Notes under the pieces: model-generated
Database searches by the model: none
Told to the model about the DNA's origin: nothing
What the model saw: the letters and a program-made list of their open reading frames with translations, nothing else
Shown: positions 1 through 39,700 of the stretch, piece after piece
How the letters are laid out: the number at the start of each line of letters is the position of its first letter
How positions within the stretch are numbered: the first letter of the stretch is position 1
Source: Parvularculaceae bacterium
GTDB taxonomy: Bacteria > Pseudomonadota > Alphaproteobacteria > Caulobacterales > Parvularculaceae
DNA length: 39,700 nucleotides
Direction: 5' to 3'
NCBI GenBank assembly: GCA_021776435.1
Contig: JAJFFW010000027.1
Span: forward strand, 1 to 39,700
Made by a program: the position numbers and the translations under genes

Positions 1-24
1 AGGCATTCGGCCAATGGTTGTTAG

Positions 25-132
25 ATCCGGGATCCAGGGCCGCGGCCGAAGTGCACGCTGCTCTGGATCCCGGATAGCTCAATTCACCAACCAAATCAAA
101 GATTTGGGGCAAATTGGCTTCCGGGATGACGG
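25..132. repeat. Intergenic palindromic repeat element
   Basis: Positions 25-37 (ATCCGGGATCCAG) and 63-75 form a perfect 13-bp inverted repeat with a 25-base spacer. A second hairpin follows at 91-107 (CCAAATC, loop AAA, GATTTGG), and the unit ends with CCGGGATGACGG at about 121-132. The CGGGATG edge recurs in the elements at 16221-16270 and 39064-39110, so this looks like one member of a dispersed family. No open frame here resembles a protein. Confidence 0.6.
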
Positions 133-396
133 TTCATGGGGATGTGGCCTAGTGCTTGATTTCATCCGAATCGACCAATCTCAGGACCAAAATGGAGTCA
201 GCAGCAGACCGAGAGCGCAATTTTAGTCTCTATTTCATGGGCGCTGAGGATAGTGAGCGCCAACTCATCAGCTATTCTCTCGCCCCCCGGATAAAATGAT
301 AAGTGACGTCCCAAATGTGTGATGCTGAATTTGCACAACGCTTTTGATCGACCGCTCGATCCCGGCCGATTCACCGTTTTATCGATGGGTGGGATA

Positions 397-435
397 AGTT
401 GAACTCAGTCAACTCTTTGTTTTTGTTGTTTTTTT
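397..435 (+). terminator. Weak terminator-like hairpin with T-rich tail
   Basis: A 6-bp stem (AGTTGA at 397-402, TCAACT at 409-414) is followed by a T-rich run to 435, the form of a factor-independent terminator on the plus strand. No gene is visible upstream in the window, so it may end something left of the window or be chance. The rest of 133-575 holds nothing I can support. Confidence 0.25.
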
Positions 436-575
436 GACTTTTAAATATTCGGGTGCTGGAAAACGCATTCCTGTCGCCATACCAAGAACGACAGGTTTAT
501 CGGGCAATGGTCATTCTGCTTAAAAAATACAGCTATGATATCGCTAAGGTCGTACTCACCCGAATTGGCGCAATA

Positions 576-1163
576 TTATTGGTCGCCGGGTGCGATTGCG
601 AGGGTTTCGATTTTGATCGAAACATCACTGCCGACCCTGCCTTCGGCGATTGAAATCCCGAAATCGTGGCGATTGACCATCGTTGAGGCTGAAAATCCGA
701 CGGCTTTACGCTTCGATACCGGATCCGTTCCAAAACTGTGCAGCGTGACCTTGAGCGTCAAGGGAACGGTGACGCCGTGAAGGGTCAAATTACCTGCGAC
801 ATCCGCTTCGCCCTCTCCAGTAACAGTCACAGTTGAGGATTCGAAATGTGCGACGGGAAATTCTTCGGCGTTGAACCAAAACGGACTACGAACCGCGTCT
901 TCGCGGGCTTCGTTGTCAGAGCGTACACTCGCGATATTGATATCAGCTTTGACTGAGGAGTTTTCAGGGTGCTCTTCATCAAGCGATAAAACGCCACTGA
1001 TTTCGGTAAAGCTTGCGATTGTATTGGACAGGCCAAAGCGCTCGACCTTGAAAAGTACATGGGTGTGTCCGCCGTCAATGATATAGGTGTCATTTGCAGA
1101 TGCGGGTGAAATTATAAGCGCTGCGGATACGCCGAGCATGGCGGATAAGAATGTGCGGTTCAT
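576..1163 (-). CDS. YceI family periplasmic protein
   Basis: Encodes 195 residues. The start at 1163 is chosen because AAGGGG lies six bases upstream and translation then opens with a signal peptide (hydrophobic core around residues 6-20, ending P-A-S-A-N). The mature part has the YceI lipocalin-like pattern: a Y-x-I-D-x-x-H-x-x-V-x-F-x-V opening, an R-S-P-x-F-F/W-x-A-x-x-x-P-x-x-x-F block, a G-x-L-T-L-H-G-V-x-x-P-L-x-L segment and a late M-V-N-R-x-D-F-G-I motif. Family members bind polyisoprenoid-type lipids in the periplasm; the ligand here is unknown. It diverges from ivd across 215 bases. The longer frame from 1208 would bury the signal peptide and is not preferred. Confidence 0.9.
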   Translation of the reverse strand: MNRTFLSAMLGVSAALIISPASANDTYIIDGGHTHVLFKVERFGLSNTIASFTEISGVLSLDEEHPENSSVKADINIASVRSDNEAREDAVRSPFWFNAEEFPVAHFESSTVTVTGEGEADVAGNLTLHGVTVPLTLKVTLHSFGTDPVSKRKAVGFSASTMVNRHDFGISIAEGRVGSDVSIKIETLAIAPGDQ

Positions 1164-1378
1164 TTCTGGCCCCTTGCGTGATTTCACATAAAATCCAGCC
1201 TTTTGCATCCATTGGGCAAATGCAACCCATTGGCTCGTGTTTCACGGTGAATGGTTTGGTTCTTACGACCAAATGCGGCCAATGATTCTGGCGTCAGCTT
1301 TAGCATATTGCTCCAAGCTGATTGAAGGCTTATTCCTTCCGGTCACAAGAGAAGAGCTGACAACGCGAAGGAGCGGCC

Positions 1379-2551
1379 ATGCGATCCAATTCGCAAGCTT
1401 TCATGAATTTCGACCTCGACCCGGTCATTGAGGAAATGCGCGAAATGGTCATCCGGTGGGTGGATGACAAACTTGCGCCCCGAGCGGGCGAAATCGATCT
1501 CAATAATGAGTTCCCTCGCGACCTCTGGCCTCAGCTGGGTGAATTGGGGTTGCTCGGCGTGACGGCTGACGAAGAGTATGGAGGGGCTGGTCTCGGTTAT
1601 CTTGCTCACACGGTCGCGATGGAGGAAATCTCCCGCGGTTCAGGCTCTGTGGGATTGTCTTACGGCGCGCATTCCAACCTCTGTGTCAACCAAATCAATC
1701 TCAACGGGAATAAAGAACAAAAAGCACGCTATTTGCCCAAACTCATTTCTGGCGAACACCTGGGCGCGCTTGCCATGTCAGAACCGGGGGCAGGCTCTGA
1801 TGTGGTTTCAATGAAGTTGCGGGCCGAAAAAAAGGGTGATCGTTTTGTCCTCAACGGAAATAAGATGTGGATCACCAATGGGCCGGGGGCGGATGTTCTC
1901 GTTGTATACGCAAAGACCGAACCACAAGCAGGCCCTCGCGGGATTACAGCATTTTTGATTGAGAAAGATTTTAAGGGTTTTTCAACGGCGCAAAAACTCG
2001 ACAAACTCGGCATGCGCGGGTCGGATACATGCGAACTCGTGTTTGAAGATTGCGAAGTCCCGGAAGAAAATGTTCTCGGCCAGCTCAATGATGGTGTACG
2101 GGTGCTGATGAGCGGTCTCGACTATGAGCGAACGGTGCTCGCCGGTGGGCCTTTGGGCCTCATGCAGGCGTGTCTCGATGTCGTGATTCCCTACGTTCAT
2201 GAGCGTGAGCAGTTCGGAAAACCCATCGGCTCGTTCCAGCTCGTCCAGGGTAAACTTGCCGATATGTACACAACGACGAATGCCTGCAAATCCTATGTGT
2301 ATGCTGTCGCCGCGGCTTGCGATAAGGGCCGCACAACGCGCCAGGATGCTGCTGGCTGTATTCTATATGCCGCCGAAAAAGCCACCCAGGTGGCGCTCGA
2401 CGCGGTGCAACTTTTGGGCGGCAATGGGTATATCAATGACTATCCCACTGGTCGGTTGCTGCGTGACGCCAAGCTTTACGAAATCGGCGCCGGCACTTCG
2501 GAAATCCGCCGCATGCTGATTGGCCGGGAGATTTTTGATAAGACGGTGTGA
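1379..2551 (+). CDS. ivd: Isovaleryl-CoA dehydrogenase
   Basis: 390 residues. FAD-dependent oxidation of isovaleryl-CoA to 3-methylcrotonyl-CoA in leucine catabolism, passing electrons to ETF. AAGGAG five bases before 1379 decides the start. The acyl-CoA dehydrogenase fold is complete: the M-S-E-P-x-A-G-S-D motif near 133-141, W-I-T-N-G at 164-168, and the C-terminal Q-L-L-G-G-N-G-Y and [12 protein letters not shown] motifs. The base is Glu250 in [12 protein letters not shown], at the position typical of isovaleryl-CoA dehydrogenases rather than the C-terminal position of other family members. The usual downstream leucine-pathway genes (carboxyltransferase, biotin carboxylase) are absent; cargo genes follow instead. 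Its last 39 bases recur twice downstream. Confidence 0.95.
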
Positions 2552-2554
2552 GGC
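2513..2554 (+). repeat. ivd 3'-end direct repeat, copy A (in the gene)
   Basis: The last 39 coding bases of ivd (peptide [12 protein letters not shown] plus stop) and the following GGC. Compared base by base, it matches copy B (3402-3443) at 39 of the first 41 positions and copy C (4003-4041) at 34 of 39. This is the functional copy. Confidence 0.9.
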
Positions 2555-2590
2555 GCCTCAAGCGAAGCACGATGGGCCATAATAGGTAAA

Positions 2591-2630
2591 ATATGGACTT
2601 GACACCATATGGATAGAAAGCCATATTAAG
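2591..2630 (+). promoter_or_regulatory. Putative promoter/operator of the toxin-antitoxin operon
   Basis: TTGACA at 2599-2604 and CATATT at 2622-2627 are separated by 17 bases, a plausible -35/-10 pair. Overlapping them are ATATGG (2591-2596), the palindrome CCATATGG (2605-2612) and CCATAT (2621-2626), giving an inverted-repeat cluster like those bound by XRE-type antitoxins for autoregulation. The -10 lies only four bases before the toxin ATG, so the transcript would be nearly leaderless, or the real -10 is elsewhere. Confidence 0.45.
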
Positions 2631-2631
2631 T

Positions 2632-2985
2632 ATGGTTTGGACGATCAGGTTTGACGATGAATTCGAGGCGGAGTTTGATGCGCTTGCCGAGTCCGTGCAG
2701 GACGAACTCTTGGCGCAAGCGGCAGTCATCAAAACATTTGGCCCCAAGACCGGCCGGCCGCGAGTCGATACGTTGAAAGGCTCGAGGCACGCCAATATGA
2801 AGGAGCTTCGCTTCGACGCCGACGGCGGGGTTTGGCGGGTCGCCTTCGCGTTCGACCCTGCGCGCGAGGCGGTGCTGCTCGTCGCCGGCGACAAGTCCGG
2901 CGGAAGCGAAAAGCGATTTTACAAGAGGCTCATCAAGACCGCCGACGAGCGGTTCGATGCGCATCTCGATCGATTGAGGAAATGA
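2632..2985 (+). CDS. RelE/HigB-like toxin (phage Gp49 family)
   Basis: 117 residues. The pattern is that of the Gp49-like branch of RelE/HigB toxins: an R-F-x-x-E-F-x-x-E-F-x-A-L helix at the N-terminus, a K-E-L-R-F block near 62-66, W-R-V-A-F-A-F-D-P at about 73-81, and G-D-K-S-G-x-S-E-K-R-F-Y near 91-102. Such toxins are usually ribosome-dependent mRNA endonucleases. The gene comes before its antitoxin, as in higBA modules. Local GC is visibly higher than in ivd. It sits directly behind ivd and is flanked by copies of the ivd 3' end, which suggests acquisition. Endonuclease activity is inferred from family only. Confidence 0.85.
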   Translation: MVWTIRFDDEFEAEFDALAESVQDELLAQAAVIKTFGPKTGRPRVDTLKGSRHANMKELRFDADGGVWRVAFAFDPAREAVLLVAGDKSGGSEKRFYKRLIKTADERFDAHLDRLRK

Positions 2986-2996
2986 GAAGGTTAGTT

Positions 2997-3392
2997 ATGG
3001 GACGGACCCTCGACGAAAAAATGAAAGCACTTCCAAAGGCGCACCGCCGCAAGGTTGAGGCGCGCGCGGGCGAGCTTGTCGCCGAAGAGGCCTCCTTGCA
3101 GGATTTGCGCAAGGCCATGGGTCTGACGCAGGTGAAGATGGCGAAGCTTCTCGGCGTCGGTCAGGATACTGTCTCGCGCGTCGAGAAACGCACCGACATG
3201 CTGCTGTCGACGCTTGGCGGCTATGTGAAGGGCATGGGCGGCGAACTCAACCTCATCGCCGAATTTCCGGACCGCCCGCCGGTCCGGCTCGACGTGCTTG
3301 AACCTCTTGCGCGCGAAAAGTCGCGGCCATCAAAAAAACCGCGTAAAGCGCAAGCCGCGGCCGCCGCGCGCAAGCGGCGCAAAGCGGGGTGA
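2997..3392 (+). CDS. HigA-like XRE family antitoxin
   Basis: 131 residues from the ATG at 2997, which has AGAAGG at 2985-2990. An in-frame ATG at 2982 overlaps the toxin stop but is badly spaced from its nearest ribosome site. A helix-turn-helix lies at about residues 36-62 (D-L-R-K-A-M-G-L-T-Q, then L-G-V-G-Q-D-T-V-S-R-V-E-K-R), followed by L-L-S-T-L-x-x-Y-V-x-x-M-G-G-E-L, the usual core of these Gp49-partner antitoxins. The C-terminus (about 105-131) is a Lys/Arg/Ala-rich tail with no evident fold. It should neutralise the toxin by direct binding and repress the operon through the repeats at 2591-2626. The gap to the toxin is 11 bases. Confidence 0.85.
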   Translation: MGRTLDEKMKALPKAHRRKVEARAGELVAEEASLQDLRKAMGLTQVKMAKLLGVGQDTVSRVEKRTDMLLSTLGGYVKGMGGELNLIAEFPDRPPVRLDVLEPLAREKSRPSKKPRKAQAAAAARKRRKAG

Positions 3393-3401
3393 TTCAGCCG
3401 T

Positions 3402-3443
3402 ATGCTGATCGGCCGGGAGATTTTTGATAAGACGATGTGAGGC
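3402..3443 (+). repeat. ivd 3'-end direct repeat, copy B
   Basis: A second, nonfunctional copy of the ivd 3' end, starting ten bases after the antitoxin stop. It would encode [12 protein letters not shown] and a stop and matches copy A at 39 of 41 bases, then TGAGGC in both. Weaker similarity continues upstream to about 3393 (TTC AGC CGT against ATC CGC CGC of ivd). Its final GAGG (3439-3442) is also the ribosome site of the GNAT gene. Confidence 0.85.
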
Positions 3444-3446
3444 TTT

Positions 3447-3905
3447 GTGTTAACGATCAAACGCCTGTCCGGGAAGGACGCCGCATTCGCGCGCACCGCT
3501 CTGGATGCGTTATTGCCGCCTGACTGGCGCGACGGCCCGCTTCCATCGGTCGAACGCCTCAAGGCGATCTTGTCGGATCGACGCATCATAATAATCATTG
3601 CCGAAGGCGATAATTCGCCCGTCGGATATGTTTCCGGTCAGATCGCGCCGTCCCTGTGCCGGGAAGGCGATACCGCGACACTTGACGATCTGTTTGTTTC
3701 CTCCGCATCAAGGCGGCGCGGGATCGGCAAGGCGCTCGTGCGCGCCTTCCGGTCGGAAGCATTGATGATGGCTTCGCGGCCTTTGAGCATGTGGTCGGGA
3801 ACCGGCGCTGACAACGCCGCCTGCCGCCGCGTCTTCGAAGCCGAAGGGGCCCGGGCGGTTGACGAAACTTACAAGGAATACGTTTGGGACGTCGTGACCG
3901 ATTAG
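3447..3905 (+). CDS. GNAT family N-acetyltransferase
   Basis: 152 residues from a GTG at 3447; GAGG at 3439-3442 lies four bases upstream. The GNAT acetyl-CoA site is clear: beta-strand L-D-D-L-F-V near 79-84, then R-R-R-G-I-G-K-A-L at 89-97 (the R/Q-x-x-G-x-G/A loop), followed by a helix and the late N-A-A-C-R-R-V-F-E-A-E-G-A motif. The general shape resembles small aminoglycoside 3-N-acetyltransferases, but no specific substrate can be assigned. It is the only gene of the second cassette, between copy B and copy C of the ivd 3' end, and is GC-rich like the toxin-antitoxin pair. Confidence 0.85.
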   Translation: MLTIKRLSGKDAAFARTALDALLPPDWRDGPLPSVERLKAILSDRRIIIIIAEGDNSPVGYVSGQIAPSLCREGDTATLDDLFVSSASRRRGIGKALVRAFRSEALMMASRPLSMWSGTGADNAACRRVFEAEGARAVDETYKEYVWDVVTD

Positions 3906-3987
3906 AACATCGAGCGATAAGTCCGGTTCACTCATCCTTCGTGACGACCCTGTCCTTTCATCCTTAGTGAAGCGATAAGCGATGACA

Positions 3988-4041
3988 ATCGGCGCGAGCA
4001 GTATGCTGATTGGCAGGGAGTTGTTTGATAAGACGGGGTAA
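3988..4041 (+). repeat. ivd 3'-end direct repeat, copy C
   Basis: A third, more diverged copy: MLIGRELFDKTG plus stop at 4003-4041 (34 of 39 bases match ivd). It is preceded in frame by I-G-A-S-S (3988-4002), which corresponds to [10 protein letters not shown] of ivd with about 15 bases lost. It may be the end of the ancestral ivd, displaced when the cassettes arrived. The stretch 3906-3987 has an imperfect direct repeat (TCATCCTTCGTGA / TCATCCTTAGTGA) and no gene. Confidence 0.75.
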
Positions 4042-4112
4042 ATGTTTACATCATCACAGCGTTTGAATGCTGCGATGGGAATCCCTCAAAGGTTTATGAA
4101 AGACGAGAAGCG

Positions 4113-5324
4113 CTACCCATCTGCATACATCCGTCGTTTTTTGGCGAGTGAAGATTGACGCAGGAAGGCGTTGGCGAGCGGGCGCGATGTCAACCGCGCC
4201 GCGAAAACACCCGCAGTGACAGCCACTGCGCCAACCGTCAATATTGCATCTTGATCGATCAACGTCGCCCCGCCGAGCAGGGAAATAAGAAACAGCGCCG
4301 ACGCCGATCCCGGCGCGCCGCCAAACCACGCCAGAAACGCCTGGCTTTCCTTCGGCAAATCCGATGATTGAAGGGCGGCGAGGCGTGGTCCGGCCCGCAT
4401 CACGGTGACAGCCGCGAGTGCGAAGACGATTGAGAGGAGATCCGCCTGCAGGACACGCGGCGCCAGAAGGCAGCCAAAACCGAGATAAGCGGCAGGTGTG
4501 ACCGCTTCCTCAATCGCGCGACGCAATCGAAGGCGTGTGACTTGGGGCGCCTTGGTTTCTTCACCCCACAGCAGGCCTGCGGCGGCGGCGGCGACGATGA
4601 CATGACCGCCAATCAAAGAAGAAAGAAAAAATCCTGCAATTCCGGCAATAATGGCGAATTGAACGCCTCCATGGCTTGACCGCAATCGGTTGCCTGCCTT
4701 AGCGGCAAGGACGCCAAACGCGCCGCCGATCGCGAAACCGGTCAAAACGGACACGCTTGCCTCAAAAAGCGGAGCGATGGCTGGCATATCAGGCGCCGAG
4801 ACGGCGGCGTTGGCTTCCAGAAGAGCCGCCACCGGGATGCCGAGGGCCAGGATTGCTGCGCTTTCCAGCCTAACGGTCGCTTTAACAACAGCCGGAGCAG
4901 GCGCCCGCGTGACCGCATGTCGGTCAAAGGCTGCGCCGTTCAACATTAATGCTGCGCCAATGAGCAGCGCTGAAGGCAGTGAGAGTTGAGGCACCAGAAT
5001 GAAGGCGCCAAGACTGCAAATAATCAGGAAAAGCGGCGCTCCGCCCATCGTCAGCCGAAAGGAAGCGGGACAATGGTGAGCCAGTCGACTGATACGCAAT
5101 TGTGTTGCAGCTGCGAAGGCTAGGGTTGCGAGACCTGCGTCTGCTGCTGAAGCCACCCATTCGGACGGCATAAATGGCGCACCCGTTGCGCGGTAGACAA
5201 GCGATGCACCGAGACCAACAATAATTATTAAAGCAGGCGCGTGCGCAACCGCACGGGTAATTTTAACAGCGGTCAGAATCCATAAAATTACGGCGCATAA
5301 AGCTGCCGATAAAATTAGTGCCAT
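4113..5324 (-). CDS. Cation:proton antiporter-like membrane protein
   Basis: 403 residues from the ATG at 5324. A longer frame from a TTG at 5438 adds 38 polar residues with no good ribosome site, so the shorter start, which opens directly with a membrane helix, is preferred. About eleven hydrophobic segments run through the whole protein. Near the C-terminus R-A-G-P-R-L followed by W-F-G-G-A-P-G-S-A-S-A-L-F matches the late helices of NhaP/CPA1-type Na+/H+ exchangers (normally G-P-R-G-x-x-S). The ion-binding Asp pair of the classical family is not obvious, so the ion and direction of transport are unknown. Monocistronic; diverges from the holin gene. Confidence 0.6.
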   Translation of the reverse strand: MALILSAALCAVILWILTAVKITRAVAHAPALIIIVGLGASLVYRATGAPFMPSEWVASAADAGLATLAFAAATQLRISRLAHHCPASFRLTMGGAPLFLIICSLGAFILVPQLSLPSALLIGAALMLNGAAFDRHAVTRAPAPAVVKATVRLESAAILALGIPVAALLEANAAVSAPDMPAIAPLFEASVSVLTGFAIGGAFGVLAAKAGNRLRSSHGGVQFAIIAGIAGFFLSSLIGGHVIVAAAAAGLLWGEETKAPQVTRLRLRRAIEEAVTPAAYLGFGCLLAPRVLQADLLSIVFALAAVTVMRAGPRLAALQSSDLPKESQAFLAWFGGAPGSASALFLISLLGGATLIDQDAILTVGAVAVTAGVFAARLTSRPLANAFLRQSSLAKKRRMYADG

Positions 5325-5558
5325 AATGTTATTTGCCGACCGCTCGAACGGTGCAATCTTACACCGAATCACTTCCACATCCTTGGGTTGATCCGTTTGC
5401 AAATGCAAATTGAATTTCGGTAAAAAAACCGGCTTCAACCGGCCGACAGCAACGATCGGCGGTTAAAGAGAAAAAAGTTATCCAACACCAAGCGCCCCCA
5501 ATTATACTGTGATGTGTCGAGTGCGCAGTCCCAGTGCGTAGAATTTGGAGTGGCTAAA

Positions 5559-6119
5559 ATGTCAGGTAACCCCAGACCGGTGCGAGATAGAATCAAGCAA
5601 GCTGTCGTAAAGGTCGCGCCACAACTTGCGCACGCGTTAGGCGGACCATTCGCCGGCGTTGCGATCGGGCAAATTTCTAATGCTCTGTTTGGTCGCGACA
5701 ATGCTGACGAAACTGCAATTGAAGAAGCGCTTCTTATGAATAACCCTGAGCAATTGGTAGCGCTCAAACGTGTGGAAAACGAATTTCAACTGGCGTTACG
5801 CAACGCCGTTGTCGAAGAAGCGCGTGTTAACGCGAGCGACCGTGCCAACGCGCGTGAGCGACAAAAGGAAATGGACGACAGGACGCCGTCCATTTTGGGT
5901 GCATTGATTATTCTCGGGTTTTTTCTTGTTCTCGGCGTGATGATATCGCGTCGATTACCGGTCGGGACGGAGACAGAGTTTTCGATCATGCTTGGCGCAT
6001 TGGCGACGATGACAGCCGCGGTCGTGAATTATTTTTTTGGATCATCGGCAGGCTCCAAGGAAAAGACCCGGCTTATGTCGATCGCGCGGGATGCGACCCC
6101 GGGAAGCAGAAAACCCTGA
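5559..6119 (+). CDS. GTA/phage-type 3TM holin-like protein
   Basis: 186 residues; GGAG eight bases before 5559 sets the start. The order matches the GTA holin family: an N-terminal A-L-G-G-P-F-A-G-V-A segment with a short hydrophobic helix, N-P-E-Q-L-V-A-L-K and a charged helix, R-x-x-A-R-x-R-Q at about 105-112, then D-R-T-P-S-I-L-G-A and two membrane helices (about 118-138 and 146-166) ending in Y-F-F-G-S-S-A-G-S-K-x-K-T. In gene transfer agents and related phages such proteins make inner-membrane pores at release. No other phage or GTA gene lies nearby, so it is an orphan; a host membrane role is possible. Confidence 0.75.
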   Translation: MSGNPRPVRDRIKQAVVKVAPQLAHALGGPFAGVAIGQISNALFGRDNADETAIEEALLMNNPEQLVALKRVENEFQLALRNAVVEEARVNASDRANARERQKEMDDRTPSILGALIILGFFLVLGVMISRRLPVGTETEFSIMLGALATMTAAVVNYFFGSSAGSKEKTRLMSIARDATPGSRKP

Positions 6120-6124
6120 AGTCG

Positions 6125-6150
6125 CCGACCTTGAGTGTGGAGTCGGTTTT
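6125..6150 (+). terminator. Possible terminator after the holin gene
   Basis: CCGAC (6125-6129) and GTCGG (6142-6146) can pair around a 12-base loop, followed by TTTT. The stem is short. A perfect 14-base palindrome (GTGCGTGCACGCAC, 6178-6191) lies between this point and the end of the convergent pentapeptide gene. Confidence 0.35.
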
Positions 6151-6212
6151 ATGAAGAAGGCAATTGCTTTGGAGGTTGTGCGTGCACGCACCTTAAAGTT
6201 TTGGCGCAACAC

Positions 6213-7064
6213 CTAACACAGTGTAGAGGAGAGACCTTCTGGAACTTGAGTTTGGTTATTCGCGCAGGCCGGTGAAAGTTGTTCATTGGTGAAATTGATC
6301 GCTTTAGAAAAGTCTGCGTTGTGGATTATCGCATTTGTAAAGTCGGCCGCCATTAGGTCGGCTCTTGAAAAATCCACACCGGAAAGGTTTGCATAAGAAA
6401 ACCGCGCACCCTTTAATTCAGCGTTGGTAAAGACAGCGTTATTCAGGTTCGCGCCGACGAAAACTGCGCCGACGGCGTAACTGTCTTCGAAATGTGCACC
6501 TGACATAAAAGAGCCACTGAAGCTGGCAAAGGAGAGATCTGCATCACTAAAATTCGCAAGGTAGAAATTGCTGGCTCTCGCTTTTGAGAGACGGAGTTCA
6601 GCACCGGAAAATACGCTATTTTCAAATTCACCCGCGTTTAATACTGCGTTAGCCAGACGGGCTTTCGTAAAATCGGCGTTGGACGCATCCGAACCTTCGA
6701 AAGAGGCGCCGTCGAGGAGGGCGCTGCGAAATATTGCTCCGGTGAGTATTGCTCCCGTGAAATTAGCTTGAGGAAGGTCTGCGTTGGAGAAATCTGTGTT
6801 GGCGAGATTCTGTGCGACACGACTCTCACTTTTTAAAGTGCTTTTCTTGTCGCCAATTTTAGGAATGGCGTTTTCAACGCGTTCTAATGCTCGAGAAAGT
6901 TCCGGCGCCATCTCGTCAACGCTGTTAATGCCTTTACTGATACCCCGACCAAGCTGTTCGACCGGATTGGGCGTTTTTGGCCCGGGGCCAGCATTCATAA
7001 TGGAGGCGAGAATCGAAAAAATCATCACCATTATCAAAACGATAAGCGCAACCAGACGAATCAT
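6213..7064 (-). CDS. Membrane-anchored pentapeptide-repeat protein
   Basis: 283 residues. One N-terminal membrane helix (about 3-25) is followed by a polar linker with a helical stretch (about 38-80). From about 88 to 255 runs a nearly unbroken series of A(D/N)(L/F)xx pentapeptides such as A-D-L-P-Q, A-N-F-T-G and A-D-L-M-A. This is the right-handed quadrilateral beta-helix family. It ends with the A-C-x-N-N-Q-T-x-x-P-x-G-L-S tail common in alphaproteobacterial members. The helix should sit outside or inside the inner membrane on a short stalk; partner and role are unknown. It lies 141 bases downstream of nrdJ on the same strand, but nothing shows co-transcription. Confidence 0.85.
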   Translation of the reverse strand: MIRLVALIVLIMVMIFSILASIMNAGPGPKTPNPVEQLGRGISKGINSVDEMAPELSRALERVENAIPKIGDKKSTLKSESRVAQNLANTDFSNADLPQANFTGAILTGAIFRSALLDGASFEGSDASNADFTKARLANAVLNAGEFENSVFSGAELRLSKARASNFYLANFSDADLSFASFSGSFMSGAHFEDSYAVGAVFVGANLNNAVFTNAELKGARFSYANLSGVDFSRADLMAADFTNAIIHNADFSKAINFTNEQLSPACANNQTQVPEGLSSTLC

Positions 7065-7205
7065 AACGGCCGACTCCGTCGGATATGAATATCCTTGGCT
7101 CCTAAAAGATTATCCCAACCAGGTGTCAATGATCGTTTAAGAGGGATCGCAAGAATTTCTTACAAATGAAAGGCCCAGTCCATAGATTAACTGGTTAACA
7201 ATGCT

Positions 7206-10200
7206 TTAAGAACACCCGGTGGATGCGCCGCAGCTTTCGCATTTCTGGCATGCGCCATTCCGCACCAATGTGAATTGGCCACAATCCGGGCAGGCGTCGC
7301 CTTCATATCCTTTGATGCGTGCTTCGTTTTGCGGGCCTCCCGGTCTGGCGAGGCTGCCTGGTGGCGGCGCTTTCTGATTAACCGCTTCAGCGAGACGCGC
7401 GACCTGCGCTTCGATCTCTGGCGGAGGAGGGGCGTCCGAATGATAAATGTTAATGGACTCTTCAACCGTGGCAATCAGGTCTTCAGCATTATCTTCACCG
7501 TGGTGTTCAACGGCCTTACGCATCCGGTCGAATTCACCACCGCGCAATACGACCAAATTGTCGGTCACAGTTGAGCGGCTATATCCTTTGGAGATGAGCT
7601 TCGTAGCGTCTACCTGAGCTTTTTCCAGATCAACGCCTTTACCAATTGCGTCAACCTCAGATTCGCTGGGATCGACATGTCCAAGATCGGTTCGCCCAAG
7701 ATAGGAGATTGCCAGTTCCCGGAAAAGATAATCGAGTATAGAAGTTGCGTGTTTGATCTGGTCGTTGCCTTGCACGCGTCCGGAAGGATCGAAGCGCGTG
7801 AATACATAGGCGTCGACGAATTCCTCCAGAGGCACCCCATATTGAAGGCCAAGCGAGATAGCGATCGCGAAGTTGTTCATCAGGCTTCGGAACGCCGCGC
7901 CTTCCTTGTGCATGTCGATGAACATTTCGCCCAGTTCACCATCGTCGAATTCACCGGTATGAAGATAGACTTTGTGACCGCCGACAATTGCTTTCTGGAT
8001 ATATCCTTTGCGCCGATCAGGCAGGCGCCGTCGACCGGGTGTACGTTCTATAATGCGTTCGACGATCCGTTCAGCAACAATCTTGGTGCGACTGACCATT
8101 GGCGTTTCGGCGAAGTCTTCCTCCAATGTCGTCTCATTGGAATCGGTGTCCCCGGCTAAAAGCGCTGCTGCGAGTGGTTGTGAAAGCTTAGAACCATCGC
8201 GGTATAATGCGATTGCCTTCAGCCCCATTTTCCAGGCGCGCATATAAGTCTGTGCGCAGTCCTCAATGCCCGCGCTGTTGGGTAAGTTCACGGTCTTGGA
8301 AATCGCTCCGGAAATAAAGGGCTGGCAAGCCGCCATCATGCCAAGATGAGCATCAACGGAAAGGGCGCGTATACCGATACGTCCGCAAGGTGAGGCGCAG
8401 TCAAATACCGGGAGATGTTCGGGCTTAAGATCGGGTGCGCCTTCAAGGCTCATCGTACCGCAGCAAAACAGGTTTGCTGCGTGTATTTCTTCATCTTCAA
8501 AACCGAGGTCGAGCAATACGCCGTAGCCGGACTGCGTCAACTGATGCTCATCAAATCCAAGGGCGTGCCGACAATAATCCTCGCCCAGCGCTTGCGGTGT
8601 AAAAGCATAAGTCATGTCGAAAGCGGTTTTCAGACGGTCTTCGAGGGCTTTGATATGACGTTCGTCGAAGCCTTCGTCCCGAAGGACGTCGAGACTAATG
8701 CCAGGTGCATTCTCGAGTGTTGCTTGCCCTACGGCGTATTGTGTGATGGCGTCAATCTGCGCCTGAGAATAGCCGAGTGTTTTTAATGCAGCGGGAACAG
8801 AGCCGTTAATAATTTTCAACAGACCGCCGCCGGCTAGTTTTTTAAACTTTACGAGCGCGTAGTCAGGTTCGACACCGGTGGTGTCGCAATCCATAATCAG
8901 TCCAATTGTGCCCGTGGGGGCAACGACTGTCACCTGAGCATTGCGAAAGCCATTTATGGCGCCGAGCTCATAGGCTTCGTTCCACACGGTTTTGGCGCGC
9001 TCGGATAGAGTTTTCCAGGGACAATGCGCGTCATCCAAAACGAATGGTTCGTGATCCAACTCCTCAAAGCCGCCGGCGATCGCCGTTCCGATGGAGGCCC
9101 GTCGATGATTGCGCAAGACCCGAAGCATGGAGTCACGATTTTCTCCGAATTTCTCGAAAGGACCACAGACGGCCGCCATCTCTGCAGAGGCGCGGTAAGC
9201 AGATCCTGTCATCAGAGCTGATATGGTTGCCGCAATGGCGCGTCCCTCCTCGCTGTCATAGGCGATACCTGAGGACATAAGCAGTCCGCCGAGATTGGCG
9301 AAGCCCAACCCCAAGGTCCGAAATTCATAGGAGCGCCGAGCGATCTGGGCTGAGGGGTATTGCGCCATCAGCACCGAAATCTCGAGCGTGATCGTCCATA
9401 AACGACAGGCGTGCTCAAAGAGATCGGCGTCGAATTCTTTCTCGGCTTTAAATTTCAACAAGTTCAGGGATGCAAGATTGCAGGCCGTATCGTCCAGGAA
9501 CATATACTCCGAACACGGATTCGAAGCCCGGATCTCACCACTTTCGGGGCATGTATGCCAATCATTGATCGTATCGTGAAATTGAAGGCCGGGATCGGCG
9601 CAGGCCCAGGCCGTTTGACATATTTCGTCCCAGAGGTCGCGGGCTTTCAATTTTTTCGCCACTTTGCCATCTGTTCGACGGGTTAGGGTCCAGTCATTGT
9701 CATTTTCGACAGCGTCGAGATAGTCGTTCGTAACACGAACAGAATTATTGGCGTTTTGTCCGGCGACCGTGCGGTAGCTTTCTGAATCCCAATCGAGGTC
9801 ATAGGTGTCGATGTCGATTGTCTTGTATCCCTGACGCGCATAGTCAATTGCACGCTTGATGGAGCCTTCTGGTATAAACGCTTTGCGCGAATCTTTTATG
9901 GCGGCTTTGAGGGCGGCATTCTTTTTTGGGTTGAATCGATCATCGTCATCGACACCTTCGGCCCAGCAGGCGGCCATCACACGGGGGAGATGCCGGGAGA
10001 GGGCGCGAGAACCCGCGACAAGCGCCGCCACTTTTTGTTCCTCGACGCCTTTCCACCGAACAAAATCTTCAATATCCGGATGATCGACATCAACGACAAC
10101 CATTTTCGCTGCGCGGCGCGTGGTTCCGCCTGATTTCACCGCCCCCGCCGCCGCATCGCCGACTTTCAGAAAACTCAATAATCCTGAACTCTTGCCGCCG

Positions 10201-10940
10201 CCCGATAATGGTTCATCAGCGCCGCGCAAACTCGAAAAGTTGGCGCCCGAACCAGATCCGTATTTGAACAGCAACGCCTCGCGCCGCCATAGATCCATGA
10301 TGCCGCCCTCGCCAACGAGATTATCGCTGACGGATTGAATGAAACAGGCGTGCGGTTGGGGACGTTCATAGGCGCTTTCGGAGGCCGTCAGTGCGCCGGT
10401 TTCCTGATCGACATAGAAATGGCCCTGTCCACCGGAGTCGATACCGTAGGCCCAATGCAGTCCGGTATTGAACCATTGGGGACTATTGGGCGCCGCGATT
10501 TGCGCCGCCAACATGTATCGCATTTCATCGAGATAACTTGACGCCTCTTCTTCCGTCTGGAAATAGCCGCCCTTCCATCCCCAATAGGTCCAAGCGCCAG
10601 CGAGCCTATCAAAGATTTGCTTGGCGCTTTTCTCCGGTCCGTAGCGTTGATCTTTGGGCAATTTTGCGAGTTCGGCGACATCCGGCATGGAGCGTTGAAG
10701 GAATTTGGGAACGCCTTTTTCGGGCACTCGTTTGGTTGCCGCCGGGACTCCGGCCTTTCGAAGATATTTCTGGGCCAGAATATCGATTGCGGTCTGGCTC
10801 CAGCCGCTGGGCGCCTCGACGTCTCGCATTTCGAAGATAATATCGCCTGTAAACGAGCGGATCTCTGAATCTGCGTGACGGAAGGACAACGCTCCATAAG
10901 GGGCGCCGGGGGTGTTCACATAACGGCGATCAATGCGCAT
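7206..10940 (-). CDS. nrdJ: Adenosylcobalamin-dependent (class II) ribonucleotide reductase
   Basis: 1244 residues from the ATG at 10940 (an ATG at 10958 adds six); M-R-I-D-R-R matches the usual opening of the alphaproteobacterial enzyme. It reduces ribonucleotides to deoxyribonucleotides using a radical made from coenzyme B12, independent of oxygen. Visible landmarks: the first redox cysteine in P-H-A-C-F (Cys199), the N-P-C-S-E motif (about 474-478) with the radical cysteine and glutamate, [11 protein letters not shown] in the barrel, a late domain with [16 protein letters not shown], and a Cys-rich tail (C-P-D-C, C-x-x-C-x-x-C and a final C-S) that should shuttle reducing equivalents and may bind zinc. 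No cobalamin riboswitch is evident upstream. Confidence 0.97.
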
Positions 10941-11041
10941 TGGAGAGCCTGAAATCATTCATCTAATATAACATATTGTGAGCTTCACCCTAGTCATTCT
11001 CAACATTCGCCCGAGCTGGCAAGATGGAGCGGCAAAATGGT

Positions 11042-11074
11042 GCGTCCAGCTATCGCCGGCGGCGCTCTGGACGC
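11042..11074 (+). promoter_or_regulatory. Inverted repeat in the leader of the NDUFA12 gene
   Basis: GCGTCCAG (11042-11049) and CTGGACGC (11067-11074) form a perfect 8-bp stem around a GC-rich loop that can itself pair (GCCG/CGGC). It lies 67 bases before the NDUFA12 start in the nrdJ/NDUFA12 divergent region. It could be an operator or an RNA hairpin. Confidence 0.3.
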
Positions 11075-11141
11075 CATGGGCAACGGGCGCCATATTCGCG
11101 CCGCTGGAGGCGATTAGGCTGGCCCGGCGCATAGGTTGAGC

Positions 11142-11543
11142 ATGTTTAAAGCGATTTTCACCTGGTGGAACGGATCAACGTTGGGCACCTCTTTTACGTT
11201 ATGGAAGCGTGGCGCCCGCCTGATCGGCAGGGACGAGCAGGGCAACCGATATTTTGAAGAAAAAGAGTCGAGTTTCCCCAATGGCGGGTATCGTCGCTGG
11301 GTCGTCTACCATGGTCTAGCGGAGGCTTCGCGTGTGCCAGCCGACTGGCACGGCTGGCTTCACCACACATTTGATGAGCCGCCAACAGTTTTGCCCTTGA
11401 CGCGCAGGGCTTGGGAGAAGGACCATCTGCCTAATATGACCGGAACACCACTCGCCTATCATCCCTCAGGCAGTCTCTATCTCCCTGACGGACCAAATGA
11501 TGTGGCGAAGGATTACGAACCCTGGTCGCCGCAAGGCGAGTAA
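11142..11543 (+). CDS. NDUFA12 family complex I subunit
   Basis: 133 residues from the ATG at 11142 (AGG seven bases upstream; an in-frame TTG at 11136 has no better site). A supernumerary subunit of NADH:ubiquinone oxidoreductase, homologous to mitochondrial B17.2, attached to the matrix/cytoplasmic arm. Landmarks: F-F/I-T-W-W-N-x-x-T near the start, a G-x-D-x-x-G-N-R-Y-F-E block at 31-40, R-R-W-V-V-Y-H-G near 52-60, and the signature D-W-H-G-W-L-H-H-T-F-D-E-P-P. The C-terminal tail (Y-x-P-W-x-P) is typical. The nuo operon is elsewhere; the gene leads an alphaproteobacterial cluster with mlaD and DUF2155, 18 bases before mlaD. Confidence 0.93.
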   Translation: MFKAIFTWWNGSTLGTSFTLWKRGARLIGRDEQGNRYFEEKESSFPNGGYRRWVVYHGLAEASRVPADWHGWLHHTFDEPPTVLPLTRRAWEKDHLPNMTGTPLAYHPSGSLYLPDGPNDVAKDYEPWSPQGE

Positions 11544-11561
11544 AGTAGGAATGGGCGCATT

Positions 11562-12071
11562 ATGGATCGATCAGGTATTCTTGAAACACTAGTCGGCATC
11601 GTGGTTGTCACAGTCGCAGGCTTTTTCCTTGCATATGCTTACAACGTCAGCGGTAAGGATCTTGGTAGCGGCGCATATGAACTCGGCGCTGTGTTTGGAC
11701 GGATCGACGGTGTTACTGTAGGCGCAGAAGTGCGGATTGCGGGCGTGCGAGTCGGGGCGGTGTCGAGTCATTCACTTGATACGAAGACTTATGAAGCACG
11801 TGTCTTGATGGATATCGTAGACGGTGTGCCGATACCCGAAGATTCAGTCGCCAAGATTGTCAGCGACGGAATTCTTGGCGGCGCCCATGTGGCAATCGAA
11901 CCGGGGGCCTCTGAGTTCATGCTCGTAGACGGCGATGTGATTACGATTACACAGGGATCAGTGGATTTGTTGGGCTTGGCAGTCCAGGCGTTCACTGGAA
12001 ATGCCGGTGGCGATAAAGCAAAAAATAATAATGAAACAGGAGAGATTGACCCGCTTGGAGGTCTTGAATGA
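11562..12071 (+). CDS. mlaD: MlaD, MCE-domain lipid transport protein
   Basis: 169 residues. An N-terminal membrane anchor (about 7-27) is followed by one MCE domain at about 38-115, with the characteristic F-G-R-I-D-G-V-x-x-G-A-E-V-R-I-A-G-V-R-V-G motif and a V-S-D-G-I-L-G-G-A-H-V-x-I-E-P-G segment. MlaD forms a hexameric ring on the periplasmic side of the MlaFEDB transporter, moving phospholipids between the membranes. The other mla genes are not here, as is common in this lineage. The stop overlaps the ATG of the next gene (ATGA at 12068-12071), implying translational coupling. Confidence 0.93.
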   Translation: MDRSGILETLVGIVVVTVAGFFLAYAYNVSGKDLGSGAYELGAVFGRIDGVTVGAEVRIAGVRVGAVSSHSLDTKTYEARVLMDIVDGVPIPEDSVAKIVSDGILGGAHVAIEPGASEFMLVDGDVITITQGSVDLLGLAVQAFTGNAGGDKAKNNNETGEIDPLGGLE

Positions 12072-12679
12072 TCCGAATACTGTCATCGGTTATTTTAACG
12101 ACTGCGCTTTTGTCCCCTAACGCTACGGCGCAAGAGTCTTTGAATGAACTTGAAGAACTTTCTCGTACTTCCGATGATCCCTTTGGTGAGATAGTGACTA
12201 CCCAACAGCGTCAACCGGTTTCTGTTACATTGCGTGCGCTGAATAAGATCACAGCACGATACATAGATATTGAAGCGCAAATGAACGAACTCGCGCGGTT
12301 CGGTTCGCTCGAAATCGTACCGCGTTTCTGCGACAAGCGACCTCCCGAAGAATTTCCAGAGACCGCTGCGTTTCTGGAGGTTTTTGATCTTGAGCAGCCA
12401 TCCAATGACCAATACGCACTCGTATCGCAACCCGATCATCCGGCGTTTCCGGGGGGGCCAATCGATGCGCCTCTCGAACCTGATGCCGGGATAGCCGATG
12501 AGATCATATCGCCCGATATTGCAGTCCGTTCTGTGTCAGTCATCGAAGGTCCAGAAACGGACGGTGAGCGTATATTTACTGGATGGATGTTTGCATCCAG
12601 CCCAGCGCTTAATGCGCTGGAGCATCCCGTTTACGACGTCTGGGTGATCGATTGTAAAACAGCCCCGGTTGATAAATAA
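12068..12679 (+). CDS. DUF2155 family exported protein
   Basis: 203 residues. The signal peptide covers about 1-21 (hydrophobic core, then N-A-T-A-Q). The DUF2155 domain is split: V-T-L-R-A-L-N-K-I-T-A-R near 53-64 with a conserved Cys in R-F-C-D-K, and F-T-G-W-M-F-A-S-S-P-A-L-N-A-L-E-H-P-V-Y-D near the C-terminus with a second Cys in V-I-D-C-K. Between them sits a Pro/acidic low-complexity stretch (about 120-150) not needed by the fold. The two cysteines could form a disulfide in the periplasm. Function is unknown; the fixed position behind mlaD suggests an envelope role. Its last 49 bases overlap aat on the other strand. Confidence 0.88.
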   Translation: MIRILSSVILTTALLSPNATAQESLNELEELSRTSDDPFGEIVTTQQRQPVSVTLRALNKITARYIDIEAQMNELARFGSLEIVPRFCDKRPPEEFPETAAFLEVFDLEQPSNDQYALVSQPDHPAFPGGPIDAPLEPDAGIADEIISPDIAVRSVSVIEGPETDGERIFTGWMFASSPALNALEHPVYDVWVIDCKTAPVDK

Positions 12680-13296
12680 ATCGGCGCCTTGAGGAAATCC
12701 GCGCTCACTGCGAGACACTTTTTCAGTAATTTCTGATAGTCATCATTAGAGATTTCTTCTACCCCGAATTGGGCGAGGTGCTCTGTATGAAACTGTGCGT
12801 CTAGCAATCTGAAACCACCTATTCTTAGTCGGGCGACGAGGTAAAGAAATGCGATCTTGCTGGCGTTCGTTTCCCGTGAAAACATGCTTTCACCGAAGAA
12901 AGTTCCACCAAGCGTCACGCCGTAAACACCCCCAACGAGTTCATCTTCTCGCCAACATTCAATGCTATGGGCGATGCCAATGCGATGAAGATCCGTATAG
13001 GCCTCTTCAATCATGTCATTGATCCATGTATCGGGGCGGTCGGGTGCAGGTGATGCACAGGCCTTGATAACATCTGAAAATGCCGTATCGACCCTAACGT
13101 CGAAAGGTTCTTTGGCGATGAGGCGCCGTAGTTTTTTAGGACAGCGAATCTGGTCCAGTTGTAATACGCCGCGTTGTTCCGGAAGAACCCAAACAACAGT
13201 CTCAGCCTCGCGTGACCGAGCCATCGGGAAATAGCCGAGCGCGTAAGCTTTCAACAGCTCGTCGATAGGAATACCTTCAGCGGAATCGTGTGGCAT
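12631..13296 (-). CDS. aat: Leucyl/phenylalanyl-tRNA-protein transferase
   Basis: 221 residues. Transfers Leu or Phe from aminoacyl-tRNA to proteins with N-terminal Arg or Lys, marking them for ClpAP degradation by the N-degron route. Landmarks: L-L-x-A-Y-A-L-G-Y-F-P-M-A near 14-26, W-V-L-P-E-Q-R-G-V near 36-44, a W-I-N-x-x-M-I-E-A-Y-x-x-L-H block, and V-G-G-V-Y-G-V-x-L-G-x-x-F-F-G-E-S-M-F-S, the family signature, followed by L-D-A-Q-F-x-T-x-H-L. Last gene of the aroQ-accB-accC run, 74 bases after accC. The 3' end runs 49 bases into DUF2155 on the opposite strand. Confidence 0.96.
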   Translation of the reverse strand: MPHDSAEGIPIDELLKAYALGYFPMARSREAETVVWVLPEQRGVLQLDQIRCPKKLRRLIAKEPFDVRVDTAFSDVIKACASPAPDRPDTWINDMIEEAYTDLHRIGIAHSIECWREDELVGGVYGVTLGGTFFGESMFSRETNASKIAFLYLVARLRIGGFRLLDAQFHTEHLAQFGVEEISNDDYQKLLKKCLAVSADFLKAPIYLSTGAVLQSITQTS

Positions 13297-13370
13297 TCAG
13301 CCAGTATGCCGCAATTCGGACAGTGGGGAAGTGGGGTGCGGTGAGATCACGGAATTCTGAGCGAGAGGGA

Positions 13371-14714
13371 TTATTTATCCTTTTCCAGCCATTTCTCGAG
13401 CCAGTGGATGTTATATTCACCGCGCTGAAAGTCTGGATCCTCTAACAGGTCTACAAAGAGCGGGACCGTGGTGTCGACGCCAACCAAAGCGATTTCGGAA
13501 AGGGCGCGTTTAAGGCGGGCTAGGCAATGTTTGCGATCATCGCCAAAGACAACGAGCTTTCCAATCATCGAGTCATAATAAGGGGGAATCCGATATCCGG
13601 TATAAACGGCCGAATCGAACCTTACGCCTGGACCGCCTGGCTGATGGAAGTGTGTGATTTCGCCTGGTGATGGCCGAAACGTTCGTGGGTCTTCGGCATT
13701 GATGCGACACTCGATGGCATGACCTTTGAAAGTGACATCCTTTTGCGAGAAGCTCAGTTTCCTACCAGCAGCGATTTTAATTTGTTCGCGTACAAGATCG
13801 ATCCGTGTCACTTGCTCGGTAATTGGGTGTTCTACCTGAAGGCGGGTGTTCATCTCAATGAAATAGAATTCGCCATTTTCATAAAGATATTCGATTGTGC
13901 CGACGCCCAGATAGCCAAGTTTGGCGATCGCTTTGCGAGTGATCTCACCAATACGCACGCGCTCTTTCTCAGTCAGGGCAGGGGAGAGCGCTTCCTCAAG
14001 AATTTTCTGATGTCTGCGCTGAAGAGAGCAATCACGCTCACCTAGCTGTGCGACATTTCCATGTGAGTCTGCGACAATTTGGATTTCGATATGACGTGGT
14101 TGTTCGAGATATTTCTCGATATAGACGGTGTCATCACCAAAGGCGGCTTTTGATTCAGTGCGCGCGGTTGCAAGTGCTTCTTCGAGTTCTTGAGGTCTGC
14201 GGGCCAATTTCATACCGCGCCCGCCACCTCCAGATGAGGCTTTAATGAGAACAGGGTACCCAATTTTTTCCGCCGATTTGCGCCCGGACTCAAAATCTGT
14301 GATGGCTCCGTCTGACCCGGGAACAAGAGGAATTCCAACATCTGCGATCGCAGTTTTTGCTGCGATTTTATCACCCATCACGCGGATGTGCTCAGCTTGC
14401 GGACCAATGAACGTGATATTATGGGCGGCGACAATGTCAGCGAAGCGCGCGTTTTCAGATAGAAATCCATAACCGGGATGGATTGCGTCGGCCCCTGTGA
14501 TTTCCGCTGCTGAAATGATTGCTGGTATATTGAGGTAACTATCTTTTGGGGCGGGTGGGCCTATACACACGCTTTCATCGGCAAGACGCACATGCATGGC
14601 GGTTGCATCTGCTGTTGAATGAACAGCAACCGTTGAGACGCCCAATTCCTTACAGGCGCGATGGATACGGAGGGCAATTTCACCACGATTGGCGATAAGG
14701 ACTTTTTCGAACAT
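13371..14714 (-). CDS. accC: Acetyl-CoA carboxylase, biotin carboxylase subunit
   Basis: 447 residues, the usual length. ATP-dependent carboxylation of the biotin on AccB, the first half of malonyl-CoA synthesis for fatty acids. N-terminal [10 protein letters not shown], then [11 protein letters not shown], the ATP-grasp glycine loop [23 protein letters not shown], and the catalytic [11 protein letters not shown] block. The gap from accB is 35 bases; the two form one operon, as nearly everywhere in bacteria. Confidence 0.98.
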
Positions 14715-14749
14715 TTGGGTTCCGTAGGCGCGAGCTGGAATAGAGGGTT

Positions 14750-15223
14750 TTATTCGAGGATTAATAAAGGTTCGTCATATTCAACGGGCTGGGCGTCGGC
14801 GACGAGAATGGATTTCACGACGCCGGAGCGAAGGGCAGTGATCGGATTCATTGTCTTCATCGCCTCAACGATCAACAAAGTTTGACCTTCCGAAACTGTG
14901 TCGCCTTCATTCACAAACGTCTCGGCATCAGGAGATGGAGAGAGATAAACGGTGCCAACCATGGGGGATTTCACAGTGCCTGGATGATCGGCGGTCGGAG
15001 TTGCTATAGGGGCTACAACCGGAGCTACAGCGGGTCGAGCATGAATCGGCGCCGCGGCAATCGCGTGAATTGCGGGAGTGCCACCCTGACGTGAGACTCT
15101 GAGCCGGATTTTGTTCTTTTCGATTTCTACTTCGGTCAAGCCGGTCTCGTGAAGGATCTCTGCGAGTTCCCGAATCCAGGCCGCCTCAAGAGTGTGTTCG
15201 CTATTATTCTCAGTTCCAGACAT
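14750..15223 (-). CDS. accB: Acetyl-CoA carboxylase biotin carboxyl carrier protein
   Basis: 157 residues. Carries the biotin carboxylated by AccC and discharged by the carboxyltransferase. The N-terminal helix-rich part (about 10-45) is followed by an Ala/Pro linker (about 48-80) and the biotinyl domain (about 82-157). The biotinylated lysine is Lys123 in E-A-M-K-T-M-N, and the thumb-type [13 protein letters not shown] segment is present. It lies between aroQ (45 bases) and accC (35 bases). Confidence 0.97.
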
Positions 15224-15268
15224 TGATCGGATTCGCCTGTTGTTTGTGATTGATGCTAATGGACCGCT

Positions 15269-15718
15269 TTAGCCGCGCTTATCAATCAAGTTCCTCAAAG
15301 CTTCAAGCGCTAAGCCGTATCCGGCGGCGCCAAAACCGATTATGAGCCCGTCAACGGCTGATGCCGTTAAAGATTTTCGCCTGAAAGCCTCACGGGCGTG
15401 GATGTTAGACAAATGAATTTCAATTTTCGGTAGGGCCGCTGCAATTAAAGCATCGTGAATAGCTATAGAGGTATGCGTGTAAGCCCCGGGATTGATAATC
15501 AACCCGGCTGCCTTGGAATGTGCTTCCTGCACCCAGTCGACTATTGCGCCTTCGCTGTTCGATTGCCGGAAAACAAGGCTCAACCCCAGCTCGGAAGCCC
15601 TGTTACGAGTTGAAACCTCTATATCCGCGAGGCTCTCATTTCCATAAATTGCAGGCTCACGTGAGCCCAGAAGATTTAGGTTGGGGCCGTTTAAGATATA
15701 CGCGACCGGCTTATCCAT
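15269..15718 (-). CDS. aroQ: Type II 3-dehydroquinate dehydratase
   Basis: 149 residues. Converts 3-dehydroquinate to 3-dehydroshikimate in the shikimate route. N-terminal [11 protein letters not shown]-x-R-E-P with the catalytic tyrosine at Tyr25 (I-Y-G), the [14 protein letters not shown] loop, and the [10 protein letters not shown]-x-F-R block with the catalytic histidine. First gene of the aroQ-accB-accC run, an order common in alphaproteobacteria; it diverges from thiS over 92 bases. Confidence 0.97.
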
Positions 15719-15810
15719 AAATGCTCCCGCACGCTTTCTTGCGACGTTACAATATCTTACATATACGAAGGGAATTAAGCACGGCGCAACTTGGAAGGCG
15801 TTGAAATTTC

Positions 15811-16011
15811 ATGGAAATCAAGATCAATGGCCAGAATCGGCATTTTGAGGGGCCCGTAAGCGTCGCTGCGCTTGTGACCACCCTTGCCTTGGAGCCCAGA
15901 AAAATAGCCATTGAACGTAATCTGGCGATTGTGCCGAAATCAGCCTACGCGGTGACGCTGCTCGCCGACGGCGATCAGATCGAAATCGTGCAATTCGTTG
16001 GCGGCGGCTGA
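15811..16011 (+). CDS. thiS: Sulfur carrier protein ThiS
   Basis: 66 residues. Ubiquitin-fold sulfur carrier for the thiazole of thiamine: its C-terminal Gly-Gly is adenylated by ThiF and thiocarboxylated, then delivers sulfur to ThiG. Here the tail is V-G-G-G. The N-terminal M-E-I-K-I-N-G and A-I-E-R-N-L-A-I-V-P, D-G-D-Q-I-E-I-V segments are typical. The upstream GGAAGG is about 12 bases away, rather far. ThiG, usually the next gene, lies 1452 bases on; no thi-box or TPP riboswitch is seen in the 92-base leader. Confidence 0.93.
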   Translation: MEIKINGQNRHFEGPVSVAALVTTLALEPRKIAIERNLAIVPKSAYAVTLLADGDQIEIVQFVGGG

Positions 16012-16220
16012 GCAACGCGGCGCCAGAATTCACTCGCGCCGCGGCGCCGAAACACAAGCATATTCAAGGCGAAGCCAAAAAGTGCGGGGATAGTTATCCG
16101 ACACCTTCCGCACGGTCTTATATTAGGGCGATGGTCCACCGTCTGCGGGCGGGGCAAGGTCATGCGCTCTTTGACATTGTGAAATTTTTCGTGGGGTGGC
16201 GCCGGCTTCGGCTGGACCGC

Positions 16221-16270
16221 CATCCCGGAGGCGCAGCAGCATGTAATGCTGCTGCGCCGCGCGCGGGATG
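16221..16270. repeat. Palindromic intergenic repeat element
   Basis: A perfect 12-bp stem (16230-16241 with 16247-16258, loop TGTAA) lies inside an outer inverted repeat CATCCCG (16221-16227) / CGGGATG (16264-16270). The CATCCCG...CGGGATG frame is shared with 39064-39110 and partly with 25-132, while the inner arms differ. The element fills the gap between thiS and the hydrolase gene; 16012-16220 holds nothing else I can name. Confidence 0.7.
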
Positions 16271-16300
16271 ACGAAACTGGCATGGCGTCCGATCACCCGG

Positions 16301-17332
16301 TCAGAACACGCCGCTGTCGACATCCTTCAGGAATTTGATGACGCCCGCCATATAGGTCTCCTGATCATCATACATCGCCATGTGGCTGCCCTCGGTTGCC
16401 AGATAGCGACCGTGTTGGACTTCGTTCGCCATCCAATTCATGTGTTCAGGATCCATGGTGTCCCAGCGCCCGCCGATGGTGAGTGTGGGAATATTGATCT
16501 TATTAAGATCCTGCGTCCGGTCCCATTCAGCAAGGCGACCACGTGCGCCAAATTCGCTCGGCCCCTGCATGAGCACGTAAATATGGGCGTTCACGTTGTT
16601 TAAAGAGCGGGTTACCGGTTCGGGCCATTGTGCGTATGGCATGCGCAGTACGTGGCGTTCGTAATGCTCGGGAATCAAAAGTTCCATATAACGAGGGTTG
16701 TCGAAGTCTTCCGCCGCCTCCATCGCGCGGATTTCGGCCAGCGCCTGAGGATCGAGGCGGTCTGCGAGGACTAAGGCTGCGTACTGATTATAATCTGGAA
16801 TGCTTGCCATCATATTTGAGATAATAACGCACTTCATCTTATCTTGATGAGCCAGGGTATATTCCATGGCGAGAATTCCGCCCCAGGAATGTCCAAGCAG
16901 GCAAAAATTATCTTTGTTGAGTCCCAGAGCTATGCGGACTTGCTCAACTTCATCGACGAATCGTTCGGTCGTCCACAAGGCATCATTGTCGGGTTGGTCG
17001 CTACGTGCGCTGCCAAGTTGGTCATAGAAGTAATATTCGATGCCGGCGCCGGGGAAATAGGAATCCATTGCCTCGAAATATTCGTGGGTCATCGAGGGAC
17101 CTCCATGCAGCAGGAGAACCTTCATGGTTGGGTTATTACCGACGCGCTTTGTCCAGACTTTAAATTCGCCCGCTGGCGTAGAGATGGGGATCATCCTAAC
17201 GCCCCCACTAAGGACATCATCTCGGTCGCTATTGTCATAATAGGAAGGCAGCGGGGGTGCTCCATCATTTCGGCAGGCTGTGACGCCAATCGCCAAAAAG
17301 GCGCATGCAATCAGTAATGTCGCGCGCAGCAT
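16301..17332 (-). CDS. Proline iminopeptidase-like alpha/beta hydrolase, lipoprotein
   Basis: 343 residues. The N-terminus is a lipoprotein signal peptide with lipobox G-V-T-A-C (Cys20). The catalytic domain is of the S33 proline iminopeptidase type: oxyanion H-G-G-P-S (76-80), Y-D-Q-L-G-S-A-R-S-D, nucleophile Ser149 in G-H-S-W-G-G, acid Asp291 in G-G-R-W-D, and His317 in G-S-H-M. Such enzymes remove N-terminal Pro or other residues from peptides; some cut other small substrates. Location in the envelope is unusual for an iminopeptidase, which are normally cytoplasmic, so a different substrate is possible. GGGAG lies nine bases before the start. It interrupts thiS-thiG on the opposite strand. 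Confidence 0.85.
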   Translation of the reverse strand: MLRATLLIACAFLAIGVTACRNDGAPPLPSYYDNSDRDDVLSGGVRMIPISTPAGEFKVWTKRVGNNPTMKVLLLHGGPSMTHEYFEAMDSYFPGAGIEYYFYDQLGSARSDQPDNDALWTTERFVDEVEQVRIALGLNKDNFCLLGHSWGGILAMEYTLAHQDKMKCVIISNMMASIPDYNQYAALVLADRLDPQALAEIRAMEAAEDFDNPRYMELLIPEHYERHVLRMPYAQWPEPVTRSLNNVNAHIYVLMQGPSEFGARGRLAEWDRTQDLNKINIPTLTIGGRWDTMDPEHMNWMANEVQHGRYLATEGSHMAMYDDQETYMAGVIKFLKDVDSGVF

Positions 17333-17463
17333 ATAGGTTTCTCCCGATTTTCTAATTTTCCCTTGAAACGATACGCGTCATGGAGGAGACAAAACAAGCA
17401 TTGACGAATGGGGGAGGAGTGTGCGCCTCACCAATCTGGTAAACCTAAAGACAGGGAAGCACG

Positions 17464-18237
17464 ATGGCAGACCAAGGTTTGGAAATCGCCGGACGCAAAT
17501 TTTCATCTCGTCTCATCATTGGCACGGGCAAGTACAAGACCTATGCCGAAAATGCCCAAGCGGCTGAAGCAGCGGGCGTTGAAATGATCACAGTCGCAGT
17601 GCGGCGCGTCAATTTGACCGATCGCGACAAACCCATGCTGGTCGATTATCTCGATCCCGAAAAATACGTCTATTTGCCGAATACGGCGGGCTGTTTCACG
17701 GCGGAAGATGCGATCCGCACCCTTCGCCTGGCGCGTGAAGCCGGCGGGTGGGATCTCGTAAAGCTCGAAGTTTTATCGGATCAAAAGACGCTCTATCCCG
17801 AGATGGAAGAAACTTTGCGTGCGGCAAAACTTCTTATCGAGGAGGGTTTTCAGGTGATGGTCTATTGTTCGGATGATCCTGTTTATGCGCGCAAGCTTGA
17901 AGATGCGGGGTGTTGCGCGATCATGCCATTGGGCTCACTGATCGGGTCGGGGCTGGGGATTATCAACCCGGTTAACATCCGGCTTATTGTTGAGCAATCC
18001 AACGTACCCGTCATCGTTGATGCTGGTGTTGGTGTTGCTTCTGATGCTGCGATCGCGATGGAGCTTGGTTGTGACGGCGTTCTTATGAACACCGCGATCG
18101 CCGAGGCGAAAGATCCGATAATGATGGCGAGCGCGATGAAACATGCTGTGATCGCGGGCCGTCAGTCCTATCTCGCCGGGCGTATGCCTAAAAAACGCTA
18201 CGCCGACCCCTCGTCGCCGTTAGCGGGTCTAATATAA
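17464..18237 (+). CDS. thiG: Thiazole synthase ThiG
   Basis: 257 residues. Forms the thiazole phosphate of thiamine from 1-deoxyxylulose phosphate, dehydroglycine and ThiS-thiocarboxylate. TIM barrel with R-L-I-I-G-T-G-K-Y near 16-24, V-A-V-R-R-V-N near 44-50, L-P-N-T-A-G-C at 71-77, the Schiff-base Lys100 in L-V-K-L-E-V, P-L-G-S-x-I-G-S-G-x-G, and V-I-V-D-A-G-V-G near 184-191. The start follows GGGAA by five bases. It should pair with the detached thiS; thiO, thiE and thiC are not in the window. Confidence 0.97.
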
Positions 18238-18279
18238 ATAAAGCTCGCTCGCCGGTCCGCTATTCATGTGTTGCGCTTG

Positions 18280-19077
18280 TTAATCAGCGTCATATGACCC
18301 TTTGGCTTCCTCAATTGCAGCCAAGAGGTCAGGTTGTCGATTGCCGGTAATCACCTTTAAGTAACTTCCATCAACAGCTGCGACGATGAATGCAGGTGTG
18401 CCATCGACGCCCATCTCGGATGCGATGCGGTGTGTTTCATTAATTGTTGTGGGAATAGAGGGGTCCGTACGCGCTTTTTCCAGCGCTGCGAAGTCTAGGC
18501 CGTTACTCTTTGCGATTGAACGAATCCGCTCCTTGGTGAGGGTGCCTTGCGTATTCATCAAAGCAAAATGGAGTTTTCCATATTTCCCTTGCTTGCGTGC
18601 AGCAAGCGCAATTTCGGCGGCATATACTGACTCTGGCTTTAAGATTGGAAAATCGCGAAAGACGACTTTTACCTCGGGGTCATTTCTTGTCATTTCCTGG
18701 ACCAGTCCGGCAGCCGTCTTGCAAAACCCACAATGGTAATCAAAAAACTCAACAACAGCGACTTTAGCGTTCGCCGGTTTGGCTCCCGTGACAAAGCCAT
18801 TCTTTTCATCAAGTAGGGTAGAAATGTTTGCTTTTGCCGCTGTTTCGGCCTGGGCGATTTCAGCTTCGCGTTCGCGTTGTGCGTATACGTTGACTGCCTC
18901 AATTATGACTTCCGGATTATCGAGAAGGTATTCCCTTACGATAACGCGAATTTCGTCTTCTTGCTTTTCAGAAAACTGACCGTTGGGCGATGTTTGGGCG
19001 ACACTGTACCCTGATACGATCGCCCCTAGAATCAATGCGCCGATAAGTGCTGCGCCAATTAAAAATTTGATTCTCAT
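18280..19077 (-). CDS. DsbA family thiol:disulfide oxidoreductase
   Basis: 265 residues from the ATG at 19077, with GGAG six bases before it; a TTG two codons earlier is not needed. N-terminal signal peptide or anchor (about 4-28), then a helical region (about 38-85) of the kind found in DsbA/Com1-like proteins, and a thioredoxin fold with active site C-G-F-C (Cys116, Cys119) in F-F-D-Y-H-C-G-F-C-K and cis-proline in G-T-P-A-F. It should form or isomerise disulfides in secreted proteins. It reads in the same direction as the M48 protease 80 bases upstream, consistent with a joint role in periplasmic protein quality. Confidence 0.9.
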   Translation of the reverse strand: MRIKFLIGAALIGALILGAIVSGYSVAQTSPNGQFSEKQEDEIRVIVREYLLDNPEVIIEAVNVYAQREREAEIAQAETAAKANISTLLDEKNGFVTGAKPANAKVAVVEFFDYHCGFCKTAAGLVQEMTRNDPEVKVVFRDFPILKPESVYAAEIALAARKQGKYGKLHFALMNTQGTLTKERIRSIAKSNGLDFAALEKARTDPSIPTTINETHRIASEMGVDGTPAFIVAAVDGSYLKVITGNRQPDLLAAIEEAKGSYDAD

Positions 19078-19157
19078 TTTCAACTCCTCAAATACTCATA
19101 ACTTTTTCGTCAGTGAAGTGATCTCGCACTGAATGTAAATAGCTTGCCGAAGTGTGA

Positions 19158-20585
19158 TCACACTGGATCTGGAACTTCCCCCTGCGGATCGCCCGTTTTT
19201 CGTTGTTTTCGTGGCCGCGATTCAGTTTCATCGTCAGCGCTCGGTAGTAATGGCGCTTCTACACCCTCCGGGTTTGTCGCAATGATGATATCGGATGCCT
19301 GGCGCCACTCCGGGGTGCCTTTTTTCAAACCGGGGAGGGCGCGCCTTGCAAACTGGTTCGCTTCACTCGGTGAGCCGGCCTGGTAGCGGGATTCCGCAGT
19401 AGCAAGATTAGCAAGGTATTCTTGCCCGAGCCCTCCATAAGCGCGGGCAAGCTCGAACCAGCCAAATCCGTTGGTCGGTTCTAGTAACAGGGCGTATTTA
19501 AGTTCTTTTACGGCTTCACTATAGTTTTCAGTGTCTTCGGTTGCGATCAGTGCGCGACCGAGATTGACATGTAGGAGCGCTTTCGATGGCGCCAGTTCAA
19601 CAGACCTGCGGTGCGGAGTGAGCGATTCCTCTATATGACCAAATTCAAATAGCATCTGACCTTTGAGCTCAAAGAAATAAGGATTTTCAGGATCCCATTC
19701 GATCAGGCGGTTGATCTCCCGTTGCGCTTTTTCAATGTCAGCGCTGCGATAATAGGCGACAGCGCGGGCATATCGAGCCGGTTCAGACTGATCGGAGAGA
19801 GGGTATTGTCTGAGCGTGACATGCGCTTCCTGAAGAAAGCCGTTAATCTTCGCTTGGATCATCTTCAGGCGGAAAATCTCGTCCTCAGAGTCCTTTACAG
19901 CGTAAAATGGAGAGGCGGTTACACGTTTTTCGAGAGCGGTGATTCGCTGATTGGCCAGAGGGTGGCTCTGCATGTAGGGATTAATTCGGCGTCCGGTGAT
20001 GAGCTGTTGGTTTCTTAGCTTACCGAAAAATTCGCTCAAGCCCTGTCCGGAATGCCCGACTTTGTCCAGAAACGTAACGGCCGCCTGATCGGCGCTGGCT
20101 TCTTGTCCGCGACTATATTTAAGGGCGTTCGCCAGACCAATATTTTGACCCAGTCCTAAGAGGCCAATGCCTGCTTCAGGGGCGCCGGCTGCGACGGCGC
20201 CGGCGGCGAGCAGCACGCTAAGAAGCATTGGCCGCGTGGCCTTGGCGTAAGCTTCAGCCGAACGTGCGCTATGTCCCCCGGACATGTGGCCGGTTTCGTG
20301 TGCAATGACGCCTTCGATCTGGTTTGGCGTGTCGGCCATAGTAATAAGGCCGGTGTGAAGGCCCATATTCAATCCACCGGCGAAGGCGTTCGGTGTCGGA
20401 TCACCGATCAAAAGGATATTGACTCTCTCTGGCTCGATGCCAGCTGCGCTGTACAAGGGATGGGCGTAATCTTTGATCCATTGCTCGATTTCAGCGTCGC
20501 GGAGTACGTTTATCTGCGCGTGTGCGGGCCCCGACAGGGCTATGATTGAGGCCGCCAGAACGGCCAGGTTTTTTTTCACGCTCAC
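19158..20585 (-). CDS. M48 family periplasmic metalloprotease with TPR domain
   Basis: 475 residues from a GTG at 20585, seven bases after GGAG; a TTG one codon earlier is possible. Signal peptide (to about P-A-H-A, 20-23), then the M48 domain with zinc motif H-E-T-G-H (His96, Glu97, His100) and third ligand Glu162 in E-A-S-A-D, and a hydrophobic helix pair between them. The C-terminal half (about 235-430) is a set of TPR repeats. This is the layout of BepA, which degrades or assists stalled outer-membrane proteins such as LptD. The tail (about 445-475) is charged and disordered. Confidence 0.9.
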   Translation of the reverse strand: MSVKKNLAVLAASIIALSGPAHAQINVLRDAEIEQWIKDYAHPLYSAAGIEPERVNILLIGDPTPNAFAGGLNMGLHTGLITMADTPNQIEGVIAHETGHMSGGHSARSAEAYAKATRPMLLSVLLAAGAVAAGAPEAGIGLLGLGQNIGLANALKYSRGQEASADQAAVTFLDKVGHSGQGLSEFFGKLRNQQLITGRRINPYMQSHPLANQRITALEKRVTASPFYAVKDSEDEIFRLKMIQAKINGFLQEAHVTLRQYPLSDQSEPARYARAVAYYRSADIEKAQREINRLIEWDPENPYFFELKGQMLFEFGHIEESLTPHRRSVELAPSKALLHVNLGRALIATEDTENYSEAVKELKYALLLEPTNGFGWFELARAYGGLGQEYLANLATAESRYQAGSPSEANQFARRALPGLKKGTPEWRQASDIIIATNPEGVEAPLLPSADDETESRPRKQRKTGDPQGEVPDPV

Positions 20586-20719
20586 CAATCTGCTCCAGTC
20601 GCGCCGTTGCCATTTTCGAGTGTAACCATTAGGCGAGCCAAATGCGATATTTGTTGATGCAGGCGCCGGAATTGTGACGATCGGCTGATTTTTAAAGCAA
20701 AACGGCGATCAATCCGTCG

Positions 20720-23521
20720 TCAACCGCCCAAAGCACGCTGCCACCAGCCTTTCCGCGAGGGGGTTTCGCTTTCCGGCGGTGCTTCAACATCAGGCGCTTT
20801 AGCCGGTATTAGTGTCTTAGGCGGTTCAGAGCCGGTCGAGTTTTCCGGGTGAGATTTTGTCGCTTTCTTAGCGGCAACGGGTTTTGCTGGTGGTGTCGAG
20901 CTTAAGGCATTGCTGGTCGGCAGCAAATCTTGAACTTTCTCCCGATCAATTGCGATTTCTTTTTCCCCGTCATCGATGGCATCTACGCCGTTCTTTTTGG
21001 GGGGCGATATGGGGGTATCCTTTTCCTCAGTTGAAGCGCCTGAGCCCGATTCAACCCTTGTCTGCTCTTCTCCTGTGGGGTTTTCATCGCCGCGACGATT
21101 ACGCCGTCCGCCACGCCGTCCGCGTCGCCGCCGGCGTTTAGGTTTGCCATCTTCGTCAAGTTCGACCGTAGCGCCATCCGCCCCTTCGCCACCTGTAATC
21201 TTACTTTCGATAGTTTCGGCGCTCTCTGTTTCGGAAGCAGCGACATCATCAACAGGAGAGGGCTCTTCACGCCGACGTCTCCTGCGACGACGTTTTTTCC
21301 GAACGCCGGGCACTTCTTCGCTGTCAGCTTCTACAACCTCTTCGACGGATGGTTCGGTTTGGTCTTTCGGATCATCGACTATGTCTGGTTGATCAGCGCG
21401 CACAACCGATTTGTCTTCTACGATCTCGCGCGGGACGCCCCGTTTCTCAATATCGTAGAGATCTCCTGCCTTGGTTTCGTCCGCTGCAAGTTCAACCGTA
21501 ACTCCGTAATCATCCTCGATGCGTTTTAGCCAATCGCGTTTGTGATTGAGGATAAAGAACGCAACGTCGAAGGACGCCCGGACCGTGATGACGCCAGCTT
21601 TGCCAGCCAGCGCTTCACCTTCAATAGCGCGCAGAATCCGTAACGCCGCCATATCAAAGGAACGTACAACCCCGGCGCCGGCGCAGGTCGGGCAGGTATG
21701 TGTTGTGCCATCGATGATTCCGGATCGCCTGCGTTGACGTGACATTTCGAGGAGACCGAAGCTGGAAATGCGGCCAGCCTGCAAACGGGCGCGGTCAACC
21801 TTGAGCGCTTCTTTAAGCTTACGTTCAACGGTGCGATTGTTCTTCGGTTCTTCCATATCGATGAAGTCAATGACGATGAGACCCGCCAGGTCACGCATGC
21901 GACATTGGCGGGCCGCTTCATGGGCGGCTTCGATATTCGTTTTTAATGCTGTGAGTTCAATATTACGTTCGCGCGTCGCCTTGCCTGAGTTAACATCGAT
22001 CGCGATCAAAGCCTCGGTCTGGTGGATAACGAGATACCCTCCTGATTTTAGGCGCACCGTCGGTTGGTACATCGCATCGAGCTGGCTTTCGACGCCATAT
22101 TTCAGGAATAGAGGGCTTTTCTCCTTGTAAGGCTGAACGTTTTTTGCATGCGAAGGCATCAGCATTTTCATGAAGTCTTTTGCTTCACGATAACCTGCGT
22201 CGCCTTCCACAAGAACTTGGGAAATATCTTTGTCGTAGAGGTCGCGAATAGCGCGCTTAATTAGGCTGGCCTCTTCATAAATGAGGCTCGGCGCAATTGA
22301 CTCTAATGTTAGTGCTCGAATGTTTTCCCAAAGCCGCAGAAGGTATTCATAATCGCGTTTTATCTCTGCTTTTGTTCGTTTTGCTCCCGCTGTACGAATA
22401 ATCAGCCCCATGCCCTGTGGCACATCGAGGCCTTCGACAACTTTTTTCAATCTGCGCCGGTCCGACGCGATTGGAATTTTGCGGGATATACCGCCACCAC
22501 GCGCAGTGTTTGGCATCAAAACGCAATAACGACCGGCGAGTGAAATATAGGTCGTCAACGCCGCTCCTTTGTTGCCGCGTTCTTCTTTGACAACCTGTAT
22601 GAGAAGAATTTGTCGACGTTTGACCACTTCTTGAATTTTGTAATTGCGGATCAGTCGGGCCCGCTTGCGACGGGCTTCGCGATAACGCTCCAGCAGGTCC
22701 GCTTTGTGGGACTGCTTTTTCGCGTTGCTAGGCTCTCTGTCTTTGGTGTGCGTTTCAACCTTGCTATCTTCTTCGTCTTCTTCGTCTTCTTCGCTCACAT
22801 CGCTTGATGCATCGTTTTGCGTAACGAGCGTTTCTGGATCATCGACGTTATCAAAGTGTTCTAAGTCGTCACTTTCTTCGCCGAATTCAGTTGAGGTCGA
22901 AATTTCATTTGCCGGTTCAGATGCCATTTCCGCAATTTTGTCACGGGATTCACTTGGCGGTTCATCGTCCAGCGGCTCGTCTTCAGGATCTTGGCTACGG
23001 CTTTCTTCGTGGCCTTCTTCGGCCTCGTCGTCCTCAGATTTTATTGCATCTGCTGATGCGTCCTGATCGTCCGACTCTGCGTCGTGCACAGTGTGCACTC
23101 GGTTCACCGAGGCGGGTTGATCGTTTTCGGGGTCGGAATCGTCGTCTTCGACGTCAGTGACCTCTGGGTCGAATTCATCATCGTCGTCATCGTCACCGTT
23201 GCGAGCAAGTTCAAGCTCAGCACCCAGGGACGCTTCTTCGGCCTCGGCAGCTTGTAAAATTTCGCGGTCCGATACCGGGATCTGATAATAATCAGGATGA
23301 ATTTCATTAAAGGCGAGAAAACCGTGACGGTTTCCGCCATATTCTACGAAAGCGGCTTGGAGAGATGGCTCCACCCGCGTGACACGGGCTAAGTATATAT
23401 TGCCTCTAAGCGGTTTGCGGGAAGCAGATTCGAAGTCGTAATCCTCGACTTTGGTCCCATCTATGAGTGCAACGCGGATTTCTTCCTGGTGGGCCGCGTC
23501 GATCAGCATTCTCTTTGTCAT
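20720..23521 (-). CDS. rne: Ribonuclease E/G
   Basis: 933 residues. Main endonuclease of mRNA decay and rRNA/tRNA processing. The S1 domain begins at about 37 (G-N-I-Y-L-A-R-V) but is split by about 200 residues rich in Asp/Glu/Ser (85-285), then resumes at Y-K-I-Q-E-V-V-K-R-R. The DNase I-like catalytic part carries I-A-I-D-V-N-S-G and I-V-I-D-F-I-D-M, holding the two metal-binding aspartates, followed by the zinc-link C-P-T-C. The C-terminal scaffold is disordered with two Arg clusters (R-K-K-R-R-R-R-R-R-R and R-R-G-R-R-G-G-R-R) that should bind RNA, and ends in R-K-G-W-W-Q-R, a conserved tail. S1 inserts of this kind are known in alphaproteobacteria. Confidence 0.97.
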   Translation of the reverse strand: MTKRMLIDAAHQEEIRVALIDGTKVEDYDFESASRKPLRGNIYLARVTRVEPSLQAAFVEYGGNRHGFLAFNEIHPDYYQIPVSDREILQAAEAEEASLGAELELARNGDDDDDDEFDPEVTDVEDDDSDPENDQPASVNRVHTVHDAESDDQDASADAIKSEDDEAEEGHEESRSQDPEDEPLDDEPPSESRDKIAEMASEPANEISTSTEFGEESDDLEHFDNVDDPETLVTQNDASSDVSEEDEEDEEDSKVETHTKDREPSNAKKQSHKADLLERYREARRKRARLIRNYKIQEVVKRRQILLIQVVKEERGNKGAALTTYISLAGRYCVLMPNTARGGGISRKIPIASDRRRLKKVVEGLDVPQGMGLIIRTAGAKRTKAEIKRDYEYLLRLWENIRALTLESIAPSLIYEEASLIKRAIRDLYDKDISQVLVEGDAGYREAKDFMKMLMPSHAKNVQPYKEKSPLFLKYGVESQLDAMYQPTVRLKSGGYLVIHQTEALIAIDVNSGKATRERNIELTALKTNIEAAHEAARQCRMRDLAGLIVIDFIDMEEPKNNRTVERKLKEALKVDRARLQAGRISSFGLLEMSRQRRRSGIIDGTTHTCPTCAGAGVVRSFDMAALRILRAIEGEALAGKAGVITVRASFDVAFFILNHKRDWLKRIEDDYGVTVELAADETKAGDLYDIEKRGVPREIVEDKSVVRADQPDIVDDPKDQTEPSVEEVVEADSEEVPGVRKKRRRRRRRREEPSPVDDVAASETESAETIESKITGGEGADGATVELDEDGKPKRRRRRGRRGGRRNRRGDENPTGEEQTRVESGSGASTEEKDTPISPPKKNGVDAIDDGEKEIAIDREKVQDLLPTSNALSSTPPAKPVAAKKATKSHPENSTGSEPPKTLIPAKAPDVEAPPESETPSRKGWWQRALGG

Positions 23522-23760
23522 TGATAAAAGCTCCGCGACGCAGGGCGTTGACCGCTGCGCCGGCTATGTTTCGTCGTCGATCTGCGGGCGCTAAGGCGCA
23601 CGCCGCTGTGAAGCGGGTGTTCGTTCTTCTCATTTGCGCGTCCTGCATCATCGGCGAGGGTTGTTATGGCGTCGGCCGAGGCCAACGGGTTGTTGGGTCG
23701 GCGCCTTAAGCGCCGGGCTTACTCCTCGCGCCGCCACATTGGGGGGCGCGGGCCGGCTGA
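23522..23760 (-). promoter_or_regulatory. Probable long 5' leader of rne
   Basis: About 240 GC-rich bases lie upstream of the rne start with no convincing coding sequence. They include a perfect 6-bp hairpin (CGGCGC 23699-23704, loop CTTAA, GCGCCG 23710-23715). In E. coli rne is autoregulated through its long leader; a similar arrangement here is inferred from the length and structure only. From 23761 to 23994 the sequence is AT-richer, with three GAATTC sites within about 40 bases, and probably holds the promoters of both divergent genes. Confidence 0.35.
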
Positions 23761-23994
23761 AGGAGCTGCCGACGTCTATCCCGGTGCGAATCGCATCAAT
23801 TTGATCGCTCGGAAATCTTACAGTGAATTCACAAGCTATTCACGTTGCGAATTCAGAATTCTGTTATGGCTTGCATTAAGCCCCTTAGAAGCTGTGCTGC
23901 AACCATAATTTTGGATCATGCCTGACCACGAAAGAAAAGAAAAGTGGTCCTTTAGCCTAACGACTCAGTGTTTCATGCAAAAGTACGTGAATGA

Positions 23995-24010
23995 TTAACG
24001 TCGAATTAAC
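23995..24010 (+). promoter_or_regulatory. Predicted CtrA binding site
   Basis: TTAA (23995-23998), seven bases, then TTAAC (24006-24010): an exact match to the full CtrA recognition sequence TTAA-N7-TTAAC of Caulobacter and relatives. It lies 66 bases before the amidase ATG, close to where a promoter would sit. Cell-cycle control of a septal amidase would make sense, but binding is inferred from sequence only. Confidence 0.5.
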
Positions 24011-24076
24011 GTTGATTGAAAAAAGATGTCGGATCCAGTGGGACGACCGGCTATATTTGCTATTCTCGGGTAAGGA

Positions 24077-25378
24077 ATGACACGTTTAATGTCTTATATC
24101 AGATTCTGTACGGTCCTCGCTGGAATGGCGCTGGTGGCCGCTATGCTGAATTTGAGCAGCACTGGTCAGGCCTTTGCCGCGGAGCTGTTGACCCTGAGAT
24201 TCGGTCCCAGCGCTAATAAAACCCGCATAGTGTTTGATCTTGACGGAGATACAAAGTGGCGAGTTTCCGGCGACGAGGAAGGTTTGGGTCGCCTGATCGT
24301 CGACTTTGACACTCTTTCGGTCGGCGCTGAAGGATTAAAGGACTTACCCGGTGAGGGCCATATTGCTCTCTATCGTTACGCGCCCTCGGGTCGAATGTCC
24401 GCTCGGTTTGTCCTTGAATTGAGGAAAACGGCCAAAATCGATAAAGCTTTCATGCTGCCACCCTCTGGTGAGATTAAGAAACATCGTTTGGTGATCGATC
24501 TCATAACGGCTGATAAAAAAGCATTTGTCGCTAGCCTGCCCAATCCATTCCAGGGCCTTGCTGCTGTCATCGAAGATGCCACATCTCCTGCTGAACGGGC
24601 CGAGCTGTCGCCTGAGGTCAAACCTAAGCCCGCCAAACGCTCGGTTACGATCGCGGCGCAGCATCGCCCAGTCGTTGTTATCGATGCTGGTCACGGTGGC
24701 GGCGATCCTGGCGCTCATGGCCAGAAGGGCGCGAATGAAAAAGATATCACGCTGGCCGCTGCGTTGGAGCTTGCCGAGTTACTGAAAGCAAGCCAACGGT
24801 ATCAGGTCGTTCTGACACGCGAGAGCGACGCAAAGCTTGCGCTGGAGAAGCGATCGGAGATCGCCAGGAAAGCGAAAGCGGATCTGTTCATTTCCATACA
24901 TGCGGATGCAAACAGCAACCCGGACGTGCATGGAAGCTCGGTTTACACGCTTTCTGATAAGGGTACGAAGCGTTCCGCCCGCGAAGCGCTATCCAAGGGT
25001 GATTATCAGTTCTTTAACATCAAAATCGCTGATAAAGAGCCAGAAGTAAGCGGGATTCTTTTCGACTTGGCGCAGCGCGATACGATGACCGAGTCGTCGA
25101 AATTCTCTGAATTCTTAATTCAAAACCTGAGCGGTGTCACTCCACTCTTAAACAACTCGCACCGGACGGCGGATTACCGGGTGCTGCTTGCCCCTGACGT
25201 CCCGGCGGTGTTGTTAGAGCTGGCGTTTATTTCCAACAAGAAAGATGAGAAAAATCTCACTTCCGCAAAATGGCGGAATCGTTCCCTGACCGCTGTGGCG
25301 GGGGCTATTGATCTTTATTTTGCTGATCCCAAAACGTTGGCTCGTCATGCCGCCCGCCAATCTATGGCCACCAATTAA
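24077..25378 (+). CDS. amiC: N-acetylmuramoyl-L-alanine amidase (AmiC type)
   Basis: 433 residues from 24077; AAGGA abuts this ATG, so an in-frame ATG at 24089 is also possible. Signal peptide to about A-F-A-A (32-35). An AMIN domain (about 38-145) targets peptidoglycan or septum; the amidase_3 domain (about 198-415) cuts between MurNAc and L-Ala. Zinc ligands are His206 (D-A-G-H-G-G), Glu221 (A-N-E-K-D) and His275 (S-I-H-A-D-A-N); Glu381 (L-L-E-L-A-F-I-S-N) is the catalytic glutamate. It acts in daughter-cell separation. PBP1A follows 146 bases on, a conserved alphaproteobacterial order. A CtrA-type site lies upstream. Confidence 0.95.
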   Translation: MTRLMSYIRFCTVLAGMALVAAMLNLSSTGQAFAAELLTLRFGPSANKTRIVFDLDGDTKWRVSGDEEGLGRLIVDFDTLSVGAEGLKDLPGEGHIALYRYAPSGRMSARFVLELRKTAKIDKAFMLPPSGEIKKHRLVIDLITADKKAFVASLPNPFQGLAAVIEDATSPAERAELSPEVKPKPAKRSVTIAAQHRPVVVIDAGHGGGDPGAHGQKGANEKDITLAAALELAELLKASQRYQVVLTRESDAKLALEKRSEIARKAKADLFISIHADANSNPDVHGSSVYTLSDKGTKRSAREALSKGDYQFFNIKIADKEPEVSGILFDLAQRDTMTESSKFSEFLIQNLSGVTPLLNNSHRTADYRVLLAPDVPAVLLELAFISNKKDEKNLTSAKWRNRSLTAVAGAIDLYFADPKTLARHAARQSMATN

Positions 25379-25524
25379 GTCTGCGATTTCCTAATGTGAG
25401 GAAGAATTAAGAGGTGTTTCCGCCTCGCTGTTGACGAATTTATGAGATAATACGGTGTTGAGAGAACGCAGGGGCCTGTGGTCCGTGCGTTCAATGTGGT
25501 TTGAGTGGAAAACGGCTTCGGCAG

Positions 25525-28500
25525 ATGAGTGATAAAGATCAACCCAAAGATGAGCCTGAAATTCGTTTGACTGACGAAGACGATGTTGATTATCCGCACG
25601 AAAGGCGACGGGCGAAAGATATTGATCAAGAAACCATCGGCGATGGCTCCAGTGACTATGGTGATGATGATCGCGACGAATTGCCGTTATCTGATGATAG
25701 TGAGGACGACAATTTCGACAAAGTTATTTTTACCGATGATTTTGCCGAGGAACGAGCTGAAGCTGGTCGACCAACAGTCAATTTCGGCGATGACTTGGAT
25801 AGTGAATTCAGCGATGCCCTGGATACTGAGGTTGAAGGTGATGTTTATTTAGAGACTACTCAAGACAACGCCTCCGGTGCGATGTCAGAAGAAGAATTCC
25901 CCCTCTCTGTTGATCCAGAGAGCGTCCCAGAAGACGAGCTGCATTTAACCAGCAATCAAATTAAACAAGACGATCAAACCGCTTATTCGATGGGCGATCC
26001 TTCTGAGTACGATGCGCCTCGTGAGATCGATAGCGCTTTATTTGCGGAGCGAACTGAACGACCCCAAGGGTTCGATATGCGCCATGACGATGTGTCAAAA
26101 CAGGGTTGGCGTGTTCCCGGTATCTTGAAATTTTTTGGTTTTCTTTTTGCTGCGGGGGCGATCGCACTCATCGGAGCGGCTGGCTATTCGGGTTGGTATC
26201 TCAACAAGCTGAGCCAAGACTTGCCTGATTATCAGGCGTTAGCAGAATACGCCCCACCGGTATCGACGCGGGTTTATGCGGGAGACGGAACGCTCGTCGC
26301 AGAGTTTGCCCGAGAGCGGCGATTATTTGTTCCCATCCAGGCGATACCAGATTCCGTAAAATACGCATTCGTTTCGGCTGAAGATAAATCCTTTTATGAG
26401 CACACTGGCATCGACGCGAAAGGTGTCATTCGCGCGCAAATTTCAAATATCGGCAATATTCTCCGTGGTCGTCGACTTGAAGGCGGCTCGACGATAACAC
26501 AACAGGTCGCAAAGAACTTTCTTCTTTCGAGTGAGCAGCGGATCGAGAGAAAGTTGAGGGAAATGCTGATCGCGCGGCGCATGGAGTCCGCGTTCACCAA
26601 GGATCACATCCTTGAGCTGTATCTGAATGAGATTTATCTCGGTAACCGTTCCTATGGGGTGGCGGCGGCGGCGTTGAATTATTTTGATAAAGCGCTTGAA
26701 GATCTCACCGTCGCAGAGGCGGCTTATCTCGCGGCGATTACCAAAGGACCAAGCAATTACCATCCGATTGATCACCTCGATCGTGCAGTTTCGCGTCGCA
26801 ATTGGGTTGTCGGGCGCATGCTTGAAGACGGTCGGATTACGCAGGTGGAAGCAGAGAATGCGATCGCGGCCCCTCTCGGAGCCCAATTGGCGCAGCCGCT
26901 TGGCGCACGTGATTGGGCTTCAGAATATTTTGCCGAGGAAGTACGCAAACAAATCGCTGACCTTTACGGTACAGATGCGCTTTATGATGGCGGGCTTGCT
27001 GTTCGTACAAGCCTTGATCCAACTTTGCAAAAAGTGGCGGGAGAAGTGCTGCGCAAGTGGCTTGTGGAATATGACCTTCGTCACGGCTGGCGTGGCCCGC
27101 TTGGAACGTTTGAGATAAATGGTGATTGGGTTGCCGAATTCGCCGAGTTAGAAAAGCAACTTTTTAGCAACCGTACGCTTACTGAGGATCTAGCGCCGTG
27201 GCGACCAGCCGTCGTTCTTGCTCCAGGTGAGACCGAGACACGTGTTGGCTTTTCAGACGGTAGTGAGGGTATTATCCCGTTCGAGCTTCTTTCATGGGCG
27301 CGTCCATATATCGACGCGAACACAATCGGCGATGAATTTACGTCAGGCGATGACCCCTTGAACCCGGGAGACGTCATCTATGTGGCGCCAACCGAGACCG
27401 ACGGTGTTTACGCACTTCGACAGGCGCCCGCAGCCAATGGCGGTCTTATTGCGCTCGACCCACATACCGGGCGCGTGCTTGCGATGGTCGGCGGGTTTTC
27501 GTTCCAGCTTTCGGAATTCAATCGCGCCATTCAGGCGCACCGCCAGCCAGGATCGACCTTCAAGCCATTTGTTTATTCGGCTGCACTGGACAGTGGTTAT
27601 ACGCCTTCATCCCTCGTGCTTGATGCGCCGTTTGTTGCGCCAGGCGTTGATAGCTGGTGGAAGCCAGGCAATTATGTAGAGGGTCGCTTTTACGGTGAGA
27701 GCACATTGCGCCTTGGCGTTGAACAATCACGCAATACCATGACAGCGCGTCTTGCTCAGGATCTCGGCATTGGCCGGATTATCGAATATATCAAACGTTT
27801 CAACCTTTCTGATCGTTTGCCACGCGAACTTGCTATCTCATTAGGGTCTGGCGAGACGACGCTGATGAGGATTACTGCGGCTTATTCCATTTTTGTTAAT
27901 GGCGGCAAACGCATTGAGCCGCTGATCATTGATCGGGTTCAGGACCGGACAGGGAAAACGATTTACAAACGCGATGCGCGGCTGTGTCAGTCATGCAATG
28001 TCGATATTTGGGCCCAGCAATCTGAGCCGCAACTTATCGATTTGCGCGAGCAAGTCATGGACCCACGTACGGCCTATCAAGTTACGTCGATATTAGAAGG
28101 TGTCGTAACCCGCGGCACCGGATCAGCCGTTCGCCGTGCGACCAATAAACCACTCGCCGGGAAAACTGGCACGACCAATGAGTATAAAGATGCCTGGTTT
28201 GTCGGGTTTTCACCGGACCTTGCCGCCGGCGTTTATGTCGGATTCGATATGCCTCAGACTCTTGGTCAGGGGGAGGCTGGCGGTAAAGTCGCAGCGCCGA
28301 TTTTCGCTGACTTTATGGTCGAAGCGTTAAATGACGTCGCGGGCATACCATTCCGTGTGCCGTCTGGCATCAGGTTGGTGCGCGTTGATGCAAAAACTGG
28401 GCGACCTGCGGCGCCGGGTGACAGCAATGTTATTCTTGAAGCCTTTAAGGCCGATGATATTATCGGAGATCGGTTGTCAGCGGATGAATTGTCTCTTGAC

Positions 28501-28572
28501 CCCTTGAGTGCGGCGCCTAAGCGCCCAGGGACAGTCGAAATTTCTGACGACGCGCTTGACCCTCTTTACTAA
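25525..28572 (+). CDS. mrcA: Penicillin-binding protein 1A with long acidic N-terminus
   Basis: 1015 residues from the ATG at 25525; a TTG at 25501 is in frame but less likely. Bifunctional peptidoglycan synthase. Residues 1 to about 195 are a cytoplasmic, strongly Asp/Glu-rich region with no recognised fold; most PBP1A proteins have a far shorter cytoplasmic tail. Membrane helix at about 199-221. The GT51 domain carries A-E-D-K-S-F-Y-E-H-T-G with catalytic Glu286, and G-G-S-T-I-T-Q-Q. An inserted linker domain spans about 510-630. The transpeptidase has S-T-F-K (Ser677), S-R-N (735-737) and K-T-G (from 880). A 7-bp inverted repeat (25464-25470 / 25486-25492) lies in the leader. Between amiC and prfB on the same strand. 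Confidence 0.95.
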   Translation: MSDKDQPKDEPEIRLTDEDDVDYPHERRRAKDIDQETIGDGSSDYGDDDRDELPLSDDSEDDNFDKVIFTDDFAEERAEAGRPTVNFGDDLDSEFSDALDTEVEGDVYLETTQDNASGAMSEEEFPLSVDPESVPEDELHLTSNQIKQDDQTAYSMGDPSEYDAPREIDSALFAERTERPQGFDMRHDDVSKQGWRVPGILKFFGFLFAAGAIALIGAAGYSGWYLNKLSQDLPDYQALAEYAPPVSTRVYAGDGTLVAEFARERRLFVPIQAIPDSVKYAFVSAEDKSFYEHTGIDAKGVIRAQISNIGNILRGRRLEGGSTITQQVAKNFLLSSEQRIERKLREMLIARRMESAFTKDHILELYLNEIYLGNRSYGVAAAALNYFDKALEDLTVAEAAYLAAITKGPSNYHPIDHLDRAVSRRNWVVGRMLEDGRITQVEAENAIAAPLGAQLAQPLGARDWASEYFAEEVRKQIADLYGTDALYDGGLAVRTSLDPTLQKVAGEVLRKWLVEYDLRHGWRGPLGTFEINGDWVAEFAELEKQLFSNRTLTEDLAPWRPAVVLAPGETETRVGFSDGSEGIIPFELLSWARPYIDANTIGDEFTSGDDPLNPGDVIYVAPTETDGVYALRQAPAANGGLIALDPHTGRVLAMVGGFSFQLSEFNRAIQAHRQPGSTFKPFVYSAALDSGYTPSSLVLDAPFVAPGVDSWWKPGNYVEGRFYGESTLRLGVEQSRNTMTARLAQDLGIGRIIEYIKRFNLSDRLPRELAISLGSGETTLMRITAAYSIFVNGGKRIEPLIIDRVQDRTGKTIYKRDARLCQSCNVDIWAQQSEPQLIDLREQVMDPRTAYQVTSILEGVVTRGTGSAVRRATNKPLAGKTGTTNEYKDAWFVGFSPDLAAGVYVGFDMPQTLGQGEAGGKVAAPIFADFMVEALNDVAGIPFRVPSGIRLVRVDAKTGRPAAPGDSNVILEAFKADDIIGDRLSADELSLDPLSAAPKRPGTVEISDDALDPLY

Positions 28573-28655
28573 AACATCGGGCAGGGGCATATCGGCATTA
28601 GTGATCGAAAAAACGGACACAGTCCGATTACATATAATTTCTTGGAGTTGTCATT

Positions 28656-29757
28656 ATGCGTGCAGAAATTGCTGCGCTAGCCAATGAAATCAAGCAGTCT
28701 CTCGAACTGCTGAGGAGGCGTCTTTGACTGGGATAAAGCCCAAAAGAGACTGATTGAGCTGAACACTCAGGCAGAAAACCCTAAGCTATGGGATGATCCG
28801 GACGCGGCTCAAAAGCTCATGCAAGAGCGCACGGCTCTGGATTCGCAGATTACCTACATCGTGGAAGCGCAATCTGAACTGGATGATGTGTATGGTCTGG
28901 CTGAACTTGCTTGGGAAGACAGCGACGGGCCGAGCATGGATGAGGCGCAAGGGTTATTGTTATCGTTAAAGGCTAAGACCGGTAGGGCGGAGACTGAAGC
29001 GCTATTGTCGGGAGAAGCTGATAGTAATGATTGCTTCGTTGAAATTCACCCTGGAGCCGGTGGCACGGAATCGAATGACTGGGCGTCGATGCTGTTGCGT
29101 ATGTATATGCGTTGGGCGCAAAGACACGGTTTTAAAACGGAAGTTATTGAAGAGCAACCAGGTGACGAAGCCGGTATTAAATCAGCGACAATACAGATCA
29201 AAGGACATAATGCGTACGGTTGGTTGAAAACCGAGTCCGGCGTTCATCGGTTGGTGCGAATTTCACCATTTGATTCAAATGCACGCCGGCACACGTCGTT
29301 CGCATCAGTTTGGGTCTATCCCGTTGTTGATGATAATATTGAGATTGAAGTCAATGAGAGCGAATGTCGTGTAGATACATTCAGGGCTTCAGGTGCGGGC
29401 GGCCAGCATGTCAATACGACAGATTCGGCTGTGCGGATCACACACCTGCCGACCGGGATTGTCGTCCAATGTCAGAACGAACGCTCTCAGCATAAGAATC
29501 GTGCGACTTCATGGAAACTATTACGCGCACGCCTTTACGAACTTGAACTTCAAAAACGTGAAGAGACGACGCAGGCTGCTAATGCTCAAAAGACCGATAT
29601 TGGCTGGGGACATCAGATCCGGTCTTACGTAATGCAGCCTTATCAGATGGTGAAGGATTTGCGCACACGGGTTGAAAGCCCCAGTCCTGACGACGTACTT
29701 GATGGTGACCTTGATGCTTTCATGACCGCCGCTCTGGCCCATCGCGTCACCGGGTAA
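28656..29757 (+). CDS. prfB: Peptide chain release factor 2, programmed +1 frameshift
   Basis: 366 residues when read as join(28656-28724, 28726-29757). The first 23 codons end at CTT, followed by in-frame TGA at 28725-28727; shifting one base gives GAC TGG GAT, and translation continues D-W-D-K-A-Q-K-R to the stop at 29755. RF2 recognises UGA and UAA; low RF2 lets the ribosome pause and slip, so the factor controls its own level. Landmarks: S-P-F in R-I-S-P-F-D-S-N-A for stop recognition and G-G-Q in S-G-A-G-G-Q-H-V-N for hydrolysis. GGAG lies nine bases before the ATG, and TATAAT at 28633-28638 could be a -10 element. Reading only from the ATG at 28819 would lose 54 residues. Confidence 0.96.
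28713..28728 (+). promoter_or_regulatory. prfB programmed frameshift signal
   Basis: AGGAGG (28713-28718), three bases, CTT (28722-28724), TGA (28725-28727), C. Internal Shine-Dalgarno, slippery CUU-U and weak stop context UGAC are spaced as in E. coli prfB, where the same elements drive efficient +1 shifting. Confidence 0.95.
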
Positions 29758-29785
29758 GCGCTTCTCGTCACAATTTTCACGAAAA

Positions 29786-29813
29786 ACGCCCCTGAATGTC
29801 CATTCTGGGGCGT
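29786..29813 (-). terminator. Factor-independent terminator of the M23-bactofilin operon
   Basis: A stem of ACGCCCC (29786-29792) with GGGGCGT (29807-29813), extended inside by GAAT/ATTC around a four-base loop. On the minus strand it is followed by five T, so it should stop transcription coming from bactofilin, which ends 24 bases away. On the plus strand, after prfB, the T tract is poor, so it may work only weakly in that direction. Confidence 0.75.
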
Positions 29814-29836
29814 CTTACCGAATGACTCGTCTGGGA

Positions 29837-30457
29837 TTATCTTAAAGGCGAGCGGCTCTGATTAAGGAAAGACGATGTTTCTTGCACCGGCGCGTTGGCG
29901 CCACTCAGGTCATCAACATCAATGTCTGTCGCTGACGTCGTTGGCTTCGGGCCTGGCGTAGGTGCGCCGCCAACCGGCCGGGCGCGTCTAAAATCTTTTG
30001 CCGCAGCTTCTGACAACGGGTCGTCAGAATGCCGACAATTGCCTTCAAAGTGAGCGCCGGTTTCCACTGAAAGTGAGCTATGGAGGATGTTTCCGTGGAT
30101 ATGTGCAGTCGAAGCAAGCGATACCGATTTGGCGCGAATGCCGCCGTCGACTTTACCCCTGACAGTCACCGTTTCGCAGATTACCTCGCCATTGACGATA
30201 GCTTTTTCGCCGATGATCAAGCAGGACGCCCTGATGTCGCCTTCCAGCGATCCATCAAACTGCACTTCACCGCTGGAGTTGATGTTGCCCTTCATGACAA
30301 CATCCGTGGAAATTAAAGACGGGACGCCTGCTGATTTCATGGGACTCGACCTTTTGGATGGAGTTTGCGACGCGTGAGCCGAAGTCAATTCTTTCGGCGG
30401 TTCGGAGTTGTGTGATTTCTTATCTGGGGTTTGTTTTTGTTTAGCTTTCGAAAACAT
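29837..30457 (-). CDS. Bactofilin
   Basis: 206 residues from the ATG at 30457, with AGGT six bases upstream; longer frames read into the M23 gene and are rejected. A basic, disordered N-terminus (1-45) precedes the bactofilin beta-helix (about 48-143) with periodic G-x-I/V turns (K-G-N-I, G-S-L-E-G-D-I, G-E-V, G-K-V-D-G-G-I, G-N-I), and a Pro-rich C-terminal tail. Bactofilins polymerise without nucleotide into membrane-bound filaments that position cell-wall enzymes, for example in stalks and buds. The start overlaps the end of the M23 gene by 17 bases, so the two are likely co-translated. Confidence 0.92.
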   Translation of the reverse strand: MFSKAKQKQTPDKKSHNSEPPKELTSAHASQTPSKRSSPMKSAGVPSLISTDVVMKGNINSSGEVQFDGSLEGDIRASCLIIGEKAIVNGEVICETVTVRGKVDGGIRAKSVSLASTAHIHGNILHSSLSVETGAHFEGNCRHSDDPLSEAAAKDFRRARPVGGAPTPGPKPTTSATDIDVDDLSGANAPVQETSSFLNQSRSPLR

Positions 30458-31757
30458 ATCTACCTGCCTCGATAAATTTACGGGGGTTGCTGGCGCGTCC
30501 TTTGAACAGAATTTCGTAGTGAACATGAGGTCCAGTTGAGCGACCACTCGAACCAAGCTCACCTACTTTTTCGTGAAGCTTCACTTTTTGCCCCTTTTTG
30601 ACCGATGTCTTTTTCATATGGGCGTATCGGGTTACAAAACCGTTGCCGTGATCAATTTCGACCGTGCGCCCAAAACCTGCTCGTTGCCCGGAAAATTTTA
30701 CAACACCTGAAGCGGTCGCTGAGATAGGCGATCCCCACGCTGCGGCGAAATCAATTCCAAGATGGTTTGATCGGCGACCGTTAATGGGGTCGCGTCGGAC
30801 TCCAAATCCACTGGTGAACCGACGACTGACTGTCAGCGGTGAGGACAACGGAATGTGTTCGACGAGTGTTTCCATCGCCGCTAATTCATCAAGCGCGGCG
30901 ATCGCACGATTAGCGCGCTGAAAAAACTTAGTGGAGTCGCCGTTTACATCATCGACTTCAATAAATGGTCCGCCCTGCGCCAAGACCATATTTGACACTT
31001 TAGCAGGTACAAATAAACTCTCTGTGCCGACACCAATGCTTTTGATGATCAGTCGTAATTCTTCTGCTTTAGCAGAGGCTTTCTCCTCAAGCGCGGCCAG
31101 CAACAACACCTGTTCTGCATAGAGCCCGGCTGCGGCGTCTTCCATATGGGTGATGGCATTCGCTGCAGGGCTGGAATCCGGCAGTTGAACACGTCGCGTA
31201 GCGGCTTCCAGCATTGCTTCCCGTTGTAAAAGTGACATTCGTGACTGGCGCGGGGTAGGTTCGCCTGGCGCGACGTCTATCATCATGCGATTGCCATTGA
31301 CTGGCTGTTGGCCGCTTGGCGACCCCGCTTGGGCTAGGCCGGTGGACAGCGTTTCGAGGCCTTGATCGATCGTCGCCTTGCGATCCACCATGTTCTTTAA
31401 CATATGGTGGCGGCCAGAAAGCTCTGCCATGGCCGAATCTGATTCCCGTTGAACGGTGTAGAGTAGCGAATTTACATCATCATAGGCCAGTTGAGCATCG
31501 TTGATGCGCTTTGAGAACGTTGTTTCCATAACGCGGAAATCGCGTTCCTTGGCGACGATAATTTGTTCTTTGAAAACAACGTTTACCGAGGCATAAGCAA
31601 TCCATAACAAAGCGCCAACCACGACTGTCGCCAAGGCAATTTGTGTCTTGGTCGACATCGAAATGAAATGAACGACGCCATCACTGCGATGATAAATCTG
31701 CCGCTCTTTAAAAAAGCGACTGATAATCCTTCTAATTTGGCCGGACTTGCGGCTCAT
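30441..31757 (-). CDS. M23 family peptidoglycan endopeptidase (LmdC-like, DUF5930)
   Basis: 438 residues. A basic, conserved N-terminal cytoplasmic part (F-F-K-E-R-Q-I-Y-H-R-S-D-G near 15-27), a membrane helix (about 37-58), long coiled regions (about 60-145 and 205-245) and a C-terminal LytM domain (about 315-430). Zinc ligands are His332 and Asp336 (N-H-L-G-I-D) and His413 (H-V-H); His380 and His411 complete the active site. It should cut cross-links in the periplasm. In other alphaproteobacteria a peptidase of this type is tied to bactofilin in shape control, and the 17-base overlap here supports the same pairing. Confidence 0.93.
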   Translation of the reverse strand: MSRKSGQIRRIISRFFKERQIYHRSDGVVHFISMSTKTQIALATVVVGALLWIAYASVNVVFKEQIIVAKERDFRVMETTFSKRINDAQLAYDDVNSLLYTVQRESDSAMAELSGRHHMLKNMVDRKATIDQGLETLSTGLAQAGSPSGQQPVNGNRMMIDVAPGEPTPRQSRMSLLQREAMLEAATRRVQLPDSSPAANAITHMEDAAAGLYAEQVLLLAALEEKASAKAEELRLIIKSIGVGTESLFVPAKVSNMVLAQGGPFIEVDDVNGDSTKFFQRANRAIAALDELAAMETLVEHIPLSSPLTVSRRFTSGFGVRRDPINGRRSNHLGIDFAAAWGSPISATASGVVKFSGQRAGFGRTVEIDHGNGFVTRYAHMKKTSVKKGQKVKLHEKVGELGSSGRSTGPHVHYEILFKGRASNPRKFIEAGRYVFES

Positions 31758-32066
31758 CCAACTACGCCCCTTTTACGCGCCACTCACGTGATACGCTAAC
31801 GCCCCTGAATATATAGCAGCGTATCTCTGAAGATTTCGCAACTGTTATGTGATGAAGTAACCCTGTTTTTCACAATTTGTTAATCGTTTAAGGGCGAAAA
31901 GCCCGCGCAAATTGTATTTGCGTTCACCGATGAGCTTCATGGGCCACTCGAGCGAAGGTGCTCTATATGGGTGATCTGTAGCTACAGCCAATTTTAGAAA
32001 CGCGTGCCAAAAATTTTATGAACCTCGTTCGAATATCCGGCGTACGAGTGGGCAAACGGAATAGAT

Positions 32067-32297
32067 TCAATGGCTTCTGGTCAATACATGGCTGATTTCT
32101 TCTAAATAAAGAGCGTTTAACACCGTGGCGCCTTCATTATCGCCTGTGTCCTTAAGGGACACATTCAGGTCATGCATGATGTCGAGTCCGCGCGCTTCGA
32201 ACAGCAACGAGGGTGCGATCAATAGTCACGCTGAGATATCTGTGGTTGTAGCCTTCGGGCTCTATGGATCGTAAGGAGCCAGCGATTCAAAACTGTC
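32067..32297 (-). pseudogene. Remnant of a DUF455 (ferritin-like) gene
   Basis: Read on the minus strand this stretch encodes, in one frame, E-S-L-A-P-Y-D-P-stop-S-P-K-A-T-T-T-D-I-S-A-stop-L-L-I-A-P-S-L-L-F-E-A-R-G-L-D, then D-T-G-D-N-E-G-A-T-V-L-N-A-L-Y-L-E-E-I-S-H-V and a stop. E-A-R-G-L-D followed by G-D...A-x-x-L...E-I-x-H-V is the hallmark of DUF455/COG2833 proteins. The two internal stops (TAG at 32262-32264, TGA at 32226-32228) are one-base changes from Trp and Arg codons. The N-terminal half and the C-terminus are missing. It lies between bcp and the M23 gene. A 7-bp hairpin (32145-32163) falls inside it. 31758-32066 holds no gene I can support. Confidence 0.65.
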
Positions 32298-32311
32298 GCT
32301 AGCTTGCTGGT

Positions 32312-32782
32312 TCAAAGCCCCTTCACCTCTGCAAGGACCTCATCAACGTGGCCTGAAACACGCACTTTGCGCCAGATTCGGCGAATGGCGCCCTTTTCGT
32401 CGATCAGAAAAGTGGTGCGTTCGATCCCCATATATTTACGGCCGTACATGCTTTTTTCGGTCCAGACACCGTATTTTTTTACCATCTCGCCGGTTTCGTC
32501 GGAGGCAAGCATGACTTTGAGGGCGTGTTTTTCCTTGAAATTCTTGTGCTTTGCGATGCTGTCTTTTGAAACCCCTATGATATGCGCGCCAGCTCGCTTG
32601 AACTTGGTGATGTTCTTCGTGAATTCGATCGCCTCTTTGGTGCAGCCGGCAGTGTCGTCTTTTGGGTAAAAATACAAAATGACCTTTTCACCCTTAAAAT
32701 CCTTGAGATTTATCGATCCTTCGCCGTCTGACGGCAATGAGAAGGATGGCGCCTTGCTTCCAATCTCCAGTGCTTTATCCAC
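32312..32782 (-). CDS. bcp: Peroxiredoxin, Bcp/PrxQ type
   Basis: 156 residues from a GTG at 32782, six bases after AGGAG; an upstream ATG at 32821 would add 13 residues not typical of the family. Thiol peroxidase reducing H2O2 and organic peroxides. P-K-D-D-T-A-G-C gives the peroxidatic Cys47 in the P-x-x-x-T-x-x-C motif. The resolving cysteine five residues on in E. coli Bcp is Ile52 here, and no other Cys occurs, so it should work as a 1-Cys enzyme. I-G-V-S-x-D and the late R-x-T-F-L-I-D segments are typical. Confidence 0.93.
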   Translation of the reverse strand: MDKALEIGSKAPSFSLPSDGEGSINLKDFKGEKVILYFYPKDDTAGCTKEAIEFTKNITKFKRAGAHIIGVSKDSIAKHKNFKEKHALKVMLASDETGEMVKKYGVWTEKSMYGRKYMGIERTTFLIDEKGAIRRIWRKVRVSGHVDEVLAEVKGL

Positions 32783-32936
32783 TAACTTCTCCTGATCATG
32801 GATGGGTCTTGCTGTGCGCATCCTATCCGGGTTTCACAAAAGTGAAAGAAGCCGGGCGGTTCGCGATTGCGCTTGAACGGCTTTTTAAGGGAAACTAGGA
32901 CAAACGTTCTCTGGCGATGATGGAGCGAAGGAGTCG

Positions 32937-35900
32937 GTGAGTTTCCGACAACAGGCGTATTGCGGTATGAAAAGGCGTTTGGCGAAAGCCTGCTTCATTT
33001 TCCTGGAGATTCTCGGCGCTGCAGTTGCAGCCAGCGCCGCTTTCGTGGTTTTCAGTTTCTGGCGTTTGGAGCAGGGCCCGGTCTCACTCAATATATTCGT
33101 TCCAAGCGCCGAATTCGCAATCAGTCGCAGTCTCGGTCCCGGCTACCAGAGTGAAATCGAGAATTTGGTGCTTTCTCGCGGGTCAGGGTCCGGGGAATAT
33201 GCGCTGGTGCTTTCAGGAATTGACGTTTCTGGGCCGGACGGCCAGCGGAAAGCGCTCGTCCCGCGTGTGAGTATTGCTTTTGCTCCGGGGGATTTTTTCA
33301 AAGGTATTACGGGCCCGCGCCAGATTATAGTTGAAGATCCTGAAATTCGTATCGTACGCCGCCTTGCGAGTGGCGAAGAAAAGGTAAAAAACAGAGCCGA
33401 TGATGGAGCGAGCCGCAATAAGCTTATCCGTACACTAACTGGTGGAAATATATTTCACGTTGCGTTTGAGCGAGCCGCTCTGTCGGGCGCTGCAATCACT
33501 TTTGTGGATGAGGTTTCAAAACGCACTTGGATTGCCCCAGACGCTAATGTTGAAATCCTGCGTATCAATGATGGGTATTCGGCTCGTGCGGAGAGCGTTT
33601 TTCAATGGTCGGGGCGTTCTGCGTTCGTTGACCTGAGTGCGCAATATACTGAAGAGAGTGGTGTTGTTTCGGTTACGTTAGATGGTGAAAACATCCCCTT
33701 CGGCGACCTGCTTGCTATCTTTTACGGCGAAAAAGCGCGTGTGATGACTGCCCCTATCACTGGTTCAGCATCATTTGCATTTTCAGACGCGGGCCAAGTG
33801 TTGTCTTCGCGGTTCGACGGCCGTGCTGAAGGTGGCGTGTTATCAATTGGTGAATTTTCTGGTCCCGTTGGTTATGTCGATGTTGCGGCCGAATTTGATC
33901 CATTGCGCAATCGGTTTGAAGTGGAACGCCTTGCCTACGATGTGGCTGGAAATATCGGTGATGTTTCCGGTTCTGTCATGCTGGGGTTTGAAGCCGGACT
34001 TTCATCGCCAACGCACGTGACTTTCGACCTCACTGCGAGGGATTTAATTGTAGATACGAAAGGTGTGCTACCGGCGCCATTGCCGATCGATATGGCTGCG
34101 ACGACAGGTGGCTATGACGTCTCGACAGGAAGGCTTACCCTCGGATCGTTTTCGGCAAAATTTTTGGATGTGGCGTTGACCGGGGTAATGGAATATTCCG
34201 CACCAGAGTCTAACAGCGAAGGACGCAGGGCTTCGCCGGGCGTGAAGGCGGATATTAGCCTAAACGGCGAGCTCGATCCTAAACGCTTACTTCGGATCTG
34301 GCCGCTCAGTTTGGCCATGGGGGCGCGCGATTGGATTGAATCGCGTCTCGAACGCGCTCGATTCTCGAACCTTGTTTTTGCGATGGACCTGGCGCCGGGC
34401 GCCGTGAGCGATGCTGGCGGTTTGCCAGACGAGTCGTTGATGCTCTCCTTCGATGTTTCTGATATCGTCGCGCATTATATTCAAGGCATGACACCTATCA
34501 CGCAAGCAGCAGGGCATGGCGTTTTGCGAGGAAACTCGTTCAAGTTAGATGTGCAAAATGCGCGAGCGGGGCCGGTCGTCCTCAGCGAGGGTGAAGTCGA
34601 ATTCCCGATTTTAATCCCAAAATGGCTGCCCACCTATATTCGTTTTCAAGCTGCTGGTGATGCCGGTGAAATGTTGACCATATTGAATGAAAAACCATTA
34701 TCTCTACTGGATAAGGTCAATTTCGACCCTGCTCAATTTTCTGGAGACGCACAGGCGCGTATCGAAATTATGCGTCCTAACAGGCGGAATGTATCAAAGG
34801 AAGAATATGAATACAAAGGCACGGCGACATTTGAAAACCTTTCTCTCAGTGAGTTTTATGCCGCAGCCGACCTGACCGAAGCGGCCGGTCAGGTAAATCT
34901 TGAAACGCGGAAAATGTCCGTAAAAGGCGATGCGAAACTCGGCGGCTCACCTATCGAATTTCTGTGGACGGAGAACTTTTATGATGAAGATGGGCCATCA
35001 AAATTCGAAGCGAAGGGTGAGGTTGATAGTTCAACAGGGGATGTATTTGGTGTGCCGACACGGCAGTTTTTGCGCGGCCCTGTACGATTCGAAGCGAAAG
35101 TGCTTGGCGCAATAAATGCTATAGAAGATTTGCAAATCAACGCAGATTTTCGTGACGCCGCCATTACCTTTGACTTGGTCGGATGGCGCAAACCTCAAGG
35201 ATTTCCCGCTGTCGGTTTCCTCAATCTTTCAATCGATGAAAAAGGTGTTGATATCAGCAATCTCAACCTTGTTGGTCATGGTGTTAACATCGACGGTGCG
35301 ATCGCCTTTGACTCCGAGGGCGCCATTCAGCGGGCTGACTTTAATCGTTTGGAGTTAGACGACAAGGCGGATTTATCGTTATCGGTGAATCGGAGCGGCG
35401 CAGATGCGCTTAATGTCGCTCTCACCGGAAAATATCTTGATGTATCCACAATTGTGGAAACTTTTACAGACAGTCGACAATCGCACACTGGCGAGAGGGA
35501 AGGCTTCGATTGGGGGGCTGGACTGATCCTAAATACGCGGATCGACCGTCTTGGTTTGCGCTCTGGTGTTGAACTCATGGATGCCAGTCTGGATTTCTGG
35601 CGTGACAAGGAGCGCCTGCAGAAAATTGAATTCTCGGCTTTGAACACCGAAAATCTGCCGATCTCAGTTTCATTGGATCAGATGGGGGATGGAGAAACGT
35701 CGACTCAAAATATTATAGCGCGTACGGATGATATCGGAGCGTTGATGGGCGGTATTTTCGGTATTGCGTCGATTAAGGGCGGCGAAGGCGTGATGGAGGT
35801 ATGGCTAAATGATGAAAAAACAAAGGGAGTGGCGGGCGTAATCGAGGCGCGGAATTTACGTGTAGTGAATGCGTCACTTCTTACACGTATCTTCGCAGCA

Positions 35901-36380
35901 GGATCGTTTAACGGGCTTGCTGACTTACTCAACGGTGACGGGATCGCTTTGGATACGGCTTATGCCGATTTTAATTTTGCTGACGGAGTATTCAGACTTT
36001 TCGATGCCCGGGCGACAGGGCCATCAGTCGGCATTACAGGTCAAGGAGAAATTGCAGCAGCGGAAGAGGGCGGGATAAAACTGAACGGCGCCGTTGCGCC
36101 GGCTTATAAAGTGAACTCCGTACTAGGGAAAATACCTGGATTGGGTGACCTTTTTATCAATCGAAAAGGTGAGGGGATCGTAGCTATTTCCTATCAGGTG
36201 AGCGGCACGGCTGATGCGCCGACCGTGTTCGTCAACCCGCTGTCGGCGCTGACGCCGGGTGTTCTGCGCCGCATTTTTGAACCCATACGTCAAAATGGTG
36301 GAGAGGCGAAAGAGCCATCGTCGGAAGGTCCACCGGCGGAAATCGAAGGCGCCGATCAAAGCGCGGCTGAAGACAAATAA
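32937..36380 (+). CDS. Large AsmA/DUF3971-like envelope protein
   Basis: 1147 residues from a GTG at 32937 with AAGGAG three bases upstream; an ATG at 32967 (1137 residues) is the alternative. One N-terminal membrane helix (about 18-41) is followed by about 1050 residues of beta-rich periplasmic sequence. It resembles YhdP-type proteins: DUF3971 in the first half (including L-D-L/G-E-L-D-P-K-R-L-L-R-I-W-P) and an AsmA-like C-terminal part near 960-1110, with G-x-x-G-L-A-D-L-L-N-G-x-G-I and V-N-S-V-L-G-K-I-P-G-L-G-D-L-F. Such proteins bridge the membranes and help move phospholipids outward. The C-terminal 25 residues are charged and disordered. It ends eight bases before the convergent tyrS. 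Confidence 0.8.
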   Translation: MSFRQQAYCGMKRRLAKACFIFLEILGAAVAASAAFVVFSFWRLEQGPVSLNIFVPSAEFAISRSLGPGYQSEIENLVLSRGSGSGEYALVLSGIDVSGPDGQRKALVPRVSIAFAPGDFFKGITGPRQIIVEDPEIRIVRRLASGEEKVKNRADDGASRNKLIRTLTGGNIFHVAFERAALSGAAITFVDEVSKRTWIAPDANVEILRINDGYSARAESVFQWSGRSAFVDLSAQYTEESGVVSVTLDGENIPFGDLLAIFYGEKARVMTAPITGSASFAFSDAGQVLSSRFDGRAEGGVLSIGEFSGPVGYVDVAAEFDPLRNRFEVERLAYDVAGNIGDVSGSVMLGFEAGLSSPTHVTFDLTARDLIVDTKGVLPAPLPIDMAATTGGYDVSTGRLTLGSFSAKFLDVALTGVMEYSAPESNSEGRRASPGVKADISLNGELDPKRLLRIWPLSLAMGARDWIESRLERARFSNLVFAMDLAPGAVSDAGGLPDESLMLSFDVSDIVAHYIQGMTPITQAAGHGVLRGNSFKLDVQNARAGPVVLSEGEVEFPILIPKWLPTYIRFQAAGDAGEMLTILNEKPLSLLDKVNFDPAQFSGDAQARIEIMRPNRRNVSKEEYEYKGTATFENLSLSEFYAAADLTEAAGQVNLETRKMSVKGDAKLGGSPIEFLWTENFYDEDGPSKFEAKGEVDSSTGDVFGVPTRQFLRGPVRFEAKVLGAINAIEDLQINADFRDAAITFDLVGWRKPQGFPAVGFLNLSIDEKGVDISNLNLVGHGVNIDGAIAFDSEGAIQRADFNRLELDDKADLSLSVNRSGADALNVALTGKYLDVSTIVETFTDSRQSHTGEREGFDWGAGLILNTRIDRLGLRSGVELMDASLDFWRDKERLQKIEFSALNTENLPISVSLDQMGDGETSTQNIIARTDDIGALMGGIFGIASIKGGEGVMEVWLNDEKTKGVAGVIEARNLRVVNASLLTRIFAAGSFNGLADLLNGDGIALDTAYADFNFADGVFRLFDARATGPSVGITGQGEIAAAEEGGIKLNGAVAPAYKVNSVLGKIPGLGDLFINRKGEGIVAISYQVSGTADAPTVFVNPLSALTPGVLRRIFEPIRQNGGEAKEPSSEGPPAEIEGADQSAAEDK

Positions 36381-36388
36381 TACGCTTT

Positions 36389-37651
36389 TCAGTGCGAGCG
36401 AATGAGCGCGTGTTTCTTTTTACCGATAGAAAGTTTGATGGCGCCATCTTGAAGGTCTTGGCTTGTCAGCACACGTTCCTCCATAATTGATATATCATTG
36501 ATTTTTAATGCACCCGCCTTGATGTGACGCCGCGCTTCTCCTTTCGAGGAGCAAAGACCGGCAGCGATAAATTGATCGAGCATTGGGGCGCCTGCATTCA
36601 ACGCAGCAGTGGTCAACATTATCGTTGGCAAATCATCGCCAAGCCCACCGCATTCAAACGTTTCGCGTGCAGTTACTTCCGCGCGCATAGCATTATCACG
36701 GCCGTGGAGAAGCGCCGTTGCTTCTGTCGCCAGGATTTTTTTTGCGTCATTGATTTCCGCGCCACCCAGTTTGGAAAGGCGACGCACCTCATCCATAGGC
36801 AATGTTGTGAAGCGCGCCAGCATCATACCAACATCTGCGTCCTCGGTGTTGCGCCAATATTGCCAATAGTCATAAGGCGAAAACATATCAGCATTGAGCC
36901 AGACGGCGCCAGATTCGGTTTTTCCCATCTTCTTGCCCGAAGCCGTCGCCAGAAGCGGTGTTGTCAGCCCAAATACTTCAGTGGCGTCCTTGCGGCGGCA
37001 CAATTCGACTCCATTGATAATATTGCCCCACTGATCTGAGCCACCCATTTGCAGCGCGCAATCATATCGGTTCAGCAATTCATGGAAATCATAGGCCTGC
37101 ATGAGCATATAGTTGAACTCGAGAAACGACAGCGGGCTTTCTCGATCCAGTCGCAGTTTCACACTGTCGAACGTCAGCATACGATTGATAGTAAAATGAA
37201 CCCCATAATCGCGCAGAAATTCGACATAGCCGAGCTTGTCGAGCCAGTCGGCGTTATTGACCATCAACGCTTCGTTGGCGCCGTCGCCGAAAGCGAGGAA
37301 GCGTTCGAAAACACCTTTGATAGAAGCGATGTTGGCGTTAATGTCGTCGGTGGTGAGCAGCTTACGCTGTTCATCCTTGCCTGATGGATCACCGATTTTG
37401 GTGGTGCCGCCGCCCATAAGGGCGATGGGTCGATGCCCGGTCTGTTGAAACCAGTAAAGCATCATGATCTGGATAAGGCTGCCAGCATGCAGGCTCTTCG
37501 CGGTCGCGTCAAAGCCGATATAGGCGCTCAAGGTTTCCTTCGCGGCGCGTTCGTCAAGCGTCTCCATATTGGTGCACTGATGGATGAAGCCGCGCTCGGA
37601 GAGCACACGCAAAAAGTCGGACTTAAAGTTATTCTTAACCGGATCTGTCAT
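36389..37651 (-). CDS. tyrS: Tyrosyl-tRNA synthetase
   Basis: 420 residues from the ATG at 37651, five bases after GAGG; an ATG one codon earlier is possible, and a frame from 37723 is not supported. Class I synthetase charging tRNA-Tyr. The HIGH-like motif is H-A-G-S, then [21 protein letters not shown] for tyrosine binding, and K-M-G-K-T as the KMSKS-like loop. The C-terminal S4 domain (about 355-415) has the [14 protein letters not shown] pattern. It diverges from anmK, a common pairing in alphaproteobacteria. Confidence 0.97.
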
Positions 37652-37915
37652 CATATCCTCAACGGGGTTGGCCGCATAGGTTGGGCCAAGCTTCGCCGTA
37701 ACATGGGTGACGGTGATTTCCAACCAGGGTCACGATTCCATAGTTCGTGCAGATTTGCAGCACGCACTGCTGGGGACGGCGGAATCGACGCGACTCTGGA
37801 AATTTTTTGAATCTTGAGTGGTTTTGGTTTTGAAGTTCCTAATCCGAGTTTGCGGCGATAATGTAAGCAAGTTCAAAACAACCCCACTGGCGCGAAGCGC
37901 GTGATAAGGAATTGC

Positions 37916-39043
37916 ATGACCAGAATATTGACTGCCATCGGTCTCATGAGCGGCACCTCGCTTGACGGTATCGACGCTGCGATCCTCAAAACTGACGGGC
38001 GCGATGTGATAGAAACGGGCCCAGCGCTCCACATACCCTATGACCGCGATCTCAAGGTCTGGATCCGCCGGGCAATTAAAGCCGCCCTTGAGGGGCGCGA
38101 TGGCGCCGCTGATATTGGCAAAGCGGCGGGAGAAGTCACGCTTGCGAATGTAAACGCGGTGGAGACTTTGCTTGAGAAGGCGGGATTGAAACGAAAAGAC
38201 GTCGATGTGATTGGGTTTCACGGCCAGACGATATTGCATCGACCGGCTCGAGAACCGATGGAACAGGGGCGGACATGGCAGATCGGGGATGGGGCTGTGT
38301 TGTCTGAGGAAACGGGAATCGATGTTGTCAGTGACTTTCGGATGGCCGACATCGCTGCACGAGGGGAGGGCGCGCCGTTGGCGCCTGTTTATCATGGCGC
38401 ATTGGTGCGTGCGTATGCGCCTGACAGGAATATCTGCATTCTTAATGTCGGCGGGGTCGCCAATATCACCTTCGTTCCCAGGAATGGACAGGAAATGGAT
38501 CTGCTCGCTTTTGACTGCGGGCCGGGTAATGGCCTTGTCGATGAATGGGTTGAGATGAAAACCGGCCAAGGCATGGACAAGGATGGCGCTCTGGCGCGAC
38601 AGGGGGTCGTGCATACTGATATTTTACGGACGATGTTATTGTTGCCTTATCTACGCCGCAAACCGCCGAAATCTCTTGATCGATATGATTTTAAACTCGA
38701 TCCGGTCTTGCCGCTATCAACGGTCGATGGAGCCGCGACACTGACTGCTTTCACGGCGGCTTGTGTCCGCGTCAGCGAGACGTTTCTGCCAGAGAAACCC
38801 GACGATTGGATTGTTTGTGGTGGCGGAAGGCATAATCCGGCCCTCATGGAAGCCTTGGAAAAGGCGTTAAACACTTCGATCCTAAGTGCTGAAGATGTGG
38901 GCTGGCGCGGGGATGATCTGGAAGCCGAGTGCTTTGCTTATCTGGCTGTCAGAAGTTTGAAGAAATTACCATTGAGTTATCCGAAAACAACACGCGTTCC
39001 AGTCCCGACACTCGGCGGCGTCTATCACCGTGCGCCGGTTTAA
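37916..39043 (+). CDS. anmK: Anhydro-N-acetylmuramic acid kinase
   Basis: 375 residues from the ATG at 37916, with AAGGA five bases before; a GTG at 37901 is less likely. Phosphorylates anhydroMurNAc released in cell-wall turnover, opening its recycling. ASKHA-fold kinase: G-L-M-S-G-T-S-L-D-G-I-D-A-A at the N-terminus, F-H-G-Q-T-I, V-G-G-V-A-N-I-T, the F-D-C-G-P-G-N signature, D-G-A and C-G-G-G-R-H-N-P near the C-terminus. It complements the peptidoglycan hydrolases elsewhere in the window. Confidence 0.96.
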   Translation: MTRILTAIGLMSGTSLDGIDAAILKTDGRDVIETGPALHIPYDRDLKVWIRRAIKAALEGRDGAADIGKAAGEVTLANVNAVETLLEKAGLKRKDVDVIGFHGQTILHRPAREPMEQGRTWQIGDGAVLSEETGIDVVSDFRMADIAARGEGAPLAPVYHGALVRAYAPDRNICILNVGGVANITFVPRNGQEMDLLAFDCGPGNGLVDEWVEMKTGQGMDKDGALARQGVVHTDILRTMLLLPYLRRKPPKSLDRYDFKLDPVLPLSTVDGAATLTAFTAACVRVSETFLPEKPDDWIVCGGGRHNPALMEALEKALNTSILSAEDVGWRGDDLEAECFAYLAVRSLKKLPLSYPKTTRVPVPTLGGVYHRAPV

Positions 39044-39063
39044 GCGGAAAGGCGTTTGCGGCC

Positions 39064-39110
39064 CATCCCGTGTGCTGCGACACGAAGTGTCGCTGCGCAG
39101 ATCCGGGATG
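39064..39110. repeat. Palindromic intergenic repeat element
   Basis: Outer arms CATCCCG (39064-39070) and CGGGATG (39104-39110) enclose a stem of GCGACAC (39077-39083) and GTGTCGC (39087-39093), loop GAA, extended outward with one mismatch. Same frame as 16221-16270. It starts 20 bases after anmK and could also help end its transcript. Confidence 0.7.
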
Positions 39111-39174
39111 GCGGTTCTTTCAAATTATACCGGGGCGCATTGATTGCGACGCATGCAGCACATACGGATGTTCA

Positions 39175-39335
39175 CCTCTCCCCTTCGGGGAGAGGTCGGA
39201 ATTTGCTCCGTCCGCGAAAGCGGACAATTAAGGAGAAAATTCCGGATGAGGGGGAAGAGGAGCCAGAGTATTTCACTAACTCCTCTACCCCCTCATCCGG
39301 GCCTTCGGCCCACCTTCTCCCCGAAGGGGAGAAGG
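39175..39335. repeat. Composite multi-hairpin repeat element
   Basis: Four nested or serial palindromes. A 9-bp stem CCTCTCCCC/GGGGAGAGG (39175-39195); a perfect 13-bp inverted repeat CCGGATGAGGGGG (39242-39254) / 39288-39300, with inner arms AGGAG (39258-39262) and CTCCT (39280-39284); GGGCC-TTC-GGCCC just after; and a 10-bp stem CCTTCTCCCC (39313-39322) / 39326-39335. The first and last stems are near copies, so the unit looks like a terminal-repeat-bounded nonautonomous element. 39336-39406 holds nothing I can name. Confidence 0.7.
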
Positions 39336-39406
39336 AACTTACGGTATCGCAAGCATGGTTTTTGCCAATGCAGCTTGGCGTTAGAACCAATCGATCCGCC
39401 TGCGCC

Positions 39407-39700
39407 CTATGGCCATTTCGCTTCCGGCGGCAGGGAGGACAGGATCGCCTCGACATTGCCGCCGGTCCTGAGGCCGAACTGGGTGCCGCGATCATATAAC
39501 AGATTATATTCGGCGTAGCGCCCGCGCCGGATGAGCTGTTCCTCGCGCTCGCCAGAAGTCCACGGCGTGTTCATGCGGTTGGCGACCAGCGCCGGGTAAC
39601 TATCGAGAAAAGCCCGCCCGACATCGCGCGTGAAGGCGAAATCGGCCTCCCAGTCGCCGCTGTCATGGCGGTCATAGAAAATCCCGCCGACGCCGCGCGG
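39407..39700 (-). CDS. hemF: Coproporphyrinogen III oxidase, aerobic (3' part)
   Basis: The last 97 codons; the gene continues past the right edge. Oxygen-dependent conversion of coproporphyrinogen III to protoporphyrinogen IX in heme synthesis. [10 protein letters not shown] at the edge, [15 protein letters not shown][19 protein letters not shown] and the terminal K-W-P are the conserved C-terminal blocks. GC is higher than in anmK, in line with many conserved genes of this kind and not strong evidence of transfer. Confidence 0.95.

Follow-up and report, generated by a model that had tools for sequence, protein, structure and literature searches.

Positions 32067-32297 (minus strand) of the window, the 39,700-nucleotide stretch of DNA from a Parvularculaceae bacterium analysed here, are very probably the remnant of a DUF455 gene that formerly stood between bcp and an M23 peptidase gene and is now decaying. 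Translation of this interval gives a DUF455-like frame with the EARGLD core, reading DSFESLAPYDP*SPKATTTDISA*LLIAPSLLFEARGLD...EEISHVLTRSH* in a single frame. A profile search of the whole genome, an assembly of 2.96 Mb in 142 contigs that is 98.58% complete, placed the best PF04305 match at 32079-32255 (-) with E 2.5e-8 and one TGA inside the match. The match covers 58 of 247 profile positions and barely passes the curated cut-off (34.2 bits, or 34.9 with neighbours in frame, against 34.3). Frameshift-aware alignment to a profile built from 27 relatives scored 52.9 at 32085-32252 over about 57 codons, compared with a maximum of 23.4 for 25 Markov-shuffled sequences and 13.8 for the opposite strand. 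The recognisable core (32085-32252) corresponds to helices 3-4 with the EARGLD and ExxH motifs, and carries an in-frame TGA and one extra in-frame codon.

Both flanking genes are intact. Upstream, bcp (32312-32821, minus strand) encodes a PrxQ-type thiol peroxidase with its stop codon kept (AhpC-TSA, E 2.9e-39; NCBIfam PRK09437 at 32312-32779, 146.7 bits with a cut-off of 140). Downstream, the gene at 30441-31757 (minus strand) encodes an M23 peptidase with DUF5930 (Peptidase_M23, E 3e-31; DUF5930, E 1.8e-14). The sequence-only reading had proposed a decaying DUF455 gene with an EARGLD core whose bcp and M23 neighbours remain in place, and these results agree with it on both points. The remnant shares the core sequence, the bcp-M23 slot and the helix 3-4 motifs with the DUF455/PF04305 family, which is ferritin-like and of unknown function. 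Unlike working members, it has lost its N-terminal half, contains in-frame stops and has an unrecognisable C-terminus, and so lacks the continuous frame of ~270 amino acids. It is a well-supported unitary pseudogene, ordinary in kind, whose ferritin-like family is uncharacterised: relatives have an intact orthologue in the same place, the copy here is disabled and the assembly contains no intact copy elsewhere.

The host groups with Parvularculaceae, and in the genome set compared its genus is represented by this genome alone. The window M23 protein is closest, at 69% at best, to proteins from records named Marinicaulis and other Parvularculaceae. In a tree built by a quick method (LG+G4 without mixture, with a long-branch warning elsewhere in the tree), the window lies beside a clade of 16 rows, many of which carry the name Marinicaulis, and the grouping of all 17 has an SH-aLRT of 97. 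The first search found a strong DUF455 match (E 5e-79 or better) in all 24 of the other family-group genomes, the group being taken as Parvularculaceae from the record names of M23 relatives and from matching contig coordinates. In a larger sample, 46 of the 49 other family-group genomes listed by kinship had DUF455 and three had none, while 103 further genomes without a match lay outside this listing. Forty-five of the 46 matched at E 1.6e-57 or better, and the remaining match spans just 46 positions where a contig begins.

Checking the position of the gene in sister genomes, as had been suggested, showed an intact DUF455 gene between bcp and M23 in most relatives. The 27 DUF455 loci of the first search had bcp in 25 and M23 on the expected side in 24, with both present in 22; four of the five loci without both flanks are cut by contig ends, and the other, L026, has bcp and DUF455 with no M23 match. 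Among 80 M23 loci in named records, DUF455 adjoined M23 in 65, bcp adjoined M23 without DUF455 in 10, and five had neither, four of them cut by a contig end and one (L109) not. Five further loci, in family group f4 (L116, L119, L120, L123 and L125), have bcp with no DUF455 or M23 match nearby, and the slot is therefore not universal. In another family of the order, locus L133 (G169:C7:55887-56637) carries DUF455 between bcp and M23 in two pieces that overlap but differ in frame, representing either another breakage or a sequencing error.

The remnant was described in the sequence-only reading as lacking both ends, and this was correct for the 5' end. The distance from the bcp stop to EARGLD is 113 nt here compared with 521-545 nt in the 16 members of the nearest clade, and therefore about 408-432 nt are missing, which takes away the gene start and about half of the protein from its N-terminus (helices 1-2). 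The deletion junction lies directly past the bcp stop, at 32298-32311. The 3' end, however, is not shortened, as the 441 nt from EARGLD to the M23 start fall within the 439-474 nt of the 16 close relatives, although the sequence there is unrecognisable. The same reading counted two one-base nonsense changes. One of these, the TGA at 32226-32228, is the single stop in solidly homologous sequence and falls at the invariant R168 (L035 numbering). The other, the TAG at 32262-32264, lies in the 5' edge of the remnant (32253-32297), where homology to the YGDLPAHDGLWEAA region is marginal, with DNA similarity above all shuffles for only two of six relatives. The TGA that closes the frame at 32067-32069 lands on the invariant tryptophan W220 by ungapped extension and looks like a further nonsense position, a likely third.

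The former C-terminal coding stretch (31914-32084, 171 nt) has the expected length. While the core at 32085-32198 and the sequence preceding the M23 gene at 31758-31913 each scored above all of their own shuffles in every one of the 16 relatives, this tail did so in one of 16. Its mean score of -25.0 slightly exceeded -26.4, the highest of 40 averaged shuffles, but lay inside the null when each shuffle met all 16 relatives (mean -29.4, s.d. 3.3, maximum -20.9), and a trace of similarity to the DUF455 C-terminal code may remain. Comparison of the tail with the C-terminal code of relatives in both orientations gave nothing beyond shuffles. An in-place inversion of the tail was rejected, as was its derivation from elsewhere in the window or from the loci of six relatives, with no score above the shuffle maximum in either case. 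An inserted repeat was also rejected, with the query 31860-32100 giving 15 genome matches besides itself, all at E 0.62 or worse. Uniform decay of core and tail was simulated as random substitutions and one-base indels, with draws matched to the observed core score, and was rejected when none of 516 draws gave the observed tail score. Either the tail was thus replaced or suffered larger indels, or the core drifted less; our simplest guess is larger or repeated indels.

The substitution pattern of the core is consistent with neutral drift. Its DNA identity to relatives is 57%, compared with 70% among relatives, and its amino-acid identity is 0.447, compared with 0.725. The neutral expectation for amino-acid identity at matched nucleotide identity is 0.432 ± 0.033 (82 draws), which matches the observed value. 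Differences at codon positions 1, 2 and 3 were 0.42, 0.29 and 0.57 here and 0.23, 0.14 and 0.54 among relatives, with positions 1 and 2 differing about twice as often here. We saw no protein-level constraint on the core in this comparison, which uses one sequence and stand-in ancestors and has low power, so that mild constraint may persist. The neutral match needs about 0.22 substitutions per site, an upper guide to the time since loss as part of the divergence may predate it. With this level of core divergence and an unrecognisable tail, the suggestion that the loss is fresh finds no support. Any date is crude because the comparison includes one genome of the host genus.

Three other explanations of the locus were weighed against decay of a former gene. 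That an intact gene was misassembled or misread seems very improbable. The assembly is a draft, but the lesions look unlike the pattern of single-base error, since error would have to account for two or three stops and a tail beyond recognition as well as a net loss of more than 400 nt, all inside a 39.7-kb contig with intact neighbours. More improbable still is that the ~53 codons between the two TGAs, encoding helices 3-4 with the E and ExxH residues, outlasted the 5' deletion and the loss of their surroundings as a miniature di-iron protein still in use. If true, such a protein would rebuild a four-helix di-iron bundle by pairing with itself. The recognisable similarity does roughly coincide with the open frame from 32225 to 32067, the E and ExxH are retained, and the similarity of the adjacent tail falls far short of the uniform-decay prediction. 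Amino-acid identity of the core is nevertheless that of neutral drift, a value reached by about one-third of draws, and the first two codon positions have lost constraint. Homology also runs across the TGA at 32226-32228, the invariant R168, T184 and P185 are lost, and no good ribosome-binding site was seen by eye.

The third explanation, a chance frame unrelated to DUF455, has practically no likelihood. The match is short, at about 57 codons, and its Pfam score lies just above the cut-off, yet synteny and score together already refute chance, as the genome-wide E value and the profile score far above its null coincide with the place where relatives have the intact gene. We therefore retain the reading of a decayed DUF455 gene.

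A search for an intact copy elsewhere, the other check that had been suggested, found none in the assembly. The only other match to the DUF455 profile, G000:C82:10397-10837 (L002 1135-2241), is weak and lies in a protein of 368 amino acids for which AurF is the top Pfam match (E 2.8e-18). It was rejected as an intact DUF455 copy. This protein has in common with DUF455 the weak profile match and ferritin-like families among its matches, but differs in its assignment to AurF. It is also an unlikely replacement for the lost protein, because similar second matches (frames of 374-406 amino acids found with the DUF455 profile) coexist with DUF455 in 7 of the 24 relatives that keep it.

The intact relatives indicate what was lost. 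Residues E88, E127, H130, E177, E210 and H213 (L035 numbering) are invariant in 18 of 18 aligned intact relatives. The series E/ExxH/E/ExxH is the pattern of ferritin-like di-iron proteins, and on the basis of this motif and the invariance we assign the six residues as putative ligands. The window retains the last three only (E177, E210 and H213, in helices 3-4), and with half of the putative set gone a complete metal site would be impossible in one remnant chain. The predicted structure of L035 (mean pLDDT 90.4, pTM 0.90) has four long helices at 74-101, 113-140, 165-193 and 197-227. A fold search with this model returned ferritin-like proteins among the best 50 rows at Z 13.1-14.3, values that helical bundles easily reach and from which the fold is only inferred; these included aldehyde-deformylating oxygenases, bacterioferritins and a Dps-like protein. 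Foldseek with the same model gave no match at E 0.001 or better, and a sequence search of solved structures gave no clear DUF455 relative, its only two matches within an E limit of 1 having values of 0.29 and 0.64. An NCBIfam search gave no match at E 0.1. A di-iron four-helix-bundle oxidase or oxygenase with a ferritin-like fold is the most likely identity of the ancestral protein.

The text retrieved in a literature search on DUF455, COG2833 and PF04305 contained no function for bacterial DUF455. In that text, DUF455 is linked to known folds only via designed intermediate sequences (PMC4520260), COG2833 appears in a table as a match at E 0.92 (PMC12090721), and PMC4554924 concerns DUF4559, a different family from DUF455. 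The genomic neighbourhood was also considered as a clue to function. In 30 of the 54 strong DUF455 matches outside the window (loci L151-L180, flank of at most 1500 bases), bcp adjoined DUF455 in 8 of 10 loci from the same class and in 0 of 20 outside it; as this is a class-level arrangement, bcp adjacency was rejected as a functional clue. An apparently AsmA-like gene, judged by eye and comparable to window positions 32937-36380, lies beside bcp in 5 of these 30 loci.

Loss of DUF455 from this slot is not confined to the window. The tree contains 88 bcp-M23 loci, 59 with DUF455, 28 without and the single remnant of the window, although this proportion should not be read as a frequency, since 18 of the 28 empty loci belong to genomes picked for having no strong DUF455 match. 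With the remnant counted as absent, the tree requires a minimum of seven state changes, and the starred branches force 5-6. For the ten absences in named records, 10 of 10 whole genomes had no DUF455 match, while both gene-bearing controls were found. These data favour repeated loss of DUF455 from the slot in several clades. The counts alone are ambiguous, and losses are favoured over gains because the same bcp-DUF455 arrangement occurs in distant Alphaproteobacteria.

No remnant was detected in the 28 spacers without DUF455, each of which fell short of the highest score among its own 30 shuffles, although at 120-488 nt they have room for short traces only. The same scan gave 42.2 for the window compared with 23.8 in 40 shuffles. 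Like the window, the loci of Parvularcula oceani (L065), P. dongshanensis (L067) and L038 keep bcp and M23 side by side without a working DUF455; their spacers of 237, 189 and 224 nt hold no DUF455 trace, whereas the window spacer of 554 nt does. Of the 29 bcp-M23 loci on the tree that have no working DUF455, the window alone shows loss half way, and its modest comparative use is as one observed intermediate of a recurrent loss. An ancestor very probably carried DUF455 between bcp and the M23 peptidase gene, and a net loss of 408-432 nt directly past the bcp stop removed the start and helices 1-2 while sparing that stop and the M23 upstream region. The remaining sequence, with its in-frame stops, probably drifts without function, the loss being tolerated as it was in several other clades at the same slot. 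That the gene has repeatedly been lost while its neighbours stayed suggests that some backgrounds can dispense with DUF455, and loss and retention provide replicate pairs of relatives for asking what accompanies DUF455.

The spared region at 31758-31913 (minus strand) is strongly conserved as DNA among the 16 close relatives, with the blocks ATCACATAAC, GTTGCGNAAT and GCTGCTATAT apparent by eye in the alignment. From this conservation, it is probably a promoter or regulator site of the M23 gene. A consensus search of 31600-32950 gave no sigma-70-type promoters or intrinsic terminators, and no Rfam family reached its gathering score in 31500-32900. Past the M23 gene lies an open reading frame at 29837-30562, which resembles a bactofilin gene. 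Its longest frame overlaps the M23 end, and its true start is therefore probably further in.
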